From: a virus
DNA: 40,573 bases
Reading direction: 5' to 3' (one strand)
Virus record (IMG/VR): IMGVR_UViG_3300005340_000055
Location: 1-40,573 of that record
Part shown: positions 1-40,573 of the stretch, in pieces
Numbering within the stretch: position 1 is the stretch's first letter
Layout: each line of letters starts with the position of its first letter
Notes under the pieces: model-generated
Told to the model about the DNA's origin: nothing
What the model saw: only the letters and a program-made list of their open reading frames with translations
The model's database searches: none
Made by a program: the position numbers and the translations under genes

Positions 1-113
1 AAGTGGCGACGATGCCATTCCAGGCGATCGCAAACTTCTACGACCAACTCGACAACGCAAAGACCAAAGAGGACGACGATGGAAGCGAAGCTTCTGAAGA
101 CGACGCAGGCTGA
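1..113 (+). CDS. C-terminal end of an upstream phage protein, probably portal (partial)
   Basis: The frame read from base 3 is open and ends at TGA 111-113, giving a tail that finishes with an acidic, low-complexity stretch (KEDDDGSEASEDDAG). Its 5' part lies outside the window. The following gene starts inside it (ATG 79, 35-bp overlap), as expected in a packed head operon. Position just before a co-chaperonin, scaffold and capsid makes the portal protein the best guess, because portal normally precedes scaffold and capsid in podoviruses. That is inference from order only; the visible 36 residues carry no diagnostic motif. Confidence 0.55.
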   Translation, partial: VATMPFQAIANFYDQLDNAKTKEDDDGSEASEDDAG

Positions 114-462
114 GTACGTTCAAGGCACCTACAGCGGCAAGAACGAGAGCGGTTACCGCCCGATCGGGGACCGCATCCTGGTGCTGCCCGACACTGCTGC
201 GGAGAAGTCATCCGGCGGCGTGTTCATTCCGGAAAGCTCCGTGGAGCAGCAGAGCTATGCGGCTGAGACCGGCGTCATCATCGAGCTCGGCGATACGGCG
301 TTTACCTGGAACGCTGACCGCACGCGCCCGTTCACCGGCGAGAGGCCGAAGGCGGGCAATCGCGTGTTCTTCGACCGCTACTCCGGCGGCATCCTGAAGG
401 GGAAAGACGGCAAGCTCTACCGCTTCATGGACGACAAGGCGATCGGCGCGGTGAGCGCCTAG
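79..462 (+). CDS. GroES/Cpn10-like co-chaperonin
   Basis: A 127-residue protein whose residues from about 25 on match the GroES (Cpn10) pattern: GYRPIGDRILVLPD, then SSGGVFIPES, a Gly/Val-rich stretch (ETGVIIELG) and a basic hairpin ending KDGKLYRFMDD. GroES forms a seven-fold lid on GroEL. Phage versions such as T4 gp31 adapt host GroEL for folding of the major capsid protein. The N-terminal 24 residues are an extension that GroES lacks. The start at 79 is supported by GAGG six bases upstream. Its place between the presumed portal and the scaffold fits a role in capsid protein folding. Family call is firm; the specific client is inference. Confidence 0.8.
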   Translation: MEAKLLKTTQAEYVQGTYSGKNESGYRPIGDRILVLPDTAAEKSSGGVFIPESSVEQQSYAAETGVIIELGDTAFTWNADRTRPFTGERPKAGNRVFFDRYSGGILKGKDGKLYRFMDDKAIGAVSA

Positions 463-504
463 CACCTTCCACGCAACACACACACCGACACAAACGAGGC
501 AACG

Positions 505-1437
505 ATGAACGCACTGACTGGCGCGGCGCATACCGCCGCAGACGACGACACGGGCGACGACGTCGCCAAGATCGAGGAACGCGCCCGCCGCATCGGCTGG
601 GTGCCAAAAGAGGAATTCCGCGGCGATCCCGCGAAGTGGGCGCCGGCTGACGAGTTCCTGGAGCGCGGCGAGCGCACGCTGCCGATCCTCCTGGAACGCA
701 ACCGCAAGATCGACGACCGGCTCGGCAAGTCCGAGAAGGACAACAAGGCGCTGCGCGACCAGATCACCGAGATGAACGGCACGCTGAAGGAAGCGCGCGA
801 CACCTTCGTCGAGTTCCGCCAGCGCACCGCCAACGTCGAGCAGCGCGCCTACGAGCGCGCGCGCGCCGAGATCATGGCCGAACGCGATGCGGCGGTTGCA
901 GCCGCCGACCCGGCTGCGTTCCGGGCAGCAGATGCGGCGCTCACCGAACTGGACAAATCCAAGCCCGAGCCCGTCAAGGCGCCAAAGACGCCGGCGAAGG
1001 CCGACGGCGATGACGACGATACGACCCGGCGCGAAGAGCGTCGCGAGCCGGAGAGGCGCACGGAAGCCCCGCAGATCAGCGAGGCCGCGGCCCGCTGGAT
1101 CGAGGAGAACCCCTGGTTCAAGGCCGACACCAAGGCCGGCACGAAGGCGACCGCCCTGCACGGCGCGAACCTTGCCGCCGGCATGTCTGAAGAGGAAAGC
1201 CTCGAGGACGTGCGCGAGAGCATGGAAGCACTGCGTCCCGATCTCTTCGAGAACCCGCGCCGCGCCGCAGCTCCTGCCGTTCGCACGCCGACCGGCGGTG
1301 GCGGTCGCCAGCAGCGCGGCCGCGGCAAGACCTTCGATGACCTGCCGCAGGAAGCCAAGGACGCATACGCGCGTTTCCATCGGCAGGATCCGAAGTTCAC
1401 CAAAGACGACTATCTGCGCGACTACATATGGGACTGA
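505..1437 (+). CDS. Scaffold-like head assembly protein
   Basis: 310 residues, strongly charged. Residues 20-60 carry the motif GWVPKEEFRGDPAKW followed by a short FLERGE segment, found in many podovirus proteins encoded just before the capsid gene. Residues 65-130 are a predicted coiled coil (LGKSEKDNKALRDQ onward), then an Ala/Glu/Asp-rich linker, and a short basic C-terminus with an aromatic end (DDYLRDYIWD). Coiled-coil middle plus basic tail next to the capsid gene is typical of scaffolding proteins, which fill the procapsid and leave before DNA packaging. GAGG lies six bases before the ATG. Scaffold role is inferred from composition and position. Confidence 0.65.
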   Translation: MNALTGAAHTAADDDTGDDVAKIEERARRIGWVPKEEFRGDPAKWAPADEFLERGERTLPILLERNRKIDDRLGKSEKDNKALRDQITEMNGTLKEARDTFVEFRQRTANVEQRAYERARAEIMAERDAAVAAADPAAFRAADAALTELDKSKPEPVKAPKTPAKADGDDDDTTRREERREPERRTEAPQISEAAARWIEENPWFKADTKAGTKATALHGANLAAGMSEEESLEDVRESMEALRPDLFENPRRAAAPAVRTPTGGGGRQQRGRGKTFDDLPQEAKDAYARFHRQDPKFTKDDYLRDYIWD

Positions 1438-1484
1438 CACGCGCGGAACGGCGACGAGCACAACGCAACGGACAGGACGCAACG

Positions 1485-2120
1485 ATGACCGACACAACGA
1501 TTCCGCAGCGCGCGGTTCGCGCCACAGACACTCCGACGAACGACGCACCGCTACCGCTGCCGCCCATGCCGGACACAGATCCGCATGCCGGCGGGCAACC
1601 GACAGAACGCAATGTGCCCGAAGCGGCACTCGACGCACCGACGCACGACGACATGCCGGCCTTCGACGATCACGTCGCTGAACCGGATCCGTACGCGAAG
1701 ATCGAAGTGGCCGACCGGCCGCAGAATTTCGTTCGCGAACCATTCGGCGAGCCGCGCCTCAAGCTGCAGGCGCCGGCTCGCCGCGGTTACCGGCGGTACT
1801 GGTTCAACGACGAACCCGGACGCATCCAGCGCGCGCTTGGCGCGGGCTATTCGTTCGTCAAGGTCAATGGACGCAACACACGCAACGTCGTCGGCCGCGC
1901 AAAGAACGGCTCGGCGCAGGTTGCCTACCTGATGGAGATCCCGGAGGACTGGTTCCTTCAGGACGTCCGCCGCCAACAGGCCAAGGTTGACGAAATCGAC
2001 GACGCGATCCGCGGGGGCACCATCAACGAGAAGGGTGGCACGGCCACCAAAGACGGCGACAATCGCTACGTCCCGAAAGACGGCATTCGCTACGACCCAA
2101 GAGCGAGCCGCGACGGCTGA
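1485..2120 (+). CDS. Conserved phage head-region protein of unknown function
   Basis: 211 residues from ATG 1485, chosen because AGGA sits seven bases upstream and the junction resembles that of the preceding gene. A start at 1428 would add 19 residues but has no ribosome binding site. The first 70 residues are Pro/Asp/Thr-rich and probably disordered. Residues from about 75 on form a compact part with RRGYRRYWFNDEPGRIQRAL, then GAGYSFVKV and a motif around LMEIPEDWF, ending in a Lys/Asp-rich tail. Such proteins are common just before phage capsid genes, but I do not know a demonstrated function. A minor head or assembly role is inferred from position. Confidence 0.6.
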   Translation: MTDTTIPQRAVRATDTPTNDAPLPLPPMPDTDPHAGGQPTERNVPEAALDAPTHDDMPAFDDHVAEPDPYAKIEVADRPQNFVREPFGEPRLKLQAPARRGYRRYWFNDEPGRIQRALGAGYSFVKVNGRNTRNVVGRAKNGSAQVAYLMEIPEDWFLQDVRRQQAKVDEIDDAIRGGTINEKGGTATKDGDNRYVPKDGIRYDPRASRDG

Positions 2121-2162
2121 TCAGCGTACGTCGCCATTCACCCTGAACCTCAACTCCGCGAG

Positions 2163-2180
2163 GCGGCCCTTGGTGGCCGC
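2163..2180 (+). promoter_or_regulatory. Intergenic RNA hairpin before the decoration-type gene
   Basis: GCGGCC and GGCCGC pair around a six-base CTTGGT loop, followed by TTCTCGCATTTT and the ribosome binding site GGAG of the next gene. It resembles a weak Rho-independent terminator or an RNA processing/stability hairpin. Similar hairpins occur after the capsid gene and before the small beta protein gene. Confidence 0.5.
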
Positions 2181-2203
2181 TTCTCGCATTTTGGAGACGT
2201 GCA

Positions 2204-2782
2204 ATGGCGAATGCCAACACGCCGCAGGGGCTTCGCCCCGTCGGCAACGTCCCGGGCGCGCCCTATGCGGGCTCGGTCCGGTCCTACTCGGTGCCGTCTG
2301 GTGACGCCACCGCGATTCTGATCGGCGATCCCGTCAAGCTCGTCGGTACCGGTCAGACCATCAATGGCGAGGTCTACGCGGACGTCGCACGCGCGGCGAC
2401 CGGTGATGTGATCCTAGGCTCCTGCGTCGGCGTCGAGATGATCACGCGCGAGTCGACCATCTATCGCGAAGCCTCGACCCAGCGCATCATCAAGGTCGCG
2501 GACGATCCCAACGCCTTGTTCGAGGCGCAGGAGAACTCCGGCGGCACCGCGTTCACGGCGAACGACGTCGGCCTCAACTGCAACTTCATCGTTGCGGCCG
2601 GCTCGACCGTGACCGGCATGTCTGGCGTCGAGCTCGACACCTCGACCGAGGCCACGACCAACACGTTGGACCTCAAGATCGTCGGGCTCGCCCGCCGGCA
2701 GGACAACGCCATCGGTGCGAACGCCAAGTGGTTGGTTCGTATCAACCGTCACCAGTACGCCAACCAGGTCGCCGGCGTCTAA
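2204..2782 (+). CDS. Head decoration/cement-type protein
   Basis: 192 residues, beta-rich. The start MANANTPQGLRPVG, the central ALFEAQENSGG and the end ANAKWLVRINRHQ match a widespread family encoded immediately before Mu/podovirus-like capsid genes and usually annotated as a structural cement or decoration protein. Such proteins bind the outside of the capsid lattice and stabilise it. GGAG lies seven bases before the ATG, and a hairpin precedes it. It lies 36 bp before the major capsid gene, fitting co-expression at high level. Family recognition is from memory of the pattern; the decoration role is likely but not proven by sequence. Confidence 0.65.
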   Translation: MANANTPQGLRPVGNVPGAPYAGSVRSYSVPSGDATAILIGDPVKLVGTGQTINGEVYADVARAATGDVILGSCVGVEMITRESTIYREASTQRIIKVADDPNALFEAQENSGGTAFTANDVGLNCNFIVAAGSTVTGMSGVELDTSTEATTNTLDLKIVGLARRQDNAIGANAKWLVRINRHQYANQVAGV

Positions 2783-2818
2783 CCGCAGCCGAAAACTGCA
2801 AGAGAGGAGATCAGTATC

Positions 2819-3733
2819 ATGGCTGGCGGTATCATCACGACTGGCGCACATCCCAAGGCACTGTGGCCGGGCGTCAAGAACTGGTTCGGGCGTGCCTACG
2901 ACGAATACGAGGCGCAGTACCCGGACCTCGTCTCCGACGAGACTTCGGAGAAGGCATACGAGGAAGAGGTGGAGTCGACCGGGTTCGGTCTCGCCACCAC
3001 GAAGCCGCAGGGCGAGTCCATCACCTATGACTCGGATAGCCAGGGCATTACGTCGCGCTACACGCCCGTGGTCTACGGCATCGGCTACATCGTCACCGAG
3101 GAAGAGCTCGACGACAATCTGTACTCAGACGTATCGCGCCGGCGCGCGCCGGATCTCGCGTTCTCGCTTCGCCAGACCAAGGAGAACGTCGTCGCGAACA
3201 AGTTCAACCGTGCTTTCAACACCAGCTTTACCGGTGGTGACGGCAAGGCCCTGTGCGTGACCGATCACCCCTCGCTCTCGGGCAGCCAGTCGAACCGGCT
3301 GACCACGGATGCGGATTTCTCGGAGTCGGCGTGCGAGGACCTGGTGACCCAGATCCGTCTTGCGAAGAACTCGCGCGGCATGGCGATCCGGCTGCAACCG
3401 GTATCCTTGCATGTTCCCGTGCAGGTCGACTTCGAAGCGCATCGCGTCCTCGACAGCATCCTGCAGAACGACACGGCGAACAACGCGATCAATGTGCTGC
3501 GATCCACGAAGGTGATCCCGCAGGGCATCAAGTGCAACCAGTACTTCACGTCGGACAGCGCCTGGTTCATCAAGACCAACGCGCGCCACGGCATGAAGCT
3601 GTTCCAGCGCAAAGCCGTCTCCTTCAAGATGGACAACGACTTCGACACGTCCAACGCAAAGGCCAAGGCGACCGAGCGCTATTCGGTCGGCTGGACCGAC
3701 TGGCGCGGCTACTACGGCACCGCGGGCGTCTGA
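2819..3733 (+). CDS. Major capsid protein (HK97-like fold)
   Basis: 304 residues. Recognisable pattern of the Mu gpT-like/podoviral major head family: early YEAQYPDLVSD segment, central GIGYIVTEEELDD, the region FNTSFTGGDGKALCVTDHPSL and a C-terminal SVGWTDWRGYYGT. This protein forms the icosahedral shell. It carries no long N-terminal delta domain, in keeping with a separate scaffold protein encoded upstream. A good ribosome binding site (GGAG) precedes the ATG. A terminator-like hairpin follows the stop codon. The co-chaperonin at the left edge is a plausible folding partner. Confidence 0.85.
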   Translation: MAGGIITTGAHPKALWPGVKNWFGRAYDEYEAQYPDLVSDETSEKAYEEEVESTGFGLATTKPQGESITYDSDSQGITSRYTPVVYGIGYIVTEEELDDNLYSDVSRRRAPDLAFSLRQTKENVVANKFNRAFNTSFTGGDGKALCVTDHPSLSGSQSNRLTTDADFSESACEDLVTQIRLAKNSRGMAIRLQPVSLHVPVQVDFEAHRVLDSILQNDTANNAINVLRSTKVIPQGIKCNQYFTSDSAWFIKTNARHGMKLFQRKAVSFKMDNDFDTSNAKAKATERYSVGWTDWRGYYGTAGV

Positions 3734-3754
3734 TCGCCTAACGGGCTGATCCCG

Positions 3755-3783
3755 GAGGGGCGCCCGCAACGGCGTCCCTTCTC
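3755..3783 (+). promoter_or_regulatory. Hairpin downstream of the capsid gene (attenuator-like)
   Basis: GAGGGGCGCC pairs with GGCGTCCCTTCTC-type sequence around CGCAAC, with one G-T pair. It lies 22 bp after the capsid stop codon and is followed by a short T/C stretch. It may act as a partial terminator or 3'-end stabiliser that sets the capsid transcript apart from downstream genes. Confidence 0.5.
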
Positions 3784-3842
3784 CATCTCACCTTCGGACT
3801 TCCATCACCTGGACCCTCACGGGTCGAACGGGAGATTTTGCT

Positions 3843-4811
3843 ATGCCTATCGGCACCTCCAACTATCCCAACGGTTTCCTCAACGGCGTCACCATTCGTG
3901 GCGTCCCGATCCTGCAGACCAATCCCGGACGCGTGTTCTGGGTCAGCAACAACACGACCGGCCTGCTGCCCGGCCAGCGCGGCGGATCGAACGGCAACAA
4001 AGGCGATTTCAATTCCCCGCTCGCGACGCTTGCCGCCGCCGCTGCGCTTTGCGTTGCAAACCGCGGCGACATCATCGTGGTCAAGCCGGGCCATGCCGAG
4101 ACCGTGGCGAGCGCGACCGCGCTCGCGCTCAGCATCGCCGGCGTCGCCATCATCGGCCTTGGCGTCGGCAGCCAGCGGCCGAAGTTCACGCTCAACACGG
4201 CCAATACGGCGACCATCGCGGTGTCGGCCGACAACATCTCGATCCAGAACTGCCAGTTCTTCGGCAACTTCCTCTCCATCGCGGCGTGCTTCACGCTCAC
4301 GACGGCGAAGTGGTTCACGCTGCAGAACAACTATTTCTCCGACACCTCGGGCGTGCTGAACTTCCTCAACATCGTCAAATCGACCGGTGCGGCGAACACG
4401 GTGGACGGGCTCACGCTGGTCGGGAACGTCTGGAAGGGGCTCGGCACCACCTCGGTGAACTCGTTTGCGCTGGTCGCGGATGCGATCGACCAGGCGACGT
4501 TGCGTGACAACCGCATCCTCCTCACGCACGCGAACGACACCTCGAATCTGCTCAAGATGACGACGGGCGCCGCCACCAACCTCGAGGTCGGCGACAACGT
4601 TATCGTCAGCAAGCAGACCGCGAACACGGCCGGCACGTTGCTCGATGTCGGAGCGTCGTCCACCGGCTTTGTCTACCGCAACTTCGCCGGCACGCTGGTG
4701 ACCGCGGGCGACAAGCTCTTCACCACGACCGTCGGCATCTATCCGTTCGAAAACCGCGTCTCGGGCGTGGTCGGCGCCACCGGCTTCGTCATCCCGGCGG
4801 TCGACAGCTGA
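3843..4811 (+). CDS. Virion-associated right-handed beta-helix-like protein
   Basis: 322 residues, rich in Asn, Thr, Gly and Val, with repeating strand-turn units typical of a parallel beta helix (ADNISIQNCQFFGN, WFTLQNNYFSD, LTLVGNVWKG, ATLRDNRILLTH, NLEVGDNVIVS). The N-terminus has a conserved GNKGDFNSPLATLAAA segment seen in phage proteins of this position. Beta-helix proteins on virions often bind or cleave polysaccharide, but I see no clear catalytic residues, so a structural or adhesin role is as likely. It lies between the capsid gene and the fibre gene with its own ribosome binding site (GGAG). Function is open. Confidence 0.6.
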   Translation: MPIGTSNYPNGFLNGVTIRGVPILQTNPGRVFWVSNNTTGLLPGQRGGSNGNKGDFNSPLATLAAAAALCVANRGDIIVVKPGHAETVASATALALSIAGVAIIGLGVGSQRPKFTLNTANTATIAVSADNISIQNCQFFGNFLSIAACFTLTTAKWFTLQNNYFSDTSGVLNFLNIVKSTGAANTVDGLTLVGNVWKGLGTTSVNSFALVADAIDQATLRDNRILLTHANDTSNLLKMTTGAATNLEVGDNVIVSKQTANTAGTLLDVGASSTGFVYRNFAGTLVTAGDKLFTTTVGIYPFENRVSGVVGATGFVIPAVDS

Positions 4812-4838
4812 TCGTCCTCCATCGTCTGAACTTGCACG

Positions 4839-4858
4839 GCGGCGCCTTCGGGCGCCGC
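4839..4858 (+). promoter_or_regulatory. Stable 8-bp hairpin with TTCG tetraloop
   Basis: GCGGCGCC-TTCG-GGCGCCGC is a perfect 8-bp inverted repeat closed by the very stable UUCG loop. It is followed by GCTCATTTCTGG and the next gene's start, without a real T tract. Best read as an RNA stability or processing element or a weak terminator. Confidence 0.6.
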
Positions 4859-4878
4859 GCTCATTTCTGGAGGGCGGC

Positions 4879-5271
4879 ATGGCCAACACGATCACGAAGA
4901 CCACGCTCGAGGATGGTGTCCGCAATCTCGTCGTTCTCGTCAACATCTCGGGCGACGGATCGGGCGACGAATCCAAGACGCTGTTGATCGACCGCTCAAC
5001 CTATGCGCCGACGGACGGGCTCAAGCTTGTCGTGGTCGAGCTCAATGGAATGCTCGATGGCTTCACCGCCAAGCTTGAATTCGACGGCACCACCGATCTG
5101 CAAATCGCCGGAATGCCGAACGGTCAACAGTTCGAATTCGACTGGGATGAGGTCGGCGGCATCGCGTCATCAAAAGCAGGCGCCGGCTACAACGGCGATA
5201 TCCTGCTGACCACGACCGGGCTCGGCGCCAACGAGCGCGGCACCTTCACCCTCTTCATGCGCAAGGCCTGA
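4879..5271 (+). CDS. Small beta-rich conserved phage protein
   Basis: 130 residues with the start MANTITKTTLEDGVRNLV and an end in FTLFMRKA. Alternating hydrophobic strands and Gly/Asp turns suggest a single beta-sandwich domain. No cysteines, no signal peptide. Proteins with this start are frequent in the head-to-tail region of Rhizobiales and Burkholderia phages and are annotated as hypothetical. GGAGGG lies upstream of the ATG. The downstream fibre gene begins five bases after the stop, so the two are probably translated together. A virion component is likely by position; specific function unknown. Confidence 0.6.
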   Translation: MANTITKTTLEDGVRNLVVLVNISGDGSGDESKTLLIDRSTYAPTDGLKLVVVELNGMLDGFTAKLEFDGTTDLQIAGMPNGQQFEFDWDEVGGIASSKAGAGYNGDILLTTTGLGANERGTFTLFMRKA

Positions 5272-5276
5272 TCGCA

Positions 5277-7472
5277 ATGGCGCCGCGCACGACGTTTGCC
5301 GGCCTGACCGACGGGCTCAAGCCCGTCCCGCGTTTCCTCGACGAGATGTTCGCGGACACCGGCAAGCTTGGCACCATTCCGTGCACGGCGTCTGGCGCAA
5401 CCACGATCGCGTTGACACCGCTGAGCGCCGTCTTCGGCCCGACGATCTCGGCCTACAGCAACAATCTCCTGTTCTCGTTCATCGCGGTCGGAACACCGAG
5501 CGGCAACGTCACGGTCAACATCTCCGCAATCGGAGCAAAGAACCTCTATCAATCCGACGGCACGACGCAGGTCACGACGAACGGTCTTGCCTCCGGGTCT
5601 TTCAACCTCGCGGCATACTCCTCGGCTCTGAACAGCGGCGCCGGCGGCTTCTACCTCGTCAACAGCTCGGCCGCGAGCATCGTCGTCAAGGATTCGACGT
5701 TCACCGTCGTCGATGACGGCGACCAGACCAAGGCCTTCAAGTTCCAGCTTTCCGGCATCACGACCGGCAACACGCGGACCTGGACGGTTCCGGATGCGTC
5801 GTCGACGTTCGTTGGTACCGACACGACGCAGACGCTGACCGCCAAGACGCTGACGTCGCCCGCGATCGTGACCCCGAGCATCACCGGTGCGTTTCCCTTC
5901 CGCCTGCGCTCTCAAGGCGCCAATGCCTTTGATCTCGAGCTCAAGAACACCGAGACGCTGACAGCCAACCGGACGATTACGTTCGCTGTCACCGATGCCG
6001 ACAGCACGGTCACGCTCAAGGGCAACGCCAACTTCGGTGGCCCGTTCGCGATCGTCAGTCCCGGAACGGCAGGCCTGACCATCACCGCCGCCGGCGGGGC
6101 CGGCACGACGCTCAACATTCCGACCGCATTGACGCTGCCTGCCGTAGTGCAGGGCGATCTTTGGTATGGCTCCTCGGCCGGAGTGATCACGGCGCTGGCC
6201 AAGAACGCCAGTGCAACGCGCTATCTTTCGAACACCGGCACGACGAACAACCCGGCGTGGGCACAGATCGACGTCACGACTGGCATCACCGGCGCGGTAC
6301 CGGCTGCCAACGGCGGCACCGGCATCGCATCCTACGCGATCGGCGACCTCCTCTACGCGTCCGGCGCAACAGCACTGTCGAAGCTTGCCGACGTCGCGAC
6401 CGGCAACGCGCTGCTCTCCGGCGGCGTCACGACCGCGCCGGCCTGGGGCAAGGTCACGTCCTCGCATATGTCGGGGACGGCCAACCGGCTGTTCGGCACC
6501 GACGGGTCCGGCAATGGCACCAACGTCACGTTCCCGGCGGCGGGGCTTTCGATCTCGGCCGGCGCGCTGGTTCTGGCGAATGATCTCTCGGCGCTGGAGG
6601 GCTTGGGCAGCACCGGCTTTGCGGTGCGTACCACCACCGACACGTGGGCACAGCGCTCCCTCGCCAACGCCAGCGCGGGCCTGACCTGGACCAATGGTGA
6701 CGGCGTCTCGGGTAACCCGACGCCGGTCTTTGCCAATGACCTTGGTGCGATCGAGGCGCTGTCGTCGACCGGCATCCTAAAGCGCACCGGCACGGACACA
6801 TGGGCGCTGACCGGTGGCGTAGGTGATCTTGCGGCGGTCGCCGCCTATTCGCTGCTCGGCAACTTCACCGGATCGAGCGCGGCGCCGTCCGCGGCGACGA
6901 TCGGCGGCCTGACCCAGAAGGTGACCCCCGCGGGCACGGATCTGGTGCTGATCCAGGACCAGGCGGCGGGCGGCCAGCTCAAATATGCGACGGTCTCGTC
7001 GGTCGGTGCCTCGTCCGGCGTGTCGTCGATTGCGGGCAATACCGGAGCGTTCACGCTCGGGGTCGGTCTGACCAACGCGACCAATGATATTCGGGTCAGC
7101 CTTACGACACTCACCAACTACGCCGGGGCCAATGTAGCGCTTAATAGCGCTACGTATACCGATGGTCCGTCTGTTGCGCAGGGAACCACGGGAGTGTTTT
7201 TGGTTGTCGGCACCCTAACGCTTCTCGATAGTGCTGCCGGCGTCGCGTTCCAGCTCGTGCGCATATGGGATGGCACGACGACATACTCATCTGTCGCAAC
7301 AAATACTCCCGGCAGCAGCAATAATTCGAGCGTCACGCTCAGCGCGATTGTCACCAATCCAGCTGGCAATCTGCGGCTGTCGGCCAAATCGCAGAACGCC
7401 ACATCAAGAATTAGCTTTAACGACAGTGGGTTGAGCAAAGACAGCGGAATCGTGTGCGTGAGAATTGGATAA
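5277..7472 (+). CDS. Large tail fibre/appendage protein
   Basis: 731 residues. Residues about 35-130 form a beta domain (IPCTASGATTIALTPL... GAGGFYLV) that recurs in the small gene at 10191. Then come fibre-type modules: FKFQLSGITTGNTRTWTVPD, AANGGTGIASYAIGDLLYA, and two copies of a GS(T/S)GxxxRTxTDTWAxx unit. The last 110 residues look like a jelly-roll tip (TYTDGPSVAQGT). These modules are known from phage tail fibres and side fibres that trimerise. The tip-coding DNA is visibly less GC-rich and uses different codons, suggesting an exchanged receptor-binding end. It begins five bases after the previous stop. Fibre role is well supported; receptor unknown. Confidence 0.75.
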   Translation: MAPRTTFAGLTDGLKPVPRFLDEMFADTGKLGTIPCTASGATTIALTPLSAVFGPTISAYSNNLLFSFIAVGTPSGNVTVNISAIGAKNLYQSDGTTQVTTNGLASGSFNLAAYSSALNSGAGGFYLVNSSAASIVVKDSTFTVVDDGDQTKAFKFQLSGITTGNTRTWTVPDASSTFVGTDTTQTLTAKTLTSPAIVTPSITGAFPFRLRSQGANAFDLELKNTETLTANRTITFAVTDADSTVTLKGNANFGGPFAIVSPGTAGLTITAAGGAGTTLNIPTALTLPAVVQGDLWYGSSAGVITALAKNASATRYLSNTGTTNNPAWAQIDVTTGITGAVPAANGGTGIASYAIGDLLYASGATALSKLADVATGNALLSGGVTTAPAWGKVTSSHMSGTANRLFGTDGSGNGTNVTFPAAGLSISAGALVLANDLSALEGLGSTGFAVRTTTDTWAQRSLANASAGLTWTNGDGVSGNPTPVFANDLGAIEALSSTGILKRTGTDTWALTGGVGDLAAVAAYSLLGNFTGSSAAPSAATIGGLTQKVTPAGTDLVLIQDQAAGGQLKYATVSSVGASSGVSSIAGNTGAFTLGVGLTNATNDIRVSLTTLTNYAGANVALNSATYTDGPSVAQGTTGVFLVVGTLTLLDSAAGVAFQLVRIWDGTTTYSSVATNTPGSSNNSSVTLSAIVTNPAGNLRLSAKSQNATSRISFNDSGLSKDSGIVCVRIG
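7134..7153. repeat. 7-bp inverted repeat at a composition boundary
   Basis: GTAGCGC-TTAATA-GCGCTAC lies inside the fibre gene exactly where the sequence turns from GC-rich to visibly more AT-rich. It could be a relic of module exchange or chance coding sequence. Confidence 0.5.
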
Positions 7473-7478
7473 TCGGTC

Positions 7479-7823
7479 ATGCGCAACAGGAACGGCTACC
7501 GCAGCGGCGGGTTCTGGCGCATCGACGACCGCACCGGTTTTCGCGTGCGCGCCGACCGAACCGCCAAGGAATGGGACGGCACCATCGTCGCCCGCGAGGA
7601 CTTCGAGGAGCGCCATCCGCAGGACTTCGTGCGCGGTCGCCGCGACGAGATGCGTGTGCCGGATCCGCGTCCGGAGCCGGACGACATCACGCAAGCCGCG
7701 CCCGGCGGGCCGTTCATTCTGATCGAGCATGATGGCGACGGCACGGTCTCGATCGCGATCGCAGACGGCGATATCCGCATCTACGGCTCCGGCCCGGCCC
7801 AGATCACAGCGAGCGACCTCTGA
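7479..7823 (+). CDS. Conserved phage protein of unknown function
   Basis: 114 residues. Starts MRNRNGYRSGGFWRIDDRTG and continues with a basic region containing REDFEERHPQDFVRG, then a short C-terminal beta stretch (TVSIAIADGDIRIYG). The pattern is that of a small protein repeatedly found just before the gp4-like tail accessory gene in podoviruses, with no known activity. It overlaps the next start by one base (TGATG), so translation is coupled. A connector or assembly role is inferred only from its neighbours. Confidence 0.6.
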   Translation: MRNRNGYRSGGFWRIDDRTGFRVRADRTAKEWDGTIVAREDFEERHPQDFVRGRRDEMRVPDPRPEPDDITQAAPGGPFILIEHDGDGTVSIAIADGDIRIYGSGPAQITASDL

Positions 7824-8782
7824 TGGCGACAAGCGGCACCGCGACGTTCACGCGCACGCGCAACCAGGTCATCGAGGCAGCGGCGCGCAAGGTCCGTGCG
7901 ATCCGCGCCGGGCAGACGATGGGCCCGCAGATGCTCGCCGACTTCGCCGAGGCGCTCAACGTCATGGTGAAGCACTGGCAGGGGCGCGGCCTGCACGTCT
8001 GGACGGTCGCAGAGGCGACACTGTTCCCGCAGGTCGGCCAGACCCAGTACGCGCTCGCCGCAAGCGGCGCCGATCATGCGACGCTCTCGTATGTTGCAAC
8101 CGAGCTTGCCGTGGCCGGCACGAGCGGCGCGACGTCGATCACGGTCGACGACGACGACGGCGTTGCCGACAACGATCATATCGGGATTGTGCTCGATGAC
8201 GGCACGCTGTTCTGGACGACAGTGAACGGTACGCCGGCGTCCAACGTGATCACGCTCGACAACGCACTCACCGGCGCCGCGTCGGCAGGCAACGCAGTGT
8301 ACGCCTATACGAGCAAGATTGTGCGCCCGCTTAAGATCGTGGATGCGCGGCGCTACACGGTCGCGAGCGCGCGCGAGACGCCGCTCGCCGCGATGATGGC
8401 GCGGCTCGACTACCGGGCGCTGCCGAACAAGAGCCAGCTGGGCACCGTCACGCAGGCATTCTACGATCCGGCTCTCTCGACCGGAAAGCTGTCGCTGTGG
8501 CTCACGCCATCAACGGTCGGCGACCTGATCAATTTCACCTGGTGGCGGCCGATCGAGGATTTCAACGCGGCCGGCGACAATCCTGACCTGCCGACCGAAT
8601 GGATGCAGGCGCTGATCTTCAATCTCGCGCTCGTAATGGCCCCCGAGTTCTCGGTGGCGCAGGAGGACCTAGCGGGTCCGTTCGGCATCGGCACGCTGGC
8701 CGCCCAGTATCTCGAGGAGGTTTCAGGCTTTGATCGTGAGGCCGAGCCGGTGCAGTTCGGTCTCGACATGACGGGCTACTGA
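7823..8782 (+). CDS. P22 gp4-like tail accessory factor (head-tail adaptor)
   Basis: 319 residues. The N-terminal helices (NQVIEAAARKVRAIRAGQ, ALNVMVKHWQGRGLHVW) and the later DDGTLFWTTVNG and FNLALVMAPEF motifs match the gp4 tail accessory family of P22-like phages. In P22, twelve copies of gp4 bind under the portal and extend the channel for the tail; its P22 version also has peptidoglycan hydrolase activity. No hydrolase signature is visible here. It is coupled to both neighbours by TGATG junctions. Next to the gp10-like gene, it identifies this as a short-tailed phage. Confidence 0.75.
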   Translation: MATSGTATFTRTRNQVIEAAARKVRAIRAGQTMGPQMLADFAEALNVMVKHWQGRGLHVWTVAEATLFPQVGQTQYALAASGADHATLSYVATELAVAGTSGATSITVDDDDGVADNDHIGIVLDDGTLFWTTVNGTPASNVITLDNALTGAASAGNAVYAYTSKIVRPLKIVDARRYTVASARETPLAAMMARLDYRALPNKSQLGTVTQAFYDPALSTGKLSLWLTPSTVGDLINFTWWRPIEDFNAAGDNPDLPTEWMQALIFNLALVMAPEFSVAQEDLAGPFGIGTLAAQYLEEVSGFDREAEPVQFGLDMTGY

Positions 8783-10194
8783 TGCGCATCCAGTTCGCGA
8801 CGCAGAGCTACCGGTCGAAATCGCTTCCGGTCTCGGCGCAGCGCGTCGTCAACATGTACGCGGCCGCGCAGCCGAAAGACGCCAAGAGCGACATTGCGCT
8901 CTTCGGTGACGCCGGCGTCGGTGATTTTGCCGTCTGTGGCAACGGCCCGGTGCGCGCGATGCACTTGCTCGGCGGCGTTCTTCACGCTGTCTCAGGCGGC
9001 ACGCTCTACCAGGTGGCAAGGAACGGGACTGCGACGGCCGTCGGCTCGACTATTCTCGGCTCCGATCCGGTGTCGGTCGACGATAACGGCGATCAGCTCG
9101 CGATCGTCAACGGATCCAACGGCTATATCTTCTCGGAGGCATCCGGCTTTCAGCTCATCGCGGACGCCGACTTCCACGCCGCCGGCAGCGTGACCTACAT
9201 GGACGGTCGGTTCGTGTTCGATCGCTCCGGCACGAACGAATTCTTCATTTCCGATACGCTCGATGGCACGGCCTACAGCGATCTGTTCGCGAGCGCGGAA
9301 TGGAAATCCGACAACGTCGTAAAGGTGCTCAATCATCTGCAGACGCTCTACGTCATGGGCGCGACGACGGTTGAGCCATGGTATTCGTCAGGCGCCGCGA
9401 ACTTTCCGTTTCAAAGGATCGAGCAAGCCGGCGTCGATCGCGGAATCATCGGTGCGAATGCGGCCGTGAGCGAGGATCAGACGCTGTACATGATCGGCAG
9501 CGATCGCATCGCGCATCGCATCGCTGCCGGCCAGATCACGCCGATTTCGACGGATGCGCTCAACGAGGCCTGGCAGGACTATGCCCGGGTCTCCGACGCG
9601 CACATGTTCTCCTTCACCTTCGATGGCCATCGGTTCATCGTCGTCACCTTTCCTTCGGTGCCAGCGACCTTCCTCTTCGACAAGAATACCGGGCTCTGGC
9701 ACGAGCGCGTGTCGTGGGACCAGAACGGCCGATCGCTGGGGCGCTGGCGCGGCAACTGCGCGATTGCTGCCTACGACAAGGTGCTCATCGGTGACGCGTT
9801 CTCGGGGCGGATCGGCTATCTCGACAAGAACCTGTTCACCGAATGGGGCAACACGATCCAGGTCGAGTTGATCTCGCCGCCGATCCACGCCGATGGTGCG
9901 CGCGCCGAGATGCCGTGGTTCGAGCTCGACATCGAGACCGGCGTCGGGCTGGCGAGCGGGCAGGGCAGCGATCCGCAGATCATGCTTTCGATTTCGGATG
10001 ACGGCGGCCACACCTGGTCGGATCAGGAGTTGTGGCGCTCCATGGGTGTGCTCGGCGCCTACAAGACACGCCTGCGCTGGGACCGCCTCGGCGGGTTTGA
10101 GGAAAGCCGTCTGCTGAAGGTCACGATCGCCGACCCGGTGCGCCGAACGATCATCGCGGCGCGATGTCCCGGCTTGAGGGCGGCCCGGATATGA
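8782..10194 (+). CDS. P22 gp10-like packaged DNA stabilisation protein
   Basis: 470 residues. Begins with FATQSYRSKSLPVSAQRVVNMY, a typical start of this family, followed by a run of beta blades (GGVLHAVSGGTLY, MDGRFVFDRSGTNEFFISD, TLYVMGATTVEPWY, HRFIVVTFPSVPATFLFD). In P22, gp10 forms a hexamer that closes the tail channel below gp4 and holds the DNA in. A start coupled to the gp4-like gene by TGATG and the matching order gp4-gp10 support the call. Length is near that of P22 gp10 (about 470). Confidence 0.8.
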   Translation: MRIQFATQSYRSKSLPVSAQRVVNMYAAAQPKDAKSDIALFGDAGVGDFAVCGNGPVRAMHLLGGVLHAVSGGTLYQVARNGTATAVGSTILGSDPVSVDDNGDQLAIVNGSNGYIFSEASGFQLIADADFHAAGSVTYMDGRFVFDRSGTNEFFISDTLDGTAYSDLFASAEWKSDNVVKVLNHLQTLYVMGATTVEPWYSSGAANFPFQRIEQAGVDRGIIGANAAVSEDQTLYMIGSDRIAHRIAAGQITPISTDALNEAWQDYARVSDAHMFSFTFDGHRFIVVTFPSVPATFLFDKNTGLWHERVSWDQNGRSLGRWRGNCAIAAYDKVLIGDAFSGRIGYLDKNLFTEWGNTIQVELISPPIHADGARAEMPWFELDIETGVGLASGQGSDPQIMLSISDDGGHTWSDQELWRSMGVLGAYKTRLRWDRLGGFEESRLLKVTIADPVRRTIIAARCPGLRAARI

Positions 10195-10637
10195 CGATCG
10201 CGGATGCCGCAAAACCGCTACCGACGCCGCAACTCGGCGGCAAGCGACCCATCGTCGACCCGCAAACAGGTTTTGCGACGCCCTACCTGCTCACGACCTT
10301 CCAGGAGACGCGCCAGCGCTGGCTTGGCGCCTCGCGCATTATTCCTTGCGAAGCGACCGGCACTAACGTCATCACGATGACTCCGCTGCACCCGGTATCG
10401 CCGCTGATCGACGCCTATCGCGTCTTCGACCGGTTCACATTCGTGGCGGCCAATACGTCGACCGGGTCAGTGACAGCGACGGTGGTGCCGGAGCGCGGCA
10501 CGCTGGCGACGCTGAAGGTCTACAAGGATGGCGGCTCGACGCAAGCCGGGTCCGGCGATGTCGTCGTGGGCAGGCTCTATGACGCCGTGTTCAACGACGC
10601 GCTCGATGGCGGCGCAGGCGGGCTGGTGTTGAAATGA
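10191..10637 (+). CDS. Small virion protein, paralogue of the fibre N-terminal domain
   Basis: 148 residues from ATG 10191, which overlaps the previous stop as ATGA; an in-frame ATG at 10164 is less likely. After a short N-terminus, the protein shows IIPCEATGTNVITMTPLHPV, a strand with VAANTSTGSVTATVV and an end in GGAGGLVLK. This matches, motif by motif, residues 35-130 of the large fibre protein at 5277 (IPCTASGATTIALTPL, SGNVTVNI, GAGGFYLV). The shared domain may be a docking module by which both attach to the same virion part. Function not otherwise known; paralogy is seen directly. Confidence 0.6.
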   Translation: MTIADAAKPLPTPQLGGKRPIVDPQTGFATPYLLTTFQETRQRWLGASRIIPCEATGTNVITMTPLHPVSPLIDAYRVFDRFTFVAANTSTGSVTATVVPERGTLATLKVYKDGGSTQAGSGDVVVGRLYDAVFNDALDGGAGGLVLK

Positions 10638-11092
10638 TTCGGCCCGCAGGTCACGCCGATATTCCGGCGATCCTCACCATGGGACGGCGGTTCTTCGACG
10701 CCGCCGGCTGGCCGGAAGTCACGACCTGGGACGAGGCATCGGTGCGCGCGACCTTGTCCGGCCTCATCGACGGCAAGGTCCCGGGCGGCCTCATCGTTGC
10801 CAATGAGGGCGGGCGCGCGATCGGAATGGTCGGCTTCATGGCGTTTCCGTTCTACTTCAACTTCGCCGTGACGGTCGCTCAAGAGGTTTTCTGGTGGGTA
10901 GAGCCAGATCAGCGCTTCGGTGTCGGCGCGCAGCTGCTCGACGCCTTCGAGACAGCGGGGCGCCAGCGAGGCGCCAGCGTCTTCATCGTCTCCGCGGTGG
11001 CGCGCCTGCGCAGCGCAACGCTCGAGCGCTTCTACCAGCGGCGAGGATACGCGCCGGCCGAAAATACGTTCATAAAGAGGTTCGCGGCATGA
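10634..11092 (+). CDS. GNAT-family N-acetyltransferase
   Basis: 152 residues, GNAT fold. Starts MIRPAGHADIPAIL, a standard GNAT first strand and helix; the strand IGMVGFMAF is followed by the acetyl-CoA region around FWWVEPDQRFGVGAQLLDAF and an end in LERFYQRRGYAPAENTFIK. The usual Q/R-x-x-G-x-G/A loop reads QRFGVG. GNAT enzymes move an acetyl group from acetyl-CoA to an amine. Genes of this type sit between the tail closure and ejection protein genes of many podoviruses; the target is unknown, possibly a virion or host protein. It is ATGA-coupled on both sides. Confidence 0.75.
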   Translation: MIRPAGHADIPAILTMGRRFFDAAGWPEVTTWDEASVRATLSGLIDGKVPGGLIVANEGGRAIGMVGFMAFPFYFNFAVTVAQEVFWWVEPDQRFGVGAQLLDAFETAGRQRGASVFIVSAVARLRSATLERFYQRRGYAPAENTFIKRFAA

Positions 11093-12201
11093 TCGGAACC
11101 GGCACCGCAATTCTCGGCGCGGCCGCGCTCGGCCTCGGCGGATCGCTCTTTGCCTCCAATCAGGCTAGCAAGGCCGGCGACGTCCAAGCCCAGGCCGCGC
11201 GCGAGGGCTCGCAGGCGCAAATTCAAGCGCTGCTGATGGCGCAGGGGTTCACGCGCGAGAACGCCGAGAAAGCCGCGGCCGCGATCAACGGCGCGCTCCC
11301 GAACGCGCTGTCGGCGCTGCAGGGCGGGCAGAGCGGCGTCACGTCGGCGATCGGCGCCGGAACGGATGCCATCAACAGCGGCGCGACCAACGCGCTCGCG
11401 GCCGTTCGCGGTGCCGGCGCGAACGCTAGCGGCAGCTTCTCGCCCTATATCGATACGGGCAACAAGGCGACGTACACGCTCGCCAGCCTCTACGGGCTCA
11501 ACAGCGGCGGCCAGGTCCCCGGCAACGCGCTGGAGATGATCCGCAACTCGCCGGACTATCAGTTCGCCCAGCAGGAGGGCATGAACGCGCTGGAGAACTC
11601 CAACGCCGGCAAGGGCCTGCTGCGGTCATCCGAGCACATGCGGAGCGCACAGACCTTCGGGCAAGGGCTCGCGACGCAACAGTTCGGCAATTATGTTGGG
11701 CGGCTCCAAGCGCTGTCCGGACAAGGCCTGACCGCGACCGGCGCGCGCGCGAACGTCGATGTCGGCACCGGCAATATGCTCGCACAGATCTACGGCAATC
11801 AGGGCACCGCCCTTGCCGGACAGGACAACGCGCTCGCGAACTATCTGGCCTCGCTCGGCATCAACACGGCGAACCTATTCACCGGGCAGGGCAACGCGCT
11901 TGCTAACGTCTGGACGGGGCAGGGCAACGCGCTTGCTCAATCTCAGGGCCAGATCGGCGCCGCGGCGAACGCCGGCATCACGGGCGCCGGCCAAGCGAAC
12001 GCCGCCGGCATCGTCGGCAGCGCGAATGCGATCAACGCTGGCGTGACCGGCGTCGGCAACAGCGTCAACAGCCTGATGAACTACAATCTGATGTCGCAAT
12101 TGCTGGCGGCGAAAGGCGGCGGCGTTGCCGGCGGCACGACCGCCGTACCGAACTATCTCGCCTCAAATCCGACCGGCTACTCCTGGCCCGCCGCCGCGTG
12201 A
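11089..12201 (+). CDS. Ejection/internal virion protein, P22 gp7-like candidate
   Basis: 370 residues from ATG 11089, which overlaps the acetyltransferase stop (ATGA). The N-terminus is a hydrophobic, Gly/Ala-rich segment (GTAILGAAALGLGGSLFAS) that could insert into a membrane. The rest is Ala, Gly, Asn and Gln-rich, with repeats such as FTGQGNALANVW and WTGQGNALAQ and others based on GQ(G/D)NALA. Position just before the transglycosylase and gp20-like genes, and composition, match P22 gp7-type proteins that are ejected to form a DNA channel across the cell envelope. The call rests on composition and order, not on a catalytic motif. Confidence 0.6.
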   Translation: MIGTGTAILGAAALGLGGSLFASNQASKAGDVQAQAAREGSQAQIQALLMAQGFTRENAEKAAAAINGALPNALSALQGGQSGVTSAIGAGTDAINSGATNALAAVRGAGANASGSFSPYIDTGNKATYTLASLYGLNSGGQVPGNALEMIRNSPDYQFAQQEGMNALENSNAGKGLLRSSEHMRSAQTFGQGLATQQFGNYVGRLQALSGQGLTATGARANVDVGTGNMLAQIYGNQGTALAGQDNALANYLASLGINTANLFTGQGNALANVWTGQGNALAQSQGQIGAAANAGITGAGQANAAGIVGSANAINAGVTGVGNSVNSLMNYNLMSQLLAAKGGGVAGGTTAVPNYLASNPTGYSWPAAA

Positions 12202-12210
12202 GATTGAACC

Positions 12211-14358
12211 ATGGTTGACAACAGTCTGGCCCTTGGCATCAAGACGCCCGAGATCGGGGTGTTCAACCCCCTGCAGGCCATGCTCGTCGCCTCGCAGCTG
12301 CGCAATGCCGAGACACAAAACTCTCTCGCGCAGGTCCAGCTTCAAACCGCGCCGGCCCTTGCCGCGGCACATCTGCGCACCGCTGAGACACAGAATTCGC
12401 TCGGACAGCTGCAGGTCGACGAACGCACCCAGGCGTCCAATGCGCTCGCCGATTATCGCAAGCGTATCGCGGAGAATGATCCCAGCGCCGATACCGCGCT
12501 CGCAGGCCAACCCGACTTGATGACGAAAGTCATCCAGGCGCGCGGTCTGATGAAGGAAGATCAGCGCAAGACGCTGGATGATAATCTGCTGCGCAACGCG
12601 CAGGGCGCGCAGCGCGTGCTTTCGCTCCCGGTCGATCAGCGCGCCGGCGCATGGACCGAGGAGCTTGAAACCGCGCTGAAGGAAAAACGCATAAATCCGC
12701 TGCAGTACGAGCGCATGAAGTCGATGCCGCCGGATGAGAAGCTGCTTGCGCCCATCGTCAAGGCGGGTCTCTCGATCGAGAACCAGATCTCGCTCGAGCA
12801 AAAGGAGAAGGATCGCGAAGCCGGGCGCGAGTTCAGTCAGGGCATGTCGACGCTGTTCGGCGGCGGTGCTGCGAAGCCGGCGGCTCCGGCCGGCGCGACT
12901 CCATCCTATTTCACGACGCTCAAAACGGCGGAAAGCTCGAATAACCCAGCAGCAACGCCGCCAGTCGACCCGAAGACTGGAAAGCCGTCATCGACGGCAG
13001 CCGGGTTGTTCCAGATCACCAAGGGGACATGGGACGGCATTGCAACGAAATACCCAGATCTTGGGCTGACACCCGAAGCACGGACCGGAACCGACGAGGC
13101 ATCGATTGCCCTCCAGGAGAAGGCGGCGAAGGCACTCACCGCGGAAAACGCCGGCGCGTTGGTGAAGTCCGAGATCGCGCCAACCGACCGCAATCTCTAC
13201 ATGGCGCACTTTCTCGGTGGCGACGGCGCGGTGAAATTCCTCAATGGCATGAAGGAAAATCCGAACGCGCCGGCGATCAATTTTGCGAGCAAGGAAGCCG
13301 TCGAGGCCAACAAGAGCGTGTTCTATGACAAGGACGGCATGCCGAAGACGGCTCTTGGCGTCTACAACAGCCTGACGAACAAGTTTGCCGGCAGCAACAC
13401 GGTCGTCAGCGGTGTTGCGAACGGGGCGCCAGGCGATGCAAACGCAACGATCGCCGGCATCCCGGCGCAGGCGCTGATCCCGTTCCTTGCCCGTTCGGCC
13501 TCTCTGCCCGGGCTGCCGAAGGAGAGCCGCGAGGTTGCAACCGAGCTGCTGAAGACCGTGCTCTCGGAGAGCAAGCCGACCGATGCGCAGAAGGAATACC
13601 TGCAGTACGTCAAGCAGGAGATCGGCGCCGGTCGCACGCCGAAGTCGCTGTTCGACTATAAGGTCGCGCTGAAGGAAGGCGGCGAAGAGCAGACCGAGCT
13701 GCAGAAGGGTCTCGAGAAGGGGCTTGCCAAGACCTTCAACGACATGGCGGAAGCCGGCGTTGCGGCGGGCGACAAGAAGGCGATCATCGGTCGTCTCGGT
13801 TCTCTCCTCGAGCAGTCAGGCACAGGCGCCGGCATCACGTTCGTCAACTGGGTGCGCGAGAACACCGGTATCAAGCTGAACCCGAAGGCCGACGTCGCCG
13901 AGGCGGCGAACGCGATGGTCGCGCAACTCACCCCGCAGATGCGCGTGCCCGGCTCCGGCGCGACGTCGGATTTCGAGATGAAGACGTTCGGAAAATCGAT
14001 TCCGAACCTGATGTCGACGCCGGACGGCAAGCGCATCATGGTCGAGACGCTCGGCGGCATCTACGAGGCTCAGCAGCAGCGCGCCGACATCGCAACGCGC
14101 GTCCAGATCGGCGAACTGAAGCCCAAGGAAGCCATCGCCGAAATCAAGAAGCTTCCCGATCCCTTCCAGTCTTTCAAATCGTGGCAGGGCGGTAAGCAGG
14201 GCACGGCCGGCGTGCAGGCACCATCGATGCCGACGTTCTCCGAACCTGCCGCCGTCAAGTTCGCCATCCAGGAGGGGCACCTCAAGAAGGGCGACCAATT
14301 CCGCACGCAGGACGGCCGCGTCGGCACTGTCGACGATACCTGGCTCGGAGCGCAGTAA
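12211..14358 (+). CDS. Internal virion protein with lytic transglycosylase domain
   Basis: 715 residues. Residues about 230-370 form a soluble lytic transglycosylase-like domain: LKTAESSNN supplies the likely catalytic Glu (E241), AAGLFQITKGTWDG (264-277) is the usual GLxQ motif, and YMAHFLGGDGAVKFL the C-terminal helix. The domain cleaves peptidoglycan glycan strands so DNA can cross the wall, as T7 gp16 does. The N-terminal 150 residues hold helical QL-rich repeats (AETQNSLAQ, AETQNSLGQ); the C-terminal half is helical. The second of three consecutive ejection-type genes, it ends directly against the next start. Confidence 0.75.
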   Translation: MVDNSLALGIKTPEIGVFNPLQAMLVASQLRNAETQNSLAQVQLQTAPALAAAHLRTAETQNSLGQLQVDERTQASNALADYRKRIAENDPSADTALAGQPDLMTKVIQARGLMKEDQRKTLDDNLLRNAQGAQRVLSLPVDQRAGAWTEELETALKEKRINPLQYERMKSMPPDEKLLAPIVKAGLSIENQISLEQKEKDREAGREFSQGMSTLFGGGAAKPAAPAGATPSYFTTLKTAESSNNPAATPPVDPKTGKPSSTAAGLFQITKGTWDGIATKYPDLGLTPEARTGTDEASIALQEKAAKALTAENAGALVKSEIAPTDRNLYMAHFLGGDGAVKFLNGMKENPNAPAINFASKEAVEANKSVFYDKDGMPKTALGVYNSLTNKFAGSNTVVSGVANGAPGDANATIAGIPAQALIPFLARSASLPGLPKESREVATELLKTVLSESKPTDAQKEYLQYVKQEIGAGRTPKSLFDYKVALKEGGEEQTELQKGLEKGLAKTFNDMAEAGVAAGDKKAIIGRLGSLLEQSGTGAGITFVNWVRENTGIKLNPKADVAEAANAMVAQLTPQMRVPGSGATSDFEMKTFGKSIPNLMSTPDGKRIMVETLGGIYEAQQQRADIATRVQIGELKPKEAIAEIKKLPDPFQSFKSWQGGKQGTAGVQAPSMPTFSEPAAVKFAIQEGHLKKGDQFRTQDGRVGTVDDTWLGAQ

Positions 14359-16548
14359 ATGGCCGATCCTGCTGCTGATCCCTGGGCCGGGTTCAACGTA
14401 GCGCCAGCGCCGGCCGCCGCGCCTGACCCGTGGGCCGGTTCAAATGTGAAGCCCGAGGAGAAGGGCGTCGCAAATCGCATCGTTGACGCGATCGGTGGCG
14501 CCGCATCCGCCGTTAAGAAGGCCGTCGTTGGCGAGAACGAGTTCGACTATCCGGAAATCGTCTCGATGAACGGCACCCGCAACATGGAGGCGGTGTCCGA
14601 TCTCCTGAGGGCGCGCGGCGACGCCGGCATGCTCGACGTTTTGCGAAAGCATGATCCAAACTTGCCGGTGACGAAGGACAAATTCGGCAACACCGTCGTC
14701 ACGTTCGAGGGCAAACCCTTCTACCTCAACCGGTCCGGGCTCTCCGGACGTGACATGGAGGAGTTCGGCCGAGACGTTGCCATCACGGCGCCATTCGCGG
14801 CCGGCGCCGCGGCGGCGACCGCGGCCAGATCGCTGATCCCGCGGGTGCTCGCCCAGGGCGCTGCGGGCGGTGCTGGTTCGCTCGCGACGGATGCGCTGTC
14901 TGCGACGGCCGGATCGGAGCAGGGCGTTGACGTGCCCGCGCTGGTCGCCAGCGTCATAGGTGGCGCCGGTACCGAGGTTGCCGGCAGCGTGATCAGCACC
15001 ATCATCAACCGGGTGAAGACAGCGCCCGGCCGCTATGTCGCGCCCGACGGCTCGTTGACCGATGCCGGTGCGCGCATCTTCACCTCGGCCGGGTTCGATC
15101 CGGCCGACATTTCAGCGAAACTCGCTCGTGAATTCGCCGCTCGCGCCCGCAAAACCGGTCCGAACGAGGCAACAGCCCGCGAAGTGGCCGCCAACGAGTT
15201 CGGAATTCCGCTCACACGTGGTCAGGCGACCGCGGATTTCGACCAAATCGCGTTCGAACAGGCCGCCAAAGCCGGCGCGCGCGGTGAAATGGCCGGCGAC
15301 ATCATGCGCGGGCGCTTCGCTACGCAGCGCGAGGCGGTCGACGCCTCGAAATCCAGCATCGCGAACGACATCGCGCCGCTGACCCCGACCAGGAATGTCC
15401 AGGAATCGGCTGGCGTTACGCTTGAAGGCGTTCGCAGCGAGGCCAGGACGCTCAAGGAGAACGTCGATAGGGCCTACGACGTCGCCCGCGCTGAAATGTC
15501 GGGCGCGGCCGTCGATCGTGGGGCGGTCACTGAGCTGCCGAACATCGCCCGTGCAGCGCTGCGCGAGCAGGGTTTTGTCTTCGATAAGGATCTGATGCCG
15601 CTGACCACGCGCGCCTTGTCGATGCTGGACGATCTGGGGGCGTTGAAGGTCAAGAACGAAGCGTTTCAGCCCGGCGTTTCGACGCCGAAGAACATGGACG
15701 ATGTCGTCGGCGTCGCCATGGACGCGATCGAGATGGTCCGCAAGAACATCGGCGGGAAAACCGGACTACTCGCCAAGGCGGGTGACGACGCCGAGCGCGC
15801 AGGCCTCAAGACGGTCGTGAAATCATTCGATCAATGGCTCAATTCCGTTTCCGACGCGGCACTGATCTCCGGCAGGCCCGAGGCCGTCGAAGCCATCAAA
15901 GCGGCGCGCGCCGAGGCCTCCAAGCGATTCTCACTCATTGGAAAGCGCAACGAGCTCGATGACGCCGGGCCCGTCATCGACCGCATGATCAAGTCCGACG
16001 TGACCGAGCAGGAGGTTGCCAACTTCCTGTATGGCGCTGGCAAGGTCGGGGAGAGCGGGCGCGGCTATCGCGTCGCAAAGCGCGTCGAGGAGATCGTTGG
16101 TCGAGACAGTGACGCATGGGATGCGGTCCGCCGCGGCATGTGGCAGCGCCTAACCGAGAACGCCGAAGGCAAAACGCAGCCTGGGCCTCAGGCTGTCAGC
16201 CAGAACATCTACGAGTTCGTCAACGGCAAGGGCAAAGCTCTCTCGGAGCTCCTTTTCGACGATGCCGAGCGCGCCACAATGCGGCGCTATGCCAAGGTGC
16301 TCAAAGATACGGTTCCGCCGGTCGATGCCACCAATCCCTCAAAATCCGGATACGAGGTCGCGCGCGCTCTTGGTGGCGTCTTCAACGCCAACGCGCCCTT
16401 CTATGTGCGGATTTTCGGCCTCGGCAAGAACTTCAAGAACACGCTCGATGCGATCCCGTCCGGCGCGCCGCCAATGCGCTCTCCAGCGGCGGCCGGGCTC
16501 CCCGCTCTCGGCGCAGTCAGCGGCGAGCGCTATCTCGCGGATCAATAG
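14359..16548 (+). CDS. Large ejection/DNA injection protein, P22 gp20-like candidate
   Basis: 729 residues, starting immediately after the previous stop (TAAATG). N-terminal repeats of DPWAGxNV (residues 7-34) precede a hydrophobic Ala/Gly stretch around 135-210 (TAPFAAGAAAATAA, VIGGAGTEVAGSVIS) that could span membranes. A long helical region follows with conserved segments such as EFGIPLTRGQA and KAARAEASKRFSLIGKR. Last of the virion core genes, its length, helicity and hydrophobic patch resemble ejected core proteins of podoviruses. No enzymatic motif is visible. Confidence 0.6.
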   Translation: MADPAADPWAGFNVAPAPAAAPDPWAGSNVKPEEKGVANRIVDAIGGAASAVKKAVVGENEFDYPEIVSMNGTRNMEAVSDLLRARGDAGMLDVLRKHDPNLPVTKDKFGNTVVTFEGKPFYLNRSGLSGRDMEEFGRDVAITAPFAAGAAAATAARSLIPRVLAQGAAGGAGSLATDALSATAGSEQGVDVPALVASVIGGAGTEVAGSVISTIINRVKTAPGRYVAPDGSLTDAGARIFTSAGFDPADISAKLAREFAARARKTGPNEATAREVAANEFGIPLTRGQATADFDQIAFEQAAKAGARGEMAGDIMRGRFATQREAVDASKSSIANDIAPLTPTRNVQESAGVTLEGVRSEARTLKENVDRAYDVARAEMSGAAVDRGAVTELPNIARAALREQGFVFDKDLMPLTTRALSMLDDLGALKVKNEAFQPGVSTPKNMDDVVGVAMDAIEMVRKNIGGKTGLLAKAGDDAERAGLKTVVKSFDQWLNSVSDAALISGRPEAVEAIKAARAEASKRFSLIGKRNELDDAGPVIDRMIKSDVTEQEVANFLYGAGKVGESGRGYRVAKRVEEIVGRDSDAWDAVRRGMWQRLTENAEGKTQPGPQAVSQNIYEFVNGKGKALSELLFDDAERATMRRYAKVLKDTVPPVDATNPSKSGYEVARALGGVFNANAPFYVRIFGLGKNFKNTLDAIPSGAPPMRSPAAAGLPALGAVSGERYLADQ

Positions 16549-16551
16549 AGG

Positions 16552-16725
16552 CTAGTCGCCCGGCCAATGCCCATCGCGCACTCGCATGACGATCGCGACC
16601 GCGAAGAAGAGCACAAAAGTCACGATCAGAGCCGTCATGCCCGCGGGCGACACCTTCGCCCACCATGCGAGCGGCGCGAAGATAGCGGCAGCGATGATGT
16701 AACCTAACGTGCGACTGCCCATCAT
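16552..16725 (-). CDS. 57-residue protein with two membrane segments
   Basis: Not recognised. On the strand opposite to the late genes, this ORF encodes a protein starting MMGSRTLGYIIAAAIFAPLA, with a first hydrophobic segment (LGYIIAAAIFAPLAWWA), a short loop KVSPAG, a second segment (MTALIVTFVLFFAVAIV) and a charged end MRVRDGHWPGD. Its ATG overlaps the stop of the 29-residue ORF upstream (ATGA), and its stop ends 3 bp from the ejection protein stop. Two helices with a short loop and charged C-terminus fit a small holin- or superinfection-type protein; function is not established. No clear ribosome binding site, so coupling would be needed. Confidence 0.55.
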   Translation of the reverse strand: MMGSRTLGYIIAAAIFAPLAWWAKVSPAGMTALIVTFVLFFAVAIVMRVRDGHWPGD

Positions 16726-16811
16726 CGTAGCAGATACACGATCAATGCAGCGAACCCGGCGATTCCCATCAGGATCACTGTGCGCCGCCCGCGGCGTTCA
16801 AGGTTGAGCAT
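16722..16811 (-). CDS. 29-residue single-pass membrane peptide
   Basis: A very short ORF with a basic start (MLNLERRGRRT) followed by one hydrophobic helix (VILMGIAGFAALIVYLL) and a final Arg. Its TGA overlaps the ATG of the next - strand ORF, which is the main reason to believe it. A weak promoter-like pair (TTGATG, 17 bp, TAGTCT) lies just upstream on the - strand. Basic N-terminus plus one helix would place the N-terminus in the cytoplasm. Function unknown. Confidence 0.45.
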   Translation of the reverse strand: MLNLERRGRRTVILMGIAGFAALIVYLLR

Positions 16812-16860
16812 CGCGGCAGACTAACATCGGCGCCAAGCGCCATCAATCGTCACCCGAATG

Positions 16861-16881
16861 CCCCGCAAATCGCGGGGCTTT
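16861..16881 (+). terminator. Terminator-like hairpin before the second fibre gene
   Basis: CCCCGC-AAATC-GCGGGG followed by CTTTT on the + strand. It stands between the ejection genes and the fibre gene at 16901, so it may separate virion core and fibre/lysis expression or act as a partial terminator. Confidence 0.55.
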
Positions 16882-16900
16882 TGCATTTGAGGCGCCCGAA

Positions 16901-18289
16901 ATGGCTGCAGATCGCTTTACATTGCCGTTTCAGCAGCTTCTGACCGCGACACCGACGGTGCGCGTCGGTCACAAGCTCAAGTTCTATGCCTCAGGCACGT
17001 CGACACCGCTGGCCGTCTACACCGACAGCGCGCTGTCGGCAGGCTCGTCGACGACGGTCACGTTAAACGCGCTTGGCCAACCCGACGTCGCGATCTTCCT
17101 GCAGAATCTCGCCTATAAAGTCGTCTGCACCGACGAGAACGATGTCGAGATCTGGACTGCTGACCCGGTTTACGGCGCGCAGTTCTCGACCGTCGCCCAG
17201 GTGCAAACGGTGCTCGGAACTCCGACCGGTCAGCTCGCCGGGACCCAGGGCAGCGTTGGCGTTCCGGCCTCGATGGCATGGGACGCGACGAACAGCATCC
17301 TTTACGTCTGCACCGCGACGGGTACGAGCCTGACCGCGGTGTGGACCGCGATCAATGCTTCGACGGCTGCCGCGGTCGTGCCCGCGCCGCAGGGGCGGCT
17401 TACGCTGACATCCGGAGCGCCGTTCCCGAGCGTCGATACGGCGACCAGCACGGTGTATTACACGCCGTACTGCGGCAATCTGGTGCCGATCTACAACGGC
17501 GCCTCGTTCGTTCCGCTGTCGTTTTCAGAACTCAGTCTTGGGCTGGTCGGCAGTCATTCCAGCGATACGATCTATGACGTGTTCGCGTTCAACAATTCAG
17601 GCGTGGTGACGCTCGTTACCGGGCCGGCATGGACAAGCTCAACCGCTGGCTCTGGAAGTCGTGGCACAGGCGCTGGTACGACGCAGTTGACCCGAATTTC
17701 CGGGCTTTACGTCAACACAGTCTCGATGACCGGCCGCAACGGTTCGAACACCTATTCGATCGGCGCAAACCTTGCGACCTATCTCGGCTCGATCTTGATT
17801 GCTGCGTCGGCCGGGCAGATCAACTGCCATGCGGGCTACGGCACGGCGCGCCAGTGGGGTGTATGGAATGCGTTCAATCGCCTGCCGATCGTCTTGCGTG
17901 AAGGCGACCCGGCCTTGACGTGGACCTACGGCACGATCGCGTGGCGCGCCGCCAACAACAACGCAAACAACAAGATCACGACGTTTTGCGGGTTGGCGGA
18001 AGAGCATATCGACGTCACGTACATCACCATATCGAGCGCGACCAACCTCGAATACGAGACAGCGATCGGGGTCAACTCTGCGTCGGCGCCAACCGCCTTT
18101 AACTCCACGGCCGGCACCACGGTGCTGCTGAATACTCCGCAAGTCGTGCACTACACGCTCAGTGCTCGCATCGGCGTCAACACCATCACGGCGCTGGAAT
18201 CCGTCGAAAGCTTCCTCGGCGCGCCCTCGAACGCGACGCTGTTCGGTACCGAACTCGCGATGGAATTGAAGGCGCAGTGGAACGGCTGA
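16901..18289 (+). CDS. Tail fibre protein with head-binding-type N-terminus
   Basis: 462 residues. Residues 1-95 match the widespread N-terminal domain of phage fibres and spikes: GHKLKFYASGTSTPLAVYTD, then a strand with NALGQPDVAIFL and YKVVCTDENDVEIWTADPVYG. A linker with WDATNSILYVCTATG leads to a C-terminal receptor-type domain from about residue 165 (QGRLTLTSGAPFP... TVYYTPYCGNLVPIYNG), rich in Asn, Thr and Ser, ending ELAMELKAQWNG. The C-terminal domain is shared with the exported protein encoded next. GAGG precedes the ATG. The protein probably attaches to the tail by its N-terminus and binds host surface polysaccharide. Confidence 0.75.
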   Translation: MAADRFTLPFQQLLTATPTVRVGHKLKFYASGTSTPLAVYTDSALSAGSSTTVTLNALGQPDVAIFLQNLAYKVVCTDENDVEIWTADPVYGAQFSTVAQVQTVLGTPTGQLAGTQGSVGVPASMAWDATNSILYVCTATGTSLTAVWTAINASTAAAVVPAPQGRLTLTSGAPFPSVDTATSTVYYTPYCGNLVPIYNGASFVPLSFSELSLGLVGSHSSDTIYDVFAFNNSGVVTLVTGPAWTSSTAGSGSRGTGAGTTQLTRISGLYVNTVSMTGRNGSNTYSIGANLATYLGSILIAASAGQINCHAGYGTARQWGVWNAFNRLPIVLREGDPALTWTYGTIAWRAANNNANNKITTFCGLAEEHIDVTYITISSATNLEYETAIGVNSASAPTAFNSTAGTTVLLNTPQVVHYTLSARIGVNTITALESVESFLGAPSNATLFGTELAMELKAQWNG

Positions 18290-18375
18290 GATCTGACCTT
18301 GGCTGAGGGCGCGACGCTCAATTTACAACCCCAGGTCATTCGTGCTATGGGCGAACGAAAGCAGTGTACACAATT

Positions 18376-19425
18376 ATGACGCGTTTTCTGGTGGGTGCCC
18401 GTCTGGGCATTTTTGTTGTCACCGCCGCATTCGTGGCGGCTGCGCCAGCGACCGCCCAGACGCCGCCAGGCGGACGGCTGACAGTCGTCAGCGGCGGATG
18501 CAGCGTCGTCACAGATCAGGTCGCGCAGACCAACCTCTATTACGCGCCGTGCAACGGCCGCACGGTCCCGGTCTATGACGGGACCAGCGTTGTCTCGCTC
18601 GATTTTACATCTGGACTGAACGACACGGTCGGCCTCACGCTGGCGCTGGCCGGCAGTGCGAGTTGGGCGCCCAATACACTGTACGATGCATTTGTGACGG
18701 CGAGCCGGGATCTTTGCACCGGCCCAGCCTATGCAGACTCTGGTGCGGGAACGAGTGCGCGTGCGGCCACGGGCGGGCTTGCGATCGCGGCCGGATATCC
18801 GACCAACGCATCCAACGGGATGACGTGCCGAACTGGGGCTTCAACAACGGTCTCCTGTGCGACCAATCAATGCACCTATGTCGGCACCGTCTTGACCGGC
18901 GCATCGGCCGGAACCATCGATCTGAAATTCGGCACCAACGCGACGAACTGCGGCAAGGCCATCCTCTCGGTCTACAACGCCTACAATCAGAAGGCCGTGC
19001 GTGCGTCGGTATCCGATAGCGTGCAGAACTGGACCTATACGGCGGCGACATGGCGCCCAGCGCACGGGCAGACAAACTGCTCGATCGATGTTGTGGCCGG
19101 GCAGAGCACAGATGTGTTCTCCGCAAAATATCTTCAACGGGTCAACCCAGTCGCGGGCGGCGCTTATGGTGCGATCACGCTCGGGCTGAACGGCTACGCG
19201 ACGATTGCGGCGCGCGCCTTCAGCGCCCTGTTCCAGTGCGTGGGAGGCACGACAGCCTGCACCGAAGTTCTGGTCGCGACGATGGACGACAATCTCGCTC
19301 CGGGCCTCAACACGATTTATGCGATGGAGCAGAGCGACAGCTATCACGCCAACGTCTTCAACGGTCAGAACTCGGCTGGCGGGATAATGCAGCAACAGAT
19401 GCTCAGCTATACGGGCGCGATGTAG
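18376..19425 (+). CDS. Exported, Cys-rich paralogue of the fibre C-terminal domain
   Basis: 349 residues from ATG 18376 (GTG at 18364 would add four). The start is a signal peptide: [11 protein letters not shown], a hydrophobic core ([12 protein letters not shown]) and an ATA-Q cleavage site. The mature part follows the C-terminal domain of the fibre at 16901: [61 protein letters not shown] and [10 protein letters not shown]. At least ten cysteines, few of them present in the fibre, suggest disulphides formed after export. Exported virion-like proteins are uncommon in phages; it might be a surface protein of infected cells or lysogens. Function not known. Confidence 0.65.
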
Positions 19426-19426
19426 C

Positions 19427-20578
19427 ATGAACAGATGTCTGGCGATCATCGCGCTCGCTTTATCTGTTCATGACGCGAGTGCGGGCGATCTGTTCTACCT
19501 GCAGGAAACCAGTTCTGTCCTGACGTTCAAGGACACCAATTACAAGACACTCGACACGCAGACGATCAACACGGCGGTGCAGAACTGCATCTGGATCACG
19601 GGTGGCCAGTCGAATATCGTCAACGTGTCGCCGTCGAACTTCCTGCCAGTCAACCCGAATGCCATCGGCAATCTGAACCCGAACGACGGGGCAATCTACA
19701 AGGCCGAAGACCCTCTGGTTGGCACGAACCTGCCGTCTTCAACGCCGAAGTACCCGATGGGGTTCTTCACCGCGACGATCTCCGGCACGACCATGACGGT
19801 GTCGGCCATCTCGGCCGGGACGATTGCCGTTGGCCAGTCGATCTTCGGGAGCGGCGTTACCAAGGCGCTGGTGACGGCGCTCGGCACCGGGGCGGGCGGG
19901 ACAGGGACATACACGGTTTCGGTGGCGCAGACGGTCTCCAGCCCGACCGCCGTCGCCACGACATGGAACGGCGGGCACCCACTGCTGCGTACCGCCGACG
20001 CCATGGTGACGGCCGGAAAATGTGCGCGGGTCATCATCGTGCCGATCGCGATTGACGGAACGACGGCCACCGAATGGGACACTGGAGTTTTCAAGGAGCG
20101 TATCCCTGTTGCGCTGCGCCGGATCGCGCAGCGGATCAGCCCGGCCAAGTGCGGCGACACGAACGTTTCATGCGCGATCCTGTGGGGCGAGGGTGAAAGC
20201 GCCAACACCTACGGGACATCGCAAGCCGCGCAAACCGCGGCCTATAACAATCTGATCGCAACCAGCAATGCGGTCGCGGCTTCCTTGGGCTGGTCCGCAT
20301 CGTGGGGGCGGTGGCTGATAGCAAGGCAGTCGTTCTACGACACCTACGGAACGAACGCGGCCATACAGGCAGCGCAAGCGGCCGTCGTGAACGGAACGCA
20401 AGTCTTCGCGGGTGCGAACGCCGATGCGCTGCAGGGCAACGTGTGCGGCCCGTCAGCGAACGCCTCATGCCGTTTCCCGAATGCCTCGCACTTGGGAAAT
20501 GACGGGTCCTATTCATACGCCCTCGATCCGACACACGGATGGAAAGCCAAGCTGCAGGCGTCAGGCGCGCCGTACTGA
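19427..20578 (+). CDS. Exported SGNH hydrolase, sialate O-acetylesterase-like
   Basis: 383 residues, one base after the previous stop. A signal peptide ([19 protein letters not shown]) precedes a CE6/SASA-type esterase: WITGGQSN holds the nucleophile Ser62, WGEGES (about 253-258) matches the usual Q/W-GE motif, and [10 protein letters not shown] gives the likely catalytic His355, with Asn where Asp is usual three residues before. Residues about 114-177 are an inserted beta domain ([19 protein letters not shown]... [13 protein letters not shown]) of a type scattered among phage proteins. Several paired Cys fit oxidation outside the cytoplasm. Such enzymes remove acetyl groups from polysaccharide. 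Substrate unknown. Confidence 0.7.
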
Positions 20579-20632
20579 TCGCTTGGCGCGGGCCTGATCA
20601 CAACTCACTCTCGGCTATCCCATAGGTGTTGA

Positions 20633-20851
20633 ATGCGATGCCTCGCAGCGCTGGCGCTCGCCGGCGCGCTTACTGCTGTCGGTTGGTCAACGGCCGCGCT
20701 GCCAAGCGAGCGCACCGCGATGATGTCGGCGACCGACGTGCTGCGCGCCATGCGCTGCGCTCCACCGATCCGGTGCTCGGTGCCGCGCAAACAAAAGCCG
20801 AGGCCAACCGGGAAGCGCGGCAAATCACGCGCGTCGATCAAGAGGATGTGA
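20633..20851 (+). CDS. Small exported basic protein
   Basis: 72 residues, not recognised. MRCLAALALAGALTAVGWSTAA reads as a signal peptide or membrane segment; the remainder turns strongly basic (CSVPRKQKPRPTGKRGKSRA). The gene ends one base before the endolysin start, with AGGTG upstream of the ATG, so it belongs to the lysis cassette by position. A role at the inner membrane during lysis is possible but unproven. Confidence 0.55.
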   Translation: MRCLAALALAGALTAVGWSTAALPSERTAMMSATDVLRAMRCAPPIRCSVPRKQKPRPTGKRGKSRASIKRM

Positions 20852-20852
20852 G

Positions 20853-21758
20853 ATGACTGCCGAGAACTTTGCATTCTGCGACAAGCGCGTTCTCGTCTAC
20901 GAGGGCGGCAAGGTCAACAATCCGCGCGACCCTGGGGGCAAGACCAATCAGGGCGTGATCCAGCGCGTCTATGATGGCTACCGGCGGCGCAAGGGCATGA
21001 AGCCGCGCGACGTCTATCTGCTGGAAGATGCCGAGCGCGACGAGATCTACCGCGATCAGTACTGGACGCCGACCCGTGGTGATGACCTCCCTGCCGGCGT
21101 CGACCTGGTGGTCTATGATGGCGCGGTCAATTCCGGGCCGGTGCAGTCGATCAAGTGGCTGCAGCGCGCGCTGACCGACGCCGGGCTCTATCACGGCAGC
21201 ATCGACGGGCATGTCGGAGAGGGCACGCTCTCGGCGATCGAGCAACACACGGACATCGCCGGGCTGATCAAGGCGATCTGCGGCCGGCGCATGACGTTCC
21301 TCAAAGCGCTCAAGGTGTGGCCGGAGTTCGGCAAGGGTTGGACCCGCCGCGTTGCCGACGTGCAGCGTGCCGCGATTACGTTGGCGCAAGCCGGCACCGC
21401 GCGCGTTCCGGCGCCGTTCGGGTCTGACGGGCAGCGCAAGGCCTCGATCTCCGATGCGAAGGATGCGCCGCAGACGGCCGCGGCGGACGTGTCGGCCGGC
21501 AGCGGCATCGGCGCGGCGACGTTGACACAGGCCACCACTGCACTGCAGCCGCTTGTCGAGACGTCGCATACGATCGCCTACATCTTTACTGGCCTGACCG
21601 TGCTTGGCGTGCTGCTGACCGTCGGCGGGCTGCTCTGGGGCATGTGGGCACGCAAGCGCCGCGCCGAACTCCACGATGCACTTGACCTGGCGCCCCTGCC
21701 GGCGCCCGCGCTCCCGGTTCCTGACGATGTGGCGGCGCCGGAGAGCGAGGCCGCATGA
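20853..21758 (+). CDS. Endolysin, GH108 family, with C-terminal membrane segment
   Basis: 301 residues. Residues 1-90 are glycoside hydrolase family 108 (N-acetylmuramidase): VLVYEGGKVNNPRDPGGKTNQGV with the catalytic Glu in EGG (E17). Residues 90-170 are the linked peptidoglycan-binding domain (YDGAVNSGPVQSIKWLQRAL, DGHVGEGTLSAIE). After an Ala/Gly/Thr linker, residues about 239-266 form one hydrophobic helix (IFTGLTVLGVLLTVGGLLWGMW) followed by a basic then acidic tail. This places the enzyme against the inner membrane, unlike the N-terminal signal-anchor of SAR endolysins. GAGG precedes the start; it overlaps the spanin gene by ATGA. Confidence 0.8.
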   Translation: MTAENFAFCDKRVLVYEGGKVNNPRDPGGKTNQGVIQRVYDGYRRRKGMKPRDVYLLEDAERDEIYRDQYWTPTRGDDLPAGVDLVVYDGAVNSGPVQSIKWLQRALTDAGLYHGSIDGHVGEGTLSAIEQHTDIAGLIKAICGRRMTFLKALKVWPEFGKGWTRRVADVQRAAITLAQAGTARVPAPFGSDGQRKASISDAKDAPQTAAADVSAGSGIGAATLTQATTALQPLVETSHTIAYIFTGLTVLGVLLTVGGLLWGMWARKRRAELHDALDLAPLPAPALPVPDDVAAPESEAA

Positions 21759-22312
21759 ACCCCATCGGAATCTTGCTCTGGATCGCGGCGCATTGGTGGA
21801 TCTTCGCCGTTGTCGCCGTGATCGCCCTGGTAGCCGCCATGTGGGGCGGCCTCGTGTCGATCGCCGCCATCATCAAGGCGGTCCTCGCGATCGTGGCCGA
21901 GATCGCGAAGTTCTTCGCCAATCCTGCAGATCAGATAGCGGCGAAAATCCTCTACGGCTTCATCCTCGCCGTCCTCGGCATTTCGGCCGGCTACTACTAC
22001 GGCACGTTCTCAGAACGCGCCACGTGGGTCGCGCGCGAGGCAGCGCATGCGGCCGCGATGGAGCGCATGAAGAACGAGGCGAAAGTCGAAGCACAGAAGC
22101 AGGTCGAGCAGGCAACCGCGGCCGAGCGGGAGAAGACCGCCGACGCAGAACAGAGGATCAAAGACTATGAAGCCAAGCTCACCAGGGCGCCGGCCGGTGA
22201 TTGCCGGATTGATGATGATGACCTTCGCGCTGCCGGCGACGTGCCACGGACCGACGGGGCCAACGTCCGTCAACGTTCCAAGCGACTGCAACGGGTCGCT
22301 CCGAACCGCTGA
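21755..22312 (+). CDS. Rz-like inner-membrane spanin
   Basis: 185 residues. Two hydrophobic segments near the N-terminus (WWIFAVVAVIALVAAMW and LYGFILAVLGISAGYYYG) are followed by a long Ala/Glu/Lys coiled coil (ERMKNEAKVEAQKQVEQ...) and a DCRIDDDDLRA-type end known from Rz-like proteins. Rz-type i-spanins span the periplasm and, with an outer-membrane partner, fuse the membranes in the last step of lysis. Two membrane segments instead of one are unusual; the first may add a holin-like or topology role. Starts by ATGA with the endolysin and contains the start of an out-of-frame Rz1-like ORF. Confidence 0.7.
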   Translation: MNPIGILLWIAAHWWIFAVVAVIALVAAMWGGLVSIAAIIKAVLAIVAEIAKFFANPADQIAAKILYGFILAVLGISAGYYYGTFSERATWVAREAAHAAAMERMKNEAKVEAQKQVEQATAAEREKTADAEQRIKDYEAKLTRAPAGDCRIDDDDLRAAGDVPRTDGANVRQRSKRLQRVAPNR

Positions 22313-22448
22313 TCATGCCGACGTGAAGGGCGTGCACGCCAAAGCGGCGTGGATGCGCGAGCGCGCTGTTACCGACACGCTCAACAGCCGGATCGTCGCC
22401 GGCCGAACGTGTTGGGACAAGGTTGTCGATCGCTTTAAGCGCGGGTGA
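22167..22448 (+). CDS. Rz1-like o-spanin candidate, nested start
   Basis: 93 residues in another frame, starting inside the Rz-like gene, with AGAGGA nine bases before the ATG. The start MKPSSPGRRPVIAGLMMMTFALP reads as a signal peptide, with Cys in ALPATC; the lipobox is poor (Pro at -3, Thr at -1). A short proline/threonine-containing stretch follows, then a 60-residue tail longer than in typical Rz1 (AAWMRERAVTDTLNSRIV). Overlap with Rz in another frame is the classical Rz/Rz1 arrangement. Without a clean lipobox the protein could be periplasmic rather than outer-membrane. Confidence 0.6.
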   Translation: MKPSSPGRRPVIAGLMMMTFALPATCHGPTGPTSVNVPSDCNGSLRTADHADVKGVHAKAAWMRERAVTDTLNSRIVAGRTCWDKVVDRFKRG

Positions 22449-22460
22449 GGGTGGGCGTGA

Positions 22461-22916
22461 ATGGAAAACGCTGGGCTTTACGTCGCAATAGCGGCCCTCC
22501 TGCTCAACACCATCGGTACAGTGGTCGGCGTAACCCGTGCGCTCGGCAAGATGGAAGTCTCGTTGCGCGAAGCCATCACGACCGAGCGCAAGGAAATCGA
22601 TAGTGCGCTCGGCGCCATACGGCGAGACTTCGACGACAAGGTCGATGAGATCGAACGGCGTTTCGGCGAGACGGCAGCGTCGCTGCGCGAGGCGCTGCGC
22701 CTGAGCGAGAAGGCGGCGACGGACCAGGTGGCAAAACTGCTGGCGGATATGAACAGTTTTGCCATGTGGTCGCGCGATCATTTCGTACGGCGCGACGGCT
22801 TCTACAAGGTCCGCGACGACCTGCAAGCCGACATGAAGGCACTCGGCAAGCAGATCACCGATGGGCTCTCCAGCATGGAGAGCAAGATCGACGCCATAAG
22901 GGATCGGGGCTCATGA
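22461..22916 (+). CDS. Membrane-anchored coiled-coil protein of the lysis region
   Basis: 151 residues. One hydrophobic helix at the N-terminus (LYVAIAALLLNTIGTVVGV) followed by about 120 residues of charged helix (EIDSALGAIRRDFDDKVDEIERRF, LSEKAATDQVAKLLADM). A short aromatic stretch MWSRDHFVRRDGFYKV interrupts the coil. Layout resembles an i-spanin or a structural anchor more than a holin. It is ATGA-coupled to the next gene. Exact role not known. Confidence 0.55.
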   Translation: MENAGLYVAIAALLLNTIGTVVGVTRALGKMEVSLREAITTERKEIDSALGAIRRDFDDKVDEIERRFGETAASLREALRLSEKAATDQVAKLLADMNSFAMWSRDHFVRRDGFYKVRDDLQADMKALGKQITDGLSSMESKIDAIRDRGS

Positions 22917-23287
22917 CGAAACGGTGTGTGCTGGCCGCGCTCGTGCTTCTGGCATGCGCGCCGGCTGTATTTGCTCAAGAGCATCGCCACCCCGTTGCCG
23001 ACATGCCGATGCACGACAAGTTCTATTCGCGCTGGATGCGGCCGGACATGCCCACGCAATCGTGCTGCAACAAGGCTGACTGCTACCCGACCGAAGCGCG
23101 TCAGATCGGTGGACGATGGCAAGCTCGGCGCCGCGAAGACGGCAAGTGGATGGATGTCCCGGCCTCCAAGATCGAGCAGAATCGCGACAGCCCGGACGGC
23201 AGGAACCACCTGTGCGCGCCACCTCCCGACCGTGAGCACGTCTATCCAAGCGGGGTCATCTGTTTCATCGCCGGCGTGGGCGGGTAA
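22913..23287 (+). CDS. Exported conserved protein with paired cysteines
   Basis: 124 residues from ATG 22913. Signal peptide MTKRCVLAALVLLACAPAVFA-Q, then a compact domain: FYSRWMRPDMPTQSCCNKADCYPTEA, RRREDGKWMDVPASKIEQN, SPDGRNHLC and a final VICFIAG. I recognise the pattern from alphaproteobacterial phages and prophages, where it is annotated as hypothetical. Six or more cysteines after the signal peptide suggest disulphides in the periplasm. Last gene of the late operon, close to the terminator; perhaps a periplasmic factor of lysis or of lysogens. Function unknown. Confidence 0.65.
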   Translation: MTKRCVLAALVLLACAPAVFAQEHRHPVADMPMHDKFYSRWMRPDMPTQSCCNKADCYPTEARQIGGRWQARRREDGKWMDVPASKIEQNRDSPDGRNHLCAPPPDREHVYPSGVICFIAGVGG

Positions 23288-23294
23288 GCTTTAG

Positions 23295-23305
23295 CCCCCC
23301 CCCCC
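23295..23305 (+). repeat. Run of 11 consecutive C
   Basis: A perfect homopolymer of 11 C lies 8 bp after the last late gene and before the terminator. The surrounding sequence is C-rich without coding frames on either strand. Confidence 0.9.
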
Positions 23306-23359
23306 TCACACTAAACCGCAACCGGGCCCTCCCCCGAGCTGTGGACCATTCGCTACCTC

Positions 23360-23395
23360 GCCCCGCTGGCCTTCGTGGCTGGCGGGGCTTTTTTT
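23360..23395 (+). terminator. Strong Rho-independent terminator of the late operon
   Basis: GCCCCGC pairs with GCGGGGC around a 15-base loop and is followed directly by seven T. It sits at the meeting point of the + strand late genes and the - strand early genes. There is no T tract on the - strand side, so it serves the late operon. Confidence 0.85.
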
Positions 23396-23400
23396 GCGTT

Positions 23401-23649
23401 CTAGGGCGCGCGCAGCGCCTGCTGCGATATCCGCAACGCGACCGAGATGTCGCCCACGTCCTTGCCCTCAGCGGCGTCCAGGATGAGGCTGGCGACGTGC
23501 TGGAACGCCGGCCTTTGCTGATGGCCCTCGGGCAGTCGCATCAGATGCTCGCGCACGTCGGCGAGCGTACGCACGGGCTTGCTGCCGCCAAGATCAACCG
23601 GCTGGGCCAGCTTGCGTGTCCAGTCGTAGTTCGTGAGGCGCTTTGGCAT
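23401..23649 (-). CDS. Small unknown protein
   Basis: 82 residues from the ATG at 23649, which overlaps the stop of the upstream ORF (TGATG). Reads MPKRLTNYDWTRKLAQPVDL, then a helical part with VREHLMRLPEGHQQRPAFQHV and ILDAAEGKDVGDISVAL. Soluble, mixed charge, no motif I recognise. Last gene of the - strand block before the terminator region. Real by coupling and by the amino-acid composition; function unknown. Confidence 0.55.
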   Translation of the reverse strand: MPKRLTNYDWTRKLAQPVDLGGSKPVRTLADVREHLMRLPEGHQQRPAFQHVASLILDAAEGKDVGDISVALRISQQALRAP

Positions 23650-23840
23650 CAGCGCGCCAGCAGCTTCTGCAGGGCTTCGACAATCGCGGTGGCTTCGTGC
23701 ACCGGTTCGGGGCCGTGCAGCTGCAGCACGGCTTCCTCGGACGGCAGGATCCCGGGAGGGCCCAAGGTTTCGACCGTGTCCCGGATCATGCGCAGCGCGG
23801 CCCATGCGTTTTGCATGTTTTCGCTGTGCACCTCGGCCAT
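23649..23840 (-). CDS. Small unknown helical protein
   Basis: 63 residues from ATG 23840 (an in-frame ATG at 23870 is possible). MAEVHSENMQNAWAALRMIR then VETLGPPGILPSEEAVL and a C-terminal helix ending VEALQKLLAR. It overlaps the following gene by TGATG. No known family recognised. Confidence 0.5.
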   Translation of the reverse strand: MAEVHSENMQNAWAALRMIRDTVETLGPPGILPSEEAVLQLHGPEPVHEATAIVEALQKLLAR

Positions 23841-23910
23841 ATCTACACTCGACACGACGCAACTCCACATACAAGCGTGACTCAACGTTAGCTGGGCAAG
23901 CCAGTTCCTC

Positions 23911-24546
23911 TTAACCGGAACTCCACCTCAGCGGCTCCTTTTGCCGCAGGCCCGCCCACTGCAGCCATTTCGCCCATGCTCCGATCAGCGCCGCCTGCGC
24001 CTCGCCCAGCGTCGGCTGATGGCCGTTCCACACAAAGCCTTCCGGGTTCGACCGGGTGCCGGAAATTTCCCAGGTCCACTGGCCGGCGTAAGGCGCCCGA
24101 TTGATCTCGTGCAAAAGCCCGACCAGCAGTTCCCCCGACGTGACGCTCATGCGTCGTGGCTGGTGGATCACGACCGGATGATCCAGATCCGAAAACACCG
24201 GACCGGGGATCCAAGCGCCGACGTCTGGAGGAGGCGGCGCCTTGCGCTCGGTCGGCCCCGGCCTCGCATCCTCGATTTCCGCGAGCCCCACGCGCGCCAG
24301 GCTATCGCGCCATGCCTTCGCCATGGCCGGCTTGGCTTCCTCGACCGTCGGGACAGTGCCGCCGGTGCTGAACCCGCTGAAGCCGCAGCCCCAATCCAGC
24401 AGATGCTCCGAATGGACCATGCGGGACGGCACGATCTGGCCGCACGCGTAGCTGCCACTCAACGCGACGAATCCGGTCATCGTGTCAGCGCTGCGGGTGT
24501 CGTCGTCAGGATAGTGGTCGCGCATCGCGCGCAGGAAAAGCGGCAT
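23911..24546 (-). CDS. Unknown protein with an internal duplication
   Basis: 211 residues from ATG 24546. Two copies of a motif are visible: GFSTGGTVPTVEEAKPAMA...AW..SLARVGL and GFVWNGHQPTLGEAQAALI...AW..WLQWAGL, about 110 residues apart. Each looks like a short beta hairpin followed by a helix with conserved T-P-T-x-x-E-A, in the pattern of phage proteins that hold a beta-strand/helix pair. A proline-rich spacer (KAPPPPDVGAWIPGP) separates them. Downstream of attP, between integrase and the convergent terminator, so it may be a lysogeny-expressed accessory gene. Function unknown. Confidence 0.55.
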   Translation of the reverse strand: MPLFLRAMRDHYPDDDTRSADTMTGFVALSGSYACGQIVPSRMVHSEHLLDWGCGFSGFSTGGTVPTVEEAKPAMAKAWRDSLARVGLAEIEDARPGPTERKAPPPPDVGAWIPGPVFSDLDHPVVIHQPRRMSVTSGELLVGLLHEINRAPYAGQWTWEISGTRSNPEGFVWNGHQPTLGEAQAALIGAWAKWLQWAGLRQKEPLRWSSG

Positions 24547-24593
24547 TGCGGCAGGTTGCCAGCGGGGCAGCCCGGGCGGCAAGGGTGATTTTT

Positions 24594-24616
24594 TTCAGTC
24601 GCAGTTCAGTAGCAAA
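24594..24616 (+). promoter_or_regulatory. Left arm: paired integrase arm-type sites
   Basis: TTCAGTCGCAG (24594-24604) and TTCAGTAGCAAA (24605-24616) are direct repeats 11 bp apart. The same pair occurs in the same orientation on the other side of the attP core. Spacing of one helical turn and symmetric placement fit the N-terminal (arm) binding sites of a tyrosine integrase. Confidence 0.7.
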
Positions 24617-24623
24617 TTCGGCT

Positions 24624-24656
24624 TCGTTCCGGGCTCGTTCCGGGTCCGGTCCGGGT
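24624..24656 (+). repeat. Three 11-bp iterons next to the int stop codon
   Basis: TCGTTCCGGGC, TCGTTCCGGGT and CCGGTCCGGGT lie head to tail with a period of 11 bp, ending one base before the int stop codon. They stand between the left arm sites and the attP core. Candidate sites for an accessory recombination factor such as the excisionase. Confidence 0.7.
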
Positions 24657-24657
24657 C

Positions 24658-26109
24658 TCAGGCGCGCCTTTTTCGTTGATTTTGCAGGGAAATGACCCGA
24701 TTTGACCCCGTTGACATCGTAGGGGTCACAGGTTCGATCCCTGTCGCGCCCACCATTTTACGAGACTTTTCAAGGGTCTTTGGCATCACCCGGGCGCCAA
24801 TCTCAGCCAGAGCCTTGCGATTCAGTAGCGTTTCAGTCGCAAACAGCGGTCGGGCGGTGTGCTCGGCGATCAGCGCGATGACGCAGTCGGTCGCCAGCGC
24901 GACATCGGCCAGCATCTGCGGGTCGTCGGTTTCGTAGTGGTCGGTAGTGCGCGAGCCGTCCCGGACCACATGGCCGAGCCAGAGCGAGCGCTGCTCGCGC
25001 GGAACCGCCCTGAATAGCCGCTTGACCTGGTCGGTCATGAAATACCGGAAACTTTTCTGTGCAAAGCCGGGCAGGTCGAGGGCGGCGCCGTGGCGGCGGA
25101 AGGCCTGTTTGACGGTTCCGACCCGGCAGCGCTTGTAGGTCAGCAGGCCAGGCTCAACGAGCTCACGCCCGGCGCGCCGATCGGCGACGTCGCGCGCCGC
25201 GTCCTCGCGCTCCCAATGTTCGATCCAGCCGGCCAGGCACCGGGTCAGCGGCTGGCGCGGGCGCCGCTTGTTCGTGGCGACCCAGCCGGGCGGTGCCAGG
25301 TCGATTACGCCGGCGTTCCAGTCGATCTGTTCGGCCGGGTCGAGATCGATCAGGGCCTGCGGCCGCGCCCAGGTGCACAGCGCCATGATGGCGAACCGGA
25401 ACAGATGCGGCGCGTCGAGGGAATCGAGCAGCGCGGCCATCTGCTCGATCGAGAGCGTCCTAGCGCGTGGACCCCGGACCGGGATCTGCAGCTCGGCGGC
25501 GATCCGGTCACGCGTCATCACGATCTGCGGTGCGCTCGCCAGCAAGGCGGCCTCGACCTCGTCGCCGACCGCATCGATGCGCATCTTGACCGCGCAGGCG
25601 TCGAGGAACGCCGAACGCATGACGTCGAACAGGCGGGCGATGTAGCTCGGCGCGTGACCATGCGTTGCCCTCGACCATTTGGCGAACGCGAGCTGCTGCG
25701 CCGGCGTCCAGAACGCGACCGGCGCGGCGACGCGCTTGATATGGGTGAGATAGTCGGTGAACAGCACCACGGCGCGGCCGGCGGCTTCCTCGGATGCGAT
25801 CTGCGTCGCACGGGTGTCGAGATAGGCCTGCAGGACCGCGAGCGTCAGGACTTGATCAGGGCCAGGCGCGGCTTGCCCGCTGCCGGCTTGCGGGGCGGCA
25901 GCGACGAGCGCCGCGAGCTTGATCTTGGCCTCTTCCTTATCTGTGACGCCAAGGCTTCGCCGACGGACTCGGCGAGATGCGGCGTCATTCCGGCAGGCGT
26001 ACCAGTATCCGCCGCGGTCTGGGAATGAACGCTCGAGGAAATATCCGCCGATGGAGAAACGCTCGGCGCCGTCACTGTCGGTACCGGCTGGGCGTCGGGG
26101 CTTGCGCAT
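24658..26109 (-). CDS. int: Tyrosine recombinase (phage integrase)
   Basis: 483 residues from ATG 26109; an upstream TTG (26169) would add 20. An N-terminal arm-binding part (YWYACRNDAASRRVRRRSLG), a SAM-like core-binding part, and the catalytic domain: Arg249 in CTWARPQAL, Lys281 in ATNKRRP, Arg355 in QKSFRYFMTD, His380 in LGH, and the nucleophile Tyr392 in TTDHYE. In box II, Lys and Tyr stand where many integrases have His. The last 30 residues (VGATGIEPVTPTMST...) are encoded by the tRNA-derived attP core, so integration changes the end of the gene. Integration into a tRNA-Val gene is inferred. Confidence 0.85.
   Translation of the reverse strand: MRKPRRPAGTDSDGAERFSIGGYFLERSFPDRGGYWYACRNDAASRRVRRRSLGVTDKEEAKIKLAALVAAAPQAGSGQAAPGPDQVLTLAVLQAYLDTRATQIASEEAAGRAVVLFTDYLTHIKRVAAPVAFWTPAQQLAFAKWSRATHGHAPSYIARLFDVMRSAFLDACAVKMRIDAVGDEVEAALLASAPQIVMTRDRIAAELQIPVRGPRARTLSIEQMAALLDSLDAPHLFRFAIMALCTWARPQALIDLDPAEQIDWNAGVIDLAPPGWVATNKRRPRQPLTRCLAGWIEHWEREDAARDVADRRAGRELVEPGLLTYKRCRVGTVKQAFRRHGAALDLPGFAQKSFRYFMTDQVKRLFRAVPREQRSLWLGHVVRDGSRTTDHYETDDPQMLADVALATDCVIALIAEHTARPLFATETLLNRKALAEIGARVMPKTLEKSRKMVGATGIEPVTPTMSTGSNRVISLQNQRKRRA
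24709..24755 (+). other. attP: attP core: 3' half of a tRNA-Val(GAC)
   Basis: From CGTTGACATCGTAG the sequence reads as anticodon loop (TTGACAT, anticodon GAC), 3' anticodon stem, variable loop GGGTC, T arm ACAGG-TTCGATC-CCTGT, acceptor strand CGCGCCC, A and CCA. The 5' half of the tRNA is missing and the 5' anticodon stem no longer pairs, so this is not a functional tRNA. A phage carrying the 3' end of a tRNA at attP restores the host gene upon integration. It overlaps int residues 452-467. Confidence 0.8.
24821..24843 (+). promoter_or_regulatory. Right arm: paired integrase arm-type sites
   Basis: TTCAGTAGCG (24821-24830) and TTCAGTCGCAAA (24832-24843), again 11 bp apart and in the same orientation as the left arm pair. 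They lie within the int coding sequence, 66 bp from the core. Confidence 0.7.
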
Positions 26110-26306
26110 TGGCGGGCTCGCAGATGGGTGCGGTCGATGTATTCCTGCACTTGGTGGGGCGTGTAGCAAGGGCCTCCGGAGAAGGCGTAATAATCAATAT
26201 CGCCTTGACGGCGCGCGCGCCGAAGGTCCTTCGGCCGAATCATCGTCCAGCGCGCGAGGACCTCGGCCTCCGTCAGATAGTCCTCGCTGGCGATGACGTC
26301 GCTCAT
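25845..26306 (-). CDS. Excisionase-like helix-turn-helix protein
   Basis: 153 residues. Residues 10-58 form a MerR-like/HTH_17-type DNA-binding fold: YLTEAEVLARW, LRRARRQGDIDYYAFSG, YTPHQVQEYIDRT. Such proteins act as recombination directionality factors or small regulators. Immediately upstream of int, in the place of xis. The remaining 90 residues are Ser/Pro/Thr/Arg-rich and probably disordered, and that part overlaps the int frame by about 265 bp. Either the long tail is real, or int starts further inside. No good ribosome binding site is visible. Xis role is inferred from fold and position. Confidence 0.65.
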   Translation of the reverse strand: MSDVIASEDYLTEAEVLARWTMIRPKDLRRARRQGDIDYYAFSGGPCYTPHQVQEYIDRTHLRARQCASPDAQPVPTVTAPSVSPSADISSSVHSQTAADTGTPAGMTPHLAESVGEALASQIRKRPRSSSRRSSLPPRKPAAGKPRLALIKS

Positions 26307-26338
26307 GTCGTCGTGCGTTCAATGTTGTTGCCGACGCA

Positions 26339-26524
26339 TTAGCGGGGCTCGCCCTTCAAAAGCTTCATGACGGAACCGATTTGAACGATCGCGTCACCCA
26401 ATTGCAGGATGATCGGATCAGTCACGTCATCTTCTTCGCGTTTATGCTTGAGGTCGATTAGATTGTAATACGGCACCTCCAGCCCGATGGCCGCAACTTC
26501 GATAATGCCCTTGGCGTGTTTCAT
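26339..26524 (-). CDS. Small unknown protein
   Basis: 61 residues from ATG 26524, overlapping the previous stop as ATGA. MKHAKGIIEVAAIGLEVPYY, then KHKREEDDVTDPIILQLGDA and an end in MKLLKGEPR. Mixed, soluble, no recognised family. Lower GC than the rest of the window. Its coupling to the upstream gene is the main support. Confidence 0.5.
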   Translation of the reverse strand: MKHAKGIIEVAAIGLEVPYYNLIDLKHKREEDDVTDPIILQLGDAIVQIGSVMKLLKGEPR

Positions 26525-26784
26525 CGGCTCACATCTTCCCCAGGAGCGCGGCACAGCGCTTGCCTGCCCTCATCTGTCACGTAGACGTAACTGGTATCCG
26601 TGCGGTCGTCGTGGCGGCTTATGAGCCAGCCGGCGTCATGGCATTGGTTGAATACATCTGGCTTGCTCAGCGTCGATCGATCATCGCAAAACGGCGCAAG
26701 GGCTTTGTCGTCGTGGTCCATCTTGCCGTCCGCGCGGGCGATCACTCGTAGGCACTCAAGTCGCTCTGGCGTCATTTCCATCAT
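26521..26784 (-). CDS. Small winged-helix-like protein
   Basis: 87 residues. MTPERLECLRVIARADGK reads as a first helix; PDVFNQCHDAGWLISRHDD and SYVYVTDEGRQAL fit the recognition helix and wing of a winged-helix domain (T-x-x-G-R-x-A-L end). Such small proteins often regulate phage genes, but no target is visible. It is ATGA-coupled to the following gene and lies upstream of the int region. Fold is a reading of pattern only. Confidence 0.5.
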   Translation of the reverse strand: MMEMTPERLECLRVIARADGKMDHDDKALAPFCDDRSTLSKPDVFNQCHDAGWLISRHDDRTDTSYVYVTDEGRQALCRAPGEDVSR

Positions 26785-26801
26785 GGCGCATGTATCTCCG
26801 G

Positions 26802-27173
26802 TTATTGCGCCGTGCGAACGCCGCTGGCGGACGGCTTTGATACAATCCCCATATCCTCGAACATCTGCATGATGCTGGCCGCTCGATTATAGCCAATGCG
26901 CAGCTTGCGTTGGAGGAAGCTGGTTGACGCTTTTTCCTTCACGAGGGCTTTGGCGGCGTCGATTTCGGCGGCCGTGAACCATTCTCTGATCTTTGCCAGG
27001 GCGAATGTCCGCTCCTGTCCCTTTTCGCAATCGACGGCTTCGAGCAGCCACTCTGTTTCCGGGTGCCACTCGTTGTTCTCGAACACGACGCGGCCGGGTC
27101 GGATGCGACGGTAGCCGCGAATGCCACGCCAGTTCACGTAATCGATGTAAACTTCCTGCTTCGGGTCGGCCAT
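26802..27173 (-). CDS. FtsK gamma-like winged-helix protein with N-terminal WYL-like part
   Basis: 123 residues from ATG 27173, with AGGAGA upstream. Residues 66-123 match the FtsK gamma domain: AKALVKEKASTSFLQRKLRI and GYNRAASIMQMFEDMGIVS. In FtsK this winged helix reads KOPS sites and touches XerD. The N-terminal 60 residues read YIDYVNWRGIRGYRRIRP, WHPETEWLLEAVDCEKG and RTFALAKI, similar to the WYL/SH3-like fold of transcription regulators. No motor domain is present. The combination suggests a small DNA-binding regulator, or a factor acting on host FtsK/Xer; which of the two is unknown. Confidence 0.7.
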   Translation of the reverse strand: MADPKQEVYIDYVNWRGIRGYRRIRPGRVVFENNEWHPETEWLLEAVDCEKGQERTFALAKIREWFTAAEIDAAKALVKEKASTSFLQRKLRIGYNRAASIMQMFEDMGIVSKPSASGVRTAQ

Positions 27174-27205
27174 TGGTCTCTCCTGTTGTGCCGCGTTGAC
27201 GGCCC

Positions 27206-27382
27206 CTACACGCGCAGCTGCTCGATCTTCTCGCGAAGCGACGCGTACGCTTGCGGCGTCGCTCGCCCGCGCACGATGCTCCTGAGAAGATAGATTGCGT
27301 TCTCGGCGGTGCATCTGATGTGATCCGGCTTGCCGTGGCGAAAGACGCGAAGCGCCCGGCATGCGTCGACGATCTCACGCAT
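27206..27382 (-). CDS. Small unknown protein
   Basis: 58 residues from ATG 27382, overlapping the previous gene by 8 bp. MREIVDACRALRVFRHGKPD, TAENAIYLLRSIVRGRA and a basic end SLREKIEQLRV. Helical, basic, no family recognised. Part of a string of small genes in the same direction. Confidence 0.45.
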   Translation of the reverse strand: MREIVDACRALRVFRHGKPDHIRCTAENAIYLLRSIVRGRATPQAYASLREKIEQLRV

Positions 27383-27644
27383 CGCGTGTTCCACTGGTAT
27401 GCGTGGCACTGAGAAGGTGCTTCGCCAAAGCCACCTGAATGATTTTGTCGCATTCGGGATTGGCCATGTCCGCCTGCACCGCAGCCATCGCGACGAACTC
27501 CGACGACACGGCGCGGCTGTCCTTGGGCTCGTGTTTTTCCAGATAGTAAAGAGCCAGCCCCAGAGCATTCTCCAGAGCCACTATCCGCTCATCGGAGCGC
27601 ACGTTCTTTTCATCTCGTTTCCACATAGCTGCGAGAGTTGTCAT
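27375..27644 (-). CDS. Small unknown helical protein
   Basis: 89 residues from ATG 27644 (ATGA with the upstream gene). MTTLAAMWKRDEKNVRSDER, then LENALGLALYYLEKHEPKDS and AKHLLSATHTSG. Looks like a soluble alpha-helical protein with no metal or nucleotide motif. Not recognised. Confidence 0.5.
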   Translation of the reverse strand: MTTLAAMWKRDEKNVRSDERIVALENALGLALYYLEKHEPKDSRAVSSEFVAMAAVQADMANPECDKIIQVALAKHLLSATHTSGTRDA

Positions 27645-27922
27645 GGCGTGCCACGCTCCCCTGCGGTTATCGCTACACCGATCCACTCGGCAGTCAGGAC
27701 ACGCACGTCGGCGAACTGAACGAAGAGGTCCGACCCGGCGAATAGATCGTCGTTCATGTCGCCGCCGAAATTCTCCAGTGTCCGCGCCACCTCGGGGGCG
27801 CTGGCATCTGCCAACCCCTCCAGATCGGCCACGGACATCTCCATGTCTTTCGCGCACTCCGCGAGCTTTTCTGGCGAGAGATTATCGACATCGATTTCGA
27901 GTGTGACGCGCATCGTCTTCAT
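27641..27922 (-). CDS. Small acidic unknown protein
   Basis: 93 residues: MKTMRVTLEIDVDNLSPEKL, CAKDMEMSVADLEG, DDLFAGSDLFVQFADVRVLT. Acidic, with a first beta strand. It starts within the previous stop (ATGA type at 27919-27922) and overlaps the next gene likewise. No family recognised; acidic early phage proteins often bind host proteins, but that is speculation here. Confidence 0.5.
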   Translation of the reverse strand: MKTMRVTLEIDVDNLSPEKLAECAKDMEMSVADLEGLADASAPEVARTLENFGGDMNDDLFAGSDLFVQFADVRVLTAEWIGVAITAGERGTP

Positions 27923-28251
27923 GGTGTGCCTCGTTTATCCTGCGTGACCGCGCCGTCGGGCTCGCCAACTTCCTCGCGTATCGCGTCGATGGCCATGGCG
28001 ATGTCGTTCCGGCAGCACTCAATCGCCGACTTCACGATTTCGGGCAGATGAACCCTGCCATACGAACTCAGCACTTCCGCCGCCTCCTTGGCGCCGGGGC
28101 ACGCGCTGGCGTAGTTAAGATGGACAGACACGGATGCGGAGTCGCTGTCGCTCCGGCCCGTCAGGTTTACGCCGTATTGCTCAAGCCACAGCAGCGCAGT
28201 TCGCCGCTTCGCGATCTGGCCAGCCGCGGCGGAAATCCGTGCTTCGTTCAT
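27919..28251 (-). CDS. Small unknown protein
   Basis: 110 residues from ATG 28251: MNEARISAAAGQIAKRRTAL, WLEQYGVNLTGRSDSDSA, VHLNYASACPGAKEAAEVL and a helix with VKSAIECCRNDIAMAIDAI. Soluble, with no signal peptide. A 65-bp gap without features separates it from the ParB-like gene upstream. Not recognised. Confidence 0.5.
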   Translation of the reverse strand: MNEARISAAAGQIAKRRTALLWLEQYGVNLTGRSDSDSASVSVHLNYASACPGAKEAAEVLSSYGRVHLPEIVKSAIECCRNDIAMAIDAIREEVGEPDGAVTQDKRGTP

Positions 28252-28316
28252 TCTGTGCCCCGCTGTTGGGATGGCATTACGACGACTGCGTATTCGGGCG
28301 TGGCCCAGCCCTCGGA

Positions 28317-29972
28317 TCACGCCGCCTTCTTCTTGGCTGGTTTCTTCGCCGGCGCCTTCTTTGCTCCGGGCCCGTCGTATCCGGCAACACGCAGCTGTTC
28401 CGGAAGCCACTTGGTCTTGGGCACATTGGCGATCGCGAACGCCGCGGCCTCGCCAGTCTTCATCTTGAGCACCTTGGCGCCGTGGTCTTTGCCCATCGCC
28501 TCGGTGACGGCCTGCGCGATGATCGCCTTGCTGATCCCGCCGAAATAGTCTTTCGGGTCGAAGACCTCGCGCAGCGCCGCATTCATGCGCTTGGGGTCGA
28601 TTGCGTTGCAGATGGTCGAGGCTGCATCTTCCTCGTTGAATGCATCCCGGCTCGCGTTGTAGTTCCGGAAATCGAACGCGCCGCCGACCAGCTTAGCGAA
28701 CAGCGCCATTTGCTCTTTCGGCGCCATCTTGCCGATGCGCGTGAATGCGGCATCGAATTCTTCGTCGTACTCGATCTCGCGCGCGCCGAATCCGTCATTT
28801 CGGAGCTTCACGCCGGTTTCATATGAGATCAGCGCCGCCACCGCGATCGTCAGCGCGAGCGACGGATCGCTCTCGACCGCCTTTGCCGCAGCCACCGTCA
28901 GCGCGCAACTCAGCCGGTGCGCCATGGCATTGGATATCGCGGCTTCAACGGTCTCGCCCTTGGCCTTGGCGGCTGCGGTCTTTGTCTTCTTCTGCTGCGA
29001 CGGCTTCTGCATCGCGTAACGGATCTCGAGCGTGCCATCGTGCTTGAGTTCGACGAGACACCCGGACTTGGCCATGTTTTCGGGCGATTGCTTTTTGCCA
29101 CCAGGCAGCTGGGTCCAGTTCCAGGTGCTGTGTCCGGCCTCTTCGCGCGTCTCGGCCCAAGACCAGCCTTCCGCCTTCAGCGCTGCGCATTTGTCGGCAA
29201 GCTTCTTGTCGGCGAGCTTGCGCAAAAGCTTCTCATCCGACACCGCAGAGTTGTCGTTCTCTTTCTCGGCGAACAGATCCTCGATAATGGTCCCGCCGGC
29301 GGCCTCATAGTCCTTGCGGCCGACAAAATGGAGCAACTTCGCGGCACCGTCTTGGTCGCCGACGATCGCGCGGCGGATTTGCCAATTACTGGCGCGCTTG
29401 CCGACCTTCTTGAAAACACGCTCCTGATCGGCATGATCGGCCGCCATCGTATAGGCTTGAGCCTCTTCCTCATCGAGTTCGCCGGCGCGCCATGCCTCGC
29501 GGATCTTCGGCGAGAGTGCGGCCAACGCCAGCGACTGCTGTACATATCGTTTGCTCGTGCCGTACCGCGCCGCGATCTCCTCGATCGTATCGCCGCCGGC
29601 GATGAACGCGGTGCAGGCCTCGAACTCGTCGACCGGGTGCATCTCGTCGCGGAACAGGTTGAGCGCCAGCGACGTATCGCGCGCCTGCTCGTCGGTTGCT
29701 TCCTCGATCGTGACCGGGACCGGATATTCCGAGGTGACCGGAATACCCTTGATGTCCTGCTTGGCCTTGGCGATCGTCTGCAGGGCGCGGAGGCGTTTGC
29801 CGCCATCCGCGACCTTATAGCCTTCGCCGTTGAGGCGGACCAGGAGCGGGATCTTGATGCCGATCGCGCGGACGTTCATCACGAATGCGGGCGATGGCTC
29901 GACATCGGTTTTGCGGACGTTGATCGGGTCGATCGAGAGTTGAGAAAGCGGGACGTGGCTGACGCTGGTCAT
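28317..29972 (-). CDS. ParB/Spo0J-like nuclease-domain protein
   Basis: 551 residues. The N-terminal ParB domain (1-100) reads VPLSQLSIDPINVRKTD, AIGIKIPLLVRL and DGGKRLRALQTIA, the last replacing the usual GERR motif. Residues 125-165 form a helix-turn-helix (TIEEIAARYGTSKRYVQQSL and KIREAWRAGEL). The middle is a long helical part, and the end is a Lys/Pro/Ala-rich tail. Plasmid ParB-like proteins bind parS sites or act as CTP-gated clamps or nucleases; no ParA ATPase gene is seen in the window. The phage protein could regulate transcription or take part in replication. It starts by ATGA with the upstream gene. Confidence 0.75.
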   Translation of the reverse strand: MTSVSHVPLSQLSIDPINVRKTDVEPSPAFVMNVRAIGIKIPLLVRLNGEGYKVADGGKRLRALQTIAKAKQDIKGIPVTSEYPVPVTIEEATDEQARDTSLALNLFRDEMHPVDEFEACTAFIAGGDTIEEIAARYGTSKRYVQQSLALAALSPKIREAWRAGELDEEEAQAYTMAADHADQERVFKKVGKRASNWQIRRAIVGDQDGAAKLLHFVGRKDYEAAGGTIIEDLFAEKENDNSAVSDEKLLRKLADKKLADKCAALKAEGWSWAETREEAGHSTWNWTQLPGGKKQSPENMAKSGCLVELKHDGTLEIRYAMQKPSQQKKTKTAAAKAKGETVEAAISNAMAHRLSCALTVAAAKAVESDPSLALTIAVAALISYETGVKLRNDGFGAREIEYDEEFDAAFTRIGKMAPKEQMALFAKLVGGAFDFRNYNASRDAFNEEDAASTICNAIDPKRMNAALREVFDPKDYFGGISKAIIAQAVTEAMGKDHGAKVLKMKTGEAAAFAIANVPKTKWLPEQLRVAGYDGPGAKKAPAKKPAKKKAA

Positions 29973-30400
29973 GCGGCTTTTTCCTGAGTTGGAAGGGTTA
30001 AGTCGTCTGGGCTGCCGGTGTAGGAGGCGAGCATCGTCAGGCGCACACTGACGCTATGCCCGGTCCGCTGGACGCCGATCTCTGCAGTGATGGTCTCCGC
30101 GATCTCGCGCGGGTTCTTGCCTTCAACGCGCAGTGCGATGATGCGCCGGTCCTCGCGCGCGCTGTACGGCCGCACGGCGACGCCGTTCTTGCGGACGTGC
30201 GGCTTCTGGTGGCCGTAGTGCAGCGGCCGCTCGATGAGACCGTTTCGGATCATGAACCACGTCACGGTCGCGACGTGCCGGTTGAGCTTAAGCGCGATCG
30301 GACCGGGCATCGGCTTGCGCATGCGGAGCGCCAAGCGCTCGATCTCAGCGCGCTCGTCGGGCGACAGCCGGCCGCGAATGATGCTGGACGATGCCCTCAT
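29969..30400 (-). CDS. DNA-binding protein with Myb/SANT-like helices
   Basis: 143 residues from ATG 30400 (ATGA with the upstream stop; the GTG-side start adds three). The N-terminal part (LSPDERAEIERLALR, MPGPIALKLNRHVATV) looks like a helix-turn-helix; residues about 78-125 (YSAREDRRIIALRVEGKNPRE then TGHSVSVRL) match a SANT/Myb-like or regulator-type fold. Probable phage regulator or structural DNA-binding protein; target not known. Confidence 0.55.
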   Translation of the reverse strand: MRASSSIIRGRLSPDERAEIERLALRMRKPMPGPIALKLNRHVATVTWFMIRNGLIERPLHYGHQKPHVRKNGVAVRPYSAREDRRIIALRVEGKNPREIAETITAEIGVQRTGHSVSVRLTMLASYTGSPDDLTLPTQEKAA

Positions 30401-30645
30401 CGCGACCACCTTTTGGTAATCCAGCCGGGTTTCGCTTCGTGCATGAGCGCGACGAACTCATCCCGGTCGGCCTCGTTTCCGAAATACAGAGCCAGCGGGA
30501 CGGTCGGCTCCAATTTTTCGTCGGCAGCGCGCCCCATCTCGGTGATCACGAACGCCATCAGGTCATCGACCGGCGAACCTTGACGCAGCATCGCGTCTTG
30601 TTGAGCCGTCTGGAGAAACTGCTTGCAACGCTCGCGAAGTGTCAT
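30397..30645 (-). CDS. Small unknown protein
   Basis: 82 residues from ATG 30645, overlapping the HerA-like stop (ATGA). MTLRERCKQFLQTAQQDAML, VDDLMAFVITEMGRA, RDEFVALMHEAKPGW. Soluble, alpha-helical. A pattern I have seen in Rhizobiales phages without a function. Coupled to both neighbours. Confidence 0.5.
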   Translation of the reverse strand: MTLRERCKQFLQTAQQDAMLRQGSPVDDLMAFVITEMGRAADEKLEPTVPLALYFGNEADRDEFVALMHEAKPGWITKRWSR

Positions 30646-32366
30646 GCGATCCACTCCGCACGCGCGACCTGGCCCTGTGACGGATACTCGATCACTTCAA
30701 GCGAGCGCATCGAGCCGAGCACGTTCTTGAGGTGACCGCTGGTCGGCTCCCAGCCGCAGCGGTTGGCGATCTCCTCGCGCGAGATTGCTTCGCCACTCTT
30801 AGGCAGATTGTCGAAAACGATGCGCTGCGGGCCGGTCAGGATCGCGCGCACGCTGTCTTCGAGTGTCGCCGATGTGTCGGGCGCCGGCGCCGCGGCCGCT
30901 CCGGTCACCGTGAGCGTGATCGCGCCTTCAGAGGGGTATTCGATCAGGCCGAGTGTGCGAAGCGACCCGGCAACATTCTTCATGTGTCCAGAGGTGACAC
31001 GCCAGCCGGCAATGACGGCGACCTGCACGCGGGTCGGGTTCTGGTGCCCCATTCTCGCCCACCAGGCCAGCGCCTGCAGCAACTGCCGCTGCGGACCCGA
31101 AAGGCTCCCGTCACCACTCGCCGCAGGCGACGGGTTGCGCACCGGTGTGGTCTCCGGACGCGCTCGGGGTGTCCGAGCGCCGGGTGGAGGAGCGCTTGGC
31201 GAGCCCGATTGGAATTCAGGTAAGGCAGGAGCCTTGAGGACAGAGGCTTCGTGGCGATCGACGGCCTTGCGGGCCTCGTCGGCGAGGACGCGAAGCGATG
31301 ACAGTACGTCGCGGCCGAGAGTGACGAAGAAGTCGCCGCGCGCCTCGGCCGCCGCCAGTCCTCGGTTGAAACCGCGCGCCTCGGCCGCGGCGATCGCCGC
31401 CGGATCAGGCGCGCTAATTTTTGCCGCCTCGTTCGCGGGCGATTGCGCCTTCAGCCGCGCGATTTCGGCCTTGAGCGCCTTCGGGTCGTTGGCCTTGGTC
31501 TCGGTTTCGATCGTAGCCAGCCGATCCTTGAGCTTACCGAGATCCAGCGGCTTCAACGCGGCCGTCCGTTTCTTCTCACCGCGCTTGGGTGTCCGCGAGG
31601 AATCGAACGTGCGCTTGACCGGAAACGCGACCGTGGAAAGGACGCCGCGACCGGGGACCCAGACAACGCCGTGCCCTTGCTGCAGTGTCGGCAGCGCGGC
31701 GCGGATTTCTTTCCATTGCTGGCGATCGGCTTGTCCCTCGATCCAGCCTTCGAGCGCGTCGCGATCCTGCGAGCTCGTGAGCTTGAACGCGACCAGGCCG
31801 TCGACTTGTGACAACACATCCTTGCTGATGACCGCCGGCCGCTGCGTGATCAGCCACGGGATCAGGCCCTTAATCCGGCCACGGCGACAGATCTCTTCCA
31901 TCCGGCTTTGCAGCATCGGTTCGGACGACTTCTGCGGCGCCCAAAGATCGGCCTCGTCGAAGATGATGTGGACGGGTTCGCCGCTCGCTTTGCGATAGAT
32001 GGCGTCCAGAAACGCCAGCATGAATCGTCGTTCCGACGCCTTAGTGGTCAGTCCTCCGAGCGAGACGATGCAGGACTCGGCCATCCCGGCGACGGTCTCA
32101 CCGATCAGTGCGCCGGCGTGCTCGTTTAGCGGCAAGTCGCCGTGCGATCCGCCGAAGATCGGCATGGCGTAGCGCGACGGCCCGGAGCCGTCCGCGATGA
32201 GGCGCAGACCCCACCACACGTCGAGCGGATCGACGACGACGATTCGCGCGCCGCTATCCAGCAATCGTTCGACGCAGGCGCTGGCATTGTATGTCTTGCC
32301 GCTGCCGGCCGTGCCGACAAAGCCGAGACGGTCGTCGAGAGCGGCGTCTGGGATGGGATGCTTCAC
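30642..32366 (-). CDS. HerA/VirB4-like ATPase with tandem winged-helix domains
   Basis: 574 residues. Walker A is GTAGSGKT at 18-25 and Walker B VHIIFDEADLW at 132-142 (D137, E138); segments DPLDVWWGLRL and GLIPWLITQRP follow HerA/FtsK-type ATPases. After about residue 250 comes a Lys/Ala-rich coiled linker, then two copies of a winged helix: 421-488 (SGPQRQLLQALAWW... SGHMKN) and 509-574 (TGPQRIVFDNLP... SGHLKN), both ending in LIEYPS/VIEYPS. HerA motors translocate on DNA; a DNA-binding duplicate could give site specificity. No nuclease partner gene of NurA type is visible. Confidence 0.7.
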   Translation of the reverse strand: MKHPIPDAALDDRLGFVGTAGSGKTYNASACVERLLDSGARIVVVDPLDVWWGLRLIADGSGPSRYAMPIFGGSHGDLPLNEHAGALIGETVAGMAESCIVSLGGLTTKASERRFMLAFLDAIYRKASGEPVHIIFDEADLWAPQKSSEPMLQSRMEEICRRGRIKGLIPWLITQRPAVISKDVLSQVDGLVAFKLTSSQDRDALEGWIEGQADRQQWKEIRAALPTLQQGHGVVWVPGRGVLSTVAFPVKRTFDSSRTPKRGEKKRTAALKPLDLGKLKDRLATIETETKANDPKALKAEIARLKAQSPANEAAKISAPDPAAIAAAEARGFNRGLAAAEARGDFFVTLGRDVLSSLRVLADEARKAVDRHEASVLKAPALPEFQSGSPSAPPPGARTPRARPETTPVRNPSPAASGDGSLSGPQRQLLQALAWWARMGHQNPTRVQVAVIAGWRVTSGHMKNVAGSLRTLGLIEYPSEGAITLTVTGAAAAPAPDTSATLEDSVRAILTGPQRIVFDNLPKSGEAISREEIANRCGWEPTSGHLKNVLGSMRSLEVIEYPSQGQVARAEWIA

Positions 32367-32773
32367 GCTTCCTCCTGCGTCACGGCGAGCGCATGAATGC
32401 GCCGCGTCACGGCGAGCATCGGGTTCACGCGTCGATACAGCCGCCTTGTGTCCGGCCCCTCGAACGTCGCGCGCCCGTCGGCGACAAGCTGCGCGAGCGC
32501 GTGCCTGATCGTTGTGCGTGCGAGATCTTCGATGCGGATGCCGACCTGGCGCGGCGTGCGGCCTTCGCGGTCCGAGAGCGCGGCTTCGACCGCGTTCAGG
32601 ATCGCCGGTGTGTTGCTGCGCCGAAACTCGCGCTGCCAGGCGGTGAATTCATCGCCCGAGATGGCGTAGTGCGCGCAGACGGCCTCGCGCGTGGCGAACC
32701 CGGCCGCGACCAGCGCGACGATTTCCTTCTTGCGCTCGGTGTTCCAGCGCGGGATGACGGGGAGCGAAGTCAT
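32363..32773 (-). CDS. DUF1153 (SciP-like) regulator with C-terminal winged helix
   Basis: 136 residues from ATG 32773, preferred over 32785 because GGGTGA lies just upstream. Residues 4-50 match DUF1153: LPVIPRWNTERKKEIVALV, then TREAVCAHYAISGDEFTAW. In Caulobacter this family includes SciP, a small DNA-binding protein that blocks CtrA-dependent transcription. Residues 56-115 add a winged-helix-like part (ARTTIRHALAQLVADGRATF). Usual SciP proteins are about 90 residues and lack this second part. It is ATGA-coupled to the HerA-like gene. Regulatory function is inferred. Confidence 0.65.
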   Translation of the reverse strand: MTSLPVIPRWNTERKKEIVALVAAGFATREAVCAHYAISGDEFTAWQREFRRSNTPAILNAVEAALSDREGRTPRQVGIRIEDLARTTIRHALAQLVADGRATFEGPDTRRLYRRVNPMLAVTRRIHALAVTQEEA

Positions 32774-32777
32774 CTGA

Positions 32778-33041
32778 TCACCCATCGAACTTGTTGATGT
32801 TGAACGCCATCCGCTGGAGCGGGCTTGGCTTTGCGCCTTGCGGGCAGATGGCAATGTTCGCTTCAAGGCCGTCGATGCTGACGCGCGCACCTTGCAGATC
32901 GAGACCAGGCTCAAGACCGAGAAACTGGAACGGAGTGTTGCAATCGGTGCACTCGACAGTGATCTCGGCCATGAATTGCCCGATGTTCTCCAGCCGTGCG
33001 ACCTTCACATGGGCGCCGAAGTTGAGATGCTTGCAGGTCAC
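32778..33041 (-). CDS. Small conserved protein with paired cysteines
   Basis: 87 residues. MTCKHLNFGAHVKVARLENI, VECTDCNTPFQFLGLEPG, ANIAICPQGAKP. A CxxC (CTDC) and an earlier Cys-Lys-His could bind zinc, though the spacing is not a named finger. I recognise it as a frequent early gene of Rhizobiales phages without a function. Overlaps the next start by about 4 bp. Confidence 0.55.
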   Translation of the reverse strand: MTCKHLNFGAHVKVARLENIGQFMAEITVECTDCNTPFQFLGLEPGLDLQGARVSIDGLEANIAICPQGAKPSPLQRMAFNINKFDG

Positions 33042-33316
33042 GTTCCGGCCTCCATGGCGGCCGCCTGCGCGGGCGCGGATGGCCTGGGCGGCTCTGGCTT
33101 CGGCGCCGGCGTCGGATCATCCGGCGACCGCGGTGGCGGGTAGCGCTGTTCGAGGATGCAGATGGTCAGCCCGAATTCGCCCTCGTTGAGCGGGTGCTCG
33201 GCCAGGACGCGATCGCGGTTCTCGGAACGCAGATGGGCCGTGGTGCCGATCGGCCATTTCTGTGCCTCGGGACCGCGTTGGCCGCGCAGATAGACGAGGG
33301 TGCCGGCGATCGTCAT
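33038..33316 (-). CDS. Small unknown protein
   Basis: 92 residues from ATG 33316 (ATGA with the ASCH gene). MTIAGTLVYLRGQRGPEAQK, HLRSENRDRVLAEHPLNEGE, then a Pro/Ala-rich tail. An early strand-rich part with a low-complexity tail. No family recognised. Confidence 0.5.
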   Translation of the reverse strand: MTIAGTLVYLRGQRGPEAQKWPIGTTAHLRSENRDRVLAEHPLNEGEFGLTICILEQRYPPPRSPDDPTPAPKPEPPRPSAPAQAAAMEAGT

Positions 33317-33798
33317 GCGGCCTCCGCGCGGTGAGACCAATGCCAGAAACCCTGCGCACCGCGAGCCTCAACCGGCGGCTCGAACGGAAGGATGTCCGTA
33401 AGCGGCCAAGCCCACATGTGTTCATCGATACGGTCGCTATCGGCGACCTTTCCTCGAAACAGATCCGTACAGCGCCGGGGCTTGCCGAGGATCGCGCTGC
33501 CCAAGCCGGCGGCGAGCGGCACAACCCCGAGACACTTATGCGCGGCATTGAGACGCTGGAGCAGAGGAAGCGCCTTGTCGGCGCGGAGGCCCGATGCGAT
33601 GCCCTGATATTCGCTGCAACGGGCGATCAGGTCTTGGATTTCCACCGGCTTAACCGGCCGAGCGCCGGCATGGATGACGATGCGCTGACCTTCGAGGCCG
33701 CGATCGCGCGTGCGATAGTCCCAACGCCGGAATTCGTACGGCTTGGCGCCGATCATGATCAGCGTCGCCCAGGGTTGCCATATGGTCAGGGCTTTCAC
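33313..33798 (-). CDS. ASCH/PUA-like domain protein
   Basis: 161 residues. MKALTIWQPWATLIMIGAKP followed by YEFRRWDYRTRDR and a strand RIVIHAGARP is the ASCH pattern, a beta-barrel related to PUA that often binds RNA or modified nucleotides. The later FRGKVADSDRIDEHMWAWPL fits the rest of the fold. Phage ASCH proteins are common and mostly unexplained. Coupled by ATGA to its downstream neighbour. Confidence 0.7.
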   Translation of the reverse strand: MKALTIWQPWATLIMIGAKPYEFRRWDYRTRDRGLEGQRIVIHAGARPVKPVEIQDLIARCSEYQGIASGLRADKALPLLQRLNAAHKCLGVVPLAAGLGSAILGKPRRCTDLFRGKVADSDRIDEHMWAWPLTDILPFEPPVEARGAQGFWHWSHRAEAA

Positions 33799-34265
33799 GC
33801 CGCCTTCTCCACATGCGCCACTTCACGCCGGCGCCCAATCGCGCGCGCCAACTCCCGCACCATCGCGTCGCGCGAGTACTTGAATTCGGCGCTCATGCCG
33901 ACCCAGCTCGAGACCGTCTCCCACCAGCCGACTGCCCGGATGCGGTCGACCAGGCGCGCGGCGATCACGTCGAGCTCGTCGGCTTCGGTCATCGTGAGGG
34001 CCGGCGCGGTGCTCGCCGGAATGCTATGAAGCGCGGCGATGCGCTGCGCGGCGATGGCGAGAGCATCGAGCGCTTCCGCCGGCGCCATGCCGTGCACGCT
34101 CGCATCCACGTTCATGTAGAGCGGGTTCGAGGTCGACGAGACGGCGACGCACACCGATGCCTTGACCTTGCCGGCGGCACTGGCATCGCGGATATGCGCA
34201 CGGGAGCGCGATGACGAGAACACTCGGCTGAGAGTGGGCCCAAAGGTGAAGCTGGGGGTTTTCAT
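33795..34265 (-). CDS. Unknown protein
   Basis: 156 residues. MKTPSFTFGPTLSRVFSSSR, then AHIRDASAAGKVKASVCVAV and PAEALDALAIAAQRIAAL, with a helical end DAMVRELARAIGRRREV. Not recognised. Genes on both sides overlap it by ATGA-type junctions. Confidence 0.5.
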   Translation of the reverse strand: MKTPSFTFGPTLSRVFSSSRSRAHIRDASAAGKVKASVCVAVSSTSNPLYMNVDASVHGMAPAEALDALAIAAQRIAALHSIPASTAPALTMTEADELDVIAARLVDRIRAVGWWETVSSWVGMSAEFKYSRDAMVRELARAIGRRREVAHVEKAA

Positions 34266-34696
34266 GTGTCTGCCCCCGGTGCTGCGGGCTGCAGGGGCAG
34301 TTCCGACGGCAGTTCGGGCTCGTCCACCCCGTTGTACGGGCCACCGTCGTCGAACGTGTCGTCGTCTTCCGGCTCGTCTTCCGGCGGCGCCAGGAACCGT
34401 GACGGCGACGCATACGGCTTGTTCGCTCGCATCACGGTGTCTTCGTTCGTCAGCGCAAACGAGAAGATGGAGGAGCCGCCGTACCAGTGCGTCTCCCAGC
34501 CATTAGCGATCGGATCGCCCTTCACCGGCACGTCAATCCGCAACATCTTGGTGCCGAAGCGTTCCTCCTCGCGCACGCGCCCGGCGTGACGGCGATGTCC
34601 GAAGATTTCGACGATGCCCCATTCCCAGCCGTCGTCTTCGGATGAGGCGACTTCGTTCACGGGCTCGCGCAGTTCCTGTGTCGTGGCGTCGTTCAT
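34262..34696 (-). CDS. Conserved phage protein of unknown function
   Basis: 144 residues. A compact part, WEWGIVEIFGHRRHAGRVRE, FGTKMLRIDVP, WETHWYGGSSIFSF, LTNEDTVMRAN, is followed by an acidic, Pro-rich end. I recognise the pattern from phage genomes where it is annotated as hypothetical. No catalytic motif is visible. Coupled to the exonuclease gene upstream. Confidence 0.55.
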   Translation of the reverse strand: MNDATTQELREPVNEVASSEDDGWEWGIVEIFGHRRHAGRVREEERFGTKMLRIDVPVKGDPIANGWETHWYGGSSIFSFALTNEDTVMRANKPYASPSRFLAPPEDEPEDDDTFDDGGPYNGVDEPELPSELPLQPAAPGADT

Positions 34697-35409
34697 GCCA
34701 GCGCTCCTTCAGCAATTTTGAGGTAATGCTTCGCCGTCGCCCGCACGTTGCGGTCGTCCATGTCGGACTTGAGGATCCAATGGAGATAGTCCTTCGGGAC
34801 TTCGGACCACCGCATGCCGCGATGCTTGCCGAAGCCAACTTTGGCGAGGAGTGCCGGGCCCGATGACCAGCGCACCATGTCCTCGATCGAGGCTTGGTCG
34901 ATCAGTTCGCGCAGGATGAACGCGCTCACATACGCGTCGGGACCGGCGCGATGGGGGGGCATCGCAAGCGCAGGATCGAAGTCGTCGTGCGCGTCGATGT
35001 CGAGGAAGTAACGCAAAACCTGATTGCTGTGGCTTGGCGCGTCGGGCCAGATTCGCAGCGCGCTCTTAAATGTGCAAATCCACGGCGTATCGCCGCCGGC
35101 GTAGAACTTTCGTTCGAAGTCGACGTTGTGGGCGCAGAAGTGCGTCGCGCCGTCGCGCAGCGTCATCAGCACGCGATCGGGGGAAGGCGCGTTGGCGACA
35201 TCGGCGTCGCGGATGTGATGAACCGCCATTGCCTCGATCGGGATGAGACGCCCTGGGTTTACGAGGGTGGCGACCGGCATCTCGACCCGCCAGCCGGACA
35301 CCGACTGGACAAGATCGCAGGTGCCGATCTCGACGAGAGCATGCGTCTCGGTTTCGGACGGGATACCGGTCGTCTCGACGTCCAGAACGCGCAAGCGCAT
35401 GTCAGCCAT
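34693..35409 (-). CDS. DnaQ-like 3'-5' exonuclease with ExoX-type C-terminus
   Basis: 238 residues from ATG 35409, chosen because GGGGAAGG lies upstream. Exo I motif LDVETTG (Asp10, Glu12), Exo II in THFCAHNVDFERKF, and Exo III in HRAGPDAYVSAF with His and Asp of a DEDDh enzyme. Residues about 190-235 (KVGFGKHRGMRWSEVPKDYL and HWILKSDMD) match the DUF3820/ExoX-type tail. The enzyme degrades DNA 3' to 5'; phage copies may proofread or process recombination ends. It lies next to the RecT/exonuclease group. Confidence 0.8.
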   Translation of the reverse strand: MADMRLRVLDVETTGIPSETETHALVEIGTCDLVQSVSGWRVEMPVATLVNPGRLIPIEAMAVHHIRDADVANAPSPDRVLMTLRDGATHFCAHNVDFERKFYAGGDTPWICTFKSALRIWPDAPSHSNQVLRYFLDIDAHDDFDPALAMPPHRAGPDAYVSAFILRELIDQASIEDMVRWSSGPALLAKVGFGKHRGMRWSEVPKDYLHWILKSDMDDRNVRATAKHYLKIAEGALA

Positions 35410-35764
35410 GTACCTTCCCCAGTTCTTCGGCATGGAGCGGGCGCGGCGCGGAAGGGCCAAGCGCCCGTGCGGCGCGATATGCCCGGACGGTCTCAACGCC
35501 AATGGTCAGGTACGGCCGCCACTCCGGATTGGGTGGTGCCTTCGTCCGCTTGCCCGCGTTCGGCCCCTTGAGAATCTCGGCGACGCGCCAGTTCTTCGCG
35601 TAGACCTCGATCCTGATCCGACCTTCGCGGGCGAGCGCCGTGGTTACGCCATCGGACAGCCCTTTGACGCCCTCGCGCCTGGTGACGGGGCATCGCTCGC
35701 CGGCGACCGCGGCGGCTTCGATTTCCGCAAGCCCTTGATTGAGGATCGCGCGAGACAGAGGCAT
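35402..35764 (-). CDS. Unknown protein next to RecT
   Basis: 120 residues. MPLSRAILNQGLAEIEAAAV, REGVKGLSDGVTTALA and VYAKNWRVAEILKGPNAGKR. No family recognised. It starts two bases after the RecT stop and overlaps the exonuclease start by 8 bp, so it belongs to the recombination operon. Basic central part could bind nucleic acid, but this is a guess. Confidence 0.5.
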   Translation of the reverse strand: MPLSRAILNQGLAEIEAAAVAGERCPVTRREGVKGLSDGVTTALAREGRIRIEVYAKNWRVAEILKGPNAGKRTKAPPNPEWRPYLTIGVETVRAYRAARALGPSAPRPLHAEELGKVHG

Positions 35765-35765
35765 G

Positions 35766-36860
35766 TCACGCCGCCTTCTTGGCGGCGGCCAGAATCTCGT
35801 CCAGTTCTTCCTTGAGAGGATCGCGCACGCTCTCGTCGACCATGCAGTTGTTGCGCAGCTTCATCTCGCTCTTCCAGCGAGCGCGGGCATCGTCGGGCGT
35901 GATCGCGCCGGCGCGGACCTGCTCCAGCCAGGACTTGGTACACGCGGCGTATTCGCCCGGGTTCGTCGGCACCTTGTCGGCAGGCCACGAGGCCGTGAGC
36001 GCTCCCGAGGTGCCCGCCGTGTCCGAATTCGGCGTTGTTTCGGGAGCGCTCTGGCCCGTCGCAGTCTGTTGGTTGGGAGCCTGGGACTGCGGCGAAGCTT
36101 GATCAGCGGCGGGAGAGGCGTCGGCCGAGCGCGCGAGGTCCGCCGTTGCCTCTCCCCCTGACGACGCCTGCGTGGCGTCGCTTTCGTTTGTGCCCAGTTG
36201 CGCGAGCACATCGAGCTTGTCCGAAAGAGATCTCGTTGGCGTCACATCGCGGGCGGTGTCAGGCCCGATGCTTTGCACGACCTCGTCATCGGCATAGACG
36301 CCGAGCAGGACGTCGGGGAAATGGCGGCGGCACAGCGCGCGGCCGCTGTAGTAGAACTGCTGCTGGTCCGGGTCCGACTTCCACAGCGGCGAATTCTTCG
36401 GCGTGATCTTGCCGAACGGCGGCGACTCGTAGTCGACAACTTCATCGGTGCCGCGCAGCTTCGCCCAGACCTTGCAAACGCGGGCGTCGCCCTGCCCGGT
36501 GTAACTGACCTTGAAGCGGCCATCGATCGGCGCGCGTTGCAGGATGACTGCCTGGATGAGCTGAGACTCGTAGGCGAGGCGATCGTTGACCGAATAGCTC
36601 TTGTTCGCCACCGCGTAGGGCGAGAGCTTCCACTCGATCGCTTGGATCACGACAGCGAGGCAGGCGCCCGGATTGCCGCGAAGATGCTTCGGAACCGCCA
36701 CGGATGAAATGCTCATCATCTTGGCGAATTCCATCGCCTGGGTCATGTTCGCAAAGCCCAAGCCGCCGACCGCGGTTGAGACCTCAAATTGATTTGCCAC
36801 GCCTGCGTCGATGCGCTCGGCGATCCTGCGTTCAGTTGCGGTAACGTCGACCATGCTCAT
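35766..36860 (-). CDS. RecT-family single-strand annealing protein
   Basis: 364 residues from ATG 36860 (AGGA upstream); the longer frame above it is spurious. Residues 30-200 match RecT: FANMTQAMEFAKMMSISSVA, CLAVVIQAIEWKLSPYAVAN, SYSVNDRLAYESQLI, VILQRAPIDGRFKVSYTG and QQFYYSGRALCRRHFPDVLL. The protein pairs complementary single strands during recombination, working with a 5' exonuclease. The C-terminal third is a Gln/Ser/Thr/Pro-rich linker and a helical end. The exonuclease gene lies directly upstream, completing the pair. Confidence 0.85.
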   Translation of the reverse strand: MSMVDVTATERRIAERIDAGVANQFEVSTAVGGLGFANMTQAMEFAKMMSISSVAVPKHLRGNPGACLAVVIQAIEWKLSPYAVANKSYSVNDRLAYESQLIQAVILQRAPIDGRFKVSYTGQGDARVCKVWAKLRGTDEVVDYESPPFGKITPKNSPLWKSDPDQQQFYYSGRALCRRHFPDVLLGVYADDEVVQSIGPDTARDVTPTRSLSDKLDVLAQLGTNESDATQASSGGEATADLARSADASPAADQASPQSQAPNQQTATGQSAPETTPNSDTAGTSGALTASWPADKVPTNPGEYAACTKSWLEQVRAGAITPDDARARWKSEMKLRNNCMVDESVRDPLKEELDEILAAAKKAA

Positions 36861-36877
36861 AGGCTGTCCTTTCAGGC

Positions 36878-37846
36878 TTATTTCTTGATGCGGAGATCGA
36901 TGTAGTTTGTGGGCTCGACCGTGTAGCCGGCGCGGTTCACGCGGTTGGCAGTCACAAAGCGGCCGTCGAGCAGGCGGCCCGCCGACGCGGTACCGAGGCG
37001 ATGGAGCAGCTCGCCCTTGATTTCTTTCTGGCGCTTCTCGATCGCGGTTTTCTGCGGCGCCAGTGCCTCCCGCTCGGCGACCAGCTGCGGCACATGGTTG
37101 TCGGCGGTAAGGTCGATGATGTGGCCGTCGGGCGCGTAGAGCTGCTCGAGCAGCGCGGCGTCTTTGCCGTAGTCGGGCTCCGGCGTGCGGCCTTCCTCGA
37201 CCAGGCGCCAGAATGCGTCGACCTCGTTTTTGATCCGGTCGATGATGCCTTCGTGCAGCGGTACCGGAATGATCGGGAGTTCGACGCCGTGGCCGACCAC
37301 CATCGGGGCGACAGCGGCCCACTCAAAGCCCGTGAGGTGGCACTCGACGATTGCCTGTACGACGATCCAGAGCGGCGGACTGACCTCGCCGTCTTCGCCC
37401 TTCCATGATTTCCGGAAGATGCTCGGCTCGACAGTCTTGATCTGGATGATGCCCCAGCGGCCGTTCTCATCACGGGCGAACAGATCGGGTGTGGCGCCGA
37501 GCCGCGTCACCGGATCGCGGAAATAGAGGCCGATCGGGTGATCGCTGATCTGCCAATCCGGCCGATCCTCGCGGAGCATTTGCACGGCGACGGGCTCAAG
37601 CAGCCGGCCGCGGCGCATCGGCGGCGTTTCCTCGACGTCGTCGGCAATGAGGCCGGTTTTGAGCGCCCAGAGCTGATAGGCTGTTGCATAGGGGTGAATG
37701 CCGAGCAGCGCACCGGCGACCGATGCGGTGACGTCCTTCTGGCGGAGCGCGAGCCACTGATCGCGCGAGCCGATCTTGATCCGTTCGATCTTCGCCGGGG
37801 CTTTGATGCTGGCGGCGAGTTCGCCGGAGATTGCGATGTCGTTCAT
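36878..37846 (-). CDS. YqaJ-type viral exonuclease (PD-(D/E)XK)
   Basis: 322 residues. The N-terminal RQKDVTASVAGALLGIHPYA and RGRLLEPVAVQML are typical of YqaJ/lambda-exonuclease-like enzymes; the active site reads LGATPDLFARD (Asp121) and GIIQIKT, where Gln135 stands in place of the usual Glu before Lys137. E84 lies in the first motif. Such 5'-3' exonucleases produce single strands for RecT, encoded 17 bp downstream. The Gln is known in some variants of this family and needs testing. Confidence 0.8.
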   Translation of the reverse strand: MNDIAISGELAASIKAPAKIERIKIGSRDQWLALRQKDVTASVAGALLGIHPYATAYQLWALKTGLIADDVEETPPMRRGRLLEPVAVQMLREDRPDWQISDHPIGLYFRDPVTRLGATPDLFARDENGRWGIIQIKTVEPSIFRKSWKGEDGEVSPPLWIVVQAIVECHLTGFEWAAVAPMVVGHGVELPIIPVPLHEGIIDRIKNEVDAFWRLVEEGRTPEPDYGKDAALLEQLYAPDGHIIDLTADNHVPQLVAEREALAPQKTAIEKRQKEIKGELLHRLGTASAGRLLDGRFVTANRVNRAGYTVEPTNYIDLRIKK

Positions 37847-37857
37847 GGTCGCTCCGC

Positions 37858-39057
37858 TCAGTATGAAATCTTGACGTTGGGCACGGCGCCCTTCGCGATG
37901 GTGGTGATGGCGACGGTCGCCTGCTCGGGCGTCAGGCCCGCGGCGACAAGCGCGTCGCGGGCGGTAGTGTTGATCGCGGCCCGGTGTGCCCTGTCGGCCT
38001 CGCGCTTCACGGTCTCGGCGGCAGCGGCTGCCTGCTCGGCGGCGACCCGCTGGCGTTCGGCTTCGACCGCGGCGACGCGCTCACGCTCGGCTTGCTCGGC
38101 AGCCGCGACCCGTGCCGCCTCGGCCTGGCGCGCGGCCTCCTCGGCCTGCTGGCGGGCGCGTTCCTCGGATGCGACGCGGTTCGCCTCAGCCTGGCGAGCG
38201 CGCTCCTCGGCTTCATGCTTCTCGCGTTCTGCGCGGGTCCTTTCGGCTTCAGCTCGTTCGGCGGCTTGCCGGGCTTCCTCGGCAGCGACAGCCGCCGAAC
38301 GTTCGATCCGCTGGCGTTCCTGTTCGGCAAGCGCGGCGACCCGGACGGCTTCAACTTGTGCCTGCCGCTCGGCTTCGGCGCGGGCGCGCTCTGCAGCTTC
38401 GCGGGCGATCCGCTCGTCCCGTTCGCGCTGCTCGCGTTCGATCTGTTCGCGACGAAGACGCTCCAACTCCGCGCGCTCGGCTTCGCGCGTGACCGCCGCG
38501 GCGAGCAGCTTGCGGGTTCGATCGATTTCCGATTCGAGTGTCGCAAGAGCGCGGTCTGAGAATTCCTGCCAATCGCGCTCCGGATACTCCAGGAGCAGAT
38601 CCATCCGTGCGCGAAGCTCGGCCGCGGTCTCGGCCTGGCCGTAGCCTGGTGCCTCGACGATGGCGGCGAGCGCGGCCTCGTGTGCCGCGACGCGGTTCTT
38701 CTCGGCATTCTCCCAGTCGGTCAGCGGCTTGCGGAATTCGTCCTTGAGCGCATCGAGCTCGGTCGCGATTCGCGCGCGCTCGGTCGTGATCGCCTTCCAC
38801 GCCTTGTGGTGGTTCTCGCCGAGATCCTTGCCCATCTTGTCGAGGGCGGTCTTGGAGCGCGCGATCTTGTAAGCAGTCGACGCGATGGCCTTCCGGCCGG
38901 CCTCGGTCGAGATATCGGCGACGATGGTCTGTACTTCGGCCTTGATCTTGCCGATCACTTCGTCGACGCCGCCCGGCGCAAACACCACAGCAGGTGTCAA
39001 CACCGTCATGACGGCAAGCTCGTTCGAGGTCAGCGGCAGCGGGGTCTGAATGTTCAC
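37858..39057 (-). CDS. Long coiled-coil protein of the recombination operon
   Basis: 399 residues. A folded first part (VDEVIGKIKAEVQTIVADIS, STAYKIARSKTALDKMGKDL) is followed by about 200 residues of Ala/Glu/Arg coiled coil resembling TolA by composition, and an end with DALVAAGLTPEQATVAITTI and VPNVKISY. I recognise the ends from proteins encoded next to phage YqaJ/RecT genes. No catalytic motif. The reverse strand also carries a long open frame, which is a shadow of the repeats. Function unknown. Confidence 0.65.
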   Translation of the reverse strand: MNIQTPLPLTSNELAVMTVLTPAVVFAPGGVDEVIGKIKAEVQTIVADISTEAGRKAIASTAYKIARSKTALDKMGKDLGENHHKAWKAITTERARIATELDALKDEFRKPLTDWENAEKNRVAAHEAALAAIVEAPGYGQAETAAELRARMDLLLEYPERDWQEFSDRALATLESEIDRTRKLLAAAVTREAERAELERLRREQIEREQRERDERIAREAAERARAEAERQAQVEAVRVAALAEQERQRIERSAAVAAEEARQAAERAEAERTRAEREKHEAEERARQAEANRVASEERARQQAEEAARQAEAARVAAAEQAERERVAAVEAERQRVAAEQAAAAAETVKREADRAHRAAINTTARDALVAAGLTPEQATVAITTIAKGAVPNVKISY

Positions 39058-39242
39058 GGCTGTCTTCCGTCCTGCTGGTTATCGAGCGCGCCGGCCCCAG
39101 GAACGCGCGGCCATTCGCCGTGCGCCGGGTAATCCTCGACCGGGTCGCGGCGGAACAGGACTGTGATGACGAAGTACGCTGCACCGATCGCGGCCGCGCA
39201 GGTCCATGCGCCGATGATGAAACCGCTCCAGAAATCGGTCAT
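39054..39242 (-). CDS. Small membrane protein
   Basis: 62 residues with one helix near the N-terminus (WSGFIIGAWTCAAAIGAAYFVITVLF) followed by a charged tail RRDPVEDYPAHGE. ATGA junction with the coiled-coil gene. No family recognised. A single membrane anchor with a cytoplasmic tail is likely. Confidence 0.55.
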   Translation of the reverse strand: MTDFWSGFIIGAWTCAAAIGAAYFVITVLFRRDPVEDYPAHGEWPRVPGAGALDNQQDGRQP

Positions 39243-39430
39243 GGCGTGACCTCTTCGCGCGGATGATGCTCGGTGAGATCGTCGATAGCGTCCTGCTCGG
39301 TCGCGCCGTGACCAACAGCCATGCGGCCGTTGTCGTCCGGCTCGTCATCGTCGTAGTGCGCCTGCCAATCCATCGAACGGACCGGGATCGGCGGGTTGAC
39401 GAACTGAGTGACGATCTTCGGCGCGCTCAT
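39239..39430 (-). CDS. Small acidic unknown protein
   Basis: 63 residues from ATG 39430 (ATGA with the ACP-like stop). MSAPKIVTQFVNPPIPVRSM, DWQAHYDDDEPDDNGRM, TEQDAIDDLTEHHP. Acidic; no motif. Reads like a short phage protein with a beta-strand start, similar in style to DUF-type early genes. Confidence 0.5.
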   Translation of the reverse strand: MSAPKIVTQFVNPPIPVRSMDWQAHYDDDEPDDNGRMAVGHGATEQDAIDDLTEHHPREEVTP

Positions 39431-39678
39431 GCGCAGGCCTCCGCCGGCGCCTTCCGCTCCACGCACGCGACGAGTTGCCCGAACGTCGCGATCTGCTCGC
39501 GATCGCCGTCCGAGATATCGACGTTGCACTCGTTCTCGACGGTCAGCACCAGGTCGAGCCAGTCCAGCGTGTCGAGGTTCATCTCGTCGAAGAAATTCAC
39601 GTCGTCGTTAAGCGCCGCGACGGGCCAGCCGGTTACGGTCGAGACGGCGGTCGCAATGCGGGTACGAAGATCACTCAC
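39427..39678 (-). CDS. Acyl-carrier-protein-like protein with Thr at the pantetheine site
   Basis: 83 residues with the four-helix ACP pattern: TRIATAVSTVTGWPVAALND, then FFDEMNLDTLDWLDLVLTVE and NECNVDISDGDREQIATFGQ. In ordinary ACPs the motif reads DSL, and its Ser carries phosphopantetheine. Here the same place is D36-T37-L38, so Thr37 cannot be assumed to be modified. ACP-like proteins also act as protein partners of enzymes. No fatty-acid enzyme is visible nearby. It is coupled to the neighbouring small gene and to the DUF6745-like gene upstream. Confidence 0.65.
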   Translation of the reverse strand: MSDLRTRIATAVSTVTGWPVAALNDDVNFFDEMNLDTLDWLDLVLTVENECNVDISDGDREQIATFGQLVACVERKAPAEACA

Positions 39679-40573
39679 GTCCGCACCGCTTCACGGTAGT
39701 GCTTCGGCGCGATGCCGTAGCTGTGGGCGACAGCTTCAGCCGGTGTCGCGGGCTGTTCGCGCGAACGAGGATCACGTGCGGCACCAAGATGGAATTTCCG
39801 CCGTGTGCCATCGGGTTCGAGCGAGCCGTTGATCACTTCGAGAATGCGGATCGGGTCTCCGTCGAGCTTCATCTCGAGCAGCCGGCGTGGCTGACCGTGG
39901 TTTTCGTCTGTCGAGACCACTTTCGCCCGCGCGGCGAAGGCCTCGGCGACGGCCGGCCGGGACATACCGATCTCGAAAGCGATACGCCGCAGTTCGGCGT
40001 TGCGCTCGCCAAAGATCGCGTCGAGCGTCAGCTTCGCCGGATCGGCGATCAACCATTCGTGGCTGCGCGGGATCTGATAGCCGTGCCAGAAGAACAGATT
40101 CCAGCCGTCCCGCCAGGCGATTGCCGGACCGTTGTCGGCATGCAGGCGGCCGCCGCCGTCGCGGCGCAGCAGCGCCGGGCGATCGGACACCATCGCGAAA
40201 TCATGATGCAGCGAATAGAAGCCGTTTCGGCTCGACATCACCTCGAACGCCGCGAACGCATCGGCTTGTTCGAGTTCGAGATCGCAGACATCCCGAAAGA
40301 ACGTCGCCCACGACATGTACCAAGGGCCGAGGCCTCCCCACCATTCGAGCCAGCCAGCACTCGCGGCGCACTGGAGCAGGAAGTAGACCGGGTCGTTAAG
40401 GCGCAGCTCCGCGCTGCCAACCGCGCTGTCAACCGCGCTGCGAACCGCGCTGCCAACCGCGCTGCCAACCGCGCTGTCAACCGCGCTGCCAACCGCGCTG
40501 CCAACCGCGCTGCCAACCGCGCTGCGAACCGCGCTGCCAACCGCGCTGCCAACCGCGCTGCCAACCGCGCTGC
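39675..40573 (-). CDS. DUF6745-like protein with N-terminal tetrapeptide repeat (partial)
   Basis: The frame stays open to the window edge, so the 5' end is outside. After at least 13 SAV(G/D/R) units, the protein continues as [39 protein letters not shown] and on to the DUF6745 part: [39 protein letters not shown] and [14 protein letters not shown]. An ATG at 40316 lies inside the domain and is unlikely to be the true start. DUF6745 proteins often carry four-residue repeats before the domain; function unknown. It overlaps the ACP-like gene by ATGA. Confidence 0.7.
40410..40573 (-). repeat. 12-bp tandem repeat encoding SAV(G/D/R)
   Basis: Thirteen complete copies and one partial copy of CGCGCTGNNAAC-type units (on the + strand: CGCGCT, a variable GCC/GTC/GCG codon, AAC), continuing past the window edge. 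Only one codon varies, giving Gly, Asp or Arg in the protein. The length could change by slippage without breaking the frame. Confidence 0.9.

What the first reader, a model, noticed from the sequence alone, without database searches (positions are those of the whole stretch)
18376..20578. Exported pair: Cys-rich fibre paralogue and SGNH esterase, both with signal peptides
Virion proteins are made in the cytoplasm and usually have no Sec signal. Here two adjacent genes behind the tail fibre both have clear signal peptides, and the first repeats the fibre's own C-terminal domain with many added cysteines. The pair may be secreted to modify or mask surface polysaccharide: an esterase that removes acetyl groups the fibre needs, plus a soluble receptor-binding domain. 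Superinfection control or decoy function is an idea, not shown.
Basis: partly seen in the sequence, partly recalled or inferred. Interest (0 to 1): 0.8.

Follow-up and report, generated by a model that had tools for sequence, protein, structure and literature searches.

The report
Phage tail-fibre proteins exported by Sec
Two neighbouring genes of a podovirus encode a receptor-binding fibre domain and a sugar-deacetylating esterase that both carry export signals, and comparison with well over a hundred related phages shows that many of them put the same kind of export signal on their tail-fibre proteins, so these phages seem to finish part of their attachment apparatus outside the cytoplasm, which textbook phage assembly does not include.

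Summary
ORF 18376-19425 is a Sec preprotein with 10 Cys in its mature part. It is homologous to the C-terminal receptor-binding domain (RBD) of fibre 16901-18289 (33% identity) but is not a recent duplicate. ORF 19427-20578 is a Sec preprotein of a SASA-type SGNH esterase. The decoy/superinfection idea is not supported. Relatives show a wider pattern: Sec signals sit on tail-fibre genes of many alphaproteobacterial phages, including fibres with the virion-anchoring domain. In 79 homologues of one anchoring fibre, 43 have a signal peptide and 35 do not. The predicted cleavage point (A|AGTIP) is where the signal-less forms begin (M-AGTIP). A Cys pair in the anchoring domain is present in 36/43 signal-bearing and 0/35 signal-less forms. 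Twenty of 20 signal-bearing records checked hold one copy of this fibre; 0/250 upstream ORFs have a signal. Best explanation: adsorption proteins exported, clipped and oxidised in the periplasm, joining virions at or after lysis. Export is well supported by comparison; virion loading is inferred, and for the window's own pair a purely secreted role remains possible because its anchoring fibre has no signal.

The parts
16901..18289 (+). Tail fibre/spike without signal peptide: N-terminal head-binding-like domain (aa 1-94) plus C-terminal RBD (aa 160-449)
   Evidence: PDB 9vyg/9vyh tail spike E=1e-9 to 3e-7, 7eeq head-binding domain E=9e-6; RBD profile; no signal
18376..19425 (+). Exported RBD-only protein, mature 322 aa with 10 Cys
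   Evidence: 33% identical to the fibre RBD; AlphaFold2 mean pLDDT 91, Foldseek to TNF/C1q-like lectins
18376..18456 (+). Signal peptide [28 protein letters not shown] (27 aa)
   Evidence: clade-mates L008 and L079 also carry signals
19427..20578 (+). Exported SASA-type SGNH carbohydrate esterase; Ser62 (GQSN, 19610-19612), GEGE 254-257, His355 (20489-20491), Asn352 in place of the usual Asp
19427..19483 (+). Signal peptide [20 protein letters not shown] (19 aa)
19733..19975 (+). Inserted ~80-aa module inside the esterase, similar to modules in phage tail fibres; low confidence in the model
   Evidence: phrog_38233 (tail fiber protein) E=2e-11 and phrog_21413 E=4e-13 on aa 113-183; absent from the other rows of the esterase alignment
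20633..20851 (+). Small ORF with a possible weak signal peptide between the esterase and the endolysin (uncertain gene)
   Evidence: score 3.6
20853..21758 (+). GH108 endolysin, start of the lysis region that follows the pair
   Evidence: Pfam Glyco_hydro_108 E=3e-23, phrog_315 endolysin

Best explanation
The two genes encode adsorption (tail-fibre) proteins that are made as Sec preproteins. The first is a disulfide-rich, TNF/C1q-like receptor-binding module; the second is an esterase that would remove O-acetyl groups from surface polysaccharide. Steps: (1) both are translocated by Sec and clipped by signal peptidase I (about 0.95); (2) they fold and form disulfides in the periplasm (about 0.85); (3) when endolysin and spanins open the cell, they meet virions released from the cytoplasm and attach to the fibre/tail, as P22 tailspikes can attach to finished heads in vitro (established knowledge; step 3 here about 0.55); (4) in the next infection the RBD binds and the esterase trims the polysaccharide receptor (about 0.5). 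Steps 1-2 rest on comparative sequence evidence; 3-4 are inferred.
For: Signals recur on homologous fibres in many phages and prophages, with at least 7 gains or losses on the RBD tree. Anchoring fibre F1: 43/79 with a signal, 35/79 without; the predicted mature start equals the start of the signal-less form (AGTIP against M-AGTIP). F1 is homologous to solved tailspike head-binding domains (E=3e-10; hhalign 96.7%). A Cys pair in F1 is present in 36/43 signal-bearing and 0/35 signal-less forms; the two Cys co-occur, p=1e-17. RBD domains with a signal have an even Cys count in 17/19 cases against 31/70 without (p=3e-4). One F1 copy in each of 20 signal-bearing records. 0/250 upstream ORFs carry a signal; a second fibre with a signal occurs mainly where F1 has one (14/36 against 2/30). 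RBD and esterase signals go together: 5 both, 13 neither, 0 mixed, p=1e-4, extended. Deposited phage ppBdUSDA122-1: both genes at the tail-fibre position have signals. The RBD+esterase pair without signals follows fibre or tail genes in Rhizobium and Agrobacterium phages.
Against: No protein data of any kind. In the window the anchoring fibre itself has no signal, and the exported RBD has no recognisable virion-anchoring domain, so attachment of this pair to the virion is unproven. Loading of a tailed-phage fibre from the periplasm has, to my knowledge, no shown precedent. The Cys/signal association is partly phylogenetic: the 4 supported independent pairs do not contradict it but are too few for significance. 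Esterase block V has Asn for Asp, so activity is not certain.
Confidence: 0.55

Rival explanations
1. Periplasmic receptor editing: the exported esterase removes O-acetyl groups from O-antigen or exopolysaccharide subunits before they reach the surface, and the lectin-like RBD holds it on the polymer. New surface polysaccharide then no longer binds the phage, which limits superinfection and loss of progeny on debris.
For: Both proteins have signals while the window's own anchoring fibre has none. Neither has an anchoring domain. O-antigen is polymerised and ligated on the periplasmic side (established knowledge). Window-like layouts recur in L194 (signal-less F1, signal-bearing RBD and esterase) and L046 (signal-less fibre followed by a signal-bearing Cys-rich fibre).
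Against: Does not explain signals on anchoring fibres that have no enzyme domain and are the only copy in the phage. The same pair without signals follows fibre or tail genes in Rhizobium phages.
Confidence: 0.22
2. Decoy or superinfection control: the soluble RBD occupies receptor in or on the infected or lysogenic cell.
For: RBD-only architecture and export signal; known phage exclusion lipoproteins such as T5 Llp act on the receptor from the periplasm (established knowledge). The L008 RBD has a lipobox-like VSA|C.
Against: No independent evidence. The RBD fold points to carbohydrate binding, and the soluble product would first have to meet the receptor in the periplasm. Signals on anchoring fibres are not explained. 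Signal-bearing and signal-less phages are both mostly integrase-bearing.
Confidence: 0.12
3. The N-terminal hydrophobic segments are not export signals but uncleaved virion parts (for example membrane-active peptides used at infection).
For: No cleavage data exist.
Against: Canonical n-h-c structure with AxA|(Q/A) sites; mature starts coincide with the signal-less forms; a Cys pair tracks the signal.
Confidence: 0.05
4. Exported fibres act on the infected or lysogenic cell as adhesins or lysogenic-conversion factors unrelated to virions.
For: Some signal-bearing RBD genes lie in chromosomes without an evident tail region nearby; in L033 the RBD+esterase pair lies between an integrase-like gene and a terminase-small-like gene (identified by eye).
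Against: Most signal-bearing cases lie at the fibre position of structural clusters (L151, L156, L159-L238).
Confidence: 0.06

Closest known systems
RBD + acetylesterase pair of Rhizobium phages vB_RleM_PPF1 (PPF1_27/28), RHph_Y25 and RHph_N2, and Agrobacterium phage Rivra (20/21)
   Same: Homologous RBD followed directly by a homologous SASA esterase, right behind a fibre or tail gene
   Different: No Sec signal on either protein; fewer cysteines in the RBD
Pseudanabaena phage Pam5 tail fibre (Pam5_16) and tail spike (Pam5_18)
   Same: Pam5_16 is homologous to the F1 anchoring fibres (45%); Pam5_18 has the same C-terminal RBD (39% to fibre 16901)
   Different: Neither has a signal peptide; the Pam5_18 RBD has no Cys
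Bradyrhizobium phage ppBdUSDA122-1 tail fibres (OP596612)
   Same: Two consecutive genes at the tail-fibre position both with Sec signals
   Different: Phage with a tail tape measure gene; different distal domains (collar type); no esterase
P22-type tailspike head-binding domains (PDB 7eeq, 9vyg)
   Same: Same domain family anchors fibre 16901 and the F1 fibres
   Different: The solved chains start directly with the domain, without a signal peptide
TNF-like lectins BC2L-C N-terminal domain and PLTL
   Same: Predicted fold of part of the RBD (TMt 0.57-0.64 over about 150 columns)
   Different: Only 10-13% identity in the structural alignment; sugar binding and trimerisation not shown here

Membership tests
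Sec/SPase I preproteins | n-region charge, hydrophobic core, AxA-type cleavage site | tested here: met
   home-made rule with six known signal peptides as positive controls; SignalP not available
Sec/SPase I preproteins | Actual translocation and cleavage | not testable with these tools
   Needs fractionation or N-terminal sequencing
SASA / SGNH carbohydrate esterase (sialate O-acetylesterase type) | Family profile match | tested here: inconclusive
   Pfam SASA E=0.0012, 18.9 bits, under the 24.8 cut-off; phage homologues annotated as such
SASA / SGNH carbohydrate esterase (sialate O-acetylesterase type) | Block I Ser in GQS, block III GxGE, block V His, SGNH fold | tested here: met
   fold matches 2apj and 1zmb
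SASA / SGNH carbohydrate esterase (sialate O-acetylesterase type) | Catalytic Asp of D-x-x-H | tested here: not met
   Asn352 here; nearly invariant Asp in relatives. PDB entry titles for AnAE (N267D and H270A mutants) imply a native N-x-x-H in another acetylesterase, so the change need not abolish activity
Virion tail fibre / RBP | Homology to the fibre RBD and fibre locus position | tested here: met
Virion tail fibre / RBP | Own virion-anchoring domain | tested here: not met
   Mature 18376 product starts directly with the RBD; relatives L006, L057, L062, L069 and F1 keep an anchoring-type domain after the signal
Virion tail fibre / RBP | Presence in virions | not testable with these tools
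   No proteomics
Superinfection-exclusion / decoy proteins | Blocks adsorption or DNA entry of a second phage | not testable with these tools
   Needs plaque and adsorption assays
TNF/C1q-like lectin | Fold | tested here: inconclusive
   Partial match over about 150 columns, E about 5e-4

The most novel reading that the evidence does not exclude
A broad set of tailed phages of Alphaproteobacteria builds part or all of its adsorption apparatus outside the cytoplasm: tail fibres are exported by Sec, clipped to the same mature N-terminus as their cytoplasmic relatives, locked by disulfides in the periplasm, and added to virions at lysis. The window pair is a partial version in which only the distal RBD and the esterase are exported.
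Probability: 0.5. Interest if true: 0.92.

Novelty: new variant of a known kind. Interest (0 to 1): 0.78.

Why it matters
Tailed-phage virions are taken to be assembled wholly in the cytoplasm; a survey of phage-encoded DGR target proteins, many of them lectin-like, noted that they lack signal peptides (PMC6199706). If many phages export their fibres, then the last assembly step happens at lysis, disulfides can be used in fibres, periplasmic host factors (Sec, SPase, Dsb) become phage host factors, and signal-peptide filters used to sort phage from cellular or secreted proteins would misfile receptor-binding proteins. The natural set of signal-bearing and signal-less forms of one fibre makes the question directly testable.

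Tried and rejected
Recent duplication of the fibre's C-terminal domain: rejected by the RBD tree. General Cys enrichment in all exported RBDs: not found (mean 3.05 against 2.04, p=0.34); only the window/L008/L079 clade and some others are Cys-rich, while even parity and specific pairs hold more widely. Genome scan with the exported RBD alone found nothing; the fibre RBD alignment worked. Lysogeny link: integrase is common in both kinds. Literature searches for tail fibres with signal peptides found no description; ppBdUSDA122-1 has no paper in the library.

Full report
WHAT IS THERE. The window is an IMG/VR virus record of 40,573 bases with P22-like parts: a P22-type head-closure/stabilisation protein at 8782-10194 (Pfam E=5e-13, phrog_578 E=2e-104), a DNA-ejection protein at 10894-12201 and a terminase-like gene on the other strand. 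Behind the ejection genes lie a fibre (16901-18289), the two genes of the finding, an endolysin (20853-21758) and a possible spanin. The two genes are 18376-19425 and 19427-20578, one base apart. Both have a clear Sec signal peptide; the fibre has none.

THE FIRST GENE. It is homologous to fibre residues 165-438 (33% identity, E=1e-24). It holds 10 Cys in its mature part, against 3 in the fibre's matching domain. It is not a recent copy: among 89 RBDs it groups with L008 and L079 with support 100, while the fibre falls in another clade. All three members of that clade are exported, are Cys-rich (10, 8 and 6 Cys in the domain) and are followed by an exported esterase. The signal of L008 was judged by eye and may be a lipoprotein signal. 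AlphaFold2 gives the mature protein a mean pLDDT of 91. Part of it resembles TNF/C1q-like trimeric lectins and a phage spike domain.

THE SECOND GENE. It is a SASA-type SGNH esterase by homology, motifs and fold. It has an 80-aa insert similar to tail-fibre modules. The block V Asp is Asn (N-A-S-H). PDB entry titles for the acetylesterase AnAE, with N267D and H270A mutants, imply that a native N-x-x-H exists in another acetylesterase, so loss of activity should not be assumed.

WIDER PATTERN, RBD. Using the fibre RBD as bait gave 80 viral and 19 genome loci. A profile over their ORFs found signals on 19 of 89 non-redundant RBD proteins (three of these were judged partly by eye), including proteins in Bradyrhizobium, Tardiphaga and Bosea genomes. 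Several keep an anchoring-type domain straight after the signal (L006, L057, L062, L069, L070, L089). The tree needs at least 7 gains or losses of the signal on well-supported branches. Even Cys counts are found in 17/19 signal-bearing against 31/70 signal-less RBD domains (p=3e-4). Where an esterase follows, the signals agree: 5 both, 13 neither, 0 mixed (p=1e-4). Further loci add one both (L139, a twin-arginine-like esterase signal judged by eye) and three neither.

WIDER PATTERN, ANCHORING FIBRE. In L156/L079, in L096 and in a prophage of a complete chromosome (L151), the fibre cluster begins with a collar-type fibre, here called F1, that also has a signal. F1 is homologous to the Pam5 tail fibre (45%) and, by profile, to solved tailspike head-binding domains (E=3e-10; hhalign 96.7%). 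A scan gave 80 loci. Of 79 usable F1 proteins 43 have a signal, 35 do not, and 1 is unclear. Signal-less forms begin MAGTIPLS; signal-bearing forms read AxA|AGTIPxS, so the signal is a prefix on the same mature protein. Two Cys in the anchoring domain are both present in 36/43 signal-bearing and 0/35 signal-less forms; four signal-less forms keep one of the two. The two Cys co-occur with p=1e-17. Not all rows are independent: on well-supported branches only four independent contrasts exist, and none goes the other way. Twenty records with signal-bearing F1, most of them 39-44 kb, each hold exactly one F1. None of 250 upstream ORFs has a signal, whereas a signal-bearing downstream fibre is found in 14/36 loci with signal-bearing F1 and 2/30 without (p=0.002; one of the two looks like a false call). 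The deposited phage ppBdUSDA122-1 carries signals on both genes at its tail-fibre position.

INTERPRETATION. The simplest reading is that these phages export adsorption proteins, that the signal is cleaved, and that the Cys pairs become disulfides in the periplasm. A phage whose only anchoring fibre is exported must either lack that fibre on its virion or load it after export, most simply at lysis. That P22 tailspikes can be added to finished particles in vitro is established knowledge and makes loading at lysis plausible; it is not shown here. In the window the anchoring fibre is not exported and the exported RBD has no anchor, so this pair could also work as a secreted receptor-editing or decoy pair. 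The same layout recurs in L194 and, with a long Cys-rich fibre, in L046.

The inference from signal to decoy is weakened, because signals also occur on fibres with virion-anchoring domains.

LIMITS. No protein data exist here. Signal prediction is rule-based. Host taxa of most contigs are unknown; the named ones are mainly Bradyrhizobium and other Alphaproteobacteria. The literature search covered only open-access PMC text, so a prior description elsewhere cannot be excluded.

Noticed in passing
window 22913-23287: Small exported Cys-rich protein (MTKRCVLAALVLLACAPAVFA|Q...SCCNKADCYP) in the lysis region; look-alikes stand near the endolysin in Pam5 (Pam5_20), L022 (6689-7267), L044 (9744-10103) and L048 (8702-9004).
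   Followed up: partly
L006 8963-9742 and L008 11310-12080: Phage-encoded proteins with signal peptides that look like outer-membrane beta-barrels, close to the exported fibre clusters; possible receptor replacement.
   Followed up: no
window 28317-29972 (-): ParB-like gene, while no Phage_integrase match was found in the window; possibly a plasmid-like prophage or an incomplete record.
   Followed up: partly
L151 14535-15425: Esterase partner with a twin-arginine-like signal (TRRAAIM...GFA|Q) beside Sec-signal fibres: two export routes may be used in one fibre cluster.
   Followed up: no
L189, L194, L195, L199 (F1 genes): Four signal-less F1 fibres keep only one Cys of the pair found in signal-bearing relatives, as expected after loss of export.
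   Followed up: partly
L026 5511-6719 and 6743-7918: Two tandem signal-bearing RBD fibres with identical signal peptides in a Bosea genome, a likely duplication of an exported fibre.
   Followed up: no
L077 7727-9487 and 9484-10458; L008 6771-8695; L030 5049-6626: Other fibre-like proteins without the RBD profile match also carry signals, so the pattern is probably wider than the families surveyed.
   Followed up: partly

Follow-up and report, generated by a model that had tools for sequence, protein, structure and literature searches.

Results

The early region of the phage record

The sequence studied here (hereafter the window) is an IMG/VR virus record of 40,573 bases, which encodes an integrase and a major capsid protein with 57% identity to that of the podovirus record MW202785. 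Leftmost in the structural region, at 79-462 (+), is a gene that reads as a GroES-like co-chaperonin, and MW202785 has an annotated GroES at the same place. The terminase and portal genes that lie upstream of GroES in MW202785 were not seen in this record, and the contig is therefore probably incomplete.

The early genes form a leftward block that comprises a RecE/YqaJ-type recombination exonuclease in its upstream part (36878-37846 (-); YqaJ E 5.1e-11, phrog_434 E 2.6e-55), a RecT-like protein, a DnaQ-type exonuclease, a weakly ASCH-like protein, several small genes, the 136-aa protein that is the subject of this study (P0001; 32363-32773 (-)), a HerA/FtsK-type ATPase (30642-32366 (-)), an HTH protein and, downstream in the same operon, a ParB-like protein (28317-29972 (-); HTH_ParB E 9.6e-9, phrog_7783 E 2.6e-74). 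P0001 was recognized by its match to Pfam PF06627 and its coding pattern, and consists of a DUF1153/SciP-type HTH core followed by a unique C-terminal extension. Its start is the ATG at 32773, with the preceding stop a few bases earlier; the neighbouring small gene of the same operon (32778-33041 (-)), which matches no Pfam family, ends 4 bases before that ATG. Both halves of P0001 have a coding pattern by GC3 (0.90 and 0.83), against a non-coding-like 0.64 for the in-frame upstream extension. The open reading frame is a real phage gene inside an operon, and its coordinates and start are right. A scan of the early region for sigma-70-like promoters was uninformative (one match, 1.8 expected).

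The ATPase gene starts at a GTG that overlaps the stop codon of P0001 (GTGA), and the two genes are therefore probably translationally coupled. The ATPase matches phrog_2666 (E 9.8e-21), its HerA Pfam matches being weak and sub-threshold, and it has relatives at loci L019 and L020. The same ATPase gene occurs in two viral contigs, at 63% and 47% identity over the matched parts; neither contig, both of which may be fragments, has any DUF1153 match, and P0001 looks like an accessory gene. By reading, the C-terminus of the ATPase seems to contain two winged-helix-like repeats, with similar pairs in L019 and L020; BLAST found no similarity between P0001 and these repeats.

A DUF1153 core in P0001

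SciP is a cell-cycle brake of Alphaproteobacteria that inhibits CtrA. The original prediction had placed a DUF1153 pattern at residues 4-50 of P0001, and this was borne out: Pfam PF06627 aligns residues 8-57 (32603-32752 (-)) with model positions 28-77 of 87, at E 9.2e-10 and 39 bits, above the gathering cut-off of 23.5 bits. In the genome-level profile search P0001 scored 39.9 bits, the lowest among the phage copies of DUF1153 found (65-126 bits for the others). The best NCBIfam match of P0001 is the SciP model (E 1.5e-10, 41.1 bits), and the two E-values together show that the match is not due to chance, yet it is limited to the HTH core. Generic HTH and transposase Pfam models fell below their cut-offs (HTH_28, 17 of 25 bits; HTH_Tnp_1, 16.5 of 24.1 bits), as did the NCBIfam model for IS66 TnpA (19.8 bits, cut-off 74). 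The E. coli control genome also contains one DUF1153 match above cut-off, so the match alone is no proof of a SciP.

The near-invariant DUF1153 residues R9, W10, R14, K15, G25, E42, F43 and W46 are kept, and alignment with SciPs shows retention of the core LP, RW, RK, V, V, G, Y, E and W. The nearest relatives are alphaproteobacterial SciPs, with 41-45% identity over the core; 133 of 385 alphaproteobacterial genomes match P0001 at E <= 0.001, mostly through residues 5-58 of short open frames. AlphaFold models a confident tri-helix at residues 12-52 (pLDDT about 92). Foldseek ranks 2jrt, a DUF1153 protein of Rhodobacter sphaeroides, first among the matches to this model (probability 1.00, rmsd 1.9 over 52 columns); the E-value is only 0.92 because the domain is short. 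The same protein is the top sequence match, over residues 8-49, and was recovered again by VIA-align over residues 2-62, with a Z of 6.0 that does not exceed those of unrelated helical rows. In a maximum-likelihood tree of DUF1153, P0001 is the longest branch and is unplaceable, there being too few columns. Judged by profiles and conserved residues, P0001 is a genuine phage member of the DUF1153 domain family.

Departures from SciP proper

The NCBIfam equivalog model for SciP (NF051866) has a cut-off of 100 bits, which S. meliloti SciP, encoded near fliJ and ctrA, passes with 141.8 bits. P0001 begins at the LP of the N-terminal SciP arm (RPxxVxGPxGxPLTxADLPP), which is otherwise absent, and in place of the C-terminal tail GLRxTRxQxYR it has NTPAILNAVEAAL.... 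Because it scores 41 bits against this cut-off of 100 and is missing both arm and tail, P0001 does not, on its sequence, qualify as SciP proper and lies outside the equivalog.

Two SciP positions have been defined genetically. In a Caulobacter mucR1/2 mutant, sciP(T24I) and sciP(T65A) restore hvyA translation and buoyancy, and overexpressed SciP is nearly inert when it carries T65A (PMC4241560). S. meliloti SciP has a T21/T62 pair with the same spacing, 41, as T24/T65 in Caulobacter, and on this ground T24 would map to the arm missing from P0001 and T65 to S39, the latter a conservative change. This mapping was made through the S. meliloti protein.

The C-terminal extension

Single-sequence searches of phages, viral contigs and genome contigs returned no close relatives of P0001. 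Its extension, residues 59-136 (32366-32599 (-)), has no close relative in the collections searched, and these contain no homolog with the full P0001 architecture. Of the winged-helix-like C-terminus originally predicted, the extra stretch exists. Its pattern TIRHALAQLVADGRATFEGPDTRRLYRRV can be read as that of a winged helix, and a single comparison aligned it, at 33% identity over 72 aa and E 2e-4, with the N-terminal part of a probable wHTH/Fic-type protein; however, Pfam matches are weak and sub-threshold, and two AlphaFold models of the C-terminus are all-helical and wingless, at low-to-modest confidence. A winged helix is thus plausible rather than shown, since the sequence resembles one, yet the models, at modest confidence, lack the wing. 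A long match in genome G290 was considered as a DUF1153 fusion and rejected, as it covers the wHTH-like N-terminus of a protein read as Fic-type. Residues 48-116 also give a borderline match to phrog_142 (Ren-like exclusion protein), at E 0.0093, and the matches that VIA-align gave for the low-confidence C-terminus, mostly helical bundles, were taken as meaningless.

Host and cell-cycle signals in the phage genome

No N-centred palindrome in the record is avoided more strongly than GANTC, the CcrM/HinfI site, which has 44 occurrences where 101 are expected from 4-mer counts and 214 occur in dinucleotide shuffles. Relatives of the phage RecE occur in two alphaproteobacterial genomes (45-47%), and codon usage is close to that of several alphaproteobacterial loci. 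Together these observations indicate a CcrM-bearing alphaproteobacterium, which is probably the host, although restriction directed at GANTC would account for the avoidance too. GANTC is entirely missing between 32245 and 35050, a span that includes P0001.

The CtrA box TTAA-N7-TTAA does not occur in the 40,573 bases, even with one mismatch, which is weak evidence because only 0.8 are expected. There are 7 copies of the SciP motif TGTCGCG, fewer than expected. There is therefore no sign of CtrA regulation in the phage itself, host promoters being a separate matter; such regulation has been described for other alphaproteobacterial phages (PMC9437464). The prediction that P0001 is SciP-like enough to act on CtrA found no support, and the hypothesis that it hijacks the CtrA circuit is made less likely by its score under the equivalog cut-off, the missing arm and tail, and the absence of both CtrA boxes and SciP-motif excess.

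DUF1153 proteins in other phages and on plasmids

Alignment-based scans located DUF1153 in other viral contigs, in two forms. Full-length SciPs are represented by L158/L159 (113.9 bits, above the equivalog cut-off; L158:5968-6288), encoded between a DnaQ-type exonuclease and a RIIA-like gene in a module with a phage DNA polymerase, a Dda-like helicase and RecE; by L102 (103.4 bits), between head and tape-measure genes; by L014 (116.2 bits), near phage terminase and major head genes; and by L012 (123.7 bits), among phage-family genes of a 40-kb viral contig. The proteins of L158 and L012 matched no PHROGs v4 family. Arm-less forms, scored with the NCBIfam SciP model, occur downstream of a single-strand annealing protein in L017 (72.2 bits), in L018 (82.8 bits) and L103 (66.8 bits), and in the cultured Erythrobacter phage XM05, as a 64-aa protein annotated as hypothetical (63.6 bits; L021:6031-6225). 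The 116-kb viral record to which L018 belongs (G007) has two DUF1153 copies, at C1:11950-12156 and 49700-49879.

Three further loci were not accepted as phage SciPs. L016 was excluded as host sequence bordering a provirus, its SciP having 97% identity to the S. meliloti protein and a neighbouring gene reading as mnmA, and L013 and L015 are ambiguous, their flanking genes reading as host genes. Sphingomonadales plasmids, several of them conjugative, also carry DUF1153/SciP genes (L003, L005, L006 and L011), of which the two tested pass the equivalog cut-off; copies of SciP therefore travel on plasmids too.

DUF1153/SciP proteins, full-length and truncated, are thus recurrent in alphaproteobacterial phages, and we found no paper describing them: the term DUF1153 did not occur in the literature searched, and among papers on SciP with phage or prophage none had a title or abstract dealing with a SciP encoded by a phage. 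The full-length copies (L158, L102, L012 and L014) suit the idea of a hijack more than P0001 does, and the SciP of L158/L159, beside its RIIA-like gene, is a better candidate for acting on CtrA.

Discussion

We consider P0001 to be an early phage DNA-binding regulator, built on an HTH captured from an alphaproteobacterial SciP and extended by a new second part, and put the probability of this reading at about 0.5. The phage would have captured the HTH with its near-invariant residues (RW..RK, G, EF..W), and this part presumably still binds DNA. The extension would be a second domain, probably a winged helix, for DNA binding or dimerisation, and could give P0001 a target of its own, most likely phage promoters or operators or a few host promoters. 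P0001 probably no longer docks on CtrA as SciP does, because the SciP-specific parts have been lost. The reading draws on the core match and its conserved residues, the resemblance of the modelled fold to 2jrt (the top-ranked structure, albeit at E 0.92), the loss of arm and tail with 41 bits against the 100 of the equivalog, a phage genome free of CtrA boxes and of SciP-motif excess, the resemblance of the extension to wHTH sequences, and the position of P0001 in the early leftward block, among recombination and replication genes. Against it stand the structure models, which do not support a winged helix, the absence of a homolog of the same architecture from the searched collections, and the fact that DNA binding is a prediction for every part of P0001, with no promoter or operator target identified.

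The same relatedness to SciPs, at 41-45% over the core, would also be expected of a working SciP mimic, which would bind CtrA or CtrA-bound promoters and block CtrA-activated transcription during infection, so that flagellar, pilus or cell-cycle gene expression would shift to suit the phage. The conservative replacement of Caulobacter T65 by S39 (if the mapping holds), a probable CcrM-bearing host, the full-length SciPs of other phages and the precedent of phage GcrA are consistent with this. We regard it as possible but doubtful, given a SciP score under the equivalog cut-off, a DUF1153 score that is the lowest of the phage copies, and the loss of the tail and of the arm in which T24 would lie. 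The stop-start overlap with the ATPase gene and the ParB-like gene further down the block could instead point to a DNA-recognition partner that loads the HerA-like ATPase onto the phage genome in replication, segregation or recombination, and is no transcription regulator; this is unlikely, as the two viral contigs with related ATPases are entirely without a DUF1153 gene, and the ATPase therefore does not need P0001.

Two readings would deny P0001 its SciP character or its function. A decaying or neutral orphan, in which a captured SciP fragment without function runs on into new sequence, accords with the long branch of P0001 in the family tree and the lack of homologs of its full architecture, but is improbable for an intact frame with coding composition in both halves, near-invariant core residues kept and tight packing in an operon. 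Least probable is a generic IS3/IS66/IS481-type transposase HTH with DUF1153 as a cross-match. The folds are related, the IS66 TnpA, IS481 and IS3 models match weakly, and DUF1153 exceeds its cut-off in E. coli too; but the DUF1153 and SciP models lead all transposase models by over 20 bits, the control IS2 InsC has no DUF1153 match at E up to 1, and no transposase gene adjoins P0001, which largely refutes it.

Returning to a captured and rebuilt HTH, the presence of complete SciP genes in related phages suggests that phages borrow SciP. We tentatively propose that alphaproteobacterial phages have repeatedly captured SciP, complete or rebuilt, to silence CtrA-activated genes while infecting the host, and that P0001 could be a rebuilt example whose second domain redirects repression to new promoters; we hold this general scheme to be less probable than our reading of P0001 itself. 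The phages with full SciPs are a more striking result than P0001. The set of SciP-carrying phages would allow a direct test of whether phages control CtrA, with reporters already available in Caulobacter and Sinorhizobium. P0001, as a SciP family member cut down and joined to new sequence, offers a natural experiment on which parts serve CtrA and which serve DNA.

Compared with SciP (NF051866/PF06627), P0001 shares an HTH core of about 50 residues, the same near-invariant residues and the predicted tri-helical fold of 2jrt, but is without the N-terminal arm and the GLRxTRxQxYR tail, has about 80 extra C-terminal residues, and lies in a phage operon rather than a ctrA/flagellar neighbourhood. 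Like the full-length phage SciPs (L158/L159, L102, L012 and L014), it is a DUF1153 protein encoded beside phage genes in a viral contig; unlike these complete, single-domain proteins above the equivalog cut-off, it is truncated and extended. The arm-less phage forms (L017, L018, L103 and XM05) resemble P0001 in keeping the HTH core without the N-terminal arm and in falling under the equivalog cut-off, but their scores, at 63-83 bits, are above that of P0001, its extension is shown in none of them, and L018 and XM05 retain the SciP tail that P0001 lacks. Among components of the alphaproteobacterial cell-cycle circuit, those already known from phages are homologs of GcrA, encoded by phiCbK-like phages (PMC3556154), and of CcrM, for which phage analogs are known (PMC9437464). 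P0001 resembles these in being a phage-borne relative of an alphaproteobacterial cell-cycle regulator (PMC3556154, PMC9437464), and differs in being of the SciP type, with the HTH core alone kept; to GcrA and CcrM, phage SciPs add a repressor.
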